Shown here in pieces: positions 1-64,000 of a DNA stretch of 64,000 nucleotides. The notes under the pieces are model-generated. The model did not search any database and was not told the DNA's origin. It saw nothing but the letters and a program-made list of their open reading frames with translations. Source of the stretch: Dickeya poaceiphila (lineage in GTDB: Bacteria; Pseudomonadota; Gammaproteobacteria; Enterobacterales; Enterobacteriaceae). The DNA lies in contig NZ_CP042220.2 in NCBI RefSeq assembly GCF_007858975.2, positions 310,001-374,000 on the forward strand, given 5' to 3'. Made by a program: the position numbers and the translations under genes. Position 1 is the first letter of the stretch. Each line of letters begins with the position of its first letter.

Positions 1-359
1 ACGCGCTGGTGCAACTGGCGGCGGTGCTGGCGGTGGGCAGTCGGGCGTTGTGGCTTGATACGCCGGCGCGGCAGGCGCTGTATCGGCAATTGCCTGAGCC
101 GGTGCAGGCGCGGCTGGCGTTTTGTCGTGACGGAGTGACGGACGGCAGCCGGTTTGACGCGGTGATTTTCCACGGCGATGCCGATCAGTTGCGCCGCCTG
201 TGCGAACAGTTAGCACCGCGTGACGGCGCCATTGTCGGCGTGCAAGGATTGTCCCGCGGGGAAACCGACATTGTGCTGGAGCGGTTGTTGATCGAGCGCT
301 CGCTCAGTATCAACACTGCCGCCGCTGGCGGCAATGCCAGCCTGATGACGATTGGATAA
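1..359 (+). CDS. putA: Proline dehydrogenase/P5C dehydrogenase PutA, C-terminal end only
   Basis: The reading frame is already open at base 3 and runs to TAA at 357-359, so this is the last ~118 residues of a protein that begins outside the window. The terminal motif SINTAAAGGNASLMTIG is typical of the C-terminal end of enterobacterial PutA, the membrane-associated flavoenzyme that oxidises proline to glutamate and also represses its own gene. The catalytic domains (FAD-linked proline dehydrogenase, NAD-linked aldehyde dehydrogenase) and the DNA-binding N-terminus lie upstream and cannot be checked. The GTG at base 9 is an internal valine, not a start. Confidence 0.88.
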   Translation, partial: ALVQLAAVLAVGSRALWLDTPARQALYRQLPEPVQARLAFCRDGVTDGSRFDAVIFHGDADQLRRLCEQLAPRDGAIVGVQGLSRGETDIVLERLLIERSLSINTAAAGGNASLMTIG

Positions 360-459
360 TGAAATCAGAGGTTGTTATCGGTGATTTATGTCGGAACTGT
401 GGAAGGTTTCGTGCTTGATAACATCGGTTATTCTTTTGCAGCATCATCGCACGCACGAC

Positions 460-487
460 AAGGAGAGGCTCAACGCCGCCTCTCCTT
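460..487 (+). terminator. Hairpin after putA, terminator-like
   Basis: A perfect 10-bp inverted repeat (AAGGAGAGGC at 460-469, GCCTCTCCTT at 478-487) encloses an 8-base loop about 100 bases after putA. The following bases are only mildly T-rich, so it may stop transcripts weakly or protect the 3' end of the mRNA. Confidence 0.5.
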
Positions 488-521
488 GACCTCTGGCTAA
501 TGGCTAAACTGCGCCGCTACC

Positions 522-620
522 GCGGTCCCTTCGGCGTTCGCCTTCGCTGTTCGGACCGCCTGTGACGTGCTCCCAGCACGGCACAGGCTTTCGCCGCGTC
601 CATGCGGCTCATCCGGCGAA
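522..620. repeat. Cluster of GC-rich palindromes between putA and ppiC
   Basis: The gap between putA and ppiC (360-721) holds no convincing gene. Its centre is a run of dyads: GCGGTCC at 522-528 pairs with GGACCGC at 553-559; a near-perfect cruciform lies at 559-587 (CCTGTG/CACAGG outside, CGTGCT/AGCACG inside, loop CCC); and GCCGC/GCGGC flank the bases around 593-608. The block is more GC-rich than its surroundings. It looks like an extragenic palindromic repeat, but whether it recurs elsewhere in the genome cannot be seen here. Confidence 0.4.
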
Positions 621-721
621 GTCGCCCACCTCAGCACAGTTTTAATGCCAGAAAGCACTCACCTGTAATGTAAGATGGGGTGTTAACAGCCTAAAAACGA
701 ATCTCGCCGCCTCTACTCCCG

Positions 722-1003
722 TTAGTTACGGTACAACACCTTGATAATGTGATAGCCGAACTGGGTTTTGACCGGGCCGAAGGGTTTGAGCAGTTCGCAG
801 GAAAACACCGCTTTGTCAAAATCCGGCACCATGTCGCCTTTACGGAATTCTCCCAAATCGCCGCCATTACGTTTTGACGGGCAGGTCGAGTGTTTTTTTG
901 CTAACTGCTGGAAATCCGCTCCCTTCTCCAGTTGAGCCAGAATGTCGGTGGCCTGTTGTTCGGTATCCACCAGAATGTGTAATGCTGCCGCGGTATTTGC
1001 CAT
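722..1003 (-). CDS. ppiC: Peptidyl-prolyl cis-trans isomerase C (parvulin)
   Basis: A 93-residue protein, the exact length of E. coli PpiC, starting [12 protein letters not shown] and ending [12 protein letters not shown]. It is a single stand-alone parvulin domain, a cytoplasmic enzyme that speeds cis/trans isomerisation of peptidyl-proline bonds. The family features [23 protein letters not shown] and the C-terminal FGYHII strand are all present. The start at 1003 is chosen over a longer frame (to 1057) because AAGGAGC sits 7 bases upstream and the protein then matches the family length. It is convergent with putA and divergent from rep, with about 180 bases between it and rep and no other gene there. 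Confidence 0.95.
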
Positions 1004-1187
1004 AGTTAAGCTCCTTGAGCAAAGGGAAAGCCGATGTTGCCAGGCACAGCCTAGCACCCCCTTGTGACGAAAGGAAATGCGGAGCGCGTTCCGAAGCGGG
1101 TAACAGATCCTCGCGCTGGCCCGGACTTTTGCTACAATCCTGTTCTGTTACAATCCCCTTCCGTTTGACTGTCGAGCACGAAACACC

Positions 1188-3212
1188 ATGCGCATGAATC
1201 CCAGCCAGCAACACGCTGTTGAGTTTGTGACCGGTCCCTGTCTGGTACTGGCCGGGGCTGGGTCGGGTAAAACCCGCGTGATTACCCAGAAGATCGCCCA
1301 TTTGATCCGTAGTTGCGGTTATCAGGCACGCCATATCGCTGCGGTGACCTTTACCAACAAGGCCGCGCGGGAGATGAAAGAGCGTGTGGCGCAGACGCTG
1401 GGTCGCCAGGAAACCCGTGGCTTGCTGATTGCGACTTTCCATACGCTGGGGCTGGAGATCATCAAGCGTGAATACGCCGCGCTGGGCATGAAGTCCAACT
1501 TTTCGCTGTTTGACGATCAGGATCAGTTGGCGCTACTAAAAGAACTGACCGAGCTGTGGCTGCAAAATGACAAGGATTTGCTGCAACAGCTCGTGTCAAC
1601 GTTGTCCAACTGGAAAAACGACCTGATTGATCCGGCACAGGCGACGGCGTTGGCACGCTCGGAGCGGGACCGGTTGTTCGCTCATTGCTACCGGTTGTAT
1701 GACGAGCATCTGCGCGCCTGCAATGTGCTGGATTTTGATGACCTGATCCTGCTGCCGACATTGCTGCTCAAACGCAATGAAGAGGTACGCGAGCGCTGGC
1801 AGAACTGCCTGCGTTATTTGCTGGTGGACGAATATCAGGACACCAACACCAGCCAGTACGAACTGGTGAAGCTGCTGGTGGGCAGCCGGGCGCGTTTTAC
1901 CGTAGTCGGCGATGACGACCAGTCGATTTACTCCTGGCGCGGTGCTCGCCCACAGAATTTGTCACTGTTGCAGCAGGATTTTCCGCAGTTGCAGGTGATT
2001 AAGCTGGAACAGAATTACCGCTCATCCGGACGTATTCTCAAAGCCGCTAATATTCTCATCGCCAACAACCCGCACGTGTTCGAAAAGCGCCTGTATTCCG
2101 AGCTGGGTTATGGTGAAGAGCTGAAAATCATCACCGCCAATAACGAAGACCATGAGGCTGAGCGGGTAGTGGGCGAGTTGATTGCCCACCACTTTATCCG
2201 CAAAACCCAGTATGGCGACTACGCCATTCTTTATCGCGGCAACCACCAGTCCCGGTTGTTTGAAAAGGTGCTGATGCAAAACCGCATCCCTTATCGCATT
2301 TCCGGCGGTACGTCGTTTTTCTCTCGCCCGGAAATCAAAGACCTGCTGGCTTATTTGCGTGTGCTGACCAATCCGGAAGACGACAGTGCGTTTCTGCGCA
2401 TCGTCAATACGCCAAAACGCGAAATTGGTCCTGCGACACTGCAAAAACTCGGCGAGTGGGCCAGACAGCGTAATCGCAGCCTGTTTAATGCCAGCTTTGA
2501 CATGGGGCTAAGCCAGACCCTGAGCGGGCGTGGGCTGGAGTCGTTGCAACGTTTCACGCAGTGGATGGGCGGCATGGCCCAGCTGGCGGAGCAGGAGCCG
2601 GTGAAGGCAGTGCGTGATTTGCTTCACGGTCTGGATTATGAAAGCTGGTTGTACGAAACCTCGCCCAGCCCGAAGGCGGCGGAAATGCGCATGAAAAACG
2701 TCAATACGCTGTTTACCTGGATGACGGAAATGCTTGAAGGCAGTGACCTTGACGAACCGATGACGCTGACTCAGGTGGTAACCCGGTTTACCCTGCGCGA
2801 TATGATGGAGCGCAACGAAGCCGAAGAAGAACTGGATCAGGTGCAATTGATGACGCTACACGCCTCCAAAGGGTTGGAGTTCCCGTACGTGTATCTGGTG
2901 GGGATGGAAGAAGGGTTGTTGCCGCATCAGACCAGCATCGATGAGGAGAATGTCGATGAGGAACGGCGTCTGGCTTATGTGGGCATTACCCGTGCACAGA
3001 AAGAACTGACGTTCACCCTGTGCCGCGAGCGGCGTCAATATGGCGAGTTGATACGCCCGGAGCCGAGCCGTTTTCTGCTGGAACTGCCGCAGGATGATGT
3101 GATTTGGGAAACAGAACGCAAAGTCACCAGTCCACAGGAGCGGATGCAGAAGGGGCAGAACCATTTGGCCAATTTACGCGCTCAACTGGCGAAGGCCAGA
3201 GATAAAAACTGA
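1188..3212 (+). CDS. rep: ATP-dependent DNA helicase Rep
   Basis: A 674-residue superfamily 1A helicase (E. coli Rep is 673) that unwinds DNA 3'-5' and helps replication forks pass bound proteins. Visible motifs: Walker A AGAGSGKT at residues 22-29, motif Ia [14 protein letters not shown], Walker B DEYQD at about 214-218, motif [16 protein letters not shown], motif IV QNYRSS, motif [14 protein letters not shown] and motif [11 protein letters not shown]. The N-terminus [17 protein letters not shown] aligns with E. coli Rep, which fixes the start at 1188. The C-terminal tail is short and basic, where Rep binds the replicative helicase in E. coli. UvrD lies at 42.8 kb as a separate paralogue. 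Confidence 0.97.
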
Positions 3213-3224
3213 CGGCAGAAAATA

Positions 3225-3245
3225 CGCCGGGCGGTTAGCCCGGCG
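3225..3245 (-). terminator. Rho-independent terminator after pehX
   Basis: CGCCGGGC and GCCCGGCG form a perfect 8-bp stem with a 5-base loop between the converging ends of rep and pehX. Read on the minus strand it is followed by TATTTTCTG, so it fits best as the pehX terminator. It could also slow transcripts coming from rep. Confidence 0.75.
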
Positions 3246-3262
3246 TGCGGATGACCCTTCTG

Positions 3263-5077
3263 TCAGGGAGTGACGATTTTGCCGTCCACGCTAACGTTTT
3301 TCACCTTACCGAATTTCCACGGCGATGTGCCACTGCACAGATTGCTGAACGTCAGGTTATTGAACTGACTGTCGGTCAGGTCGCTTATCGCGGTGGGCAT
3401 CACACTGCTGAACTTGATGTTGCTGAAGGTGAACTGGCTTTGCCAGATGTTTTTGCCGTCGTCACCACTTATCTCAATGGCCGGGCTTGAGCCGATACCA
3501 TCCTGCACAGTAACGTTCTTGACGGTGAAGTCATAGAAACGTGCAGGCACAGTGGCGGGAGTGTAGTCGATGGTGCCGTTGTTGTCGGCGTAACTTAATG
3601 TCACGATAATGGCCTGCCTGGCAAGGTTTTTCATGGCGCTATTGCGGAATACGATGCCATGCGCGCCACCACCGATGGCGGGAGCGCTCTTGGCTCGCAA
3701 GCCAATGTCGTTCTGGTTAATTACGTTGTTTTCCGCCAGGACATCGATAATGCCTGCACCGGTGTGGCTGCCTAACACCACTGCGCCGTGCCCATGACGG
3801 AAATAGTTGTTGAATAGCCAGGCGTGTTGTGTCGGCTTCTGGTATTGCGCAGACTGGCCCATACCGGCGGCGAAATTGATGCTGTCGTCACCGGTATCAA
3901 ACACGCTGTTGAATACCATAATGTTTTGGCTATTGCCAAATTCGACGCCGTCGCCATTGTTGGCATTGAAAGTCTGATGAATAACGCCGTTTTCCACCAC
4001 ATTTTGGCTTTCCAGGAACATCACGCCATGGTTGGCCGGGTTACGAATGGTGACATCAGCGATGTAGGCGTTTTTAACGCCGCGTAGGGTAATCAGGCTT
4101 GAACGGTGCTGGCTGTAGGCAGTTTTGGCGTCCATGCCGGTAGCGATAGCCGCTGCTACCTGGTTTTTCGCCAGAATGCCGTCTTTGCTAACCTTGCTGT
4201 TATCACTTTTTACGTACTGCGGCAGGTTTTTGCCCAGTTCGTCTTTAGCGTCAGCGCTACGCTGCCAGCCGTTGCCGTCGATAATCCCTTTGCCGGTGAT
4301 GCGGATGTTCTGGAGTATCCCGACAGCAGAGCTGGTTTTATCGATGGCATTAATCAGCGAAGCCGGGCGCATCTGGGATGAGTAACTGTAAATCTTGTAG
4401 GTGTCGGGATAATCGGCCGAATTATCCGACCCTAACAGCGTCGCACCCTGCAACAGATTCAGCGTCATGTCGCTTTTCAGCCACAATGCACCGGTTTTGA
4501 AAACCCCTGCCGGGACGTCGATGCGGCAACCGGTTGGGCAGGCGTCAATCGCTTTCTGAATTGCGCTGGTATTGAGCGTGGTGCCGTCGCCTTTCGCGCC
4601 GTACTGAGTAATGGTGATCACTTTCGGTATAGCTGTGGTAGTGACAGTGACCGGGTTACTGTCAGCAGAGGTCGTGCCGTCGGCATACACTGCCCGAACA
4701 GTGAACTGGTAGTTGGTGTTGGCTTTCAAGCCGTCGATTTTGGCGTTTTGCATTACAATCCGGTGGTGAAAATTGGCTGTATCATTTTTGTAAAACGCAG
4801 TGATGTATGGCTTAGCTGGCGAGTTTTTGTCGTTGTTTTGACTGGCTAGCCCGATGAGCTGGCCGTTCTGGTAAATCTGGTAGTCGGTGATGTTGGTCGT
4901 ATCTTCCGGTGCGTCCCACGCCAGCACCACGCTGTGGTCATCATAAGACAATGTTGGAATCTGTAGTTTTTGTGGTGCCTGAACAGTGCTGGCCTCTGTC
5001 AGCGCTGGGATGCTGAGCAGGAATATCGACGTTATTGATGCCAGAACATGGCGTCGGGAAAATGTGATGATTTTCAT
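3263..5077 (-). CDS. pehX: Exo-poly-alpha-D-galacturonosidase (GH28), PehX type
   Basis: A 604-residue exported pectinase closely resembling E. chrysanthemi PehX (602 aa), which releases digalacturonate from non-reducing ends of polygalacturonate. Residues 1 to about 29 form a signal peptide with SRRHVLAS before the hydrophobic stretch and a likely cut after LTEA. A fibronectin-III-like domain follows (about 35-147), then the right-handed beta-helix from ITQYGAKGDGT. The GH28 catalytic set is intact: NGD with Asp376, DD at 397-398, GHG with His430, RAK with Arg461/Lys463. RBS AAGGA lies 6 bases before ATG. It interrupts the enterobacterial rep-gppA neighbourhood; strain 3937 has three adjacent exo-peh genes, here only one is present. 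Confidence 0.93.
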   Translation of the reverse strand: MKIITFSRRHVLASITSIFLLSIPALTEASTVQAPQKLQIPTLSYDDHSVVLAWDAPEDTTNITDYQIYQNGQLIGLASQNNDKNSPAKPYITAFYKNDTANFHHRIVMQNAKIDGLKANTNYQFTVRAVYADGTTSADSNPVTVTTTAIPKVITITQYGAKGDGTTLNTSAIQKAIDACPTGCRIDVPAGVFKTGALWLKSDMTLNLLQGATLLGSDNSADYPDTYKIYSYSSQMRPASLINAIDKTSSAVGILQNIRITGKGIIDGNGWQRSADAKDELGKNLPQYVKSDNSKVSKDGILAKNQVAAAIATGMDAKTAYSQHRSSLITLRGVKNAYIADVTIRNPANHGVMFLESQNVVENGVIHQTFNANNGDGVEFGNSQNIMVFNSVFDTGDDSINFAAGMGQSAQYQKPTQHAWLFNNYFRHGHGAVVLGSHTGAGIIDVLAENNVINQNDIGLRAKSAPAIGGGAHGIVFRNSAMKNLARQAIIVTLSYADNNGTIDYTPATVPARFYDFTVKNVTVQDGIGSSPAIEISGDDGKNIWQSQFTFSNIKFSSVMPTAISDLTDSQFNNLTFSNLCSGTSPWKFGKVKNVSVDGKIVTP

Positions 5078-5224
5078 CCGAATTCCTTAATTCTGTTGAA
5101 ATCAGAGATCTGTACTTGAATCAGGTGCAACGCGACTTTAAAAAAAAGAAAAGGTTTTTTATAAAAACACATCTCATATTTCTTTTTTTCAACGTGCTCA
5201 CAAAATTAGTCGAGGAAATAACAG
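5078..5224 (-). promoter_or_regulatory. AT-rich pehX upstream region with possible CRP half-site
   Basis: This AT-rich stretch (A and T runs around 5140-5190 and near 5216) separates pehX from gppA. On the minus strand TGTGAGCACGTTGAA (right end near 5202) has one perfect CRP half-site and a poor second half. Polygalacturonase genes of this genus are known to respond to CRP, KdgR and PecS, but I could not find a convincing KdgR box (TGAAA-N6-TTTCA). Confidence 0.3.
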
Positions 5225-5251
5225 AAAGGGGTAACTAATTGTTACCCCTTT
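5225..5251 (-). terminator. Rho-independent terminator after gppA
   Basis: A perfect 11-bp stem (AAAGGGGTAAC / GTTACCCCTTT) with loop TAATT lies directly past the gppA stop codon. Reading on the minus strand it is followed by CTGTTATTT. It is close to symmetrical and could work in both directions. Confidence 0.75.
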
Positions 5252-5257
5252 TTGCTG

Positions 5258-6754
5258 TCAGATGGTGTGTTCTTCAATGATAAGTGGCCAGTGCACATAA
5301 CTTTGCCACAGGCTCTCTTGCGACAGGGTTTCAGCTCTTAAGGGATGTTGGTCAAGCCAGCCGGTAGGTAGAATGACGCGCAAGCTTTCACCCTCTACCC
5401 GCAACCTGACTGCTGGCAGGGTGTCGTCGCGGCGGCGGCTGGCAAAGATGATTGCCAGACGCAGCAGACGGCAAAGCCGCTGCGCCAGATTAACCTGTAG
5501 CGCGTTTTGTTGTGTCAGCGGGATAGGATCGATGGTGTTGCTCTGGTTTTGCAGCAGTGTCGCCAGTAATTTTTTCTGGGCGGGAGTAAAGCCGGGCAGG
5601 TCGCTGTTGCGAACCAGATACGCTGCATGTAATGGTGCCTGACGAAAATCGACGCTCAGGCCGATTTCGTGAATCAGACAGACGCTGCCCAGTAATTCCC
5701 GACATCGGCCATCCAGTTGCCAATCACGCGCGACCTGTTGCAGGAAATTGTCCGCCAGCAACCTGACTCGCTGTGCTTGTTCGCTATCCAGCAGATAGCG
5801 GCGTTGCAGGTTTTGCAGCGTGCGGTGGCGAATGTCTTGCTCAATCGGCAAATGCAACATGCCGTAGACCAGCCCTTCGCGCAACGCGCCGCCTGCCAGC
5901 GTCATGGAGTCGATTTCCAGTTCCTGAAAGATGGCCAGCAGGATAGACAAGCCACTGGGAAACACCAGTGCCCGTTCCAGCGTCAGCCCTTCAATTTCAA
6001 GCTCTTCCAGTTTGCTGCACTGGATGGCGCGTTGCTTGAGTTGGCGCAGTTTGCTAAGGGTGATGTATTCGTCCATTCCCTGCGCCACCATGATTTCCTG
6101 TAGCGCCTGTACTGTGCCGGACGCGCCGACGCAAATCTGCCACCCTTGCTGGCGCAGAATGTCTTTCACCGGGCGTATCATCTCGCGGGCGGCCTGTTCA
6201 GCCTGATCAAAATGGGCCTGAGTCAGGTCACGATCAGCGAAATAGCGTTCCAGCCAGGTGACGCAGCCCATTGGCAGGCTGAATAACTGAGTATGACGGG
6301 CACCGATGCCGGTTGCCAGCTCGGTGCTGCCACCGCCGATATCCACTACCAGTCGTTGTTCCGGCCCGCCGGTGGTATGAGCGACACCCTGATAGATGAG
6401 TCGTGCTTCTTCTTCGCCGCTGATAACCTGAATCGGCAGACCCAGAATCTGTTGGGCTCGTTCAAGGAATTCGTCAGCGTTAGTGGCCAGTCTCAGCGTT
6501 GCCGTCGCTACCACGCGAACCTGTTGCGCCGGAATATCCTGCAACCGTTCGGAAAATAGTGCCAGACAGTGCCAGCCGCGCTGCATTGCCTCTGGTGAGA
6601 GGCGGTTATTAGCATCCAGCCCGGCTGCCAGACGGACTTTGCGCTTGATACGAGCCAGCGTTTGTACACTGCCCGCTACCTCACGCGCCACCAGCATATG
6701 AAAGCTATTGGACCCTAAATCGATAGCGGCATAAAAAGAAGAAGCGCTCAGCAT
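5258..6754 (-). CDS. gppA: Guanosine-5'-triphosphate,3'-diphosphate pyrophosphatase GppA
   Basis: A 498-residue Ppx/GppA phosphatase of the actin-like ATPase fold that converts pppGpp to ppGpp in the stringent response and can degrade polyphosphate. The phosphate-binding motif DLGSNSFH is at residues 12-19; [12 protein letters not shown] and [11 protein letters not shown] follow; the C-terminal half carries the HD-like region ([12 protein letters not shown]). The start [14 protein letters not shown] at 6754 matches the family N-terminus; an upstream ATG at 6832 would add 26 atypical residues and overlap rhlB. It follows rhlB by 7 bases, so the two are co-transcribed, as in E. coli. Confidence 0.95.
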
Positions 6755-6761
6755 CGGCAAC

Positions 6762-8048
6762 TCAACCCGGTCGTTTTCGATTGCTGCGGGGCGCACCGCT
6801 ACGGCGAGGCGCGCCGGGTCGGCGTGGGCCACCGCTGGAGCGCGGGCGGCTCAGACGTTTTGGCTCCGGCAGGTCAGCCAGCAAGGCTTCGCTGCTGTAT
6901 TTGCTCACCGGAATACGGTGGCCGATATAATCTTCAATCGCTGGCAGATTCAGTGCGTACTCTTCGCAGGCCAGGCTAATGGAATAGCCGCTGGCGCCAG
7001 CACGACCGGTACGACCGATACGGTGTACGTAGTCTTCGCAATCATCAGGTAAGTCGTAGTTGAACACGTGGGTCACGGACGGAATATGCAGACCTCGCGC
7101 CGCCACATCGGTCGCCACCAGAATATCCAGATGACCCTGAGTGAACTCTTCGAGTATGCGCAGCCGCTTTTTCTGCGCCACATCGCCGGTCAGCAGGCCG
7201 ACACGATGGCCGTCTGCGGCCAGATGGCCCCAGATGTCTTCACAACGGTGTTTTGTGTTGGCAAAGATGATGCAGCGATCTGGCCACTCTTCTTCGATCA
7301 ACGTTTGCAGCAGCCGCATCTTCTCTTCATTGGAAGGATAAAACAGCTCTTCCTTGATGCGATGACCGGTTTTTTGCTCCGGTTCCACCTCGACGTATTC
7401 GGCGTTGTTCATCTGCTCAAACGCCAGTTCACGCACGCGGTAGGATAAGGTGGCGGAAAACAGCATGTTCAGACGTTGATTAGCCGGCGGCATACGGCGG
7501 AACAACCAGCGGATATCTTTGATAAAGCCAAGATCGTACATGCGATCAGCCTCATCCAGCACCACTACCTGAATAGCGCCCATATGGACATGGTTCTGCT
7601 TGGTGTAATCGATTAAACGACCGGTGGTACCGATAAGAATATCGACGCCGTCTTCCAGCACTTTTAGCTGCTTGTCGTAGCCGTCGCCACCGTAAGCTAG
7701 CCCCAGTCGCAGACCAGTCGCCTTCGCCAGTGCTTCGGCATCGGTATAGATCTGTACCGCCAGTTCACGGGTCGGCGCCATGATCAGTGCACGGGGTTGG
7801 TTGGTCTGGCGTTCGGCGGGGGCGGGGTGAGTCAGCAAATAATGAAATGTAGACGCCAGAAATGCCAGCGTCTTGCCTGTTCCGGTTTGCGCCTGGCCCG
7901 CCACGTCACGGCCTGACAGCGCCAGCGGTAATGCCAGCGCCTGAATGGGTGTGCAGTTATAAAAGCCTTTATTTTCAAGTGCTTCAATAACCTGCGGATG
8001 CAGTGCGAAGTCGGAAAACTTCTGTTCGGTTAAATGTGTTTTGCTCAT
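6762..8048 (-). CDS. rhlB: ATP-dependent RNA helicase RhlB
   Basis: A 428-residue DEAD-box helicase (421 in E. coli), the RNA-unwinding subunit of the RNase E degradosome. Motifs in order: Q motif (CTPIQ), Walker [26 protein letters not shown] in [23 protein letters not shown] and [10 protein letters not shown]. The tail is rich in Pro, Arg and Gly ([15 protein letters not shown]), a likely RNA-binding extension. The start [18 protein letters not shown] matches E. coli RhlB. It is divergent from trxA with 119 bases between them and leads the rhlB-gppA operon. Confidence 0.96.
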
Positions 8049-8167
8049 AGCGTGGTAGAATATCAGTTAACTATTGCTTTACGAAAGCGTATCCAGTGAA
8101 ATAAAGTCAACCTAATAGTTGGTTAATGCTACACCAATTGGGTAGAGATAATCCTGCGGAGTAAAAC

Positions 8168-8494
8168 ATGAGCGATAAAATTATTCATCTGACGGACGAC
8201 AGCTTTGAGGTGGACGTATTGCAGTCCGGGCATGTGACACTGGTTGATTTCTGGGCTGACTGGTGTGGTCCTTGTAAAATGATTGCTCCGATTCTGGATG
8301 AGATCGCCGATGAGTATGATGGCAAACTGACGATTGCCAAACTTAACATTGATGAGAACCCGGCTACTGCGCCGAAATACGGTATCCGTGGTATCCCGAC
8401 GCTGCTGCTGTTTAAGAATGGCGAAGTTGCCGCTACTAAAGTGGGCGCGCTGTCCAAAGGGCAATTGAAAGAGTTTCTGAACGCCAATCTGTAA
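8168..8494 (+). CDS. trxA: Thioredoxin 1
   Basis: A 108-residue thioredoxin (E. coli 109), the cytoplasmic disulfide reductant for ribonucleotide reductase, PAPS reductase and others. The active site WCGPC is at residues 32-36, preceded by VDFWADW and followed by the cis-proline loop [16 protein letters not shown] ribosome site precedes ATG 8168. It has its own divergent promoter region shared with rhlB and is followed by the rho leader. Confidence 0.97.
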
Positions 8495-8510
8495 TCCGTC
8501 ATACATTTAG

Positions 8511-8577
8511 TTCCCAGGCGGCAGCGGGATAGGGTAATGAGATTTTCTCATTCTGACCGCTGGACGCCTACCGGGAA
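8511..8577 (+). other. Long imperfect hairpin between trxA and rho
   Basis: Bases 8511-8527 pair imperfectly with 8557-8577 (TTCCC...GGCAGCGG against CCGCTGG...GGGAA), and an inner perfect 7-bp hairpin AATGAGA/TCTCATT lies at 8536-8552. No T-run follows, so it is not a classic intrinsic terminator. It may mark the trxA mRNA 3' end or form part of the rho leader. Confidence 0.45.
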
Positions 8578-8915
8578 GCGTGCTAGATTCGTTAATACTG
8601 CACATCGTACTTACCTTATAGTTTGATCCTTAGGCTTGAGCCTGAAGTTAGAATCTAAAGTTTTATCCCATGCTAGGCTCGGAAATTATTAATTTTCAGC
8701 ATGTTAGCTTCCGGTCCAGCAATCTGACAGTTTTTACGTTAAATTAGTTTTGCGGTGTCTTCGACCTCTTGCCATGTGTGTGCCTCGTATCAGTGCGATT
8801 CGGCCTGAGCGGCACAATGTCTGGTGATTGAAGGCGGTTAAGCGGCATGGATGTTCCTGCCATACCATTCACGTTAATAGTTCGAGATTTACCCCGAGTT
8901 TAAGAACCCACCATT
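8578..8915 (+). promoter_or_regulatory. rho leader region with two candidate short ORFs
   Basis: The 421-base gap upstream of rho has no long gene. In E. coli this leader contains rhoL and Rho-dependent attenuation signals that let Rho repress itself. Here two short frames could serve a similar role: ATG 8537 to TGA 8626 (29 codons, starting MRFSHSDRW, with its start inside the hairpin) and ATG 8847 to TAA 8903 (18 codons, starting MDVPAIPF), ending 12 bases before rho. Neither has a strong ribosome site and neither clearly resembles E. coli RhoL, so both are only candidates. Confidence 0.35.
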
Positions 8916-10175
8916 ATGAATCTTACCGAATTAAAAAATACGCCAGTATCTGAGTTGATTACTCTTGGCGAGAATATGGGGCTGGAGAATCTGGCTCGTA
9001 TGCGTAAACAGGATATTATTTTCGCTATCCTTAAGCAGCACGCAAAAAGTGGTGAAGACATCTTTGGCGATGGCGTACTGGAAATATTGCAGGATGGTTT
9101 TGGTTTCCTCCGTTCCGCAGACAGTTCCTACCTCGCCGGCCCTGATGATATCTACGTTTCCCCTAGCCAAATCCGACGCTTCAACCTCCGCACTGGCGAT
9201 ACTATTTCCGGTAAGATTCGTCCTCCGAAAGAGGGTGAGCGCTATTTTGCACTGCTGAAGGTCAACGAAGTCAACTACGACAAACCGGAAAATGCCCGTA
9301 GCAAAATCCTGTTTGAAAACCTGACGCCGCTACATGCTAATTCGCGTCTGCGTATGGAGCGCGGTAACGGCTCTACTGAAGACCTGACGGCTCGTGTGCT
9401 GGATCTGGCTGCGCCGATTGGTCGTGGACAGCGTGGTTTGATCGTGGCACCGCCGAAAGCCGGTAAAACCATGTTGCTGCAAAATATCGCTCAAAGCATC
9501 GCTTACAACCATCCTGATTGTGTATTGATGGTGCTGCTGATTGACGAACGTCCGGAAGAAGTGACGGAAATGCAGCGTTTGGTGAAAGGGGAAGTGGTGG
9601 CGTCAACCTTTGACGAACCGGCTTCTCGCCATGTTCAGGTTGCCGAAATGGTGATCGAGAAAGCCAAACGTCTGGTTGAGCACAAGAAGGACGTCATTAT
9701 CCTGCTGGACTCTATCACTCGTCTGGCGCGTGCTTACAACACCGTGGTACCGGCGTCCGGCAAGGTGCTGACCGGGGGGGTTGACGCTAACGCCCTGCAT
9801 CGTCCGAAGCGTTTCTTCGGTGCGGCCCGTAACGTCGAAGAAGGCGGCAGCCTGACTATCATCGCCACTGCGCTTATTGATACCGGTTCGAAGATGGACG
9901 AAGTGATTTACGAAGAGTTCAAGGGCACCGGTAATATGGAATTGCACCTGTCTCGTAAGATTGCAGAGAAACGAGTGTTCCCAGCCATCGACTACAATCG
10001 TTCTGGTACTCGTAAGGAAGAGCTGTTGACCACGTCTGAAGAGCTGCAGAAGATGTGGATTCTGCGCAAGATCATCCATCCGATGGGCGAGATCGATGCG
10101 ATGGAGTTCCTTATCAACAAGCTGGCGATGACCAAAACCAACGACGAGTTCTTCGATATGATGAAACGCTCCTAA
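8916..10175 (+). CDS. rho: Transcription termination factor Rho
   Basis: A 419-residue hexameric RNA-dependent ATPase/translocase, the same length as E. coli Rho. The N-terminal domain ([19 protein letters not shown]) and the OSB-fold primary RNA-binding site (about 48-120, including GFGFLRS) are followed by the RecA-like motor: Walker A APPKAGKT near 178-185, Walker [18 protein letters not shown]-loop around [19 protein letters not shown] and the R-loop. No insertion domain is present. It is followed immediately by an intrinsic terminator. Confidence 0.98.
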
Positions 10176-10193
10176 TAGGTTGTGTCATACAAG

Positions 10194-10219
10194 AAAACGC
10201 CACGATATCGTGGCGTTTT
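10194..10219 (+). terminator. Rho-independent terminator after rho
   Basis: The 26 bases 10194-10219 are a perfect palindrome (halves AAAACGCCACGAT and ATCGTGGCGTTTT) with a closing TTTT. It sits about 20 bases past the rho stop and separates rho from the ECA cluster. Confidence 0.85.
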
Positions 10220-10401
10220 GCGTTGTCAGCCTGGTATGCGGTAGTTGGCATTTTCGAACACACAGCCCTCTTTGAGAGCTGAGCTGTATAATGGTTTTGT
10301 TGCTCGGATGTGCAAGAACTTTCTGAAAATTTTGGTAAATTGACGCCGATAGGCTCAATTACCGGTAGTATTATCAGGCGCTGATAAATGTGTTATGAAT
10401 C

Positions 10402-10576
10402 ATGATGGGTGCCCAATTAGTCGCCGTATTCCTGTGCTCTGTCTTACTCACTGCTGATGGTTGGCGGTGTCTCTGTCTACATCTGCGTTTGCCTGCTATT
10501 GTTCCTGGTTTACCTTATATGCGCGGATGCGTTGGTTAGCACGCTGGATCGCTTTGATACCAGTATTGGTGTGTAG
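10402..10576 (+). pseudogene. wecA: Decayed fragment of wecA (UDP-GlcNAc:undecaprenyl-phosphate GlcNAc-1-P transferase)
   Basis: wecA normally fills the space between rho and wzzE; here only 473 bases remain. One frame from ATG 10402/10405 gives a hydrophobic stretch (GAQLVAVFLCSVLLTA) resembling the first WecA membrane segment. The frame from 10451 then reads VGGVSVYICVC and YLICADALVSTLDRFD before TAG at 10574-10576. These match the WecA segments VGGISVY and YLACAG...LDDRFD, with a frameshift between them, an internal deletion and loss of the last two thirds of the protein, including the conserved aspartate-rich cytoplasmic loops. No functional product is possible. The rest of the gap holds a dyad at 10371-10387 and no other gene. 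Confidence 0.72.
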
Positions 10577-10648
10577 GTAGCGTTACTATCGAAGTCATCG
10601 CTATTGTTGATAAACCGAAATTGTGAATAAACCAAATAGGAAAACTTC

Positions 10649-11671
10649 ATGAAACGGGAAACACTCCCTCAGGCGATGCCGCTGGATGATGAACTGGATG
10701 TTCGCCTGCTTTGTCAGGTGCTCTGGCAGGGAAAAGTTTGGGTTGTCGGTTTTGCGGTGCTATTTGCGCTGCTGGCGTTGGTTTATTCCTGGCTGGTACA
10801 GCCGGTGTGGCGTACCAGCGCGGTTACCGATAAACCGGCGGCAGCCATGTTGTCGTCGTTCTTTGAACAGCAACAGTGGCTACATTCGCTGGATGCGTCG
10901 GAAACCATATTTGATGGTAACGCGATTGTGGAAGATGCCTATACCGAATTCACGATGCAGGCCGCCGCTTACGATACCCGGCGTGAGTTCTGGCTACAGT
11001 CGCCTTATTACCGCGAACATCGCAAAGGCGACGACAAGGCGGATGCCATTTTGCTGGATTCTCTGATCGACGATATTCAGTTTATGCCGCGTGATGTTGC
11101 AAAAAAAACCAACGATACCCTCAAATTGGCCGCTGATAATCCGCAAGATGCCAGTAATCTGTTACGGCAATATGTGCAATTCGCTAACCAGCGTGCCGTT
11201 AATCACCTTAATCAGAATCTGGCCGGAAACTGGGCAGCGCGTATCCGATTTGAGCGCATTTTGCTGCAACGAGAAGAGACGGTCGCGCGTGCTGCTTATG
11301 ATCAGGAGCTAAAGCGTGTGACACAAGCGCTCGCGATTGCCCGCCAGCAAGGGATTACTGAGCCGAAAGGCGAGGATCTGTCTGATTCGGCGCTGTTTTT
11401 ACAGGGGGATTCCTGGTTACAGGCGCGTCTGGACATGTTGAAGGCGAATGGGCCGGAATTTGACGCCGATTACGCGCCACGTCAGTCGGTTCTGACGATG
11501 CTGGAAGCCGGTCCGGTGCTGGCAGACCGCTTTCAGACGTACCGCTATCTGCATACGCCGGAAGAGCCGGTTCAGCGCGACAGTCCGCGCCGCGGTTTTC
11601 TGGTGCTGATGGGGAGCTTCATTGGCCTGCTGGTGGGCGCTGGTCTGGTGCTGGTGCGTCGCTCCATCTGA
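10649..11671 (+). CDS. wzzE: ECA polysaccharide chain-length modulator WzzE
   Basis: A 340-residue inner-membrane Wzz-family co-polymerase (348 in E. coli) that sets the repeat number of enterobacterial common antigen. Membrane helices lie at about 33-53 (VWVVGFAVLFALLALVYSWL) and near the C-terminus (FLVLMGSFIGLLVGAGLVLV), with a long periplasmic part rich in charged helices between. The C-terminal PxxPxxP-like stretch PEEPVQRDSPRRG precedes the second helix, as in other Wzz proteins. AGGAAAAC provides the ribosome site. It is now the first intact gene of the ECA operon, since wecA is broken upstream. Confidence 0.93.
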   Translation: MKRETLPQAMPLDDELDVRLLCQVLWQGKVWVVGFAVLFALLALVYSWLVQPVWRTSAVTDKPAAAMLSSFFEQQQWLHSLDASETIFDGNAIVEDAYTEFTMQAAAYDTRREFWLQSPYYREHRKGDDKADAILLDSLIDDIQFMPRDVAKKTNDTLKLAADNPQDASNLLRQYVQFANQRAVNHLNQNLAGNWAARIRFERILLQREETVARAAYDQELKRVTQALAIARQQGITEPKGEDLSDSALFLQGDSWLQARLDMLKANGPEFDADYAPRQSVLTMLEAGPVLADRFQTYRYLHTPEEPVQRDSPRRGFLVLMGSFIGLLVGAGLVLVRRSI

Positions 11672-11751
11672 GTGACCAACAGGTTGATAGCAATTTGGGT
11701 CAGTAATACATTTTTACCGTGGCGGCAAACCGGAATTAAAGAGAGTCACCA

Positions 11752-12873
11752 GTGAAAGTCTTGACGGTTTTTGGCACTCGCCCTGAAGCGATAAAAATGG
11801 CGCCCATAATAAGGGCGATGGCTCAGGATGCTTTCTTTGAATCCCGCGTTTGTGTGACAGCACAGCACCGTGACATGCTTGATCAGGTGCTGAGCCTGTT
11901 TGAGATTATGCCGGACTACGACCTCAATATAATGCAGCCGGATCAGGGGTTGGTGGAGATTTCTTCACGTATTCTCTCTGGTCTGGGGTCGGTGTTGACC
12001 CAGTTCCAGCCTGACCTGCTGCTGGTGCATGGCGATACCACCACCACCCTGATGGCGAGTCTGGCGGCGTTCTACCATCGTATTCCGGTTGCCCATGTCG
12101 AAGCCGGACTACGTACCGGCAAGCTGACATCCCCCTGGCCGGAAGAGGCTAATCGTCTACTGACCGGGCATATAGCTACCTATCACTTTGCACCAACGAT
12201 CACGGCGCGGCAGAATTTGCGGCGGGAACAGGTTCCGGCTTCCCGTATCTGGGTAACAGGCAATTCGGTGATTGACGCCTTGTTCTGGGTTCGGGATCGG
12301 ATTACTCATGATGGTGAATTGCACGCGCAATTGCAGGAGAAGTACGCCTTTCTGGAACCGGAACGAAAAATAATTTTGGTTACCAGCCATCGGCGGGAGA
12401 GCTTTGGCGCGGGGATGGAACGAATTTGTCACGCGCTGGCGGTACTCGCTCAACATCATCCGGATATCCAAATTGTCTATCCGGTACACCGAAATCCCAA
12501 CGTGCTGGAGCCGGTTCAACGTATTCTCAGCGGCATTGATAACGTGTTTTTGATAACGCCGCAGGACTATTTGCCTTTTGTCTATCTGATGCATCGCGCC
12601 TGGCTGATCCTGACGGATTCCGGGGGAATTCAGGAAGAGGCGCCTTCGCTCGGAAAACCTGTGCTGGTGATGCGCGAGACTACCGAAAGGCCAGAAGCGC
12701 TGGCCGCTGGTACCGTGCGGTTGGTGGGAACCGATACTGCGACTATCATCCGAGAGGTTTCCCGCCTGCTGGCAGATGCGTCTATTTATCAGGCAATGAG
12801 CTATGCGCATAACCCCTATGGCGACGGGTTAGCCAGCCAGCGAATTCTTTCTGTTTTGAAAAACACCGGGTAA
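11752..12873 (+). CDS. wecB: UDP-N-acetylglucosamine 2-epimerase
   Basis: A 373-residue cytoplasmic enzyme (376 in E. coli) of the GT-B fold that interconverts UDP-GlcNAc and UDP-ManNAc, the first step toward the ManNAcA residue of ECA. The N-terminus [20 protein letters not shown] is diagnostic; [25 protein letters not shown] and [20 protein letters not shown] are the family substrate-binding motifs. It starts at GTG 11752 after GAGAGTCACCA. It is followed 4 bases later by wecC. Confidence 0.97.
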
Positions 12874-12877
12874 CTGC

Positions 12878-14140
12878 ATGAGTTTTAATCGTATCTGTGT
12901 GGTGGGCCTGGGGTATATCGGCCTGCCGACTGCCGCATTGTTGGCATCACGGCAACAACCTGTTTTTGGTGTGGATGTGAACCCGCACGTGGTGGAGACC
13001 ATCAACCAGGGCCATACTCATATTACAGAGCCGGGCCTGGCACAGACGGTGCAACTGGCGGTGGCGCAAGGGTATTTACAGGTCGGCACTCATCCGGTGT
13101 CGGCGCAGGCGTTTCTCATCGCGGTGCCGACCCCGTTAAAAGCGGGCCATCAGCCGGACATCTCGTTTGTTGAAACGGCTGCTTTGTCACTGGCGTCGGT
13201 GTTAAAACCGGGAGATGTGGTGATTCTTGAATCGACTTCGCCGGTCGGCACCACAGAGCAGATGGCAGCCTGGCTGGCGCAAGCGCGCCCGGATCTGAGC
13301 TTTCCCCAGCAGGTGGGTGAAGCGTCGGATATTCGTATTGCCTATTGTCCGGAACGGGTGTTGCCTGGCCGTATCATGGAGGAGCTGCTCAGTCAGGAGC
13401 GGGTGATAGGCGGGATGACGCCGCGTTGCGCAGCGCGGGCCAGCGAGTTGTATCGCCTTTTCCTTGATAGGGACTGTGTGATGACCGATGTGCGCACCGC
13501 AGAGATGTGCAAGTTGACAGAAAACAGCTTTCGGGATGTGAATATTGCGTTCGCTAATGAATTGTCGCTGATTTGTGCCGAACAACATATTGATGTGTGG
13601 ACGCTGATTCAACTAGCTAATCGCCACCCGCGCGTCGATATTTTGCAGCCGGGACCGGGCGTCGGCGGCCACTGCATCGCGGTTGACCCGTGGTTTATCG
13701 TGTCTCAGCACCCGCAACAGGCACGCCTGATTCGTACTGCCCGCGAGGTGAATGATGCCAAACCACGCTGGGTGATGGAGCGGGTGAAGATTATGGTGGC
13801 AGAGGCGCTGGCGCAGAGGGGAAATCGTGCTTGTGAACTGCGCATCGCCTGTCTGGGGCTGGCATTCAAGCCTGATGTGGAAGATCTTCGCGGAAGTCCG
13901 GCGCTGGCGATTGCGGAACAGATTGCCGAATGGCATGTCGGGATTACCTGGGTCGTTGAGCCGAATATCCGGCAGTTGCCGCCTGGGTTACAGGGAAAAG
14001 CGAGGTTAGTGAATATTGATCTCGCGCTGAGTGAAGCGGATATGTTGGTGCTGCTGGTGGATCACCGGCAGTTCAGGGCGCTTGCCCCTGAACAGGTAGC
14101 GCAACGTTGGGTGGTGGACACCAAAGGCGTCTGGCGGTGA
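12878..14140 (+). CDS. wecC: UDP-N-acetyl-D-mannosamine dehydrogenase
   Basis: A 420-residue NAD-dependent UDP-sugar 6-dehydrogenase that oxidises UDP-ManNAc to UDP-ManNAcA for ECA. The Rossmann motif GLGYIGLPTAALLAS is at residues 10-24; ESTSPVGTTE and TENSFRDVNIAFANE are the central helices; the catalytic cysteine is in PGVGGHCIAVDPW; the C-terminal domain contains GLAFKPDVEDLRGSPAL. In E. coli rffG and rffH follow, but here only 47 bases separate wecC from wecD. Confidence 0.97.
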   Translation: MSFNRICVVGLGYIGLPTAALLASRQQPVFGVDVNPHVVETINQGHTHITEPGLAQTVQLAVAQGYLQVGTHPVSAQAFLIAVPTPLKAGHQPDISFVETAALSLASVLKPGDVVILESTSPVGTTEQMAAWLAQARPDLSFPQQVGEASDIRIAYCPERVLPGRIMEELLSQERVIGGMTPRCAARASELYRLFLDRDCVMTDVRTAEMCKLTENSFRDVNIAFANELSLICAEQHIDVWTLIQLANRHPRVDILQPGPGVGGHCIAVDPWFIVSQHPQQARLIRTAREVNDAKPRWVMERVKIMVAEALAQRGNRACELRIACLGLAFKPDVEDLRGSPALAIAEQIAEWHVGITWVVEPNIRQLPPGLQGKARLVNIDLALSEADMLVLLVDHRQFRALAPEQVAQRWVVDTKGVWR

Positions 14141-14187
14141 AGCGGCGTCGGTGACCTCTGTTGATTCGGCGTTAACCGGAGTGACCT

Positions 14188-14904
14188 ATGCCTGTGAGTG
14201 CTGAGATGTGTGCGGAAATTGAACCTCTGGTATGGGAAAGTGATTTTTTCCAGCGTATCAGTGGAAGGTTGAGTTTCACCGATACCGCACCGCCGTTAAC
14301 CTTTACTGAGCTGGATCGCTATGAGTTATGTCAGGCTAAACTGGCGGCAGACGATTTGGTGACGGCAGATGCACTGTTTGCGCTGGGGTTCCGGCTGGCG
14401 GAAGGCGAGGTGGATTTCAGTATGCCGGTTGTCCCTGCTGCCAGGGCGGTGTTTGCCGTTGGCGTTCGGGAGGCTGAAGTCGGCGATATCCCGGCGCTGC
14501 GTGCGGCGGCGGCAAAAAGTTTTGTGCTGAGCCGGTTTCGGGCGCCGTGGTATCGACCGGATGATTGTGGCCGTTTTTACGCTCGTTGGGTAGAGAAAGC
14601 GGTATACGGCACCTTTGATGACGCTTGTCTGGTGCTGGGGGTACAAGGTGGGCCGCTGCAAGGGTTTGTCACTTTACGCCAGACATCGCCAAACTCGGCG
14701 CGCATCGGCGTGTTGTCCGCCTGGCCGGGTATGACCGGGCAGGGAATTGGGCAACGGTTGATGCAGGTGGCGCGGGTCTGGTGCCAGCAACGTGGTATTC
14801 GCCGGCTGACGGTGGCGACGCAGACCAGTAATCTGGCGGCTTTACGGCTCTATCTGCGCAGCGGCGCACGGGTGGAGAGCACCGCCTACTGGTTTTATCG
14901 ATGA
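14188..14904 (+). CDS. wecD: dTDP-fucosamine acetyltransferase
   Basis: A 238-residue GNAT-family enzyme that N-acetylates dTDP-4-amino-4,6-dideoxygalactose to give dTDP-Fuc4NAc, the third ECA sugar donor. The C-terminal half carries the acetyl-CoA-binding pattern (MTGQGIGQRLMQVARVWC) and the closing GNAT strand (TQTSNLAALRLYLRSGA). The N-terminal part (VWESDFFQRISGRL) matches WecD proteins. It follows wecC directly because rffGH are missing, and precedes wecE by 18 bases. Its substrate must therefore derive from dTDP-sugar enzymes encoded elsewhere. Confidence 0.92.
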   Translation: MPVSAEMCAEIEPLVWESDFFQRISGRLSFTDTAPPLTFTELDRYELCQAKLAADDLVTADALFALGFRLAEGEVDFSMPVVPAARAVFAVGVREAEVGDIPALRAAAAKSFVLSRFRAPWYRPDDCGRFYARWVEKAVYGTFDDACLVLGVQGGPLQGFVTLRQTSPNSARIGVLSAWPGMTGQGIGQRLMQVARVWCQQRGIRRLTVATQTSNLAALRLYLRSGARVESTAYWFYR

Positions 14905-14922
14905 AGGTTTGCAGGTGACGAG

Positions 14923-16053
14923 ATGATTCCTTTTAATGCGCCGCCGGTGGTGGGATCGGAACTGGAATATATGCGGGCGGCGATGCGCAGCGGTAAAATC
15001 AGCGGTGATGGCGCCTTTACCCGCCGTTGTCAGCAATGGCTGGAACATTACTCTGGCAGTGGCAAAGTGCTGTTGACGCCGTCCTGCACCGCATCGCTGG
15101 AGATGGCGGCGTTATTGCTGAATATCCAACCCGGCGATGAAGTCATCATGCCGAGCTATACCTTCGTTTCGACCGCCAATGCTTTTGTGCTGCGTGGCGC
15201 CACCATTGTGTTTGTCGATATCCGTCCCGATACCCTCAATCTTGATGAAAACCATATTGAAGCGGCGATTACAAAAAAGACGCGCGCCATTGTGGTGGTG
15301 CATTACGCCGGGGTGGGTTGCGAGATGAGCGCTATCATGGCGTTGGCGCAACAGTACGGCCTTTTTGTGGTGGAGGATGCGGCACAGGGGATGATGTCGC
15401 ATTATCAGGACCGGCCTTTGGGCGCTATCGGCCATATCGGTTGTTTTAGTTTTCACGAAACCAAGAATTACACCGCCGGCGGCGAAGGCGGTGCGACGCT
15501 GATTAACGACCCTGAACTGGCGGCGCGCGCCGACATTATCCGTGAGAAAGGCACCAACCGCAGCCAGTTTTTTCGTGGACAGGCGGATAAGTACACCTGG
15601 CGCGATATCGGCTCCAGTTATCTGATGGCGGATATTCAGGCCGCTTACCTGTGGGGGCAACTGGAGGTGGCGCAGCGTATTCATGACCGGCGTCTGACGT
15701 TATGGCAACACTATGCGCGGGCATTTGCACCGCTGGCGGCGCTGGGTCGGGTGACATTGCCGGTGATTCCGGCAGACTGCCGTCACAATGGTCACCTGTT
15801 TTTCCTGCGTCTGCGTGATGAGGCAGAACGCTCAGCGTTTATCAGCCATATGAAAGAAGCGGACATACTGGCGGTGTTCCACTACATTCCTTTGCATTCC
15901 AGTCCGGCTGGTCGGCAATTTGGGCGCTTTGTCGGCGAAGATAGGCATACTACGCGGGAAAGCGAACGGCTGGTACGTCTGCCGTTGTTCTACAACTTGT
16001 CTGATCTTAACCAGCGTACTGTCATCCATTCGGCGCTGAGTTTCTTTTCCTGA
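14923..16053 (+). CDS. wecE: dTDP-4-amino-4,6-dideoxygalactose transaminase
   Basis: A 376-residue PLP-dependent sugar aminotransferase (DegT/DnrJ/EryC1 family, fold type I), the same length as E. coli WecE, which transfers the amino group of glutamate to dTDP-4-dehydro-6-deoxyglucose. The start MIPFNAPPVVGSELEYM is typical. Visible sites: TPSCTASLEMAALLL for phosphate binding, VVEDAAQGM with the PLP-contacting aspartate, and the Schiff-base lysine in SFHETKNYTAGGEGG. The stop overlaps the wzxE start (TGATG). Confidence 0.96.
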   Translation: MIPFNAPPVVGSELEYMRAAMRSGKISGDGAFTRRCQQWLEHYSGSGKVLLTPSCTASLEMAALLLNIQPGDEVIMPSYTFVSTANAFVLRGATIVFVDIRPDTLNLDENHIEAAITKKTRAIVVVHYAGVGCEMSAIMALAQQYGLFVVEDAAQGMMSHYQDRPLGAIGHIGCFSFHETKNYTAGGEGGATLINDPELAARADIIREKGTNRSQFFRGQADKYTWRDIGSSYLMADIQAAYLWGQLEVAQRIHDRRLTLWQHYARAFAPLAALGRVTLPVIPADCRHNGHLFFLRLRDEAERSAFISHMKEADILAVFHYIPLHSSPAGRQFGRFVGEDRHTTRESERLVRLPLFYNLSDLNQRTVIHSALSFFS

Positions 16054-17303
16054 TGTCGCTGGCACGGGCATCACTGTGGACGGCGGCTTCAACGCTGGTC
16101 AAAATCGGCGCGGGGCTGGTGATCATCAAACTGCTGGCGGTGGCGTTCGGTCCGGAAGGCGTCGGGTTGGCCGGTAACTATCGCCAGTTGATCACCGTGC
16201 TGGGGGGGATGGCCTGTGGGGGGATTGTCAACGGCATTACCCGTGCGGTGGCTGCCGCGCCGCCTGCGCCTGATCGCCCCAGTCCATTGCTGGGAACGGC
16301 GGTGTCGCTGTCGATGGGGTTTTCGCTATTGCTGGCGCTATCGCTGGGGTTGCTGGCTGCGCCGCTGTCACGCCTGTTGTTTGGCGATGACGGCTACCAG
16401 CCGGTCATTGTGGCACTGGCCTGGCTGCAACTGGGGATAGCTGGTTCCAGCCTGCTGCTGGCGATCCTGAAAGGGTATCAGGATGCGCAAGGCAATGCGC
16501 TGGCGGTGATGGCGGGCAGTCTGCTGGGCGCGGTGGCGTATGGCGTTAGTTTCTGGTTGGGGGAGTATACCGGCGCACTGGTGGGCCTGGCGCTGATGCC
16601 CGCACTGGTGTGCCTGCCTGCGTTAGCGTTGTTATTGCGGCGCACGCCATTAGGTTTGCGAGCACTCACACCTTCATGGTCGTGGCCGCTGGCTGGTCAG
16701 TTAACCCGGTTCAGCCTGATGACGTTGATAACCGCGGTGACGATGCCGGTAGGCTATGTGATGATGCGAAACCTGCTGGCAGCTCATTATACCTGGCAGG
16801 ACGTCGGGCTATGGCAGGGGATGACGACCATTTCCGATGTCTGGCTGCAATTCATTACCGCCTCGTTTACGGTTTATCTGCTGCCTGCGCTGGCGCGACT
16901 GCAAGATAAGACCGCGATCCGGTATGAGATTTTCAGCGCATTACGGTTTGTGCTGCCGATGGCGGCGTTGATGGCCGTGGTTATCTGGCTAATGCGCGAT
17001 ATAGCGATTCACTTACTGTTTTCCGGCGCGTTTTCGGCCATGCGTGACCTGTTTGTATGGCAGCTGGCGGGTGATGTATTGAAAGTAGGCGCTTACGTTT
17101 TTGGTTATCTGGTGGTGGCCAGAGCCTCGCTGCGGTTCTATGTGCTGGCTGAATTGGGGCAGTGTCTGTTGTTGGGCGGGTTTGCCCGCTGGCTGATTCC
17201 ATTGCATGGCGCGCTGGGCGCATCACAGGCGTATCTGGCAACCTATGCGGTCTATTTTTTGTTGTGTTGCGGCGTTTTCATGCTGTATTGCAGGCGAGCA
17301 TGA
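16053..17303 (+). CDS. wzxE: Lipid III (ECA) flippase WzxE
   Basis: A 416-residue polytopic membrane protein of the MOP/PST flippase family, the same length as E. coli WzxE, that moves the lipid-linked ECA trisaccharide across the inner membrane. About 12 hydrophobic helices can be read; the N-terminal pattern [20 protein letters not shown] and the charged loop [14 protein letters not shown] are characteristic. The start overlaps wecE by one base and the stop overlaps the wecF start (ATGA at 17300-17303), so translation is coupled. Confidence 0.95.
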
Positions 17304-18385
17304 CCACACTTATCCATGTTCTGGGGGCGGATATTCCCCACCATAACCACACGGTGCTGCGTTTCTTTAATGATACGCTGGCACCGTCGCTGCCATTGCA
17401 TCAGACGCGACGGTTTATGGTGGTGTCGGCGACTGAACTCTCCAGGCATACCTATGCGATGCTGCATATAACACGCTTTGCTAGCCAGAAAGCGCTGGCG
17501 CGCGCTGTGGTCGCGCAGGCGCGGGCAGATCGCACCGTCCGCTTCTTTTTTCACGGCCAGTTTAACCCCTGGTTGTGGCTGGCGTTGCTGTGTGGCGGTA
17601 TCCGCACCACGCAGGCATACTGGCATATCTGGGGCGCGGACCTGTATGAAGAGGCCCATGGCTGGCGCTACCGCTGGTTTTACCGTCTGCGGAGGTTGGC
17701 GCAACGCCGGGTCGCGCAGGTGTTCGCTACGCGCGGCGATATCGACTATTTCCAACGCCGCTACCCGGCGGCGTTGGCGTCGCTGCTCTATTTTCCCACC
17801 CGCATGAACCCGTACGACGTGCGTACACATGAAAAAGCGCCGGACGCACCGTTGACCATTCTGGTCGGCAACTCCGGTGATCGCAGTAACCGCCATCTGG
17901 CGGCGCTGGACGCCATTCATCGTCAGTGTGGCGCGCAGGTGCGGGTGATCGTGCCGATGGGGTATCCGGCAGACAATCATGCCTACATTGAGCAGGTGTC
18001 ACAGCATGGGCTGGCGTTATTTGGTGCTGAGCGCTGCCGTATTCTGCGCGAATCGTTGGCGTTCGACGACTATCTGGCGTTGTTGCGTACCTGCGATCTG
18101 GGTTACTTTCTGTTTCATCGTCAGCAGGGGATCGGCACGCTGTGTTTGTTAATTCAACTGGGTATACCGTTCGTTATCAGTCGTCATAACCCATTCCGGC
18201 AGGATTTGGCGGAACAGCGCCTGCCGGTATTGCTGGGCGAGGAGGAACTGAACGAGGCCATGGTGCGTGACGCCAGCGAGCAACTGATGCGGGTGGATAC
18301 CCGGCAGATTGCGTTCTTCAGCCCCGGCTATGAACAAGGGTGGCGACGGGCGTTGGCGCTGGCAGCGGGAGACGGCGATGACTGA
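17300..18385 (+). CDS. wecF: dTDP-Fuc4NAc:lipid II transferase
   Basis: A 361-residue glycosyltransferase (family GT56, E. coli 359) that adds Fuc4NAc to lipid II, finishing the ECA repeat unit. The start [20 protein letters not shown] at 17300 matches WecF; the frame is open further upstream, but that stretch lies inside wzxE. Conserved segments include [43 protein letters not shown] and [13 protein letters not shown]. The stop overlaps the wzyE start (ATGACTGA at 18378-18385). Confidence 0.95.
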
Positions 18386-19718
18386 GTGGACGTTTTTCGG
18401 GTTGTGGCTGGTCTGGCTGGGGGGCAGCGGCGTGGTGTTGTGGCTCTGCGGGCGTGAGTTCCGCCGTTGTCGTTTCAACTTCAACGTGCTGTTTTCATTG
18501 CTGTATCTGCTGACGTTCTATTTCGGTTTCCCGTTGACGGCTTTACTGGCGTTTCGCTTCGGCGTTGAGACGGCCTCGCCACTGAATTTATTGCTGGCGC
18601 AGCTGTCCGCCACGGCGTTTTATGTCATCTATTATGCCGGTTATAAAATACGGCTACGATCCGTGTCGTCGGTCACTCGTCCGCTACCGCTGACCATGAC
18701 GCGGCTGGAAGTCCTTATCGCCTGTGGGTTGCTGGCAATGGTGGCGCTGACGACCACCGCGGTGTTCTTTGCCAACAACGGCTTGTTGTTGTTCAAACTC
18801 GGTTCTTACAGCCAGATTTTTTCTCGTGATGTCGCCGGTGTTGCCCTGAAACGCTTCTTTTACTTCTTTATTCCCGCCATGTTGATGTGGTATTTCCTGC
18901 ATCAGACCCGACGCGCCTGGCTGATTTTCCTGTTGGCGACGGTGGCGTTTGGCGGGTTGACTTATCTGCTGGTGGGCGGCACGCGTGCCAATCTCATTAT
19001 CGCTTTTGCCTTATTTCTGTTTATCGGCCTGCAACGCGGCTGGATAGCGCTGTGGATGCTGGCAGCGGCAGGCTGCGCCGGTATTGTGGCGATGTTCTGG
19101 CTGGCGCTTAAGCGTTACGGTCTGGATGTGCACGGTGACGAGGCGTTTTACACCTTCTTGTATCTGACGCGAGATACCTTTTCGCCGTGGGAAAATCTGG
19201 CCGTGTTGTGGCAGCACCTTGACCAGATTACCCTGCAAGGGCTGGCACCCATCGTGCGGGATTTTTATGTGTTTATTCCCGCCTGGTTGTGGCCGGAACG
19301 GCCTGCGCTGGTGCTTAATAGCGCCAATTATTTCACCTGGGAAGTGCTGAATTATCATGCCGGGTTGGCGATATCGCCGACGTTGCTCGGTTCGCTATTG
19401 ATCATGGGCGGCCCGCTGCTTATTCCGCCAGGTGCGGTCATCGTCGGCTTGCTTATCAAGGGGTTTGATGGGCTTTACCGCTACGGACGGCAGGTGGAAA
19501 ACCGCTATCTGTCCGCCGTGTTGCAGGCGTTTTGCTTTGGTGCGGTGTTTAATCTGATCGTGCTGGTGCGCGAAGGCGTCGATGCGTTTGTTTCGCGGCT
19601 GGTGTTTTTCTGTCTGGTCTTCGCTGCCTGTTTGCTGATTGCTAAGCTGCTGTACTGGCTATTGTTGCGCGCCGGTGTGGTCGTTATCCGCACCCCGTCT
19701 CAAGGAGAAGGGAAATGA
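18378..19718 (+). CDS. wzyE: ECA polymerase WzyE
   Basis: A 446-residue integral membrane polymerase (450 in E. coli) that links ECA repeats in the periplasm. It has about 11 hydrophobic segments and conserved stretches [32 protein letters not shown] and [14 protein letters not shown], with a large periplasmic loop in the C-terminal half. ATG 18378 is chosen because it overlaps wecF in the usual coupled arrangement; the frame is open upstream only inside wecF. The stop overlaps wecG (ATGA). Confidence 0.94.
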
Positions 19719-20452
19719 ATAATGCGTTGCCGCAATACGTTATCCGCGGCATTCCGCTGCAGGGTTTTCGGGATAGGGAACAATGCGTGTCGATGCTGTT
19801 TTCGGGCGGTTCGCCGCGTCCGGGAACGCTGATTGCCATTAACGCCGAGAAGGTGCTGGCTGCCGATCACGATACGACATTGCGTGAACTGATGCTACAG
19901 GAAGGGCATTGTAACTATGCCGATGGTATCAGCGTGGTGTGCTCCATTCGCCGCAAGTACCCAGGCGCACAGGTGCAGCGCATCGCCGGCGCGGATCTGT
20001 GGGAGGCGCTGATGCAGCGCGCTGGTCAGCAGGGTACGCCGGTATTTTTACTGGGGGGAAAACCGTCAGTGTTAGCAGAAACCGAACGTAAGCTGCGTGA
20101 ACAGTGGCAGGTCAACATTGTGGGAACACAGGATGGTTATTTCACGCCGCAGCAGCGTCAGACAGTCCTGGAGCATGTGCGTGACAGTGGCGCTCAACTG
20201 GTGACGGTAGCGCTGGGTTCCCCCCGACAGGAATTACTGATACGTGATTGCCGTCAGTTACACCCCAATGCGCTCTATATGGGGGTGGGCGGTACTTATG
20301 ATGTGTTTACCGGGCAGGTTAAACGCGCCCCTGTGGCATGGCAGCGCTATGGGGTGGAATGGCTATATCGTCTGTTGACGCAACCCAGCCGTTTTCGTCG
20401 TCAGGTTAAATTATTACGTTATTTGGCCTGGCATTTCAGCGGTAGGCTTTAA
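19715..20452 (+). CDS. wecG: UDP-ManNAcA:lipid I transferase
   Basis: A 245-residue WecG/TagA/CpsF-family glycosyltransferase (GT26) that adds ManNAcA to undecaprenyl-PP-GlcNAc (lipid I) to make lipid II. Family features are [54 protein letters not shown] and [17 protein letters not shown]. The hydrophobic/basic C-terminus suggests membrane association. Its acceptor is normally made by WecA, which is broken at this locus. It is the last ECA gene. Confidence 0.95.
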
Positions 20453-20738
20453 AGCGTATCACCATATCGGCCTCGTCTTTTCTGACTATTGTCCCATTTT
20501 TTCCCCGGCTTTATCGTTGTGTTCAAGGTCTGTTCGCGCTATTTATTTCATCGTACTCAGGTACAAGGAAAGGTAGGAATCCGGTTTGCATTGCGGTATC
20601 TTCTCGGCCATTTTTCTGGCCGAAGGTCTGTTATGCCTTGCCGGGAGAGAGTCGGTATCCCCTTTAAAGCATGATGGGTATAAAACAATAACGCTTTTGA
20701 TGCCGACGTAAAAAGGAACCATTGAAGACAGAGGTTAT
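20453..20738 (+). other. Intergenic region wecG-yifK
   Basis: These 286 bases hold no convincing gene. A short hairpin (TCGGCC/GGCCGA around 20604-20624) could act as a weak terminator or leader structure. The stretch presumably includes the permease promoter, but no clear -35/-10 pair stands out. Confidence 0.35.
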
Positions 20739-22133
20739 ATGGCAAATACAGAGAAACAAGACCAGCTCCACCGGGGGCTGGAAGCGCGACATATTGAGCT
20801 TATCGCGCTGGGCGGCACCATTGGCGTGGGGCTGTTCATGGGGGCCGCAAGCGCCCTGAAATGGGCTGGGCCGTCCGTGCTGCTGGCCTATATTGTGGCA
20901 GGCATTTTTGTATTCTTCATCATGCGTTCGATGGGGGAAATGCTATTTCTGGAGCCGGTGACCGGTTCGTTTGCAGTTTATGCCCACAATTACCTGAGTC
21001 CGTTCTTCGGTTATCTCACAGCCTGGGGTTACTGGTTCATGTGGATGGCTGTCGGCATTTCGGAAATTACCGCCATCGGCGTCTATGTGCAGTACTGGTT
21101 CCCAACATTACCGCAGTGGATACCGGCGATTGGCGCGGTGGCGCTGGTGGCAGTCGCCAACCTGGCTGCCGTGCGGTTGTACGGTGAAATCGAGTTCTGG
21201 TTCTCGATGATCAAGATAACCACTATCGTGGTCATGATTGTGGTAGGCGTAGGGATTATTTTCTTTGGTATCGGTAACCACGGCCAGTCAGTTGGTTTCG
21301 CCAACCTGACCGAACACGGCGGCTTTTTGGCAGGCGGCTGGAAAGGGGTGTTGTTTGCGCTCTGCCTGGTGGTGGCGTCCTATCAGGGGGTTGAGCTGGT
21401 CGGGATTACCGCTGGCGAAGCGCGTAATCCGCAGGTGACGCTGAAACGGGCTATCAATAACATCCTGTGGCGTATCCTGATTTTCTATGTCGGTGCCATT
21501 TTCGTGATCGTCACGATTTTCCCGTGGAATGAAATCGGCACATCCGGTAGCCCGTTTGTGCTGACCTTCTCCAAGATCGGCATTACCGCTGCAGCGGGTA
21601 TTATCAACTTTGTGGTGCTGACCGCGGCGTTGTCTGGTTGCAACAGCGGTATGTATAGCTGTGGGCGTATGCTCTATTCGTTGTCTAACAACCGCCAGTT
21701 GCCGTCGGCGTTGGGCCGCGTAACCGCCGGCGGCGTCCCGGCTGTCGGGGTGATGGTGTCGATTTTGTGTCTGGTGGCGGGATCTGCACTGAATTACATT
21801 ATCCCTAACCCGGAAAAAGTGTTCGTGTACGTCTACAGCGCCAGTGTGCTGCCGGGAATGATTCCCTGGTTTGTGGTGCTGATAAGCCAGTTGCGTTTCC
21901 GCCAGCAGCATCAGGCCGCGCTTGCTGCTCATCCGTTCAAGTCTATCTTGTTCCCGTGGGTGAACTACCTGACGATGGCATTCCTGATCTGTGTACTGGT
22001 GGGAATGTACATCAACGAAGACACGCGCATGTCGTTAGTGGTCGGTGGTATTTTCCTGGCGGCGGTCAGTGTGCTTTACGTAGCATTGGGGTTGGGTAAA
22101 AAACAGCCGCAGATGCAGGCAGAAGCAGAGTAA
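20739..22133 (+). CDS. yifK: APC-family amino-acid permease YifK/ThrP
   Basis: A 464-residue, 12-helix amino acid/proton symporter of the AAT family (E. coli YifK is 461), recently described as a threonine/serine transporter (ThrP). The family signature in helix 1 is [16 protein letters not shown], preceded by [13 protein letters not shown]; the EVVGITAGE-like motif reads [14 protein letters not shown]. The position between wecG and the argX-type tRNA operon is the same as in E. coli. A moderate ribosome site (AGAGG) precedes ATG 20739. Confidence 0.93.
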
Positions 22134-22229
22134 TCGTCGCTAATCGCGGGTGGCGGTGGCGGATTGACCGGGTTTTAACTGTAAATGAGCAAAGCATAAG
22201 CAAACGCATCATTTCTGTGAAAAAAGCAC

Positions 22230-22258
22230 TGGACAGGCCCCTATTAAATCCGTACTAT
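22230..22258 (+). promoter_or_regulatory. Sigma-70 promoter of the tRNA operon
   Basis: TGGACA (22230-22235) and TACTAT (22253-22258) are separated by exactly 17 bases and lie about 20 bases before the first tRNA. The discriminator after the -10 box is CCCCACCCGC, the GC-rich type linked to stringent control of stable RNA genes. Confidence 0.7.
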
Positions 22259-22279
22259 CCCCACCCGCAACGGCGCTAC

Positions 22280-22356
<77 letters not shown>

Positions 22357-22437
22357 TTACGTTGGGCGCGGGAGCTGCGGAGGTACTTATTACCCCGTAA
22401 ATCGAGTACCGGAATACGTAGTAAAGCAGTGGTATAT

Positions 22438-22514
22438 GGTGGCTATAGCTCAGTTGGTAGAGCCCTGGATTGTGATTCCAGTTGTCGTGGGTTCGAGTCC
22501 CATTAGCCACCCCA
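22438..22514 (+). tRNA. hisR: tRNA-His (GTG)
   Basis: 77 bases including the extra G at position -1 typical of tRNA-His and an encoded CCA. The acceptor stem is GTGGCTA/TAGCCAC and the anticodon GTG lies in GGATTGTGATTCC. It is second in the cluster, 81 bases after tRNA-Arg. Confidence 0.97.
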
Positions 22515-22533
22515 AATTTTAAGTTTGTGATAT

Positions 22534-22619
22534 GCGAAGGTGGCGGAATTGGTAGACGCGCTAGCTTCAGGTGTTAGTGTCCTCAGGACGTGAGGGTTCA
22601 AGTCCCTCTCTTCGCACCA
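22534..22619 (+). tRNA. leuT: tRNA-Leu (CAG)
   Basis: 86 bases, class II with a long variable arm (GTGTCCTCAGGACGT) and encoded CCA. The acceptor stem is GCGAAGG/CTTCGC and the anticodon CAG lies in AGCTTCAGGTGTT. It is third in the cluster. Confidence 0.96.
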
Positions 22620-22656
22620 CACAAACGAAAATAGCAGTACCGTGTTACATCATGAT

Positions 22657-22733
22657 CGGCGAGTAGCGCAGCTTGGTAGCGCAACTGGTTTGGGACCAGT
22701 GGGTCGGAGGTTCGAATCCTCTCTCGCCGACCA
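22657..22733 (+). tRNA. proM: tRNA-Pro (TGG)
   Basis: 77 bases with encoded CCA. The acceptor stem is CGGCGAG/CTCGCCG, the anticodon TGG lies in CTGGTTTGGGACCAG and the T loop is GGTTCGAATCC. It is last in the cluster and followed by a terminator. Confidence 0.97.
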
Positions 22734-22746
22734 TCCCATTCTTAAG

Positions 22747-22777
22747 AAACGGCAGTCCAGACGGGCTGCCGTTTTTT
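22747..22777 (+). terminator. Rho-independent terminator of the tRNA operon
   Basis: AAACGGCAG pairs with CTGCCGTTT around a 10-base loop and is followed by a run of six T (22772-22777). It closes the tRNA operon just before the convergent solute-binding protein gene. Confidence 0.88.
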
Positions 22778-22834
22778 GCTTTTAGCGCATCAACATTCTT
22801 TACAAAACTTCGTGGTGTTGAGGCTATAAGCCAC

Positions 22835-23647
22835 TTATTCCGCCTTACTGCTTTCCAGCACCTTATCGCTACCGAAATATTTCTCTGCCAGCGCTTTTAG
22901 CTGACCATTCTGACGCAGTTCCTGCAGCTGTTGATTAAACTCCGCCAGTAATTTGTTACCTTCCGGTGTTCTGGCAAATGGAAAGGCGACTTGCTCGTTG
23001 GAGATGGGGTTACCGACCAGTTTTAGCGGCAAGTGGCGTTTGTTAATTTCTGCCAGCAGGATAGGGCGCGAGTTGACATAGCCCTGAACACGGTTATTGA
23101 TAACATCATTCATGGCGCCATCGCGGGTTTCATAGGTGCGAATGGTGACGTCATTATTGGGGAACGCATTGCGCAGATTGGTGACATGAGTAGAACCCAG
23201 CACGCCAGACACCGTTTTACCTTTAAGATCATCCAGAGATTGAATGTTTTTGTTGTTAATGCTGGTGACGATTTGCGATGCGTAGTTGAGATACGTGTTG
23301 GTGAAGTTGTATTTTTTCTGACGCTCGGTTGTTTTCACAAAATTATTGGCGACCGTATCCAGTTTTCCTGCTTCCAACTGGCCCATCAGTCCGCTGAAAT
23401 CAGCGGTGGTCCAGGTAATCTGGTAGCCCAGTTTGTGGGCGATGGTTTCCGCCACTTCTACATCATAACCCACTAACGTGCCGTTCTCTTTATAAGACCC
23501 AGGGAAACTTTGACCGGTGGTGCCCACGCGTAGCACTTTATTCTGTGTCTCCGTACTCTTGTTGTTATCACAGCCTACCAGTATTACTGCGGCAAACAAG
23601 GGGAGTAGTGCGATGCTGAGGTAGCGAGTCAGTCGGGTTTTTTTCAT
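22835..23647 (-). CDS. Orphan ABC-transporter solute-binding lipoprotein, YxeM-like (amino-acid family)
   Basis: A 270-residue family 3 periplasmic binding protein. The N-terminus is a lipoprotein signal (hydrophobic to LVGC; Cys about residue 26), so it is probably anchored to the inner membrane. Core motifs: VLRVGTTGQSFPGSY, LVGYDVEVAETIA, WTTADFSGLMGQLEAGKLDT, LKGKTVSGVLGSTHV and YETRDGAMNDV. It shares long identical stretches with the YxeM-like protein at 27669-28448 (YETRDGAM, NSRPILLAEINKR), so the two are paralogues binding similar cysteine- or cystine-like ligands. No permease or ATPase adjoins it; it may feed the YxeNO-like transporter 5 kb away. The ligand is inferred from similarity only. 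Confidence 0.8.
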   Translation of the reverse strand: MKKTRLTRYLSIALLPLFAAVILVGCDNNKSTETQNKVLRVGTTGQSFPGSYKENGTLVGYDVEVAETIAHKLGYQITWTTADFSGLMGQLEAGKLDTVANNFVKTTERQKKYNFTNTYLNYASQIVTSINNKNIQSLDDLKGKTVSGVLGSTHVTNLRNAFPNNDVTIRTYETRDGAMNDVINNRVQGYVNSRPILLAEINKRHLPLKLVGNPISNEQVAFPFARTPEGNKLLAEFNQQLQELRQNGQLKALAEKYFGSDKVLESSKAE

Positions 23648-23956
23648 TACGGGATTCCTGTCTGAGTGTTCCTGGTTTAAATAAGGTCGAATTTAAAATG
23701 AAATAAGTGACAACGAGCTCATCAACTCTGGGGGGAAGTAATCGCAGGTAAAAAAAACAGTTGGATGCGTATTAACGAAGGTGATGGAACGTTATCTGTG
23801 ATGGTGACTATATCATTCAAAATAAAGGAAATTTATATCTTCATGTTATATCTTATCATTATTTGAGTGGTTACAACGTGCAGGCAGGATTTTACTATTG
23901 TGTTCTGTAGGCTGTGCTTATTGGTTGGTGCAGCAGAGAGAAATCAAGGAATTGAC
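23648..23956. promoter_or_regulatory. Divergent control region between the orphan binding protein and the dehydrogenase
   Basis: These 309 bases are AT-rich and carry no gene of their own. They must hold the promoters of both divergent units. A-runs near 23750 and the AT-rich stretch 23810-23865 suggest bendable promoter DNA, but I recognise no regulator box. Confidence 0.35.
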
Positions 23957-25030
23957 GTGTTTGCCATAAAATCCCCAGGGGTCTATCACCATCAGTCTGG
24001 CTTGCTGTCACGCGTAGGTGAACTCATTGCACCGTTTTCGGGTCGTATCGCTATATTAACCAGCCCGCGAGCCTGGGATGCGGTGAAAAGTACGTTGTCC
24101 GAGAGTTTGGCGAAGGCTGACGTACAGTTTGATGTGCATCTGTTGGAAGGTGAGTGCACACGTGATGCCATCGCATACCATCGGCATGAAATCGCCCAGG
24201 ATGGTGTTCATTTTGTGTTGGGTGTCGGCGGTGGCCGAGTGATGGACTGTGCCAAAGCGGTGGCTGACGGGTTAGACAACGGTCAGGTAGCGACCTTGCC
24301 GACGATTGCCGCTACCTGCGCCGCCTGGTCTCCCATCAGCATTTTGTATGATGATCAGGGCGGTCATCAGGGAACGCAGGTATTACAGCGTATGCCTGAG
24401 ATGGTGCTGGTAGACAGCGATGTGATTGCCCGTAGCGATGTGCGTTATCTGAAGGCAGGAATCGTCGATGCCCTTGCCAAATGGTATGAGTTTCAACCCT
24501 ATCTGGCGAAAAACAGCGATAATCTGGCGCTTAACCTCAAGGTACAAGCAGCAGCGCTGGCGAAAGACACCTTTATACAGTGGGGAGAACAAGCCTTGCA
24601 TGACAATGCCGAACAGCGGGTCACGCGGGCATTGCAAAAGGTGATTGATGCCAATATTGCCTTGGCAGGTCTGGCTAACAGTATGCGGGATGATTCACCC
24701 TCACCTGGCGTGGCCCACGCGATTCATAATCGCATGACACACGTCCCTGAACTGCATGACTGGCTACACGGTGAGAAAGTAGGATACGGATTGCGAGTAC
24801 AGTCGCTGCTGGCGCGTGGTGACGGTTCGGTTGAACCCGATTTACTGGCGCACTTACAGCGTTATGATGCTCCCGCACGTTTACCGGTGGCGGAGGCGCG
24901 CTATGCCGAACTGGCAGAAACACTGTCTGAAACCTTTACATTTCCCAAAGACAGTGCCGTGCTACTGCCATTTTCGCTCACACCAGAGGCGATTCGGCAC
25001 GCAGTGCTTGCGACGCAGTACAGCGCCTGA
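23957..25030 (+). CDS. Iron-containing alcohol dehydrogenase-family protein, YbdH/HcxA-like
   Basis: A 357-residue group III metal-dependent dehydrogenase of the glycerol-dehydrogenase type. It resembles E. coli YbdH (HcxA, a 2-hydroxycarboxylate dehydrogenase): LGVGGGRVMDCAKAVAD is the nucleotide-binding turn and PTIAATCAAWSPISILYDD is nearly the HcxA sequence; metal ligands are expected at Asp in AGIVDALAKWYE, at His in VAHAIHNRMT and at His in LHGEKVGYG. The start GTG 23957 has AAGGA 7 bases upstream; the longer frame from 23867 lacks a ribosome site and adds unrelated residues. It reads with the SnoaL-like gene 77 bases downstream. The substrate is not known from sequence. Confidence 0.75.
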   Translation: MFAIKSPGVYHHQSGLLSRVGELIAPFSGRIAILTSPRAWDAVKSTLSESLAKADVQFDVHLLEGECTRDAIAYHRHEIAQDGVHFVLGVGGGRVMDCAKAVADGLDNGQVATLPTIAATCAAWSPISILYDDQGGHQGTQVLQRMPEMVLVDSDVIARSDVRYLKAGIVDALAKWYEFQPYLAKNSDNLALNLKVQAAALAKDTFIQWGEQALHDNAEQRVTRALQKVIDANIALAGLANSMRDDSPSPGVAHAIHNRMTHVPELHDWLHGEKVGYGLRVQSLLARGDGSVEPDLLAHLQRYDAPARLPVAEARYAELAETLSETFTFPKDSAVLLPFSLTPEAIRHAVLATQYSA

Positions 25031-25107
25031 TTTGCTTTTACGCCTGACTGCTGCACACTTCTTTTGGCATTATTATTCATTACATTGGTAGTTAAATGGA
25101 GGTGTGT

Positions 25108-25443
25108 ATGTCAGTTGTCGAACCGATTGAGAAACAATTTGCCGCTTATAACGCCCATGATTTAACCGCCTTTTCTGCCTGTTTTCATGAGGATTTCCGT
25201 GCTTATCGTATGCCATCGGCAAGCCCGTCCATGGTCGGGAAAACGGCGCTGGAGGCGTTTTATCGTGAACATCGTTTTAATAACCCGGCACTACGTGCTG
25301 AATTGGTGTCCCGTACAGTACTGGGTAATCAGGTTTTTGATCATGAAAAGATTTACGGACTCAGTCCTGATCCAATCGAAAGTATCGCTGTGTTTGAAGT
25401 GAAAGGCGGGGTGATTACCACGGCGTGGTTCTATTTTGCATAG
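25108..25443 (+). CDS. SnoaL-like (NTF2-superfamily) small protein
   Basis: A 111-residue protein with the NTF2/SnoaL pattern: an N-terminal helix EPIEKQFAAYNAHDLTAFSACF, then FHEDFRAYRMPS, and C-terminal strands ending GVITTAWFYFA. Members of this fold are isomerases, hydrolases or simply ligand-binding proteins. GGAGG 5 bases before ATG 25108 fixes the start. It probably shares an mRNA with the dehydrogenase upstream. Function is unknown; a role in handling the same small metabolite is inference from position. Confidence 0.7.
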   Translation: MSVVEPIEKQFAAYNAHDLTAFSACFHEDFRAYRMPSASPSMVGKTALEAFYREHRFNNPALRAELVSRTVLGNQVFDHEKIYGLSPDPIESIAVFEVKGGVITTAWFYFA

Positions 25444-25508
25444 TCATCACTGTTGCATAGTCGTCACTACCGCACCGCGTAATTATGCAGATGTCATGAT
25501 TTCTTTCA

Positions 25509-25555
25509 GGGGAACTAAAGGCGACTAAAGCTCAGTGGCTGTGCCCCTGAGCAAT
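25509..25555 (+). terminator. Possible terminator after the SnoaL-like gene
   Basis: CAGGGG (25509-25514) can pair with CCCCTG further on, and inside this GCTCAG pairs with CTGAGC (25530-25552). No T-run follows, so this is a weak call. It lies between the SnoaL-like gene and the 2-succino lyase operon. Confidence 0.35.
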
Positions 25556-25571
25556 TCCTATCCGGCGTTCT

Positions 25572-25612
25572 GTCAGTAATCTGTTTGTTGATTTCAAAAA
25601 ATAATTACTGAC
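25572..25612. repeat. Inverted repeat upstream of the 2-succino lyase operon
   Basis: GTCAGTAAT (25572-25580) and ATTACTGAC (25604-25612) are perfect inverted copies 23 bases apart, within AT-rich DNA. They may be a long-range operator pair or a weak hairpin. Confidence 0.5.
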
Positions 25613-25633
25613 GGAATCATAAAACAATAAAGA

Positions 25634-25657
25634 ATATATTAGATCGATCAAATATAT
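25634..25657. promoter_or_regulatory. 24-bp dyad, candidate operator of the 2-succino lyase operon
   Basis: ATATATT and AATATAT flank a central GATCGATC; the 24-base site matches its own reverse complement at all but two positions. It lies about 100 bases before the first gene, and an extended -10-like TGATATAGT follows at 25676-25683. The symmetry and position suit a dimeric repressor or activator, whose identity cannot be told. Confidence 0.45.
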
Positions 25658-25754
25658 AGGCGGGAATATCGCCATGATATAGTCGCTGGCAAACAGCAGC
25701 GTCATCTTGACCCACCTCCCTTTTCCCCATTATTACAATGTAAACGAGTGAGTT

Positions 25755-27119
25755 ATGGCATCACATTTGATTGATTTTCTTTTGATTGGAAATAACTTTG
25801 GCACACCAGAAATGCGCGCCGTATGGTCAGAGCACAATCGCCTGACTCGCCAGGTTGACGTGGAAATCGCGTTAGCGCTGGCAGAGGGCGAACTGGGTGT
25901 CATTCCGCAAGATGCGGCCAACACCATTGCTTCCCATGCCAACGCCAGCGCCCTGAATATTGAAGAAATAGCTCAGGATGCGGTGCGTATGAAGCACTCT
26001 CTGATGCCGACTATCACTGCTATTCAGAAGCAGTGCGGCGACGCTGGCGAATATATCCATTACGGCGTGACCACGCAGGATGTGGTGGATACCGCCACCG
26101 TGCTGCAATTGCGTCAGGCATTCGATATTGTGGTGCGCGACACCCGGCTGGTCGCTATCGAACTGAAACGGCTGGCGAAGAAACATCAACATACGTTGAT
26201 GACGGGCCGTACCCATGGTATGCAGGCCATGCCGACCACCTTCGGTTTCAAGCTGGCGGTATGGCTGGACGAGTTCGTACGGCACCTGCAACGTCTGAAT
26301 GAAATTCGTGAGCGCGTGCTGGTCGGCAACATTAACGGTGCTATCGGTACCTACGCTTCATTTGGTGAACTGGGACCTAAAATTGAACGCCACACTCTGG
26401 CTCGTCTGGGCTTGAATACCCCGAATATCGGCTGGCAGTCCGCCCGTGACCGTTTCTCGGAATACGCGTCGGTAGCCGTGCTGATCAGCGGTACGCTCGG
26501 TAAAATCGGCAACGAGTTGTACAACCTGATGCGCACCGAAATCAACGAAATCGAAGAGCCGTTCTCCGAAGGGAAGATCGGTTCTACCACTATGCCGCAC
26601 AAACGCAATCCGGCGGCGCTGGAAGGGCTGGCGAGCCTGACGGCACCGCTGTTCAAGAGCGCGGCTCTGATCCACGAATCGATGAAAGTCGAGCACGAGC
26701 GTGACGCCATGAGCTGGCGCGCGGAATGGATAGCCCTGCCGGAAATCAACATCTATCTGTCGGCGCAACTGCAAAACGCGCTCGGTATCCTGCGCGGTAT
26801 GTCGGTGAATGAAAAACAGATGCGCGCCAATCTGGACTTGCAAAACGGCCTGTTGCTGTCGGAAAAGGTGATGTTTGAAATCGGCAAACTGCTTGGTAAG
26901 CAGACTGCCCATCATCTGGTATACGAATGCTCGATGGCGGCATTTGAGCAGAACCGTGAATTTAAGGCGTTACTGCTGGAGCATCCGGTACTGTCGCAGC
27001 ACCTGACGGCTGCTATGCTTGATGCCTGGCTGGACCCGGCGAATTACGTTGGCAGTGCACCGCAGAAAGTGGACGAGGTGATCCGCTACGCGGATGGCAG
27101 CGGCCTGCTGGCTGAGTGA
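25755..27119 (+). CDS. S-(2-succino) lyase, fumarase/aspartase superfamily (PurB-like)
   Basis: A 454-residue lyase with the superfamily signature GSTTMPHKRNP in the catalytic loop, TGRTHGMQAMPTTFG (conserved His) and GVTTQDVVDTA. It looks like adenylosuccinate lyase, but its neighbours argue otherwise: it heads an operon with a GNAT acetyltransferase, a YxeMNO-type ABC transporter and a YxeP-type deacylase, the set used by Bacillus subtilis to degrade S-(2-succino)cysteine. Published work on D. dadantii, as I recall it, shows a lyase of this superfamily (2SL) in such a cluster splitting N-acetyl-S-(2-succino)cysteine into fumarate and N-acetylcysteine in place of the monooxygenase YxeK. I infer the same role here. 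An older-style annotation would be adenylosuccinate lyase or cycloisomerase-like. Confidence 0.82.
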   Translation: MASHLIDFLLIGNNFGTPEMRAVWSEHNRLTRQVDVEIALALAEGELGVIPQDAANTIASHANASALNIEEIAQDAVRMKHSLMPTITAIQKQCGDAGEYIHYGVTTQDVVDTATVLQLRQAFDIVVRDTRLVAIELKRLAKKHQHTLMTGRTHGMQAMPTTFGFKLAVWLDEFVRHLQRLNEIRERVLVGNINGAIGTYASFGELGPKIERHTLARLGLNTPNIGWQSARDRFSEYASVAVLISGTLGKIGNELYNLMRTEINEIEEPFSEGKIGSTTMPHKRNPAALEGLASLTAPLFKSAALIHESMKVEHERDAMSWRAEWIALPEINIYLSAQLQNALGILRGMSVNEKQMRANLDLQNGLLLSEKVMFEIGKLLGKQTAHHLVYECSMAAFEQNREFKALLLEHPVLSQHLTAAMLDAWLDPANYVGSAPQKVDEVIRYADGSGLLAE

Positions 27120-27130
27120 CGGGAGACACG

Positions 27131-27655
27131 ATGAGTACCGTATTTCGTCAGGCCACGGCTGCCGATGATGACGCGTTTCTGGCGCTGGCGCTGGCTGCCT
27201 ATGCGCCGGTACGTGAGCTTGGCATCAAGTTTGATGCTGCCTATGCGGACATCGACATGGCGCGTCGCCATCTGCGCAGCAACGGCGTGTATGTGATGGA
27301 GAAAGACGGGCGTCTGGCTGCGTCTATCACCATTCGTTATCCGTGGGGGCCGAATCCCGGTCCTTACGGGTTGCCGCACCTCGGCTGGTTCGCCACTCAT
27401 CCGGATTTCAAACAACAAGGTCTGGGCAAACAGATGCTGGACTGGCTGGAACAGGTGGTGCTGAAAGAGCAGTTAAAAGCGCCCGCTGTAACGCTGGGTA
27501 CCGCCAAACAGCACCCCTGGTTGCTGGAAATGTACCGGAAATATGGCTTTCAGGAAGTCGGCCAGGCGGATTTAGGAAAAGGACACCTCACGATTTATAT
27601 GCGAAAAGTCCTGGATCAGGACCTTTATCACCACTGGGAAAAGAAACACCCCTGA
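27131..27655 (+). CDS. GNAT N-acetyltransferase, YxeL-like
   Basis: A 174-residue GNAT protein. The acetyl-CoA-binding core is HLGWFATHPDFKQQGLGKQMLDWLEQ (Q/RxxGxG/A motif QQGLGK), followed by TLGTAKQHPWLLEMYRKYGF, the usual C-terminal beta-strand and helix. In the yxe-type pathway this enzyme N-acetylates S-(2-succino)cysteine so that the lyase can act. ATG 27131 with GGGAGA upstream is preferred over the in-frame ATG at 27116, which overlaps the lyase stop. It lies 11 bases after the lyase gene and 13 before the binding-protein gene. Confidence 0.78.
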   Translation: MSTVFRQATAADDDAFLALALAAYAPVRELGIKFDAAYADIDMARRHLRSNGVYVMEKDGRLAASITIRYPWGPNPGPYGLPHLGWFATHPDFKQQGLGKQMLDWLEQVVLKEQLKAPAVTLGTAKQHPWLLEMYRKYGFQEVGQADLGKGHLTIYMRKVLDQDLYHHWEKKHP

Positions 27656-27668
27656 GAGGCGTTATTCG

Positions 27669-28448
27669 ATGACAATGAAAAAAATTATCCTCCCTGTTTT
27701 AGCCTTGTCAGCCGCTATTCTGGTAGCCGGTTGCGATTCTCAGAACAGCAATGAAAAAGTACTGCGCATCGGCGCAACCGGGCAGAGTTACCCCAGTTCG
27801 TTCAAGCAAGACAACAAACTGGTCGGGTTTGACGTGGAAGTGGCGGAAACCATCGCTAACGATCTGAACTACAAAGTAGAGTGGGTCACGGCGGATTTCA
27901 GTGGCCTGATGGGGCAACTGGAAGCCAGCAAGCTGGACACTATCGCCAACGTGGTGGCGATTACCCCGGCACGTCAGGAGAAATACAATTTCTCGCAGCC
28001 TTACAGCTACTACGGCAGTCAGATCGTCACACATAAAGACAACACCAGCATCAATACGCTGGATGATTTGAAAGGAAAAACCGTGGCGGGCGTGCTGGGT
28101 TCCAACCACGTCACCAATCTGAAAAAGGCCTTTGCCGACGGCAGCGTGACTATTCGCACCTATGAAACTCGCGATGGCGCGATGAGCGATGCGCTGGCCA
28201 AGCGTGTTGAAGGTTACATCAACTCCCGCCCGATCCTGCTGGCGGAAATCAACAAACGCAACCTGCCGTTCAAGATGGTAGGTGAGCCACTGGTGATAGA
28301 GCAGGTCGGCTTCCCGTTCCATAAAGATCAGAAAGGTGACGAACTGCGCAAGAAGTTCGATGACGAACTGACCAAAATGCGCAACGACGGTCGCCTGAAA
28401 ACCCTGTCTGTCAAATACTTCGGTGAGGATATCACCGCGGGCAAATAA
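27669..28448 (+). CDS. Amino-acid ABC transporter solute-binding lipoprotein, YxeM-like
   Basis: A 259-residue family 3 binding protein. Signal peptide with lipobox LVAGC (Cys about residue 22) gives a membrane-anchored periplasmic protein. Motifs VLRIGATGQSYPSSF, LVGFDVEVAETIA, ADFSGLMGQLEASKLDT and YETRDGAMSDALAKR. Together with the permease and ATPase genes that follow it makes a complete importer, predicted to take up S-(2-succino)cysteine or a related sulfur amino acid. It is a close paralogue of the orphan gene at 22835-23647. GAGAGG 10 bases upstream supports ATG 27669 over ATG 27675. Confidence 0.82.
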   Translation: MTMKKIILPVLALSAAILVAGCDSQNSNEKVLRIGATGQSYPSSFKQDNKLVGFDVEVAETIANDLNYKVEWVTADFSGLMGQLEASKLDTIANVVAITPARQEKYNFSQPYSYYGSQIVTHKDNTSINTLDDLKGKTVAGVLGSNHVTNLKKAFADGSVTIRTYETRDGAMSDALAKRVEGYINSRPILLAEINKRNLPFKMVGEPLVIEQVGFPFHKDQKGDELRKKFDDELTKMRNDGRLKTLSVKYFGEDITAGK

Positions 28449-28520
28449 CCTCGCTGGCTCACTTAACTTCTGCGGCGCCAGCTCGATTGCGGGCTGGCGT
28501 TCGCTGTAATGGTATGGCTC

Positions 28521-29192
28521 ATGAATATCGATCTTTCCTACCTGTTGAAGGTATTTCCCCAGGTACTGATGTACTTGCCCACCACGCTGCTGTTGGCGGT
28601 GGTGTCGATGTTATTTGCGATTGTGCTAGGACTGATGCTGGCGCTGGTTCGTGAGAGCCGGTTTGTTGTGGTGTCGAAACTGGTGGAACTCTATATTTCG
28701 TTGTTTCGTGGCATCCCGTCGCTGGTACAGCTGTTCATTATCTATTTCGGTCTGCCGCAACTGTTTCCGTCACTGAATGGCCTGTCTGCCATGACAGCGG
28801 CGATTATCGGGTTCAGCCTGAAAAACTCCGCTTATATGGCGGAAATTTTCCGGGCGGCGCTGGCATCGGTAGATTTTGGTCAAACCGAAGCCGGTCTGTC
28901 GGTAGGAATGAGCAAAGTACAAATTTACCGTCGTATTGTGCTGCCACAGGCGATGCTCAATGCGCTGCCTGCGACCGGCAACACCTTTATTTCGCTGATT
29001 AAAGACACCTCGGTAGCTTTTGCCCTTGGCGTGTCGGAACTGTTTGCCGAAGGCAAGATGATTGCAGCCGAATCGCTGCGTTTCTTCGAAACCTTCCTGG
29101 TGGTGGGGCTGATTTACTGGCTGCTCATCGTGGTTTATTCCTGGCTGCAGTCTCAGCTGGAGAAGAAACTCAGCCATTCACGGCAGCGTTAA
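28521..29192 (+). CDS. Amino-acid ABC transporter permease, YxeN-like
   Basis: A 223-residue HisMQ-type permease with about five helices. The EAA loop that contacts the ATPase reads EAGLSVGMSKVQIYRRIVLPQA; the region SKLVELYISLFRGIPSLVQLF is typical of polar amino-acid permeases. The start is set at ATG 28521 (MNIDLSYLLKVFPQV) because this aligns with the YxeN N-terminus; an in-frame ATG at 28509 is possible and neither has a strong ribosome site. Only one permease gene is present, so it probably acts as a homodimer. Confidence 0.82.
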   Translation: MNIDLSYLLKVFPQVLMYLPTTLLLAVVSMLFAIVLGLMLALVRESRFVVVSKLVELYISLFRGIPSLVQLFIIYFGLPQLFPSLNGLSAMTAAIIGFSLKNSAYMAEIFRAALASVDFGQTEAGLSVGMSKVQIYRRIVLPQAMLNALPATGNTFISLIKDTSVAFALGVSELFAEGKMIAAESLRFFETFLVVGLIYWLLIVVYSWLQSQLEKKLSHSRQR

Positions 29193-29201
29193 GGAGCCGA
29201 C

Positions 29202-29963
29202 ATGATTAGTGTAAAAAATCTGACTAAACGTTTTGGCGAGCAGGTGGTGCTGAACAATATCAGCCTGGATATCGCCAAGGGGGAAGTGGTGGCGATCATC
29301 GGGCCTTCCGGTTCGGGTAAATCTACCCTGCTGCGATGCCTGAATTTGCTGGAAAAACCAGAGTCTGGGGTGATTGTTATCGGCGAGCAGTCGTTGGATA
29401 CCCGCCGCTATACCAGCAAGGAAGAGTATGCGCTTCGGCGTCAGACGGCGATGGTGTTTCAGAACTACAATCTGTTCAAAAACAAAACTGCGTTGGAAAA
29501 CATCACCGAAGCGCTGATTGTGGTGAAGAAGATGCCGAAAAAGCAGGCGGACGAGATAGGGCTGTCGCTGCTGGAATTGGTGGGGTTGTTGCCGCAGGCG
29601 CACCAGTACCCGGTAACGCTGTCCGGCGGTCAGCAGCAGCGTGTCAGTATCGCCCGTGCACTGGCGGTGGAGCCGAAGGCGATTTTGTTTGACGAACCGA
29701 CCTCGGCGCTCGATCCGGAGCGCGTGCATGAAGTGTTACAGGTGATTCAGAAACTGGCGGGGCAGAACACCACCATGGTGATCGTGACCCATGAAATGCA
29801 GTTCGCCAAAGAAGTGGCTGACCGGGTGATCTTTATGGCTGACGGGCACATCGTTGAACAAGGCCCGGCGGAGCAAGTGATCAGCTTCTCCGATAATCCG
29901 CAGACCCGTCGCTTCCTGCGGCAACTCACCACGATTCAGGAACCATCAGAGTTCGATATCTGA
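29202..29963 (+). CDS. Amino-acid ABC transporter ATP-binding protein, YxeO-like
   Basis: A 253-residue ABC ATPase. Walker A GPSGSGKST at about 34-42, Q-loop VFQNYNLFKNKTALEN, signature LSGGQQQRVSIARAL, Walker B AILFDEPTSALDPE, and the switch histidine in TMVIVTHEMQFAKEVADRV. It belongs to the polar amino-acid subfamily (GlnQ/HisP type) and energises the permease encoded 9 bases upstream. The order binding protein-permease-ATPase equals yxeMNO. Confidence 0.85.
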   Translation: MISVKNLTKRFGEQVVLNNISLDIAKGEVVAIIGPSGSGKSTLLRCLNLLEKPESGVIVIGEQSLDTRRYTSKEEYALRRQTAMVFQNYNLFKNKTALENITEALIVVKKMPKKQADEIGLSLLELVGLLPQAHQYPVTLSGGQQQRVSIARALAVEPKAILFDEPTSALDPERVHEVLQVIQKLAGQNTTMVIVTHEMQFAKEVADRVIFMADGHIVEQGPAEQVISFSDNPQTRRFLRQLTTIQEPSEFDI

Positions 29964-30028
29964 TCGATAACCTATTCACCTGTGGGCCTGTCCTGTGATT
30001 TCAGGGCAGAAGAAGAGGAGTCCCCGAC

Positions 30029-31189
30029 ATGAAAGAGCATTCGCAGTTTGCGCCGTTGGCGCAGTTTATTCAGGCGTTTCGGCATGACCTGCATCAGCAC
30101 CCGGAATTGTCCAATCACGAGTTTGAAACCACGAAAAAAATCCGTGCCGCACTGGAGAAAGAAGGGATTCGCATACTTGATCTGCCGCTGAAAACCGGTC
30201 TGGTGGCGGAAGTGGGTGGCCTGCAAGACGGTCCGCTGGTTGTCGTGCGTTCCGATATTGATGCCCTGCCGATTGAGGAAGAGTCCGGCGTCGCATTCAG
30301 TTCAAAAAATGCCGGGGTGATGCACGCCTGTGGACACGATTTTCACTCATCGGCGGCGCTGGGTGCGGCGATTTTGCTTAAACGCATCGAATCGGAGCTG
30401 AAAGGCACCGTGCGTATTTTATTTCAGGCTGCTGAAGAAACTGGGTTGGGCGCACCGGAGGTTATCGCGGTTGGTGCGCTGGACGGCGCGAGTGCTATTT
30501 TTGGCATTCATAACGATCCAACGTTACCGGTCGGTGTGATTGGCGGTAAAGACGGCGCGCTGACCGCCGGAGTGGACCGTTTCGAAATCAAGATTGCCGC
30601 TAAAGGCTGCCACGCAGCCAAGCCGCATGAGGGCAACGACCCGATCATTATTCTGGGGCAACTGATTTCCGCGGTGCAGACTATCATCAGTCGTACAGTA
30701 CCCTCAGACAACAATTCGGTAGTGTCGATAACTCAGGTACACAGCGGCAGCACCTGGAACGTGATTCCTGACACCGCCTATGTGGAAGGCACCGTTCGTA
30801 CGTTCAGTCAAACGGCACGCGACTTGATTGAACAGCGTTTTCGCCAGATTGTGGCGGGTATCGCCAGCACGTTTGGCGCGGAAATCGAGTTTATCTGGCA
30901 CGCGGGGCCGCCGTCGGTGGTGAATACGCCGCGTTGGGTGGATTTTGCGTTGCAGGTGGCCGATGCCGAAGGATTTGAGGCCCGTCGCGTTGACGCCAGC
31001 CCGATTGGTGAAGATTTCGCGTTTTATCAGCAGAAACTGCCGGGCACCTTTATGATGGTGGGGTCTGGCGGCCCTTACGCGTTGCACCACCCTAAGTTCC
31101 GGGTGGATGACCGGGCGCTGTTTCCTACTGCGCACTATTTGTATCAGTTGGCGAAGCAGAGCCTGGAGCAACTGTCACAGGCTGCCTGA
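30029..31189 (+). CDS. M20-family amidohydrolase/deacylase, YxeP-like
   Basis: A 386-residue metal-dependent amidohydrolase of the M20D/HipO group. Metal and catalytic residues are visible in HQHPELSNHEFETT, MHACGHDFHSSAALGAA (Cys-Gly-His and Asp), AAEETGLGAPEVIA (catalytic Glu-Glu), FGIHNDP and the C-terminal LHHPKFRVDD. In the succinocysteine pathway YxeP deacetylates N-acetylcysteine to give cysteine. Ribosome site AGAGGAG lies about 10 bases before ATG 30029. It is the last gene of the operon, and a hairpin terminator follows 25 bases later. Confidence 0.82.
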   Translation: MKEHSQFAPLAQFIQAFRHDLHQHPELSNHEFETTKKIRAALEKEGIRILDLPLKTGLVAEVGGLQDGPLVVVRSDIDALPIEEESGVAFSSKNAGVMHACGHDFHSSAALGAAILLKRIESELKGTVRILFQAAEETGLGAPEVIAVGALDGASAIFGIHNDPTLPVGVIGGKDGALTAGVDRFEIKIAAKGCHAAKPHEGNDPIIILGQLISAVQTIISRTVPSDNNSVVSITQVHSGSTWNVIPDTAYVEGTVRTFSQTARDLIEQRFRQIVAGIASTFGAEIEFIWHAGPPSVVNTPRWVDFALQVADAEGFEARRVDASPIGEDFAFYQQKLPGTFMMVGSGGPYALHHPKFRVDDRALFPTAHYLYQLAKQSLEQLSQAA

Positions 31190-31213
31190 TTAAGCCGTCA
31201 ACCCGATTGATGA

Positions 31214-31240
31214 CAACGGCCACGGTTACCGTGGCTGTTG
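31214..31240 (+). terminator. Terminator of the 2-succino lyase operon
   Basis: A 12-bp stem (CAACGGCCACGG / CCGTGGCTGTTG, one G-U pair) with loop TTA follows the M20 gene; after it comes TGCATTTATCCGTTTT, moderately T-rich. It separates the operon from the glmZ control region. Confidence 0.7.
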
Positions 31241-31279
31241 TGCATTTATCCGTTTTGAGTTTATCGATGGGGCAATAGT

Positions 31280-31393
31280 TGTGGCTTTTTAGCGACAGGG
31301 TGGGGGCTTTGATGTCGCTGACAGGAGACATATAACTTATTGAATATTAAGGTTTATGAAAGAGGGTGTTGGCAATGTCTCTGTTTAGCGACA
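31280..31393 (+). promoter_or_regulatory. Three GlrR-type activator sites upstream of glmZ
   Basis: Two perfect copies of TGTC-N10-GACA lie at 31313-31330 and 31376-31393, and a one-mismatch copy (TGTG-N10-GACA) at 31280-31297. This is the known recognition pattern of GlrR (YfhA), the enhancer-binding response regulator that activates sigma-54 promoters of glmY and glmZ in enterobacteria. An IHF-like site (TATCAATGAATAA, 31473-31485) lies between them and the promoter. Confidence 0.78.
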
Positions 31394-31511
31394 GTATGAC
31401 TGAGTAATGCTTGATTTTTCAGCAGGTTAGTCGTTCCTGCATTCAACGACATGGCATATTTAATTCTTTATTTATCAATGAATAATGTTTTTTTCTTGAT
31501 TTTTTTAAAAG

Positions 31512-31528
31512 TTGGCATCATTAATGCA
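31512..31528 (+). promoter_or_regulatory. Sigma-54 promoter of glmZ
   Basis: TTGGCATCATTAATGCA has GG (31514-31515) and GC (31526-31527) with the required 10 bases between, fitting the -24/-12 consensus. The GlmZ 5' end at 31540 falls 13 bases past the GC, as expected. A TTTATA just after it could be an overlapping sigma-70 -10 box. Confidence 0.8.
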
Positions 31529-31539
31529 TTTTTATAGGC

Positions 31540-31745
31540 GTAGATGCTCATTCCACCTTCTATGTTTGCTTCGGCTTCATAAACCTGGGAATGACGCAGA
31601 GCCATTTACGGCGCCTGACGTCCAGTCATTGATGAAGTGCTGTTTCATTAGTGGCTGGACGTAATGTTGAGTGGGGCGCCCTAAAGTTGTCTTTCAGACC
31701 TGATTTTTATTGCACGCTTGTCGCTGGTCGGCAAGCGTTTTTTTT
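31540..31745 (+). ncRNA. glmZ: GlmZ small RNA
   Basis: The 206-base stretch matches E. coli GlmZ (about 207 nt) in order and content: the 5' end GTAGATGCTCATTCC, the conserved middle GGAATGACGCAGAGCC and TTTACGG, a long hairpin (18-bp arms 31619-31636 and 31644-31661, differing only by G-U pairs), AACGTTGAGTG-like bases, CAGACCTG, and an intrinsic terminator (ACGCTTG/CAAGCGT, then eight T). GlmZ is an Hfq-dependent RNA that activates glmS mRNA when glucosamine-6-phosphate is low and is cut by RNase E with the adaptor RapZ. It lies next to hemY, as in E. coli. Confidence 0.92.
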
Positions 31746-31794
31746 CGCCATTATTTGGCTGAATCATGGTGTTAGCTGTGCCGTAGCATGAAGA

Positions 31795-31812
31795 CCGGCG
31801 CGATAGCGCCGG
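31795..31812 (-). terminator. Terminator-like hairpin after hemY
   Basis: CCGGCGC/GCGCCGG form a 7-bp stem with loop GATA directly downstream of hemY on the minus strand. The following bases (TCTTCAT) are weakly T-rich. It would end the hemCDXY transcript. Confidence 0.6.
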
Positions 31813-31822
31813 CTTGGGCCAT

Positions 31823-33019
31823 TCAGGCATCCTGAGAGGGCTGTAACGTCAACAACAGGCCATCACGCCGCATACGGGCGGCGTCTTCGGGGCGCTTCAG
31901 GCGGTCAAAAGCATCGGCGCACCAGGCGTAGTCATAAGCGTCTGGTCGCAGTGCCAGTGCGGCGGAGAAAGCATCGCTGGCCTGTTGCCATTCGCCATGC
32001 TTCATCAGCAATTGCCCCAGCGTGCTGTGTAACAGTGCATCGTTATTGTGCTGTTTCAGACGCTGACGCAGTAGTTTCTCCAGTGGCTCCGGTTGACCAC
32101 TATTGAGACGGGGGATCAACTGCACCAGTCGGTAGTCAAACTGCTGCTTGAGCCCGTCAATAATGATGTCTTGTGCGGTCACCGGGTCATCACACACGAT
32201 CAGGCGTTCAGCCATCGCCACCTGCATTGGCAGCGCCTGACGCACTTTACGCGGCTGATTCTTCCACCACTTTTTCAGCCCTTCACTGCCGCCTTCCGCC
32301 ATCGCCTGGTCCATCAGGCCGATGGTTGCGCGCTGTTGCAATTCATCCAGATAGGATTCGTCATGCAGCCGGGTTTTACGCATCGCCGGCAGAATATCCA
32401 GCAATGCGCTGTAGGCATGGGTACGCAAAAATGCCTGCTCCGCCAGACGCAACACTTCCGGGTGGCGTGGCGCCACTTCCAGCAGACGATCAACACCGTG
32501 GCGGGCGGCGTGGTCTTCGTTACGGGCTAGCTGGATGCGCACGCGGGTAATATCCACGGGTAACTGGTCACAGTCGGCAATTTCCGCCGCCCGCTCCAGA
32601 TATTGCCGGGTGCGGGCTTCGTCGCCGCGCTGCTGAGCTGCTTCTGCCGCCAGCAGGTAGTTCACTACCGGTTGTTCAGCGTGATCGGCATTGCGGGTCA
32701 ACAGCTTTTCAACCTGCAGATAGTCGCCTTCGGTCAGTTTCAACAACGCCGCTTTGGTCTGCTGACGCGCCCTGGTGCGCTTGCGGCCAATCAACCAGCC
32801 ACGGGTGCGGATGCCGGTGCGCAACACGCGCCGCAGCAGCCATTCCAGCGCCAGAAAAACCAGCAAAAACAGCACCAGCATCACCACCAGCCCGGTGACG
32901 CTGGTTTCAATGTTGTAATTGTCAGTCTGGATCAGCACATAACCCTGATGACCCGCCAGCATCGGCCCTACCACGATGCCGGCTATCAGCACTGCAAATA
33001 GCAGGAATACCTTCAGCAT
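31823..33019 (-). CDS. hemY: Heme biosynthesis-operon protein HemY
   Basis: A 398-residue inner-membrane protein (398 in E. coli), not related to the protoporphyrinogen oxidase also called HemY. Two N-terminal helices (MLKVFLLFAVLIAGIVVGP and VVMLVLFLLVFLALEWLLRR) are followed by a basic cytoplasmic stretch and a series of TPR-like helical repeats (AEAAQQRGDEARTRQYLERAAE; LGQLLMKHGEWQQASDAFSAAL). It is linked to heme synthesis by operon position only; its biochemical role is not firmly known. It lies 2 bases after hemX. Confidence 0.93.
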   Translation of the reverse strand: MLKVFLLFAVLIAGIVVGPMLAGHQGYVLIQTDNYNIETSVTGLVVMLVLFLLVFLALEWLLRRVLRTGIRTRGWLIGRKRTRARQQTKAALLKLTEGDYLQVEKLLTRNADHAEQPVVNYLLAAEAAQQRGDEARTRQYLERAAEIADCDQLPVDITRVRIQLARNEDHAARHGVDRLLEVAPRHPEVLRLAEQAFLRTHAYSALLDILPAMRKTRLHDESYLDELQQRATIGLMDQAMAEGGSEGLKKWWKNQPRKVRQALPMQVAMAERLIVCDDPVTAQDIIIDGLKQQFDYRLVQLIPRLNSGQPEPLEKLLRQRLKQHNNDALLHSTLGQLLMKHGEWQQASDAFSAALALRPDAYDYAWCADAFDRLKRPEDAARMRRDGLLLTLQPSQDA

Positions 33020-33021
33020 CT

Positions 33022-34149
33022 TCAGCCCTCCTGTGGGGTGGCGGACGGCTGCGCCAGCAGGTTGCGGACTCTGGTTTGCATCAATTTATCCAGCAGCGGC
33101 TGGCTTTGCAGTTCATTCGGTACATCCATCGCCACGGACTGCTGACTCAGCGCATCCAACTGATCAATAAACGCTTTGGTGGTTGGGTCGCTTTCGTCAA
33201 AGTAGGCTCGTACCCAGGTTGCCGCTGTTTCCAGCGACTGGCGATAGGTTTCGTTCTGATGGCGCGGTACCGCCTGTGCGGCAATTAACAGGCGAGCGCG
33301 GATGTTTTCGCGCAGATACACATCCTGATTCGGCGCCAGCAGCGGTTCGGCGCTGTCGTCGCGGCGGCGAATGGTAATGAAGTCCGACAGGAATTTGTGC
33401 CAACTCTTACTCAGGTTCTGCCGCCATTCGCCCAGTGAGGCTGACAATGTCGCGTCGCTTTCTTCCATCGGCGCTTCATCGGTGTTGTTATCGGCCAGTC
33501 GCAGGTTGTCCACTTGATCGGCCAGTTGGTTCACTTTGAGGATAATGCCATCGAAATCGATCTGACTGACGTTCGCCAGCATACTGATATCGTGGGTGAT
33601 AGCCCGCCGTACGTCGATAAGGCTAGGGTCATTCATGTCGGCCAGGCTGGCATCGGCGCTTTTAAGTAAGGCACCGGCGGTGGTGACGTCTTTATCGCTC
33701 CACAGTTTACGGCCTGCCTGTTTTACCAGGAAATCAGCCTGCGCCAGCAGCCAGGTTTTCGAGTCGCTGTTGGCGAGCGTCGCCAGTTTTTCCTGCATTT
33801 CCCCGGCCTGACGGGTCAGGGCTGCCAGCCGTTGCTCATCGGCGCTCACGGACTTGGCTTGCTGGTCCAGCGTTTGCTGCCATTGCTGTTGTGCTTGTGA
33901 TTGTTGTTTTTGCAGCGCTGCGAGCTGGTCTTGCAACTGAGTCAGCGTAGCATTCTGGCGCGCCATCTGCTGGTGGGTGTAATAGTAAACACCGCCGCTC
34001 AGCGCCAGAGAAACCACGATAGCAATAGCGCCGAATACAAGGCCATGGCGTGCCGTGCTGGCAGGAGGCGGCGATTTTTGCGGATGCGCGGGTTCGGCCC
34101 TTTCGGCAACCTCTTCAGAGGGTGTTGAGGAGGTAATGTGTTCCGTCAT
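33022..34149 (-). CDS. hemX: HemX, membrane-anchored heme-operon protein
   Basis: A 375-residue protein with an acidic/proline-rich cytoplasmic N-terminus, one helix at about 36-57 (GLVFGAIAIVVSLALSGGVYYY) and a long glutamine-rich coiled coil (TLTQLQDQLAALQKQQSQAQQQWQ) before the conserved C-terminal domain. E. coli HemX is annotated as a uroporphyrinogen-III methyltransferase homologue in older work, but no methyltransferase motif is visible here. Third gene of hemCDXY. Confidence 0.92.
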   Translation of the reverse strand: MTEHITSSTPSEEVAERAEPAHPQKSPPPASTARHGLVFGAIAIVVSLALSGGVYYYTHQQMARQNATLTQLQDQLAALQKQQSQAQQQWQQTLDQQAKSVSADEQRLAALTRQAGEMQEKLATLANSDSKTWLLAQADFLVKQAGRKLWSDKDVTTAGALLKSADASLADMNDPSLIDVRRAITHDISMLANVSQIDFDGIILKVNQLADQVDNLRLADNNTDEAPMEESDATLSASLGEWRQNLSKSWHKFLSDFITIRRRDDSAEPLLAPNQDVYLRENIRARLLIAAQAVPRHQNETYRQSLETAATWVRAYFDESDPTTKAFIDQLDALSQQSVAMDVPNELQSQPLLDKLMQTRVRNLLAQPSATPQEG

Positions 34150-34227
34150 ATGAGTACATCCTATGATCAGGGGAATGGTAATTGTCCGGGTTATTCTTTT
34201 GCAGCCAGCGTAGCAGCATACGCGGCA

Positions 34228-34968
34228 TTACTGTAGTGCGCGCATCAGCGCATCGTTATCCGCGTTATCGGCTATCTGAATGTCGTGCCAGCCTAACTCG
34301 CGTGCCACCCCAGCCAGGCGTTCGCTAACCACCACAACCCGGCAACCCGTCAGCCAGGTGGTTCGATAATAATCAGGCACCAGTTTATACAACTGTTGCA
34401 GCATTTCTCCGCTGGTAATCACCAACGTATCGATACCAAGATGTTGCCAACGCTGACATTGTTCCACGCCGTCGTAGATAACCGGGGTGCGCTGATAACA
34501 TTCGCAGTAACGGACCTGCGCGCCACGCCGCTGCAACGTATCTCCCAGCAGTTCCCGGCCTCCATTGCCGCGCAGCAGCAACGCCTGTTTACCGGCGACT
34601 TGTTGCAGTGCAGGTAATTGCAACAATGTTTCGCTGGTAGCGCGCTCCGGCGGGTAGTGCACCGACAAACCGCTGACAGTATGCAACGCCAGCCCGGTGG
34701 CGCGCCCTACCGCAAAATAACTGAGTGACGTAGGCCACTCCATTCCGGCGCGAGACAGCACCGGATCGGCGAATTCCACCACCTGCTGAGACAGGGCCAA
34801 TACCACATCGCTGGGATGCAGAGCCTGTAGCATGGAAGGCAATTGCGGCAATTCGCTGCCGGGAGAAAATTCGATTAACGGGCTATGGTAAGCTTGCAAG
34901 CCTGCCATTCTGAGACGGGCTACCAGCTGCTCACCCGCAGGAGAGGGACGGGTAACCAGAATCGTCAT
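34228..34968 (-). CDS. hemD: Uroporphyrinogen-III synthase
   Basis: A 246-residue cytosolic enzyme (E. coli 246) that closes and inverts ring D of hydroxymethylbilane. [20 protein letters not shown] at the N-terminus, [11 protein letters not shown] and the second-domain motif [15 protein letters not shown] fit the two-domain family, which is otherwise weakly conserved. Its ATG overlaps the hemC stop (34965-34968), coupling translation. A gap of 78 bases precedes hemX. Confidence 0.94.
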
Positions 34969-35903
34969 GAGGAGGCTCCTCCATAAACCGATTGCAAAAT
35001 ATCGCGTGCGCCGCGTTCAAGTAGTTCGTCCGCCAGGTCGATACCCAGCGTTTCGGCGTCCTGACGTAGTCCCCGTCGTTCGGCGTAAATAATGCGGCTG
35101 CCGTCCGGCGCACCCACCAGTGCCCGCAGCCACAGTGTATCATCCTGCAGTTCGGCATAGCTGCCGATGGGCACCTGGCAACCGCCTTCCAGCCGGGTAT
35201 TCATAGCGCGCTCGGCCAACACCCGCGTTGCCGTGTCATCATGGTTAAGCGGTGCCAGCAGTGCGCGGGTACGAGCATCGTCCAGCCGACACTCTACGCC
35301 AACCGCGCCCTGACCGACCGCCGGTAACGACTGTTCCGGGCTAAGTGCGGTACGAATACGGTCTTCCAGTCCGAGGCGTTTTAGCCCCGCGACGGCCAGG
35401 ATGATCGCGTCGTAGTCGCCGTTATCCAGTTTGGATAAGCGGGTGCCGACGTTGCCGCGCAGGTCGCGGACAACCAGATCCGGGCGATGGGCACGCAACT
35501 GGCACTGACGACGCAGGCTGGAGGTACCGACGCAGGCGCCTTCAGGTAGCTCATCCAGCGTGGCGTAGCGGTTGGAGACAAAGGCGTCGCGCGGGTCGTC
35601 ACGCTCGCAAATGGTCACCAAACCTAACCCTTCGGGGAACTCGACGGGGACATCCTTCATCGAATGTACCGCGATATCGGCACGGTTTTCCAGCAACGCC
35701 AGTTCCAGTTCCTTGACGAATAATCCCTTGCCCCCCACTTTGGCCAGTGGTGTATCCAGCAGGACATCGCCGCGAGTGACCATCGGAACCAGTTCCACCC
35801 GCAAACCGGGATGACAAGCTTCCAGCCGTTGCTGCACAAAGTGGGCCTGCCATAGTGCCAGCGGGCTCTGTCGGGTGGCGATCCTGAGAATAGTGTCTAC
35901 CAT
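34965..35903 (-). CDS. hemC: Porphobilinogen deaminase (hydroxymethylbilane synthase)
   Basis: A 312-residue enzyme (313 in E. coli) that polymerises four porphobilinogens to hydroxymethylbilane. Features: [18 protein letters not shown] at the start, the active-site aspartate in [13 protein letters not shown], substrate-binding arginines in [11 protein letters not shown] and LRGNVGTRL, and the cysteine carrying the dipyrromethane cofactor in [18 protein letters not shown] 35903 ([13 protein letters not shown]) matches the family; the frame runs on upstream to 36074 but adds unrelated residues. It is divergent from cyaA. Confidence 0.96.
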
Positions 35904-36231
35904 GCTTAATACCGTATTGATCCTTTTTTTCCATCGTACCATTGAAGGCAAGCTGGTGTCAGTTGCCCGGCCCTTGTGATGATGAGGGCGGGGGAACACT
36001 AAAACCTGAACCGGGATAGCCGCAAGCGGCAAGAGCGGCGATAATATGTACAATGCTGAAGCATCAATAAACAAATCCGACTTTCTTTAGTTTCTTTACG
36101 CCCTTTCGGCAAGGTGTTAAATTGATCACGTTTCCAGCAATACTCTGCCCGTCATTCTTCCAATATCTACTCTGGGCAGGCTGGAAAACAACGGCTTCTT
36201 TATAGGCACTGGGATAAGCGGGCGAAACGTC
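35904..36231. promoter_or_regulatory. Divergent hemC-cyaA control region with CRP site
   Basis: The 328 bases between hemC and cyaA hold no gene. The clearest element is a CRP-type site at 36111-36132, with GTGTTAAATTGATCACG in its centre, nearly identical to the CRP site in the E. coli cyaA P2 promoter, through which cAMP-CRP represses cyaA. Confidence 0.75.
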
Positions 36232-38790
36232 TTGTACTTCTACATCGAGACACTGAAGCAAAGACTGGATGCGATCAACCAACTGCGTGTGGATCGTGCT
36301 CTGGAAGCAATGAAACCGGCTTTTAAGCAGGTTTACAGTCTTTTGCCAGTTTTATTACATCATCATCACCCGCTGATGCCTGGTTATCTGGAAGGCAAAG
36401 TTCCGCACGGCATTTGTCTTTTCTCCCCCGATGAAAGACAGCAGCACTATCTCGATAGCGTGGAATTACGCTGGGGTGAGTTGTCTGCGCCGGACCGCAA
36501 GGGCGAATTACCGATCACTGGTGTCTATTCCATGGGCAGCACCTCGTCCATCGGGCAGAGTTGCAGTTCCGATCTCGACATTTGGGTCTGTCACCAATCC
36601 TGGCTGGATAGCGAAGAGCGCCAGCGTCTGCAGCAGAAATGTTCATTGTTGGAAAAATGGGCGGCAGGCCAGGGTGTAGACGTCAGTTTCTTCCTGATGG
36701 ATGAAAACCGTTTCCGCCACAACGAGAGCGGTAGCCTGGGTGGCGAAGACTGCGGCTCTACACAACACATTTTGTTGTTGGATGAGTTTTATCGCACGGC
36801 GGTGCGCATGGCGGGCAAGCGCATCCTGTGGAACATGGTGCCGGTAGAAGAAGAGGAGCACTACGATGAGTATGTGCTGTCTTTGTATGCCCGTGGTGCG
36901 CTGGCACCAAACGAATGGCTGGATCTCGGCGGCCTGAGCGCACTGTCGGCGGAAGAGTATTTTGGCGCCAGCTTGTGGCAGTTGTATAAAAGCATTGATT
37001 CGCCTTACAAGGCGGTGCTGAAAACGTTACTGCTGGAAGCTTACTCCTGGGAATACCCTAACACGGGTCTGCTGTCGAGCGAGATCAAAGCGTGTCTGCA
37101 TAAAGGCGAGATCGTTTCTTTTGGGCTGGACCCTTACTGCATGATGCTGGAGCGCGTCACCCAGTATCTGAATGCTATCAATGACCAGACCCGGTTGGAT
37201 CTGGTGCGCCGTTGTTTCTACCTCAAAGTGTGTGAAAAGCTCTCCCGCGAGCGTGCCTGTACAGCCTGGCGCCGCCAGATCCTGATGCAACTGGTGCAGG
37301 AATGGGGATGGAGCGACGAACGGCTGGTGATGCTGGACAACCGTGCCAATTGGAAAATCGGGCAGGTGCGCGAAGCGCACAACGAATTGTTGGATGCGAT
37401 GATGCAAAGCTATCGCAACCTGATCCGTTTTGCCCGCCGCAATAATCTGAGCGTCAGCGCCAGTCCGCAGGATATCGGAGTACTGACCCGTAAGCTGTAT
37501 GCCGCTTTCGAGGCGTTGCCCGGCAAAGTGACGCTGGTTAACCCGCAGATTTCGCCCGACCTGTCGGAGTCGAATCTGACCTTTATTTATGTTCCCGCAG
37601 GGCGCGCCAACCGCTCCGGCTGGTATCTGTACAATCAGGCACCGTCGATGGACGCCATCGTCAGCCATCAGCCGCTGGAATATAACCGCTACCTGAACAA
37701 GCTGGTGGCCTGGGCGTATTTTAACGGCCTGCTGACATCATCCACCCGTGTGCACATCAAAGGGCATGAGTTGTGTGATATCGCACGGTTGCAGGAGTTG
37801 GTATCGGATGTGTCCAGTCACTTCCCGTTGCGTGTGCCAGCTCCCACGCCGAAAGCGCTGTACAGCCCATGTGAGATTCGCCATCTGGCGATTATCGTCA
37901 ATCTTGAGCATGACCCGACGGCGACGTTCCGCAATCAAGTGGTGCATTTTGATTTTCGCCAACTGGATGTGTTTAGCTTCGGCCAGCAGCAGCAATGTCT
38001 GGTCGGCAGTATCGATTTGCTGTACCGCAATTCGTGGAATGAGGTGCGTACCCTGCATTTCAGCGGCGAGCAGGCGATGCTGGAGGCGCTGAAAACCATT
38101 CTTGGCAAAATGCATCAGGACGCCGCGCTACCGGATTCACTGGAAGTGTTCTGTTATAGCCAGCATTTACGCGGGTTAATTCGAACCCGCGTGCAGCAAC
38201 TGGTATCTGAGTGTATTGAGTTGCGCTTGTCCAGCACGCGTCAGGAGCCTGGCCGTTTCAAGGCGGTAAAAGTCGCGGGTGAAACCTGGGGATTGTTCTT
38301 CGAGCGCCTGAGCGTGTCGGCTCAGAAACTGGAAAATGCGGTGGAGTTCTATGGCGCGATTTCCAACAATAAGTTACAAGGGCTGCCGGTTCAGGTGGAA
38401 ACCAATCACATTCACCTGCCGCCGGTGGTGGATGGTGTCGCCAGCGAAGGGATTATCCAGTTCTTTTTTGAAGATCAAGCGGATAACCAAGGTTTCAATA
38501 TCTATATTTTAGACGAGTCGAACCGGGTGGAAGTCTATCACCATTGCGAAGGCAGCAAGGAAGAACTGGTGCGCGATGTCAGCCGCTTCTACTCCTCGTC
38601 GCATGATCGCTTTACCTACGGCTCCAGCTTCATCAATTTCAACCTGCCGCAGTTTTATCAGATTGTCCAGTTAGACGGTCGCACCCAGGTGATTCCATTC
38701 CGTAGCAGCGCCTTGTCGCATTTGTGCGTGACGCCTTCGTCTGAGGAGAAGGCAAATCTGGTGCTGAGTCAGCGTCTACAGATGCTCTGA
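36232..38790 (+). CDS. cyaA: Class I adenylate cyclase
   Basis: An 852-residue enzyme (848 in E. coli) that makes cAMP from ATP for catabolite control. The N-terminal catalytic half carries the nucleotidyltransferase signature [17 protein letters not shown] at about residues 102-118; the C-terminal half is the PTS-responsive regulatory part. Translation starts at the rare codon UUG (36232), as in E. coli: the protein aligns from [24 protein letters not shown] and no better start exists. The weak start limits synthesis. In this genus cAMP-CRP controls the pectinase genes. A hairpin terminator follows. Confidence 0.97.
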
Positions 38791-38818
38791 TTCGTACCGA
38801 AGATATCCCGGTATGGCA

Positions 38819-38840
38819 ATTGGGGCGAGAGCGCCCCAAT
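38819..38840 (+). terminator. Terminator after cyaA
   Basis: ATTGGGGCG/CGCCCCAAT form a 9-bp stem with a 4-base loop 28 bases past the cyaA stop, followed by TTACTTTAT. Confidence 0.75.
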
Positions 38841-38902
38841 TTACTTTATGCGGAACATTGCCTTATGTGTAACGTTGTTTTAGCCGAAACGCACTGTCTG
38901 TT

Positions 38903-39223
38903 TTAGTCGAAATGAATCGCTTCGCCGCTTTGTTCCGAGCAGGCTTGTGCCAGCAGCGTCATGAAATCGTTGCCGCTGCGATCACAAATCCAGCGGCCAT
39001 TCTGATAGTCGAAGTGATAGCCGCCGTTTTTGGTCGCCAGCCAGACCTGATGCATCGGTTCCTGCCGGTTAATCACGATCTTGCTGCCATTTTCAAAACT
39101 CAGGGTCATCACGCCGCCGTTGGTTTCGTAATCGATATCCGCATCGCCATCAAACCGATCCAGCATTTCTTCTAATTTCAGCATTAGCGCATCGGCCAAT
39201 TGATGAAACTCGCTATCGTTCAT
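38903..39223 (-). CDS. cyaY: Frataxin-like iron-binding protein CyaY
   Basis: A 106-residue protein, the same length as E. coli CyaY, which binds iron through an acidic ridge and modulates IscS activity in Fe-S cluster assembly. The N-terminal acidic helix ([27 protein letters not shown]) and the conserved strand pattern with [13 protein letters not shown] and [14 protein letters not shown] are present. It is divergent from lptM and convergent with cyaA. Confidence 0.96.
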
Positions 39224-39300
39224 ATTCGATTCCTATTGATTTTCATGATCCACCTGCGATTATAGAGAGCATAGGTCTCTGAATGACAGGTTTTAACGAA

Positions 39301-39465
39301 ATGAAAATTTTTTTTCGTCAGGGCGCACTGGCACTGCTGGTGTTGTCGCTGGCTGGTTGTGGTTTAAAAGGCCCGCTCTATTTTCCGCCAGAGCAGCCTG
39401 CTCCGGCTAAAAAAACGCAGCAGCAAAATACCCAGACTCCGCAAGCATCATCCGTCCGGCAGTAG
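39301..39465 (+). CDS. lptM: LPS translocon maturation lipoprotein LptM (YifL)
   Basis: A 54-residue lipoprotein: signal peptide, lipobox LAGC, then the invariant GLKGPLYFPPE and a disordered Pro/Gln/Thr tail. LptM helps LptD-LptE mature in the outer membrane. ATG 39301 gives a 20-residue signal peptide of usual length; an in-frame ATG at 39283 would add six residues. It heads the lptM-dapF-DUF484-xerC-yigB cluster. Confidence 0.9.
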   Translation: MKIFFRQGALALLVLSLAGCGLKGPLYFPPEQPAPAKKTQQQNTQTPQASSVRQ

Positions 39466-39553
39466 CCGCCGCGATACGCAGGGTGACTGAGGGTAATCTC
39501 GCGGGTTGCGACAGCCTGTCTGCCGTGCCCGTTTAACGCAGCGGGGTCAGAAA

Positions 39554-40378
39554 ATGCAGTTTTCCAAAATGCACGGTCTGGGCAATGATTTCATGGTTGT
39601 CGATGCCGTGACGCAGAATGTCTATTTTTCACCGGATCTGATCCGTCGCTTGTCGGATCGGCATTGCGGAGTGGGGTTCGATCAGCTGTTGATCGTCGAG
39701 CCGCCTTACGATCCTGAGCTGGATTTTCACTACCGGATTTTTAATGCAGATGGCAGCGAAGTGGCGCAGTGCGGTAATGGCGCGCGCTGCTTTGCCCGTT
39801 TTGTTCGCCTGAAAGGATTGACCAGTAAACGTGATATCAACGTCAGTACGCATAATGGCCGTATGGTGTTGTCGGTAACGGAAGATGAACTGGTGCGGGT
39901 GAACATGGGTGAACCCAACTTTGAACCGCAGCAGGTGCCGTTTCGCGCTGTAAAGCCGGAAAAAACCTATATTTTACGCGCCGCTGAACATACGGTGCTG
40001 TGCGGTGTGGTGTCGATGGGCAATCCGCATTGCGTGCTTCAGGTGGATAATGTGGATACGGCACCGGTGGAGGAACAAGGGCCGTTGCTGGAAAACCATG
40101 AACGTTTTCCTGAGCGGGCTAATGTCGGTTTTATGCAGGTGGTAAACCCTCATCTTATCCGGTTGCGCGTGTTTGAGCGCGGCGCGGGCGAGACGCAGGC
40201 GTGCGGCAGCGGTGCCTGCGCCGCGGTGGCGGTAGGTATTCAGCAAGGGCTGCTGGCAGCAGATGTCAACGTGCAATTGCCGGGCGGTGAACTGGAGATC
40301 CACTGGGATGGTCCTGGTCACCCGCTGTTTATGACCGGCCCAGCCACTCATGTGTATGATGGATTCATTCATCTATGA
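39554..40378 (+). CDS. dapF: Diaminopimelate epimerase
   Basis: A 274-residue enzyme, the E. coli length, that converts LL- to meso-diaminopimelate for lysine and peptidoglycan. The two catalytic cysteines are seen in AQCGNGARC and [12 protein letters not shown]. The start [17 protein letters not shown] at 39554 is the family N-terminus; the open frame from 39506 is upstream read-through. The stop overlaps the next ATG (ATGA). Confidence 0.97.
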
Positions 40379-41076
40379 AAAACGTGGAAGAGCAGATTGA
40401 ACGTCAGGTGCTGAGCGACGAGCTGGTGCTGCAGCATTTGCACCAGCACCCTGATTTTTTCATTCGCCATTCCCGCCAGATTGAAACTCTGCGCATCCCG
40501 CATCCGGTACGAGGCAGTGTGTCGCTGGTGGAATGGCAACTGGCCCGCCAGCGCAATCGCATTCAGTTTTTGGAAGAAGAGATCGCGTTGTTGATGGAAC
40601 AGGCGACTCGCAACGAGGCGCTGTTTAGCCAATTGCTGCAATTGCAGATGGCGCTATCGATGGCTGATTCGCTTCAGGAACTGCTTGATCGATTATACCG
40701 TTGGGCGCGCCAACTGGGGCTGACGGGGGCATCTGTTCGCCTGTTTGCTGACCGCTGGCGTATCGGCGCGCCTTGCGATTTTACCCATCTGTCGCTCAAC
40801 CGTACGTTGTTCGAGCCGTTGCGTATCCAGCGGCTGGGCGAACGGCATCACTATCTTGGCACGCTGAACGGCCCGGAGTTGTTGCTGTTATTGCCGCAGG
40901 CGCGCCACGTCGGTTCGGTGGCGCTGTCGCTGATGGGAAAACAGGGCGATCTGGGGGTGTTGATTTTTAGTAGCCGTGACAGTCATCACTATCAGGACGG
41001 CATGGGTACTGAGCTGCTGCAACATCTGGCGACGATAGTGCCGGTATTGCTGGAGCGATGGATTGAACGCCTATGA
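40375..41076 (+). CDS. yigA: DUF484 family protein YigA
   Basis: A 233-residue DUF484 protein, related to GAF domains: an N-terminal helical part ([15 protein letters not shown]), a coiled-coil-like stretch ([21 protein letters not shown]) and a C-terminal GAF-like domain with [21 protein letters not shown]. Biochemical function is unknown. It is translationally coupled to dapF upstream and xerC downstream (ATGA overlaps at both ends), an arrangement kept across enterobacteria. Confidence 0.92.
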
Positions 41077-41981
41077 ACCCCGATTCCCCCCTTTCTGCTC
41101 CAGCCGAAGCCTTTTTGCGTTATCTGCGGGTTGAGCGGCAACTGAGTCCGCTGACACAACGCAGCTACGCCCATCAACTACAGGTGATTATTGAGATGTT
41201 GTCGGCATCCGGCGTGACTGACTGGCAGGCGCTGGATGCCGCCGGTGTACGGGCCGTGGTGGCGCGCAGCAAGCGTGATGGGTTGAATGCGGCCAGTCTG
41301 GCGCAGCGTTTGTCGGCGCTACGCAGCTTTCTTGACTGGCTGGTAGGCCGCGGTGAACTCAAGGCCAACCCTGCCCGCGGCGTACCCGCGCCGAAAGCCG
41401 GGCGACATCTGCCCAAAAATATGGATGTAGATGAAATGAGCCGCCTGCTGGATATCGATCTCAGCGATCCGCTGGCGGTGCGTGATCGCGCCATGCTGGA
41501 AGTCATGTACGGCGCCGGGCTGCGTTTAGCGGAACTGGTTGGACTGGACTGTGGACATATTGACCTGGATAGCGGCGAAGTGTGGGTGATGGGAAAGGGC
41601 AGTAAAGAGCGCAAGCTGCCTGTCGGCGTGACCGCCGTCACCTGGCTGCGTCACTGGCTGGCGATACGGGATATTTACGCGCCGGAAGACGACGCGATCT
41701 TCATCTCCAGCCTGGGAAAGCGTATTTCAATGCGCAACGTACAAAAGCGTTTTGCCGAGTGGGGCGTCAAGCAGGGCGTGAACAGCCATGTTCACCCGCA
41801 TAAGTTGCGGCATTCATTCGCCACTCACCTGTTGGAGTCCAGCGGCGATTTGCGTGCCGTGCAGGAACTGTTGGGTCATGCTAACCTTTCCACCACCCAG
41901 ATTTATACCCATCTGGACTTTCAACATCTGGCATCGGTGTACGATGCCGCGCACCCACGTGCCAGACGAGGTAAATCCTGA
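41073..41981 (+). CDS. xerC: Tyrosine recombinase XerC
   Basis: A 302-residue site-specific recombinase (298 in E. coli) that, with XerD, resolves chromosome dimers at dif. The SAM-like N-terminal domain ([22 protein letters not shown]) is followed by the catalytic domain: Arg in [12 protein letters not shown], Lys in [39 protein letters not shown] with His and the nucleophilic Tyr. It is coupled to the genes on both sides. Confidence 0.97.
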
Positions 41982-42697
41982 TGTATTTTTATCGCCCGCT
42001 TGATCGAATTGAGGCCATCACGTTCGATTTGGACGATACCCTGTACGATAACTATGAGGTTATCCGGCGTACCGAGCAGGAATCATTACGGTTTTTGCAG
42101 CATTATGACCCCAGATTGCAGGCGTTCAGCAGTGAGGGTCTGCATCAGTTGCGGCAGGCACTGCTGGCGCAAGAGCCGGAGATTTATCACGATGTTACGC
42201 AGTGGCGCTGGCGTTCCGTGCATCTGGCGATGACCCAGGTAGGGATGTCGCCGGATGAGGCTGCCACCGGCGCGGATGCCGTGATGGCGGAGTTTGCCCG
42301 CTGGCGCAGTCGCATTACCGTGCCGCAGGAAACCCACGATACATTGCAGGCGCTGGGGCAGAGCTGGCCGCTGGTGGCGATCACTAACGGCAATGCCGAT
42401 CCTCACGCCTGCGGCCTTGGCGACTATTTTCAGTTTATTCTGCGTGCCGGCCCGGATGGCCGCTCAAAGCCCTGCCGTGATCTGTATCAGCGGGCTGCCG
42501 AGCGGTTGAATTTGCCGTTGCACAATCTGCTGCATGTGGGGGATGATCTGACCACCGACGTAGCGGGGGCGATTCGCAGCGGCGTACAATCCTGCTGGAT
42601 TAACCTGCATGACGGTAACCTGATGCAGATCCACGATTCCCGACTACTGCCGCATGTGGAAATTTTCAGTTTGGCATCGCTAACCACATTGCTATAA
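41981..42697 (+). CDS. yigB: HAD phosphatase YigB (flavin-pathway phosphatase)
   Basis: A 238-residue HAD-superfamily hydrolase. The nucleophile motif is [11 protein letters not shown], motif II AITNGN, motif III lysine in [11 protein letters not shown] and motif [16 protein letters not shown]. coli YigB dephosphorylates 5-amino-6-(5-phospho-D-ribitylamino)uracil in riboflavin synthesis. The start overlaps the xerC stop (TGATG). Last gene of the dapF cluster. Confidence 0.94.
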
Positions 42698-42711
42698 TTC
42701 TGCTATTTTTA

Positions 42712-42727
42712 CTGTATATATAACCAG
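42712..42727 (+). promoter_or_regulatory. LexA (SOS) box upstream of uvrD
   Basis: CTGTATATATAACCAG fits CTG-N10-CAG and differs by one base from the E. coli uvrD SOS box. It lies 57 bases before the uvrD ATG. Confidence 0.88.
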
Positions 42728-42783
42728 TGGAATTTGTCTCCGATCCGGAGGCCGGGTTCCCTTTTGACGGATAACCGACGCCT

Positions 42784-44946
42784 ATGGACGTATCTGACCT
42801 GCTAGACAGTCTGAATGATAAACAGCGTGACGCCGTGGCGGCGGCGCGCAGCAACATGCTGGTGCTGGCTGGCGCAGGCAGTGGCAAAACCCGCGTGCTG
42901 GTGCACCGCATCGCCTGGTTGTTGACGGTGGAGAACTGCTCGCCTTATTCGATCATGGCGGTGACCTTCACCAACAAGGCGGCGGCGGAAATGCGCCACC
43001 GTATCGATCAACTGATCGGCACCAGTCAGGGCGGGATGTGGATCGGCACCTTCCACGGGCTGGCGCATCGTTTATTGCGTGCGCACCATCTGGATGCCGG
43101 GTTACCGCAGGATTTCCAGATTCTTGACAGCGAAGATCAACTGCGGTTGCTCAAACGCCTGATCAAGGCGCTGAATCTGGATGAGAAGCAGTGGCCGCCC
43201 CGTCAAGCGATGTGGTACATCAACGGCAAGAAAGACGAAGGGCTGAGGCCACAGCATATCGACAGCTACGGCAATCCGGTGGAGCAGACCTGGCTGCGCA
43301 TCTATCAGGCTTATCAGGAAGCCTGTGACCGCGCCGGACTGGTGGACTTCGCCGAGCTGCTGCTGCGCGCCCACGAATTGTGGCTCAACAAACCGCATAT
43401 TTTGCAGCATTACCGCGACCGGTTTAACAACATTCTGGTGGATGAGTTCCAGGATACCAACCGTATTCAGTATGCCTGGATTCGCCTGCTGGCTGGCGAC
43501 AGCGCCAAAGTGATGATCGTGGGCGACGACGACCAGTCAATCTATGGCTGGCGTGGGGCACAGGTTGAGAATATTCAGCATTTCCTGCGTGATTTCAATG
43601 ATGTGGCGACTATCCGACTGGAACAGAATTACCGTTCCACCGCCAATATCCTTAACGCCGCCAACGCACTGATTGCCCACAACGGCGACCGGCTGGGCAA
43701 AAACCTGTGGACCGACGGCATTGAGGGCGAACCGATTTCGCTCTACTGCGCCTTTAACGAACTGGACGAAGCGCGGTTTGTGGTCAGTCGCATCAAGGTG
43801 TGGCAGGAAGCGGGTGGCGCGCTCAGCGAATGCGCCATTCTTTATCGCAGTAATGCCCAGTCGCGCGTGCTGGAAGATGCGTTGTTGCAGCAAAGTCTGC
43901 CGTACCGGATTTATGGCGGTATGCGCTTCTTCGAACGCCAGGAAATCAAGGATGCGTTGTCTTATCTGCGTTTGATGACCAACCGTAACGATGACGCCGC
44001 CTTTGAGCGTGTGGTTAACACCCCGACGCGCGGCATTGGTGATCGCACTCTGGATGTGGTGCGCCAGACCGCCCGTGATCGCCAGTTGACACTGTGGCAG
44101 GCCACGCGCGCGTTGTTACAGGAAAAAGTACTGGCTGGGCGTGCCGCCGCGGCATTACAGCGCTTTCTGGAACTGGTGGACGCGCTCGCCAGCGATACTG
44201 CCGATTTACCGCTGCATGTGCAGACCGACCGGGTGATTCGTGATTCCGGATTGTGGAGCATGTACGAGCAGGAAAAAGGTGAGAAGGGCCAGACGCGGGT
44301 AGAAAACCTGGAAGAACTGGTAACGGCGACTCGCCAGTTCAGCTATCAGGACGAGGATCAGGACTTGCCGCCATTGCAGGCGTTTTTGTCTCACGCGGCG
44401 CTGGAAGCCGGCGAAGGGCAGGCGGATGCTTATCAGGACGCGGTACAACTGATGACACTGCACTCCGCCAAAGGGCTGGAGTTCCCGCAGGTGTTCGTCG
44501 TCGGTATGGAAGAGGGGATGTTCCCCAGCCAGATGTCGCTGGATGAAGGCGGTCGTCTGGAAGAAGAGCGTCGGCTGGCGTATGTCGGTGTGACGCGGGC
44601 CATGCAGAAACTGACGTTGACTTACGCCGAAAGCCGTCGCCTGTACGGTAAGGAAACTTATCATCGCCCCTCGCGTTTTATCGGCGAACTTCCGCCGGAA
44701 TGCGTGGAAGAGGTGCGGCTGCGCGCCAGCGTCTCGCGCCCGGTTAATCATCAGCGGCTGGGTACGCCTGTCAGCCAAAGCGACACCGGTTATAAGCTGG
44801 GGCAGCGGGTGCGTCACGCCAAGTTCGGCGAAGGTACTATTGTTAACGTAGAAGGCAGCGGCGACCACTGTCGCATTCAGGTGGCGTTTGTTGGTCAGGG
44901 CATCAAATGGCTGGTGGCTGCGTATGCTCGTCTGGAGGCGTTATAG
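42784..44946 (+). CDS. uvrD: DNA helicase II UvrD
   Basis: A 720-residue SF1A helicase (E. coli 720) acting in nucleotide-excision repair, mismatch repair and RecA displacement. Motifs: Walker [16 protein letters not shown] at about 28-42, [58 protein letters not shown] and AYVGVTRAMQKL. The C-terminal Tudor-like region (GQRVRHAKFGEGTIVNVEG) that binds RNA polymerase is intact. SOS control is indicated by the LexA box upstream. Confidence 0.98.
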   Translation: MDVSDLLDSLNDKQRDAVAAARSNMLVLAGAGSGKTRVLVHRIAWLLTVENCSPYSIMAVTFTNKAAAEMRHRIDQLIGTSQGGMWIGTFHGLAHRLLRAHHLDAGLPQDFQILDSEDQLRLLKRLIKALNLDEKQWPPRQAMWYINGKKDEGLRPQHIDSYGNPVEQTWLRIYQAYQEACDRAGLVDFAELLLRAHELWLNKPHILQHYRDRFNNILVDEFQDTNRIQYAWIRLLAGDSAKVMIVGDDDQSIYGWRGAQVENIQHFLRDFNDVATIRLEQNYRSTANILNAANALIAHNGDRLGKNLWTDGIEGEPISLYCAFNELDEARFVVSRIKVWQEAGGALSECAILYRSNAQSRVLEDALLQQSLPYRIYGGMRFFERQEIKDALSYLRLMTNRNDDAAFERVVNTPTRGIGDRTLDVVRQTARDRQLTLWQATRALLQEKVLAGRAAAALQRFLELVDALASDTADLPLHVQTDRVIRDSGLWSMYEQEKGEKGQTRVENLEELVTATRQFSYQDEDQDLPPLQAFLSHAALEAGEGQADAYQDAVQLMTLHSAKGLEFPQVFVVGMEEGMFPSQMSLDEGGRLEEERRLAYVGVTRAMQKLTLTYAESRRLYGKETYHRPSRFIGELPPECVEEVRLRASVSRPVNHQRLGTPVSQSDTGYKLGQRVRHAKFGEGTIVNVEGSGDHCRIQVAFVGQGIKWLVAAYARLEAL

Positions 44947-45092
44947 CGAGTTCTCGCCATGATGGAGCGGCGTCTGGTCTGTGCTCATCGGATGTTACGG
45001 TTGGACACAGACTAATCATTTGTTTGTCTGTTGACAGGCTTTTTCATCTCGGCGTAACATGCGCGCATCATTATTCCCGGAGGACCCACGCC

Positions 45093-45149
45093 TTGGACAC
45101 ACCCAGTCGATACTGGCTCAATAACCTATTGATTAGGCATTACTTCTAA
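45093..45149 (+). CDS. Candidate corA leader peptide (CorL-type)
   Basis: A strong GGAGG (45079-45083) precedes TTG 45093, which opens an 18-codon frame (starting DTPSRYWLNN after the first residue) ending TAA 45147-45149. Its stop codon overlaps the left arm of a perfect hairpin. In Salmonella a leader peptide upstream of corA tunes Rho-dependent termination to magnesium; this frame is in the right place, but I cannot confirm homology. Start codon and coding status are uncertain. Confidence 0.4.
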   Translation: MDTPSRYWLNNLLIRHYF

Positions 45150-45176
45150 GGCTATCTTCCCTGAGCTGATAGCCTT
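45148..45176 (+). promoter_or_regulatory. Hairpin in the corA leader
   Basis: AAGGCTATC/GATAGCCTT form a perfect 9-bp stem with an 11-base loop, followed by TGGGGTT. It overlaps the stop codon of the candidate leader peptide, so ribosomes finishing there would open it, as expected for translation-coupled control. Confidence 0.6.
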
Positions 45177-45315
45177 TGGGGTTATCAGCGATATCGTTTT
45201 ATCGCATCGAGTCAGCACCGTCTCATGGCCTGAAACCTGATGGTGACTTTTCCACCCTGTTTCTGTGTTTCAATCGCGTTTCGTCCCTTTTTGTTACATT
45301 TTGGGAGCATGGCCA

Positions 45316-46266
45316 ATGCTGAGCGCATTCAAACTCGATAACTGCCGTTTAACTCGCCTGGAACTGGATGAAAGTGATGACCTGACCACCTCGTTATGGG
45401 TGGACCTGGTCGAACCGGACGTCGAAGAGCGAGAATTCGTGCAGAATCAGCTGGGACAAAGCCTGGCAACCCGACCGGAACTGGAAGACATCGAGGCATC
45501 GGCCCGTTTTTTTGAAGATGAAGACGGCCTGCATATTCACTCCTTTTTCTTTTTCGAAGACGCAGACGATCACGCCGGCAACTCGACGGTGGCGTTCACT
45601 ATCCGCGATGGCCGCCTGTATACGTTGCGTGAGCGCGAATTGCCTGCTTTTCGTCTCTACCGTATGCGCGCCCGCGCACAGACGCTGGTAGACGGCAACG
45701 CCTACGAACTACTGCTCGACCTGTTTGAAACCAAGATCGAACAGCTGGCGGACGAGATCGAAAATATCTACAGCGATCTGGAATCGTTGAGCCGGGTCAT
45801 CATGGATGGCCGTCAGGGCGATGAGTATGACGATGCACTGTCAACGCTGGCGGAACTGGAAGACGTGGGCTGGAAAGTGCGTTTGTGTTTGATGGATACT
45901 CAGCGCGCGCTCAACTTTCTGGTGCGTCGTGCCCGTCTGCCGAGCGGTCAACTGGAACAGGCGCGCGAAATCCTGCGCGATATCGAATCTCTGCTGCCGC
46001 ATAATGAATCGTTGTTCCAGAAGGTTAACTTCCTGATGCAAGCGGCGATGGGGTTTATCAACATCGAGCAGAACCGCATCATCAAAATCTTCTCGGTGGT
46101 ATCGGTGGTGTTCCTGCCGCCAACGCTGGTGGCGTCCAGTTATGGTATGAACTTCGAATTTATGCCGGAACTGAAGTGGGCCTATGGTTACCCTGGCGCG
46201 CTGGTACTGATGCTGCTGGCTGGTCTGGCTCCGTACCTGTACTTCAAACGTCGTAACTGGTTGTAA
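45316..46266 (+). CDS. corA: Magnesium/cobalt transporter CorA
   Basis: A 316-residue channel subunit, the E. coli length: a large cytoplasmic N-terminal domain, the long helix [26 protein letters not shown], then two C-terminal helices ([20 protein letters not shown] and [16 protein letters not shown]) joined by the selectivity loop YGMNF, ending in KRRNWL. It works as a pentamer importing Mg2+, Co2+ and Ni2+. ATG 45316 ([19 protein letters not shown]) is the family start, with GGGAG upstream; the longer frame from 45265 is leader read-through. Confidence 0.97.
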
Positions 46267-46307
46267 TACCAACGGCCCTTTCTCATTCTGACGACCCTTT
46301 CTCTGAT

Positions 46308-46343
46308 AAGGGACTCATCAGCCTTGTGGGCAACGAGTCCCTT
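46308..46343 (+). terminator. Terminator after corA
   Basis: AAGGGACTC/GAGTCCCTT form a perfect 9-bp stem with an 18-base loop about 40 bases past the corA stop; CTATTTTTCCCC follows shortly after. Confidence 0.7.
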
Positions 46344-46463
46344 GCCCTATTTTTCCCCCAATACTTTTTGATAACGGACAGATTTCGCACGGATAAATGC
46401 CCGCGTGACAGGTTTAGGGAGTAGAATCTTATCACTGTTCTGATGCGGTAACAGGTGATGTGC

Positions 46464-47522
46464 ATGGAGAGGTTTTCCACATCGACACAATGGATCATTT
46501 TGTTGTCGGGTTCGTTGGCATTGGGGTCCGGGCTGCAGCTTTGTCATGTTCCGGCAGCGTTGCTGCTGGGGCCGATGTTGGTAGGGGTGGCGATGGGCCT
46601 GAACGGCACGACCATCCGCATTCCCCGTACATTTTTTTACGCCAGTAATGCCGTGCTGGGCTGCCTGGTAGCGCAAAGTCTCTCCCCTTCTATTTTGACA
46701 CCACTGGTAAAAGAGTGGCCGCTGGTGCTGTTTATCCTGATATCGACGCTGGTTGCCAGCGGGCTGTCGGGTTGGCTACTGATGCGTTACAGCGAACTGC
46801 CCGGTTCGACCGGTACCTGGGGGGCTTCTCCGGGCGGTGCGTCGGCCATGGTGGCGATGGCGAGTGACTTTGGCGCCGATGTTCGGCTGGTGGCGTTTAT
46901 GCAGTACCTGCGGGTACTGCTGGTGACCGCATCGGCAGCATTTGTTGCGCGCGCGAGCCTCGGACAAGACGCACAAGCCAGCAATGCGCTGCTGGTCTGG
47001 TTCCCCTTGCTGGACTGGCGCTTCCCCGGCACGCTGGCCATGGCATTCAGTTGTGCCTGGGTGGGGCGGCGGCTGCGTATTCCTTCCGGGCAACTGTTGG
47101 TGCCGATGATCGTCGGCTCACTGTTGCATTCCTCCGGTACCATGTTATTACAAACGCCAGAATGGCTGCTGGCGATGGCCTATGCCTTGATTGGCTGGAG
47201 CGTTGGGCTGTCGTTTACCCGACCCGTGTTTTTGCTGGCGCTGCGCACTCTGCCGAAAATGATGATGTCTATCATCACCCTCATGCTGCTGTGCGGCGGG
47301 ATGGCGTTGATGCTAACGCGTCTGTTGTCCGTCGATATCCTGACCGCCTATCTGGCGACCAGCCCCGGTGGGCTGGACTCTATTGCCATTATCGCCGCCG
47401 GCAGTCGGGTGGATATTGCGTTTGTTATGGCCATGCAGACGATGCGCCTGTTCTCCACCCTGATTTTCAGCCCGATTTTATCCCGTTATATCTCGCGTCA
47501 CGCTGCGGCTGGTGCGGCGTAA
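46464..47522 (+). CDS. AbrB-family integral membrane protein
   Basis: A 352-residue polytopic protein of the AbrB (PF05145) family, which contains E. coli AbrB; it has two repeats of a roughly five-helix unit. Repeat landmarks are PAALLLGPMLVGVAMGLNG, GTWGASPGGASAMVAMASDFGAD and the second-half TAYLATSPGGLDSIAIIAAGS. Some members are linked to regulation of aidB or labelled ammonia monooxygenase regulators; real function is unknown. Three starts are possible (GTG 46455, ATG 46458, ATG 46464); only the last has AGG at suitable spacing. Its 3' end overlaps convergent rarD by 45 bases. E. coli has other genes at this place. Confidence 0.8.
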   Translation: MERFSTSTQWIILLSGSLALGSGLQLCHVPAALLLGPMLVGVAMGLNGTTIRIPRTFFYASNAVLGCLVAQSLSPSILTPLVKEWPLVLFILISTLVASGLSGWLLMRYSELPGSTGTWGASPGGASAMVAMASDFGADVRLVAFMQYLRVLLVTASAAFVARASLGQDAQASNALLVWFPLLDWRFPGTLAMAFSCAWVGRRLRIPSGQLLVPMIVGSLLHSSGTMLLQTPEWLLAMAYALIGWSVGLSFTRPVFLLALRTLPKMMMSIITLMLLCGGMALMLTRLLSVDILTAYLATSPGGLDSIAIIAAGSRVDIAFVMAMQTMRLFSTLIFSPILSRYISRHAAAGAA

Positions 47523-48401
47523 CCGCTGCTGGGTATAGAGCGCATCAAGCGTGAATATGCCCAGCGCCATCCAGATGAGCGCAAAGGTGACCAGTCGGTC
47601 TGATGTGATGGTTTCGCCATAGACCAGCACCGCCAGCAGAAAGGTTAGCGTCGGCGCCAGATACTGAAAGAAACCCAGCGTAGACAATCGCAGGCGTATG
47701 GCGGCTGCAGTAAACAACAGCAGCGGTACGGTAGTGACGATGCCGGTTGCCATCAGCAACAGATTGAGCGATAGCGGATTTTGACTAAAATGGCGGGTAG
47801 GTGAATCGGTCAGCCATGTCAGATAAATCAGTGCGGCAGGCAGTAACCACAGGGTTTCGAACAACATGCCGGTCTGGCCATCGATAGCGATCTTTTTACG
47901 CAGCAGGCCGTAAAGTCCGAAGCTGAAAGCCAGAATGAGTGCAATTACCGGCAGCGAGCCGAGCGTCCACAACTGAATCAGTACGCCACACACCGCCAGC
48001 AGCATCGCTATCCATTGCATGGGGCGGAAACGTTCTCTGAGAAACAACATTCCCAGCAGTACGCTGACCAGCGGGTTGATGAAATAGCCCAGGCTGGCTT
48101 CCAGCATGTGGTTATGATTGACCGCCCAGATATACGTCAGCCAGTTACAAGCCACCAGAATGGCGGTAATCGCCAACAGTAATAGTTGTCGCGGCTGCCG
48201 GCAGGCGGTGCGCACCACACCCCATTTACGGCTTAGGCTCAGTAGCAACAACATAAACAAGAACGACCAGATAATCCGGTGACTGAGAATTTCATCAGCC
48301 GGTACCTGCCCAAGCTGTTTGAAATAAATCGGGGCAATACCCCAGATGGTATAAGCGCCGAGAGCGAACAATGCCCCCTGGCGGTGTTGTGACATACTCA
48401 T
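47478..48401 (-). CDS. rarD: EamA-family permease RarD
   Basis: A 307-residue, ten-helix drug/metabolite transporter (E. coli RarD 296). Close matches include GAYTIWGIAPIYFKQLG, EILSHRIIWSFLFML, NHNHMLEASLGYFINPLVSVLLG and STLGFFQYLAPTLTFLLAV. E. coli RarD is annotated as chloramphenicol-sensitivity-associated, but its substrate is unknown. ATG 48401 is used; ATG 48395 is almost as likely. The C-terminal ~14 residues run antisense into the end of the AbrB-family gene, giving a longer tail than in E. coli. Confidence 0.9.
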   Translation of the reverse strand: MSMSQHRQGALFALGAYTIWGIAPIYFKQLGQVPADEILSHRIIWSFLFMLLLLSLSRKWGVVRTACRQPRQLLLLAITAILVACNWLTYIWAVNHNHMLEASLGYFINPLVSVLLGMLFLRERFRPMQWIAMLLAVCGVLIQLWTLGSLPVIALILAFSFGLYGLLRKKIAIDGQTGMLFETLWLLPAALIYLTWLTDSPTRHFSQNPLSLNLLLMATGIVTTVPLLLFTAAAIRLRLSTLGFFQYLAPTLTFLLAVLVYGETITSDRLVTFALIWMALGIFTLDALYTQQRLRRTSRSVTRDITG

Positions 48402-48547
48402 TGATAGGAACCAATAAACCGCAGATGAAAAATCCAGTCTACCGGACCGCAACGCAGGTGTCTTGTTGTGGTGGGTGGTGAATTCCCTTCGACAGTTCAT
48501 TATCCGGCAGTTTGCTTAATCGATAGGTCGTTTAACTGACCGTTCGT

Positions 48548-49018
48548 TTAACCGACAATGTAGGTCGCGATGGCGCTGGCGATATGTGACTGTTTTTCGT
48601 TATGTAATTCCGCACGAGCTACGGCGATTTTATTACCGCCGCGCAGCAACTGGCTGGTGAGAATAAAGTGTTCACCGCGACCAGGGCGCAGGTAATCCAC
48701 TCTCAGGTCGATGGTGCCCATGCGCGACAGCCGCTGCTGAAGCTCCTGTTCGCTTAATATGGTGTGGCGCAGCAATGCGCTGCCGACGCACACCAACCCG
48801 GCTGCCACATCCAGACCGGCGGCGATCACACCGCCGTGCAGAATCTGCTGCAATGCGTTGCCCACCAGCTTGTTCTGATTGCGGAAACGTAGCGTGACCG
48901 CTTCTGGCGAGAATGACTCCAGTGTGAGTCCCAGCTCCTGATTGAATGGCATCTGATAGATAAAAATATCGCTGACACGCTGACGTACCTTGTCCTGAGT
49001 AAGTGGTGTAGTAAGCAT
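48548..49018 (-). CDS. yigI: Acyl-CoA thioesterase YigI
   Basis: A 156-residue hotdog-fold protein (155 in E. coli). The hotdog core reads [26 protein letters not shown] and [18 protein letters not shown], ending [23 protein letters not shown]. coli YigI is a thioesterase for medium- to long-chain acyl-CoAs linked to fatty-acid breakdown. ATG 49018 with AGGACTC upstream is preferred over the in-frame ATG at 49036. Confidence 0.92.
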
Positions 49019-49237
49019 GTGTGAGTCCTTAATCACGCCTGTTAGGATGGCTGGTTAAATTTCATGTGGTTATGGGTTAATAAGTTGTTATTTTAGGTGC
49101 CGTTATGGTTTCTTGCTACTGTCGGTTGTGATAAGGACAGGAGAACTGCGCAAACCGGTCAAGCTGTGTACACTATCTGCCATTATTTCAGTTCGTTAGA
49201 TCACGTATCTATCACGTTCTTTTGGGAGACGACGTAC

Positions 49238-50107
49238 ATGTATAAATCAGCTGGAATGGCCGTTGCGTTGATGCTGGCGGCAACGGCACAGGCGCAGGAA
49301 GCCCGTACTCAGGAAATTCATGATGCTCCGGCCATACCGGGCAGTATTATTGCCGGGCTGCTGCAAAAGCATGATACGCCGTTCATACTCTATCCTTATG
49401 AAAGCAACTACCTGCTTTACACTTACACCAGCGACATTAATAAACAGGCGATTGAAAGTTACAACTGGGCCGACCATGCCCGTAAAGACGAAGTAAATTT
49501 TCAGATTAGCCTTGGTTTTCCGTTGTGGCGTGGTATCGCCGGTGAAAACTCACTGCTGGGGGCCTCTTATACCCAGCGCTCCTGGTGGCAAATGTCCAAT
49601 AAAAGCGAATCGTCTCCGTTTCGAGAAACTAACTACGAACCACAATTGTTTCTTGGCTGGGCGACGGAGTACCGCCTGGCTGGTTGGACGTTGCGCGATG
49701 TGGAACTGGGGTTCAATCATCAGTCTAATGGACGTGCTGACCCAACGTCGCGCAGTTGGAACCGGGTCTATGCCCGTCTGATGGCGCAAAACGGCAACTG
49801 GCAGGTAGAAGTGAAACCGTGGGTACGGCTGCATGACAGCGAAGATGATAACCCGGACATCATCCGTTACATGGGGCACTATCGGGTGCGGGTCGGCTAC
49901 CATTGGGGAGACAGTATTTTCAGTGCCGAAGGCCGCTATAACTGGAATTCCGGTTACGGCAGCGGCGAACTGGGATGGAGCTATCCCATTACCGATCATG
50001 TCCGTTTTTACACCAAGGTATTCAGCGGCTACGGCGAGTCGCTGATTGACTACAATCACTGTCAGACCCGCTACGGCATTGGCGTGACGCTCAATGATAT
50101 GTTCTAG
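49238..50107 (+). CDS. pldA: Outer-membrane phospholipase A (OMPLA)
   Basis: A 289-residue outer-membrane enzyme (same size as E. coli PldA) that hydrolyses phospholipids appearing in the outer leaflet. It has a signal peptide (MYKSAGMAVALMLAATAQA) and a 12-strand barrel. The active-site His-Ser-Asn cluster lies in GFNHQSNGRADPTSRSWNR, and the barrel closes with YGIGVTLNDMF, ending in Phe as outer-membrane proteins do. ATG 49238 with GGGAG is preferred over the open frame from 49097. It converges with nothing and precedes recQ by 114 bases. Confidence 0.96.
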   Translation: MYKSAGMAVALMLAATAQAQEARTQEIHDAPAIPGSIIAGLLQKHDTPFILYPYESNYLLYTYTSDINKQAIESYNWADHARKDEVNFQISLGFPLWRGIAGENSLLGASYTQRSWWQMSNKSESSPFRETNYEPQLFLGWATEYRLAGWTLRDVELGFNHQSNGRADPTSRSWNRVYARLMAQNGNWQVEVKPWVRLHDSEDDNPDIIRYMGHYRVRVGYHWGDSIFSAEGRYNWNSGYGSGELGWSYPITDHVRFYTKVFSGYGESLIDYNHCQTRYGIGVTLNDMF

Positions 50108-50121
50108 CCACTCCGTCATGA

Positions 50122-50159
50122 TGCCGGGGTGACTGCGAACCGTTGCAGAAAACCCGGCA
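50122..50159 (+). terminator. Possible terminator after pldA
   Basis: TGCCGGG pairs with CCCGGCA, and inside it CTGC pairs with GCAG, forming a branched hairpin just past pldA. No T-run follows at once, so termination strength is uncertain. Confidence 0.45.
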
Positions 50160-50221
50160 ACAGACGTTGCAGTTTTGACGAACGGCGCTGAAAATAGCGC
50201 CTGTTTGTTTTTTCAAAAGCG

Positions 50222-52084
50222 GTGAATAACGGTGAAGGCGTGTCTACGGCAGACGTATTGAGTGCGGACGTATTGAATAGAGAAACGCTGGCAATGCAGG
50301 TGCTGCGTGAAACCTTCGGTTACCAGCAATTCCGGCCTGGCCAGCAGGCTATTATCAATGCTGCTATCAGTGGGCGCGATTGTCTGGTCATCATGCCGAC
50401 CGGCGGGGGAAAGTCCCTGTGTTATCAGATCCCGGCACTGGTGCTGGATGGGCTGACGCTGGTGGTATCGCCGCTGATTTCCCTGATGAAGGATCAGGTG
50501 GATCAGTTGCAGGCTTACGGTGTGGCGGCGGCCTGCCTCAATTCTACACAGAGTCGTGAACAGCAGCAGGAGGTGTTCAGCGCCTGTCGTCGCGGCGAAC
50601 TGAAGCTGCTGTACATCGCGCCGGAACGCCTCACCACCGACGGCTTTCTGGAGCAACTGGCGTACTGGAATACGGCGCTGATCGCCATTGATGAAGCGCA
50701 TTGCATTTCACAGTGGGGACACGATTTCCGCCCGGAATACCGTGCGCTGGGGCAGATTAAGCAGCAGTTGCCCGCGTTGCCGATTGTTGCGCTGACCGCA
50801 ACAGCCGATGACACCACCCGTCAGGATATCGCCCGTCTGTTGGATTTGCGCGACCCGCTTATCAATATCAGCAGTTTCGACCGCCCGAATATCCGTTATA
50901 CGCTGGTGGAAAAATTCAAACCGCTCGATCAACTGTGGCTGTTTATACATGGGCAGCGCGGCAAGAGCGGTATTGTATATTGCAACAGCCGCGCCAAGGT
51001 GGAAGACCTGTGCGCCCGGTTGCAGAACCGCGGACTGAGCGCCGGTGCCTATCACGCCGGGCTGGAAAATGACCGCCGTGCTCAGGTGCAGGAAGCGTTT
51101 TTGCGCGACGACCTGCAGGTGGTGGTCGCCACTGTGGCGTTTGGCATGGGCATCAACAAGCCCAACGTACGCTTCGTGGTGCATTTTGACATCCCGCGTA
51201 ATATCGAATCTTACTATCAGGAAACGGGCCGTGCCGGTCGTGACGGCTTGCCCGCTGAAGCCGCGCTGTTCTACGATCCGGCGGACATGGCCTGGTTGCG
51301 TCGTTGTCTGGAAGAAAAACCGGCTGGTATGCAGTTAGATATCGAGCGGCACAAACTGAATGCGATGGGGGCGTTTGCCGAAGCGCAGACCTGCCGTCGT
51401 CTGGTGTTGCTCAACTATTTTGGCGAAAACCGTCAGCAGGCCTGCGGCAACTGCGATGTCTGTCTCGATCCGCCCCGGCGCTACGACGGGCTGGTGGACG
51501 CGCAGAAAGCGTTGTCCTGTGTCTACCGCGTCGGGCAACGGTTCGGCATCGGTTATATCGCTGAGGTGCTGCGTGGCGCTAATAATCAACGTATCCGCGA
51601 ATTCGGCCACGACAACCTGCCGGTGTATGGACTGGGTAAGGATAAAACCCAGGAACAGTGGGTCAGCATTTTGCGTCAGTTAATTCATCTGGGATTGCTG
51701 GCGCAAAACATTGCGCATCATTCTGCATTGCAATTGACCGAGTCGGCACGGCCTGTATTGCGCGGCGAAGTGCCGTTACAACTGGCGGTGCCGCGTGTGG
51801 GAAGCCTGAGCAAACCACGCGCCAGCCAGAAAACCTACGGCGGTAATTATGACCGCAAACTGTTCGCTAAGCTGCGTAAACTGCGTAAATCCATCGCGGA
51901 TGAAGACAATATTCCGCCGTACGTGGTGTTCAGCGATGCCACGTTGCTGGAAATGGCCGAACTATTGCCGGTGACCGCCAGTGAACTGCTGGCCGTCAAT
52001 GGCGTCGGCCAGCGGAAACTGGAGCGATTTGGCGCTCCCTTTATGACGTTGATCCGTGATCATCTGGATAACGGCGACGACTGA
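50222..52084 (+). CDS. recQ: ATP-dependent DNA helicase RecQ
   Basis: A 3'-5' SF2 helicase of the RecF pathway, up to 620 residues (609-610 in E. coli). Motifs: [11 protein letters not shown] (motif 0), Walker [13 protein letters not shown] in [47 protein letters not shown] and [10 protein letters not shown]. The zinc-binding cysteines are in [15 protein letters not shown] and [14 protein letters not shown]; a winged helix and the C-terminal HRDC domain ([21 protein letters not shown]) follow. The start is unsure: GTG 50222 gives 620 residues but lacks a clear ribosome site, and GTG 50240 would give 614. Confidence 0.95.
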
Positions 52085-52140
52085 GACGTGCTCAGTCTGT
52101 TAGCCGGAGTGTTTGCCTTTTTCTGGCGCCAAACCATCGA

Positions 52141-52761
52141 TCAGGCTTTGTGGGCCGTTGCCAACAGCGCGCCGACCAGAATAAACAGCGAGCCGAAAGT
52201 TCGGTTCAACTGTTTGATCTGACGCGGGCCTTTCAACCATAGCGCAATGCGCTGCGCCAGTGTGGCGTAGCCAATCATGACGATAATATCGACCACCACG
52301 GTGGTGACGCCGAGCACCAGATACTGCATCGCCTGAGGTTGGTGCGGAATAATAAACTGTGGGAACAGCGCCGCCAGAAACACGATGCTTTTCGGGTTGG
52401 TCAGGTTGACCAGAATCGCCCGTTTGAACAGCCGACGGCGCGGCATACTGTTGGCCAGCGTCTGCAAGTCCAGCGAACCTGCACTGCGCCATTGTTGAAT
52501 CCCCAGCCAAATCAGGTAGGCAGCGCCGAGCCATTTCAGAGCGTCGAACGCCAGAACCGACTGAGACAACAACGCCCCCAGGCCGATCCCCACCAGCACG
52601 ATGTGAATGGTCAGGCCCAGTTGCAACCCGGCGATGGAGGCTATCGCACCACGGTAGCCGTGGCTGATGCTGGTGCTCATGGTGTTGATGGCGCCGGAGC
52701 CGGGTGACAGGCTCAGAATTAATGTGGTGACGAGGTAGGCTAACCACCAGTCTTGAGTCAT
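52141..52761 (-). CDS. rhtB: Homoserine/homoserine-lactone efflux protein RhtB
   Basis: A 206-residue LysE/RhtB-family exporter, the E. coli length, with about six helices. Diagnostic: [25 protein letters not shown] near the N-terminus, [19 protein letters not shown] and the end [18 protein letters not shown] 52761 ([13 protein letters not shown]) matches the family start; the frame is open to 52806. In E. coli rhtC lies between recQ and rhtB; here recQ and rhtB converge with only 56 bases between them and rhtC is absent. Confidence 0.94.
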
Positions 52762-52890
52762 GGCCGATGCTCCCTGATTGCGATTTTTTATGCCACAATA
52801 CGCCAATGCCTGCCTTTGTGCTATAGCTCACAAAAACCAATCGCTCACAACAATCAATCTGTTCGGCATGATTTACCTTGGGAGAGCCTG

Positions 52891-53883
52891 ATGAGTCCGT
52901 ATACGGAGTATCTGCTGACAAGGGAATGGCAGTACGCCGCATTTGTTACCGGGCCGCTGCTGGATTTCTGGCGGCAGCGCCAGGAAGGGATGTTCATCGG
53001 CGTGGATGAAGTTCCTGTCCGTTTTGTACGTTTTACCTCGCCGTCGCACCAGCATCTGGTGGTGGTGTTGCCTGGTCGCACCGACAGCTACGTAAAATAT
53101 GCCGAGATAGCCTACGACCTGTTCCAGTGCGGTTACGATGTGCTGGTGATGGACCATCGTGGTCAGGGGCGCTCAGGCCGGTTGTTAAAAGACAGCCATC
53201 GCGGGCATGTTAAGCGCTTTAGTGATTATGTGGACGATGTGGCGACACTGTGGCAGCAGCAGGTAGCGCCGGGGCACTATACGAAACGGTTCGCGCTGGC
53301 CCATTCGATGGGCGGTGCGATTCTGGCGCTGTTTCTGGCGCGCCAGCCGCAGGCGTTCGATGCGGTAGCACTTTGTGCGCCGATGTGCGGCATTCTGTTG
53401 CCGATGCCGCACTGGCTGGCCTGGCGCATTCTGAACTGGGCCGAGCGTCACCCGGCGATACGGGATTACTATGCCATCGGCACCAGCCCATGGCGTCCGT
53501 TGCCGTTTATGGCTAATGTGCTGACCCACAGCCTCGCGCGTTATCATCACCATGTGCGTTTTTATGCCGATAACCCGGATTTGCGTATCGGCGGCCCGAC
53601 CTATCACTGGGTACGGGAAGCGTTGCTGGTAGAAGAACAGTTACTGCGGCAAGCGTCGGCAATGACCACGCCATTGCTGATGTTGCAGGCGCAAGAGGAG
53701 CGGGTAGTGGATAATGCTTGTCAGGACGCCTTCTGTCAGGCGTTGGCGGCAGCCGGCAATCCGTGTGTGGATGGCCGTCCTTATATTATTCGCGGTGCCC
53801 GTCACGACATCCTGTCGGAAAAGGATGCGATGCGGGCCGATGCCTTCGGGCGAATTTTGCAGCATTTCAATCATTATCATTAA
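52891..53883 (+). CDS. pldB: Lysophospholipase L2
   Basis: A 330-residue alpha/beta hydrolase of the monoglyceride-lipase type (E. coli PldB 340) that removes the acyl chain from lysophospholipids. The nucleophile elbow is LAHSMGGAIL; DHRGQGRSGR precedes it; the acid and His are expected in QEERVVDNA and ARHDILSEKD. ATG 52891 has GGGAG upstream; the open frame from 52753 crosses the divergent rhtB start and is rejected. yigL follows 52 bases later. Confidence 0.93.
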   Translation: MSPYTEYLLTREWQYAAFVTGPLLDFWRQRQEGMFIGVDEVPVRFVRFTSPSHQHLVVVLPGRTDSYVKYAEIAYDLFQCGYDVLVMDHRGQGRSGRLLKDSHRGHVKRFSDYVDDVATLWQQQVAPGHYTKRFALAHSMGGAILALFLARQPQAFDAVALCAPMCGILLPMPHWLAWRILNWAERHPAIRDYYAIGTSPWRPLPFMANVLTHSLARYHHHVRFYADNPDLRIGGPTYHWVREALLVEEQLLRQASAMTTPLLMLQAQEERVVDNACQDAFCQALAAAGNPCVDGRPYIIRGARHDILSEKDAMRADAFGRILQHFNHYH

Positions 53884-53935
53884 TACGTCTGTGCGGCCAT
53901 GCCGCCCGGCACCAGCGGAGGTTGAATTTCAACAT

Positions 53936-54745
53936 ATGTACCCGATTGTTGCTTCCGATCTTGACGGCACACTGCTGTCACCCGATCACACCCTGTCACC
54001 TTATGCCAAAGAAACCCTGCGCCTGATGACGGAACAGGGCATTCATTTTGTGTTTGCCACTGGTCGTCACCATATGGATGTGGCGCAGATCCGCGATAAT
54101 CTGGCGATCAGCGCTTACATGATTACCTCTAACGGTGCGCGGGTACATAACACCGATGGCGATCTGATTTTCAGCCACAATCTTGACCGCGATATCGCCC
54201 AGGATTTGTATGGCATGGTGTATCACCACCCGGAAATCCTCACCCACGTTTATCGTGGCGATGAGTGGTTTTTGTGCCGTCCCAGACCAGAAGAAGAGCG
54301 CTTTTTCGCCGAGACGGTGTTCCGCTACACACTGTTCGACCCGGAAACCTTGGGTACGGACGACGTCGGCAAGGTGTTCTTCACCTGTGAGGATCACGAC
54401 AAGCTGCTGCCACTGGAAGACGCGCTTAACGCACGCTGGGGTGATCGCGTGAACGTTAGTTTCTCTACTCTGAATTGTCTGGAAGTGATGGCAGGAGGCG
54501 TATCTAAAGGTCACGCACTGGAGCAGGTCGCCAAAATTCTCGGCTACACCATCAAGGACTGCATCGCCTTCGGCGATGGTATGAACGACTATGAAATGCT
54601 GTCGATGGCGGGCAAAGGCTGCATCATGAGCAATGCCCACCAGCGGCTGAAAGATATGCTGCCGGACAACGACGTGATTGGCACCAACATCGAGCAAGCG
54701 GTGCCAGGGTACCTGCGTCGTCTTTATCTGGGCGATGACGCCTGA
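53936..54745 (+). CDS. yigL: HAD-family sugar phosphatase YigL
   Basis: A 269-residue Cof-type (IIB cap) HAD phosphatase (266 in E. coli). Motif I is ASDLDGTLLSPDH, motif II FATGRHH, motif III lysine in GGVSKGHALEQV and motif IV AFGDGMNDYEML. E. coli YigL dephosphorylates phosphosugars and pyridoxal phosphate and is up-regulated under glucose-phosphate stress. ATG 53936 is the family start; GGAGG lies about 14 bases upstream, a longer spacing than usual. Its last 22 bases overlap the glpQ remnant on the other strand. Confidence 0.93.
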   Translation: MYPIVASDLDGTLLSPDHTLSPYAKETLRLMTEQGIHFVFATGRHHMDVAQIRDNLAISAYMITSNGARVHNTDGDLIFSHNLDRDIAQDLYGMVYHHPEILTHVYRGDEWFLCRPRPEEERFFAETVFRYTLFDPETLGTDDVGKVFFTCEDHDKLLPLEDALNARWGDRVNVSFSTLNCLEVMAGGVSKGHALEQVAKILGYTIKDCIAFGDGMNDYEMLSMAGKGCIMSNAHQRLKDMLPDNDVIGTNIEQAVPGYLRRLYLGDDA

Positions 54746-54879
54746 GGTGCCGGGTGCACGTTATGCAGAAAGGCGACGGCTTTGTCTGGGAAGTCGGTGG
54801 ACAAGCCGTCCACATCGGCTTGCTGATAAAGCAGGGCATAAAGCGCGTTGATGTGGCTAAAATAGACATGCTGCTGATA
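54724..54879 (-). pseudogene. glpQ: C-terminal remnant of glpQ (glycerophosphodiester phosphodiesterase)
   Basis: Directly after glpT, where glpQ stands in E. coli, the minus strand encodes about 50 residues in one frame to TAA at 54724-54726: NALYALLYQQADVDGLSTDFPDKAVAFLHN matches the last segment of GlpQ (LYDALYNKAG...TDFPDKAVKFL). The other ~300 residues, including the catalytic histidines and metal site, are missing, and no start or ribosome site remains. It is therefore a deletion relic. Its end overlaps the 3' end of yigL. Confidence 0.75.
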
Positions 54880-54882
54880 ACT

Positions 54883-54942
54883 CCCCGCCAGTCCGGATCG
54901 TCCGGCGGGGATAACGCGTATGGTTTATCGTCAGTAAACCAT
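54883..54942 (-). terminator. Two hairpins between glpT and the glpQ remnant
   Basis: On the minus strand after glpT come ATGGTTTA/TAAACCAT (54920-54942) and then CCCCGCC/GGCGGGG (54883-54910). Neither is followed by a clear T-run; the GC-rich one could act as the glpT 3' end. They are absent from an intact glpTQ junction of the E. coli type. Confidence 0.45.
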
Positions 54943-54957
54943 AGCGGGATGACGGGA

Positions 54958-56307
54958 TCAGGCGCGCTTCGCCAGTTCTTCCTTGTGTTTCTTCTCGTTG
55001 ATCATGGTCATAATCAACAGCAATACTGCCAGTACGCTACCGCCGATCATCACCAGGAAACCGCCGTTCCAGCCGAAGAAATCGACGGTATAGCCGACGA
55101 TGGCGCTGGCTGCCACCGAACCGCCGAGGTAACCGAATAACCCGGTGAAGCCCGCGGCGGTACCGGCGGCCTTCTTCGGTGCCAGTTCCAGCGCGTGCAG
55201 GCCGATCAGCATCACCGGGCCGTAGATCAGGAAGCCGATGACGATCATGCAGATCATATCCAGAGTGGGGTTGCCTGCCGGGTTCAGCCAGTACACTACG
55301 GTGGCGATAGTCACCAGACTCATAAAGAACACGCCGGTAGCGCCGCGGTTGCCCTTGAACACTTTGTCAGACATCCAGCCGCACAGCAGCGTGCCTGGAA
55401 TACCCGCATATTCGTACAGGAAGTAAGCTATCGACGACTTATCCAGTGCGAAGTGCTTCACTTCTTTAAGGTAGGTCGGCGACCAGTCGAGAATACCGTA
55501 GCGCAGCAGGTAGACGAACACGTTGGCAAAGGCGATGTACCACAACAGTTTGTTGGGGAACACATACTGCATGAGGATTTCTTTCGCCGTCAGTTCCTGT
55601 TCGTCTTTTTCGCTGTAATCCGTCGGATAATCGTTTTTGTATTCTTCGATGGGCGGCAGACCACAGGACTGTGGCGTGTCACGCATCATGGCGAAAGCGA
55701 ACAGCGCCACCAAAATGGCGGCAATCGCCGGCATATAGAGTGCGGCTTTCCAGTCGTGGAACCAGGCCATCCCCAGCAGGAACAGCAGCGGCGGGATGCC
55801 ACCGCCCACGTTGTGGGCGCAGTTCCAGATAGACACAATGCCGCCACGCTCTTTCTGCGACCACCAGTGCACCATGGTGCGGCCACACGGTGGCCAACCC
55901 ATGCCCTGAAACCAGCCACAAATGAACAGCAACACAAACATCACCATGATGCTGGACGTCGCCCACGGCACGAAGCCCATGAACAGCATGACAGCGGCTG
56001 CCAGAATCAGGCCGGCAGGCAGAAAGACACGCGGATTGGAACGGTCGGACACCGCACCCATAATGAATTTGGAAAACCCGTAAGCGATGGAAATGCCAGA
56101 CAGTGCAAAGCCCAGATCGCCTTTGGAGAAGCCTTGTTCGACCAGATACGGCATCGCCAGTGCGAAGTTCTTTCTGACCAGATAGTAGGCGGCGTAGCCA
56201 AAAAAGATTCCCATAAATATCTGCCAGCGCAACCGACGGTAGAGTGGGTCTACCTGATGTTCCGCCACTCGTGGTCGATGTGCCGCAGGCTTGAAAATAC
56301 TCAGCAT
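54958..56307 (-). CDS. glpT: Glycerol-3-phosphate/phosphate antiporter GlpT
   Basis: A 449-residue, 12-helix MFS organophosphate:Pi antiporter (E. coli 452). Recognisable parts: the N-terminus [34 protein letters not shown] with the substrate-contacting arginine, [35 protein letters not shown] and the second-half [12 protein letters not shown]. It imports glycerol-3-phosphate (and fosfomycin). It is divergent from glpA with a 300-base shared control region, so both sides of the regulon are likely co-induced. Confidence 0.97.
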
Positions 56308-56607
56308 AAATAAACAATCCCCGATAGTTATTTTCTATAACGCTCGCCAGCGTAGCGAATACGCGTTGTCTTCAGTGTGAGTCAATACGCAATTGTTACA
56401 CTTTTATGACGGCTGGCGCTATTTTGGGCTTTAGGTAACACAAATGAAATAACCATTTTTCATTTTTGAGTGATTCGAATCACATATTCGGTGTTGTCTC
56501 GCGATTTAATTTTCGTTTTTTGAGTGTTTTTGTTCTTTATCAATCATTTTGACGGTGGTTTATGCCCCACTATATACAGGCATGATCCGGATTGAGGTAA
56601 AGCGGAA
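56308..56607. promoter_or_regulatory. Divergent glpT-glpABC control region with CRP site
   Basis: These AT-rich 300 bases hold both promoters. The best element is a CRP site at 56469-56484 (AGTGATTCGAATCACA; one mismatch from TGTGA-N6-TCACA, perfect second half). A half-match to the GlpR operator (AATTTTCGTT near 56508) is seen, but no complete operator. In E. coli this region also binds ArcA and FNR. Confidence 0.65.
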
Positions 56608-58251
56608 ATGGCGAACAACGGTTTGCGGCGAGAAACAGATGTAGTGATTATCGGCGGTGGCGCCACCGGCGCGGGAACTGCCCGCGATTGTGCGTTGCGC
56701 GGGTTGCGGTGCCTGTTGCTGGAACGGCACGACATTGCCACCGGGGCTACGGGTCGCAATCATGGATTGCTGCACAGCGGGGCGCGTTATGCGGTCACCG
56801 ATGCGGAGTCTGCCCGTGAATGTATTGAAGAAAACCAGATTCTGCGACGCATCGCCCGTCACTGTATCGAGCCGACTGATGGCCTGTTTCTGACGTTGCC
56901 GCAGGATGATCTTGATTATCAAACCCGGTTTATTGCTGCCTGCCAGCAGGCGGGGATACGGGCGCAGGCTATCGATCCGCAGGAAGCGTTGCGACTGGAG
57001 CCAGCCGCTAATCCGGCACTGATTGGTGCAGTGCGCGTGCCGGATGGCACGGTAGACCCGTTCCGGTTGACCGCCGCCAATATGATCGATGCCTGTGAAC
57101 ATGGCGCGGAAGTCTTGACCTATCACGAGGTCATCGGATTGATCCGTCAGGGGGGGAGCGTTGTCGGTGTGCGCGTTTTCGACCACAAACGCCACCTGGC
57201 CAGCGAAATTTATGCGCAGGTAGTGGTTAATGCGGGTGGCATCTGGGGGCAGCGCATTGCCGAGTACGCCGACCTGAGTGTTCGCATGTTCCCCGCCAAA
57301 GGCGCATTGCTGATTCTGGGCCACCGCATCAATAACCGGGTGATTAACCGCTGTCGCCCACCGGCTGATGCCGACATTCTGGTGCCGGGTGATACCATTT
57401 CGCTGATAGGCACCACCTCGACCCGCATCGATTACGACCAGATAGACCACATGACGGTGACCCCGGAGGAAGTGGACACGCTGATCCGTGAAGGTAGCCT
57501 GCTGGCGCCGCAACTGGCGCAGACTCGCATTCTGCGCGCTTACGCCGGGGTGCGGCCACTGGTGGCGAATGATAACGACCCGTCCGGGCGCAGCGTCAGC
57601 CGCGGTATTGTGCTGTTGGACCATGCCAGCCGCGACGGGCTGGAAGGTTTCGTCACCATTACCGGCGGCAAGCTGATGACCTACAGGCTGATGGCGGAAT
57701 GGGTCACCAACAAAGTGTGTGAAAAGCTCGGCCATCGGGCTGAATGCACCACCGCGTCACGCCCGTTGCCGGGTTCTGAACTCTCGGATGCAGACCAGCC
57801 GCAGGCTGCTTCGCCGTTATCTGCTCCATTGCGCGGTTCCGCCATTTATCGCCACGGACATCGTGCTGCGCCGCTGGTATCCGGCCAGCGGGTGGACAGC
57901 AGTCTGGTGTGCGAATGTGAAGCCGTGACGGCAGGCGAGGTGCGGTACGCGGTGGAGTCGTTGCAGGTTAACAACCTGACCGACCTGCGCCGCCGTACTC
58001 GCGTCGGCATGGGCACTTGTCAGGGGGAATTGTGTGCCTGCCGCGCCGCTGGCCTGTTGTGCCGACTGGGGCAATCCACGCCACAACAGGCGGTGTCGCA
58101 ACTGAGTCAGTTTCTTAATGAGCGTTGGAAAGGTATGCGCCCCATCGCCTGGGGGAATACGTTGCGGGAAAGCGAATTTACCAGTTGGATTTATCAGGGC
58201 TTGTGCGGGCTGACCGACCGCCCGGAACAGGAGGGCGGCGATGCGTTATGA
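56608..58251 (+). CDS. glpA: Anaerobic glycerol-3-phosphate dehydrogenase subunit A
   Basis: A 547-residue flavoprotein (542 in E. coli), the catalytic subunit of the GlpABC complex that oxidises glycerol-3-phosphate to dihydroxyacetone phosphate during anaerobic growth. The FAD fold is at the N-terminus (DVVIIGGGATGAGTARDCALRG), with ATGRNHGLLHSGARYAV close behind. The C-terminal Bfd-like [2Fe-2S] region has cysteines in LVCECEAVTAGE and GTCQGELCACRAA. It overlaps glpB by 11 bases. Confidence 0.97.
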   Translation: MANNGLRRETDVVIIGGGATGAGTARDCALRGLRCLLLERHDIATGATGRNHGLLHSGARYAVTDAESARECIEENQILRRIARHCIEPTDGLFLTLPQDDLDYQTRFIAACQQAGIRAQAIDPQEALRLEPAANPALIGAVRVPDGTVDPFRLTAANMIDACEHGAEVLTYHEVIGLIRQGGSVVGVRVFDHKRHLASEIYAQVVVNAGGIWGQRIAEYADLSVRMFPAKGALLILGHRINNRVINRCRPPADADILVPGDTISLIGTTSTRIDYDQIDHMTVTPEEVDTLIREGSLLAPQLAQTRILRAYAGVRPLVANDNDPSGRSVSRGIVLLDHASRDGLEGFVTITGGKLMTYRLMAEWVTNKVCEKLGHRAECTTASRPLPGSELSDADQPQAASPLSAPLRGSAIYRHGHRAAPLVSGQRVDSSLVCECEAVTAGEVRYAVESLQVNNLTDLRRRTRVGMGTCQGELCACRAAGLLCRLGQSTPQQAVSQLSQFLNERWKGMRPIAWGNTLRESEFTSWIYQGLCGLTDRPEQEGGDAL

Positions 58252-59491
58252 CGTGGTGATCATTGGCGGTGGGCTGGCTGGGTTAGCCTGCGGCATTCGC
58301 CTGCAAGAACAGGGTAAACGCTGTGCCGTGGTCAGCGTCGGGCAAAGTGCGTTGACCTTTGCCTCCGGTGCGCTGGACCTACTGGCCGCACTGCCGGATG
58401 GTACAGCGGTCAGTCAACCGTTGACCGCGCTGGACGAACTGGTGGCACAGGCACCGCATCATCCTTACACTCTGATGGGTAAGGCGCGTGTCAGCCAACT
58501 GGCGGCGGACGCTGAAGCACTGCTGGCACGTTGCGGGTTGTGGCTGCGGGGAGAGAGCGGAAGTAACCATCAACGCCTGACTCCGTTAGGCAAGTGGCAT
58601 CCGTGTTGGCTAAGCCCATCGGATAGCGTCACGCACGGCCTGTCAGGGACGCCAGCGTGGCGGCAACCGCTGGTTGCCGGCATCGAAGGATTTATGGATT
58701 TTCAGTCCCGACTGGTCGCCGGAGAATTACAGGCGCAGGGGATCGCCGCTCGCGCCGATGATGTGCGCTTACCGTTGCTGGATGCGCTGCGGCAAAATGC
58801 CAGCGAATTCCGTTCATTGGCTATCGCCCGGTTGCTGGATACCCCGGCAGGCATTGCAGCGCTGGCCGAAGAACTGATGACGCGGGCGAGCGGTAATGAT
58901 GCGGTGATACTGCCTGCCTGCATGGGGCTGGAGGCGCAGGCACAACTGAATGCCGCGCTGGGTAAACCAGTCGGGTTGCTGGCGACGTTGCCGCCATCGC
59001 TGCCAGGAATGCGCCTGCATCAGGCCCTGTTGGGGCGTTTTCGCCAAATCGGCGGGACACTGATGCCGGGAGATAAAGTCTTGTCGGCGCAGTCGCATGA
59101 AACGGGCGTGACATTGTGCACCCGCAGTCACGGCGAGGTGCCGATGCGGGCTGACCATGTGGTATTGGCAAGCGGCAGCTTTTTCAGCAACGGTCTGGTG
59201 GCTGAACGTGATCGGGTAGTGGAGCCGGTGTTTGGGCTGGATGTCGATTTTCTACCGGTTCATGAGAACTGGAGCAAGCCCAACCTGTTTGCAGACCAGC
59301 CGTATTTGCAATTCGGGGTAGTAGCGGATGAGCAGTTGCACCCGGCTATCGGCGGCCATACTCAGCCCCGGTTGTATGCGATTGGCTCGGTATTGCGGGG
59401 GTATGACCCGTTACGACAGGGATGCGGCGGCGGGGTTTCGTTGCTGACCGCGCTATACGCTGCCGAGATGATCACAAGGGAGAACCGATGA
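58241..59491 (+). CDS. glpB: Anaerobic glycerol-3-phosphate dehydrogenase subunit B
   Basis: A 416-residue FMN/FAD-binding subunit (419 in E. coli). The dinucleotide-binding N-terminus is MRYDVVIIGGGLAGLACGIRLQEQGK; the C-terminus has YAIGSVLRGYDPLRQGCGGGVSL, typical of GlpB. It accepts electrons from GlpA and passes them to GlpC. The start overlaps glpA and the stop overlaps glpC (ATGA), so the three are translated as a unit. Confidence 0.96.
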   Translation: MRYDVVIIGGGLAGLACGIRLQEQGKRCAVVSVGQSALTFASGALDLLAALPDGTAVSQPLTALDELVAQAPHHPYTLMGKARVSQLAADAEALLARCGLWLRGESGSNHQRLTPLGKWHPCWLSPSDSVTHGLSGTPAWRQPLVAGIEGFMDFQSRLVAGELQAQGIAARADDVRLPLLDALRQNASEFRSLAIARLLDTPAGIAALAEELMTRASGNDAVILPACMGLEAQAQLNAALGKPVGLLATLPPSLPGMRLHQALLGRFRQIGGTLMPGDKVLSAQSHETGVTLCTRSHGEVPMRADHVVLASGSFFSNGLVAERDRVVEPVFGLDVDFLPVHENWSKPNLFADQPYLQFGVVADEQLHPAIGGHTQPRLYAIGSVLRGYDPLRQGCGGGVSLLTALYAAEMITRENR

Positions 59492-60690
59492 TGAGCCGGT
59501 CTGACACCAGTTTTGAGAATTGCATCAAGTGTACCGTCTGTACAACTGCCTGCCCGGTTGCGCGTGTCAATCCGCTCTATCCGGGGCCAAAACAGGCGGG
59601 GCCGGATGGCGAACGCCTGCGACGCAAAGACCCGGCACTATTTGATGAAGCGCTGAAGTATTGCACCAACTGCAAGCGCTGCGAGGTGGCGTGTCCATCG
59701 GATGTCAAAATTGGCGACATCATCCAGCGTGCCAAAGCCAGCCATAGCCAGCACCGTCCGACGCTGCGAGACGCTATCCTCAGCCATACTGACCTGATGG
59801 GTTCCGTCGCCACCCCATTTGCACCGCTGGTGAATACCCTCACCGGGTTGAAACCGATGCGTCAGTTACTGGACAAGGCGTTGAAAATCGATCACCGTCG
59901 CCAGTTGCCGCGTTATTCCCACGGCACGTTCCGCAACTGGTATCGCCAGCAGGCAGCGCATCAGTTGCAGTTTGCCGATCAGGTGGCCTATTTCCATGGT
60001 TGCTACGTCAACTACAACCACCCGCAACTAGGTCGTGATCTGATCCGCGTGTTTAACGCCATGGGTGTTGGGGTTCAGTTACTGACCAAAGAGAAGTGCT
60101 GCGGTGTGGCGCTTATCGCCAACCGTTTTCTCGATAAGGCACGTAAGCAGGCCAGTTTCAACCTGGCCTCGCTGGATGATGCGATTAACAGCCGTGGTCT
60201 GCCGGTTATTGCGACCTCGTCCAGTTGCACCTTTACGCTGCGCGATGAATATCCCCATCTGCTGGGGCTGGACAATCACCACGTGCGCGATGGCATTGAA
60301 CTGGCGACCCGCCACTTGTATCGCTTGTTGGATCAGGGCCGGACATTACCGCTACAACCCTTGCCGCTGCGAGTGGTGTATCACACCCCTTGCCATCTGG
60401 AACGCATGGGGTGGACGGCGTATACCCTGGAACTGCTGCGGCGTATTCCGGGGCTGGAATTGCAGGTGCTGGATTCCCAATGCTGCGGTATTGCCGGAAC
60501 CTACGGCTTCAAGAAAGAAAACTACGACACCGCACAGGGGATTGGCGCGCCGTTGTTCCGGCAGATCGAGGCCAGTGGTGCCGACCTGGTGATCACCGAT
60601 TGTGAAACCTGCAAATGGCAGATTGAAATGTCTACCAGCAAAGCCTGTGAACACCCCTTCAGTTTACTGGCTAAAGCATTACCAGCATAA
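59488..60690 (+). CDS. glpC: Anaerobic glycerol-3-phosphate dehydrogenase subunit C
   Basis: A 400-residue iron-sulfur subunit (396 in E. coli) that ties the GlpAB dimer to the membrane and passes electrons to menaquinone. Two [4Fe-4S] ferredoxin motifs are at residues about 12-25 (CIKCTVCTTACPVA) and 60-75 (CTNCKRCEVACPSD). Two CCG domains follow: HGCYVNYNHP with KEKCCGVALIANR, and HTPCHLERMG with SQCCGIAGTYG. ATG 59488 overlaps the glpB stop; the frame open from 59422 is inside glpB. A strong terminator follows. Confidence 0.97.
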   Translation: MMSRSDTSFENCIKCTVCTTACPVARVNPLYPGPKQAGPDGERLRRKDPALFDEALKYCTNCKRCEVACPSDVKIGDIIQRAKASHSQHRPTLRDAILSHTDLMGSVATPFAPLVNTLTGLKPMRQLLDKALKIDHRRQLPRYSHGTFRNWYRQQAAHQLQFADQVAYFHGCYVNYNHPQLGRDLIRVFNAMGVGVQLLTKEKCCGVALIANRFLDKARKQASFNLASLDDAINSRGLPVIATSSSCTFTLRDEYPHLLGLDNHHVRDGIELATRHLYRLLDQGRTLPLQPLPLRVVYHTPCHLERMGWTAYTLELLRRIPGLELQVLDSQCCGIAGTYGFKKENYDTAQGIGAPLFRQIEASGADLVITDCETCKWQIEMSTSKACEHPFSLLAKALPA

Positions 60691-60708
60691 ATGGCTGTGG
60701 TGATTTGT

Positions 60709-60739
60709 CGCCCTCTCTGTTTTTTTCTTCGAGAGGGCG
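60709..60739 (+). terminator. Rho-independent terminator after glpC
   Basis: CGCCCTCTC/GAGAGGGCG form a perfect 9-bp stem with a 13-base loop, followed by CTGCTTTTTATTT. It ends the glpABC transcript. Between it and the ryhB promoter (60740-60890) there is no gene; a 9-bp inverted repeat (CCATTTGAT/ATCAAATGG, 60782-60827) lies there. Confidence 0.85.
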
Positions 60740-60890
60740 CTGCTTTTTATTTCCCTTTTATTATGAGTGGTTAAATATCAACCATTTGATTCTGAATAAA
60801 TAATCTCTCATTTCTATGATCAAATGGCGTGAAATTCAGGCAGGCTGGCCTTCTCAGACGTGTTTTTTGTTTGAACTGGACAAAAAATGC

Positions 60891-60924
60891 TTTACAGGTT
60901 CAAATGATAATGATTATTATTGTC
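60891..60924 (+). promoter_or_regulatory. ryhB promoter overlapped by a Fur box
   Basis: TTTACA (60891-60896) and TATTAT (60915-60920) form a sigma-70 promoter with 18-base spacing. The Fur site GATAATGATTATTATTGTC (60906-60924) matches the 19-base consensus at 16 positions and covers the -10 box, so Fe-Fur would block transcription. Confidence 0.88.
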
Positions 60925-60926
60925 GT

Positions 60927-61045
60927 GCGTTCCGGGAAAGCCTATGAATCCATCTTGTGACTCATCGCGGTTTTGCTGTGAAGGCACGACATTGCTCACA
61001 TTGCTTCCAGTATTACTTAGCCAGCTCGGGTGCTGGCTTTTTTTT
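60927..61045 (+). ncRNA. ryhB: RyhB small RNA
   Basis: The 3' half carries the RyhB core found in E. coli: GCACGACATTGCTCACATTG, then CTTCCAGTATTACTTAGCCAG, and the terminator AGCCAG/CTGGCT with at least nine T (61038-61047). RyhB is an Hfq-dependent RNA made under iron starvation that shuts down mRNAs of iron-using proteins (sdh, sod, acn). The predicted 5' end at 60927 (about 7 bases past the -10 box) begins GCG, as in E. coli, but the RNA would be near 119 nt against 90, because the part before the core is longer and different. yhhW lies downstream, as part of the E. coli yhhW/yhhX/ryhB neighbourhood. Confidence 0.92.
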
Positions 61046-61205
61046 TATTCTGATTTTTTGGGAATCTAGTTTCCTGTTTGTTTCCTTTTGGCGGTGCGAC
61101 GTCAAAAATTTCTCCCGGAAATTTTTTGAATAGAGCGTTGAGTTTTTTAGGCTTTCTTATTCCCGGCTGGCCGCTAGACTAAAAAAAACATTCGAGGAGC
61201 GCACC

Positions 61206-61904
61206 ATGATTTATTTACGCAAAGCACAAGACCGCGGCCATGCCAACCATGGCTGGCTGGATAGCTGGCACACGTTTTCGTTCGCTGATTATTATGATCC
61301 TGATTTTATGGGGTTTTCCGCACTGCGGGTGATCAATGAAGACTATATCGAGGGCGGGCAGGGTTTTGGAACCCACCCGCACCGGGATATGGAAATTCTC
61401 ACCTATGTGCTGGAAGGCACGGTGGAACATCAGGACAGTATGGGTAACAAAGAGCAGATCCCGGCGGGTGAGTTCCAAATAATGAGTGCTGGCACCGGGA
61501 TCCGCCACTCCGAGTACAACGCCAGCCAGGACAAACTGCTGCATTTGTACCAGATTTGGGTGATCCCGGAAAAAACCGGCTTGACGCCGCGTTACGAGCA
61601 ACGCCGTTTTGACGAACCGCAGGGTCGCCAGCTGGTGCTGTCGCCGGATGCCCGCGACGGGTCGCTGAAAGTGTTCCAGGACATGACGTTGTGGCGTTGG
61701 GCGCTGAAAGCGCAAGAAGAATCGGTCTACCAGACTGAGCTGGGCCGTTATCTGTGGATTCAGGTAGTGCGAGGCACGATAGAGATCAACGGTCAGCAGG
61801 CGAGTACCAGCGACGCGTTGGCTATCTGGGATGAGGCGTCCATCACCGTACGCGCCAGCGAAGACAGTGAAATCCTGCTGTTTGATTTGCCGCCGGTAAA
61901 GTGA
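61206..61904 (+). CDS. yhhW: Pirin-family protein YhhW (quercetin 2,3-dioxygenase-like)
   Basis: A 232-residue bicupin (231 in E. coli) with most residues shared: MIYLRKAQDRGHANHGWLDS, then FGTHPHRDMEILTYVLEGTVEHQDS. The metal ligands of the N-terminal cupin (His57, His59, His101, Glu103 in E. coli numbering) are present in THPHRDM and IRHSEYN. E. coli YhhW degrades quercetin in vitro; plant flavonoids make this plausible in a plant pathogen, but the natural substrate is unknown. GAGGAG lies 7 bases before ATG. It is separated from ryhB by about 160 bases. Confidence 0.95.
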   Translation: MIYLRKAQDRGHANHGWLDSWHTFSFADYYDPDFMGFSALRVINEDYIEGGQGFGTHPHRDMEILTYVLEGTVEHQDSMGNKEQIPAGEFQIMSAGTGIRHSEYNASQDKLLHLYQIWVIPEKTGLTPRYEQRRFDEPQGRQLVLSPDARDGSLKVFQDMTLWRWALKAQEESVYQTELGRYLWIQVVRGTIEINGQQASTSDALAIWDEASITVRASEDSEILLFDLPPVK

Positions 61905-61960
61905 CCACGACATGCCAAAATCAAGTCGTTGGACAGCGCTTAGGTTATAATGGGCAGAAT

Positions 61961-61986
61961 AAAGGCAGGCTAATGAGCCTGCCTTT
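61961..61986 (+). terminator. Terminator after yhhW
   Basis: AAAGGCAGGCT/AGCCTGCCTTT form a perfect 11-bp stem with loop AATG, ending in TTT. The symmetry would let it also stop transcripts from the convergent gene at 62064. Confidence 0.8.
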
Positions 61987-62063
61987 CCGGTTTACATGAT
62001 GTGTTTAGCTGCCTGTTAGCGACCTTCTCGCGGTCAGCCGGTAGCTTGTTGCAACATCAGCTA

Positions 62064-63551
62064 TCAGGACTTCACGCTACGCACCAGCGTTTGCTTGCAA
62101 ATATGTCCGAATGTGAGGAACTTATAATTATCGCCTCCCACGCCTACATCCGTTTGCGTTGGGATTCTAATTATCCATCCGCCAACATCAAAGGTTGAGT
62201 TCCAGGTATTGTAGTAACCTAGGCTGTAATCTCTGAATTCGGTTGAAAAATCACCATTACAGGCGTTTAACGCAATCGTGCCTGATGCGTTACCACTGGC
62301 GTCAGTGATGATAGAGTGAGCCATACTTTCATCAAATTTGATGTCGGTTTTGATATTCGTAGTTCGCTGATTGAGATAGAGAACTGCCTCTACATTTGGA
62401 ATTCCCGCCCCGGTTGAATCAGTAAGACGCACATTCCAGTTAACGTTACGGTAGGCTTGTGTGATTAGGAAGCTATAGGCTGAGTCATTTACACCACCAG
62501 GTATATACAGAACATTATTTTCCCCTTTAACCGCATTGGTAAGCTTGGCAATTTTTGAACCGAAAGACAGCTGATAATATTGAGCAGGCGTCGGTAATTT
62601 TGCTGGATTAGGCGACACTTTTACCAGAATGATTTCATTCGGCTGTGACGGGGTGATGGTATGTTGCTCACCGGTATTACGCGTTACCCAGGTATTGCCG
62701 CCGTCAGTCGAGTACGACAACAGCCAATAGCTGCTTGCAACGTTGTCTGCACCTGTCAGGCGAAGCACAACCTGCTGACCACTAATTGCAGTAAATGCGT
62801 AGTAATCCTTATCTAACTCATCGTCAGAGTTAGCTTGGATATTATACAAGCCATCAGGTAAAACGGTTGCCCGCGATGGTGCATCATTGAGTTCGTATGG
62901 ATCAATATTTGTATTAACGATGCTACCGAAGGTAAATGCAGAACCATCCGTAACATTACCTTGTATATACCAATAGTAGTGGCCAGGCTTAAGCCGGTTG
63001 AGTGTGACTTCATCGTTGTTATCTGGATTATCAGAAGACGATACCAATGTCAGATTATTTTTTCCATCATCGCTCAACAACTCCAACAACACGTTTGTGC
63101 CTGCACTCTGGTTGATTACGTACGTTGTGGTTTTCGCATCTTGCGTGATTTCAAAATGGTAACAGGCGAATTGACCAGTTTGCAGGCCACTGAGTGTATA
63201 AGATGCGTTTATTGACAGGGTCGGGCACAATGGCGTAAATGTGCTGTCACTGGTGGCAGCCAGGCTGCGTGATAAGGCGTTGGCCTGTTTTTTTTGCGTT
63301 GCCGCCTTTAGCACGGAGGCATTGGGTTTAATAATAATAACGCCGTCTTTTTCATTTTTGGTTAAGAGAGGCTTGTTGGCTGCTATTTGACGCATTTTTT
63401 CCGGTGCATTAAATAAGGCAACAGGACCTTTGTTGGGCAGTTTTTCGATATCTTTAACCTCAACAGAAACACTGGTTTCAGCCATGGCTGAGTTGAGGCT
63501 GAATGTTAACCCTGCTGCTATAAAACATAACCCAAGACGATAGAGCTTCAT
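62064..63551 (-). CDS. Exported protein of unknown function with two PPC-like domains
   Basis: A 495-residue protein I do not recognise by name. A clear Sec signal peptide (MKLYRLGLCFIAAGLTFSLNSAMA, probable cut before ETS) is followed by a charged linker, a first PPC-like beta-domain (about 115-215; QFACYHFEITQDAKTTTYVI, GHYYWYIQGNV), a second (about 225-320; DPYELNDAPSRATVL, DKDYYAFTAISGQQVVLRL), and a C-terminal Ig/Big-1-like part (DSTGAGIPNVEAVLYLNQ, ITDASGNASGTIAL). PPC domains usually accompany secreted proteases, but no protease motif is present. AAGGA 10 bases before ATG 63551 supports the start. Codon use is more AT-rich than neighbours, suggesting acquisition. A secreted adhesin- or virulence-type role is only inference. 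Confidence 0.75.
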   Translation of the reverse strand: MKLYRLGLCFIAAGLTFSLNSAMAETSVSVEVKDIEKLPNKGPVALFNAPEKMRQIAANKPLLTKNEKDGVIIIKPNASVLKAATQKKQANALSRSLAATSDSTFTPLCPTLSINASYTLSGLQTGQFACYHFEITQDAKTTTYVINQSAGTNVLLELLSDDGKNNLTLVSSSDNPDNNDEVTLNRLKPGHYYWYIQGNVTDGSAFTFGSIVNTNIDPYELNDAPSRATVLPDGLYNIQANSDDELDKDYYAFTAISGQQVVLRLTGADNVASSYWLLSYSTDGGNTWVTRNTGEQHTITPSQPNEIILVKVSPNPAKLPTPAQYYQLSFGSKIAKLTNAVKGENNVLYIPGGVNDSAYSFLITQAYRNVNWNVRLTDSTGAGIPNVEAVLYLNQRTTNIKTDIKFDESMAHSIITDASGNASGTIALNACNGDFSTEFRDYSLGYYNTWNSTFDVGGWIIRIPTQTDVGVGGDNYKFLTFGHICKQTLVRSVKS

Positions 63552-64000
63552 TTCTATAATTCCTTTTTCATTAATGACAGACATATAACTAAACGAACGA
63601 AAGATTGTGCTGTGCACATATTTCACTTTTTGTGAATCAGGGGGCTTTTCTACACAGGCATTATCGTAAAAATAGCTTTTTACGGATGTGGGTTAAACTG
63701 GTCGTGTCGTATCAACCGCGCCTGGTGTGTTGCGTAACAATAGTCATTCCATCTGTTTTTTTGTTCTTTTTTTAGGGTATGTAGCTAACTAAAAATTCCA
63801 TAAAAGTAAACTGACTGATCATTCAGTGACAGCGAGAAGAAATAATCAAACATGGCAAACCCTCTCACATTACTTTATGAGAACGTAATTAATGTCAGTG
63901 TGATAGTGAGTGGTTTGAATATGCATCAATGCATTTGCACTTTTATTCCGTTCTCTTGTCGCCAACTACAGTATTCCCATTAAGCTACTTTTTTTGTAAG
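63552..64000. other. AT-rich intergenic DNA upstream of the exported-protein gene
   Basis: The last 449 bases carry no convincing gene on either strand. They include the promoter side of the exported-protein gene and a short dyad (ACTGA...TCAGT, about 63812-63827). T-runs around 63755-63775 and near the end fit promoter or flanking DNA. I see no insertion-sequence end or attachment site. Confidence 0.4.

Follow-up and report, generated by a model that had tools for sequence, protein, structure and literature searches.

A decayed wecA at the ECA locus of Dickeya poaceiphila and its probable displacement by a WecA from an EPS cluster

ECA is generally regarded as a near-universal feature of Enterobacterales, made from an operon that is close to self-contained. 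In Dickeya, a locus of ten ECA genes was reported in 51 of 54 strains (PMC7877592), and in all the D. zeae genomes of PMC8386352. In PMC7877592, the wzzE of D. zeae NCPPB 2538 is given as a pseudogene, and a Musicola strain (then D. paradisiaca NCPPB 2511) is described as lacking both wecA and wzzE from its ECA locus; the main text of that paper lacks the string NCPPB 569, the type strain of D. poaceiphila. According to a section of PMC7439462, O-antigen in many Enterobacterales likewise draws on the wecA of the ECA locus, and a passage of PMC12212991 reports no ECA in strains without wecA. For Pectobacterium, an excerpt of PMC12227328 describes an EPS cluster in which WecA is named alongside Wza and Wzc. 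In open-licence literature, judged mostly from listings, no displacement of wecA was recognised.

The genome of D. poaceiphila analysed here (G000; one contig of 4,317,154 bases, 100% complete) carries its ECA locus in the window, meaning the whole stretch of 64,000 nucleotides at G000:C1:310001-374000 (Table 1). It was compared with six Dickeya congeners in which an intact wecA stands between rho and wzzE (G002, G003, G004, G005, G007 and G008). The distance from the rho stop to the wzzE ATG is 473 bp in the window, as against 1321-1544 bp in these congeners, where it contains an intact wecA. In alignments that took in 18 bp extra, from the rho stop and wzzE, the window's interval is colinear with congener DNA through the palindrome, the leader and, in frame, wecA codons 1 to approximately 15. 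A loss of 77 bp then shifts the frame, and the inner block has further losses of 27, 6 and 3 bp before it ends in a TAG at 10574-10576. Roughly 750 bp are missing after this TAG; the final wecA codons and the spacer up to wzzE then follow. The total loss is about 850 bp, with the 3' break placed by eye from one alignment and the tail put elsewhere by another alignment setting. Pieces of the interval were also found in order by blastn in all six congeners, with E values of 4e-46 to 2e-34 for the leader part, and a best E at the 3' end ranging from 1e-12 (L053) to only 0.01 (L048, L052). The leader is identical to each of the six congeners at 79-86 of 108 columns, compared with 89-103 of 108 among the congeners themselves. 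A consensus promoter scan of the rho-wzzE interval returned no match on the plus strand, and the palindrome downstream of rho, seen in the alignment, was not reported by the consensus scanner.

Table 1. Features of the ECA locus of D. poaceiphila, with positions in the window
Feature	Position	Strand	Basis
rho, intact left neighbour	8916..10175	+	419-aa open frame; 99.8% identity in 8/8 congener loci
terminator-type palindrome 3' of rho	10196..10217	.	seen in alignment; kept in six congeners
leader of lost wecA, partly conserved; presumed ECA-operon promoter region	10290..10401	+	
wecA pseudogene	10402..10612	+	initial codons with the start, out-of-frame inner piece, final codons; alignments and rate test
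wzzE, ECA chain-length regulator	10649..11671	+	NF008645, 490.8 bits, cut-off 332
wecB, UDP-GlcNAc 2-epimerase	11752..12873	+	TIGR00236, 525.1 bits, cut-off 210
wecC, UDP-ManNAc dehydrogenase	12878..14140	+	NF008286, 720.3 bits, cut-off 459
wecD, dTDP-Fuc4N acetyltransferase	14188..14904	+	NF008212, 325.8 bits, cut-off 219
wecE, transaminase	14923..16053	+	TIGR02379, 656.4 bits, cut-off 435
wzxE, lipid III flippase	16053..17303	+	NF011679, 655 bits, cut-off 325
wecF, Fuc4NAc transferase	17297..18385	+	NF002753, 617.1 bits, cut-off 470
wzyE, ECA polymerase	18378..19718	+	NF002820, 720 bits, cut-off 510
wecG, ManNAcA transferase using lipid I	19715..20452	+	NF002980, 409 bits, cut-off 323

Lying between rho and wzzE and colinear with intact homologues, the wecA of this ECA locus is a pseudogene. 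Several losses of such size in a complete, single-contig genome are not base-calling errors. Hence, although the strain is represented here by a single assembly, it is exceedingly improbable that an intact wecA between rho and wzzE was broken by sequencing or assembly, given that the losses are separate, base changes are spread out, and the pieces remain in order. A plasmid search using the locus gave 32 records, and the 20 of them that were listed match the query only at its rho end.

The remnant combines its broken frame with a loss of coding constraint. At columns invariant among the six congeners, changes private to one genome were counted by codon position, in the remnant only up to the TAG, as the placement of the tail differs between the two alignments. 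Counted over first and second codon positions, the remnant has changed at 16 of 96 (95% limits 0.10-0.26), or at 8 of 72 (0.05-0.21) once six bases beside gaps are left out, these few positions making the limits wide. The nine ECA genes of the same genome have changed at 114 of 5148 such positions (Fisher p 1e-9 against the remnant; 2e-4 without gap edges), and each congener's intact wecA, taken in turn as a control, at 4-26 of 590-612. The rate in the remnant is close to that at the third positions of the ECA genes (160 of 1307; 0.122), hence its drift is about neutral, and the native wecA is long dead.

The nine reading frames 3' of the remnant are all open, with wecF and wzyE starting inside longer listed frames. 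Their joint terminal dN/dS is 0.114 in G000, versus 0.076-0.167 in the six congeners. Gene by gene, the G000 values, which as the smallest three-point estimates from Nei-Gojobori counts are rough, are 0.05-0.17, except for 0.32 in wzxE; this gene gave 0.24-0.26 in five of six congeners and 0.12 in the other, and some values for congeners are undefined. That the ECA genes were constrained while the remnant drifted about neutrally means that the operon stayed under constraint for much of the time that wecA has been dead. The initial annotation, made from the window's letters, correctly read WecA-like peptide segments, a frame break, an early TAG and an internal loss between rho and wzzE, where the gap aligns in order with the wecA DNA of intact Dickeya loci. 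It was also right that the nine downstream genes look intact, each being open and past its family cut-off, and that the locus alone cannot start ECA, wecA there having decayed. Its suggestion of an operon at an early stage of decay is not favoured, given the disparity in rates between the remnant and the congener-like ECA genes.

Variation around wzzE was observed in other genomes. In G005 this gene is split over two frames (L053 14422-15437), while in G001 and G006 (L054, L055) rho, wecA and wecB stand in a row with no match to wzzE, and WecB is 74-75% identical to that of the window.

A search of G000 for PF00953 found only two genes. The gene at 693791 matches mraY in sequence and in its neighbour, and the other is an intact wecA of 357 codons at G000:C1:3602548-3603618 on the minus strand, 3.27 Mb from the ECA locus. 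Its product scores 478.2 bits against ECA_wecA (TIGR02380), for a cut-off of 326.05, and agrees with E. coli WecA at all 13 functional positions examined (conserved Asp, Arg and His, in what we take to be the E. coli numbering). Each of eight other Dickeya genomes has a single WecA, 50-53% identical to this protein, and Pectobacterium proteins reach up to 69% identity; a search of solved structures with it gave no match at 0.001. Another initiating transferase elsewhere in the genome, an option raised at the outset, is therefore present as an intact WecA, and with it a loss of ECA does not follow from the decay at the locus. As substitutes, transferases of the PF02397 type, presumably of an enzyme superfamily other than WecA's, were set aside: G000 has two full and one truncated, but a true WecA is present. 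The truncated gene (114 aa, lacking its 5' part; L088 7138-7482, G000:C1:3627137-3627481, minus strand) adjoins rmlBADC; G007 has a gene of 185 aa at the matching place (L090 8921-9475), the DNA being colinear and 88% identical up to the break.

The remaining pathway steps are likewise encoded. Neither rffG nor rffH lies between wecC and wecD (window 14140-14188), as in the congener loci fetched, whereas rmlA and rmlB, which pass a family cut-off, are found elsewhere in G000 at about 3.63 Mb, along with another rmlB at about 2.78 Mb; redundancy of rml genes, as with rmlA and rmlB outside the operon, is described in a section of PMC7439462. Hence all ECA enzymes are encoded in this genome, with WecA, rmlA and rmlB in trans.

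The second wecA is the first gene of an EPS cluster, with wza, wzb and wzc downstream. Of these, wza and wzc pass their family cut-offs, while wzb, scored in a shortened form, reached 218 at best against a cut-off of 243. Further genes encode glycosyltransferase-like and hydrophobic proteins, including a putative flippase and polymerase, named by look only, which had no NCBIfam match at 1e-60. A JUMPstart/ops element matches L003 13660-13685 on the minus strand, approximately 40 bp upstream of the wecA start codon, and was found in none of 200 shuffles; the consensus is the one we assume for this element, and a first pattern that left no room for an indel had no match upstream of this wecA. 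GC content is 0.41 over the 20-kb EPS stretch and 0.43 in its wecA, compared with 0.57 in the ECA operon, and six of the eight other Dickeya genomes have only the other wza-type cluster. The low GC, the single WecA of each congener and the other wza-type cluster in six of them suggest that the EPS cluster was probably acquired by transfer. It may itself be decaying, as IS3-type transposase reading frames lie inside and beside it (L003 5915-6754 and 15159-17391). A perfect array of 9.4 TGGTC copies, possibly phase-variable, is located at L003 14284-14330, approximately 665 bp upstream of the start of the EPS wecA.

In a tree of 51 WecA sequences, some with long branches that leave the outer joins unsure, proteins of ECA loci form a group of 22 (100/99), 20 of them so labelled and two without known context. 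A second group of 27 (98/88) comprises 14 second copies, 12 database proteins without known context and the G000 WecA, which pairs with one Musicola and one Dickeya protein (100/100). Judged by this tree, the EPS-cluster WecA is separately descended from that of the ECA locus. At the 14 second-copy loci, wza lies directly downstream in eight, and a JUMPstart-like element with at most three substitutions upstream in 11; three ECA-locus controls had neither. Among 392 genomes drawn from the family, 24 have a match to the EPS WecA with an E value of 1e-120 or lower; this threshold was placed where the listed values jump from 7e-127 to 9e-118, and more distant second copies lie below it. All but one of these 24 have two WecA genes, the exception being G000 with one, and in the 11 of the 23 two-WecA genomes that were checked for it, the other copy adjoins wzyE. 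A draw of 198 family genomes contained 129 with wzyE and 132 with WecA at 1e-50, these lists apparently coming from the same draw and being compared by eye. WecA and wzyE share a contig in 120 of the 129, roughly 8-12 kb apart. The remaining nine comprise G000, where the two are 3.27 Mb apart; G022 and G193, with no WecA at 1e-50; G032 and G138, with the genes on separate draft contigs; and G060, G112, G147 and G179, in which WecA is present with coordinates not listed. G193 was discarded as a further genome without WecA, as frame breaks in its wecA region, wecF and rhlB were read as poor sequence.

The most probable reading, to which we assign a probability of roughly 0.72, is that the native wecA has been displaced by this separately descended WecA, which now supplies ECA in trans. 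The wecA of the ECA operon would have died long ago, its role passing to the WecA at the head of the probably acquired EPS cluster. This enzyme would provide GlcNAc-PP-undecaprenol (lipid I) to EPS synthesis and also, acting in trans, to WecG and the later ECA steps, with the dTDP-sugar steps likewise supplied by rmlA and rmlB from elsewhere. As the ECA-locus wecA serves O-antigen in other Enterobacterales, according to the section of PMC7439462 cited above, supply in the reverse direction is plausible. On this reading, we infer that the substrate of the EPS-cluster WecA is UDP-GlcNAc, that its gene is expressed, and that the strain produces ECA.

Standing ECA genes are nevertheless no proof that ECA is made. 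In G022, approximately 480 bp separate rho from wecB (L102 6509-6990), without wecA and wzzE, while wecB to wecG are in place within the limits of the stretch fetched. A WecA query of G022 gave no match at 0.001, the score of its single PF00953 gene resembles that of the G000 mraY, and a search of its genus for WecA, which covered G022 alone and had no positive control, also gave no match. As read from its genome, G022 shows that an ECA operon can apparently persist for at least some while in the absence of WecA, which is the main reason that confidence in displacement is not higher. The pathway in D. poaceiphila may instead have died with wecA, the EPS WecA serving EPS only and the ECA genes being intact through delay. 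The Musicola locus described in PMC7877592 and the loss of many genes described for D. poaceiphila, in the part of PMC10319131 cited here, would both fit this, and the IS3-type frame inside the EPS cluster may similarly count against displacement. We nevertheless consider such a loss of ECA unlikely, as the remnant has drifted about neutrally while the nine ECA genes, open and past their cut-offs, keep a congener-like dN/dS, and the same cell has a complete WecA.

It is less probable still, and distinctly so, that the ECA genes are kept for another use, such as WecB's UDP-ManNAc entering another glycan, or a polymer built on another lipid-linked sugar. There is precedent in E. coli, where a WecB-dependent, WecA-independent glycan is the phage N4 receptor (in a passage of PMC12212991), and the two full PF02397-type transferases of G000 would be compatible with it. 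However, this would explain the constraint on wecB, and not that on wecD, wecE, wecF, wzyE and wecG (terminal dN/dS 0.05-0.17).

The initiating step of ECA has seemingly been handed to an EPS cluster. This provides a natural experiment on whether lipid I forms a common pool, and the handover may tie ECA to EPS regulation. Tentatively, and at somewhat less than even odds, ECA has been rewired: with its sole initiating enzyme in a probably acquired EPS cluster behind a JUMPstart/ops element, and no longer in its own operon, it could depend on RfaH-type anti-termination and share its lipid I supply with EPS. For the reading of genomes, a wecA missing from the ECA locus should not be equated with loss of ECA, just as standing ECA genes, as in G022, do not mean that ECA is made.

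This locus resembles several described systems, while differing from each. It shares with the ten-gene Dickeya ECA (wec) locus the flanks rho and yifK, the order from wzzE to wecG, and the lack of rffG and rffH inside, but the wecA of that locus is here a pseudogene. It shares with the Musicola NCPPB 2511 locus of PMC7877592, which that of G022 probably resembles, a set of ECA genes without wecA at the locus; yet unlike G022, in which no WecA was found anywhere, G000 has both a wecA remnant and a replacement. With 52% identity to E. coli WecA, the second WecA retains the family match and the examined positions of that protein, but it belongs to the second WecA group, and lies in an EPS cluster rather than between rho and wzzE. 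In this it is like the WecA-Wza-Wzc clusters of Pectobacterium named in the excerpt of PMC12227328, as wecA is accompanied by wza and wzc. Unlike the usual carriers of such a second WecA, for which it is additional in 23 of the 24 sampled genomes, G000 has it as its sole WecA.
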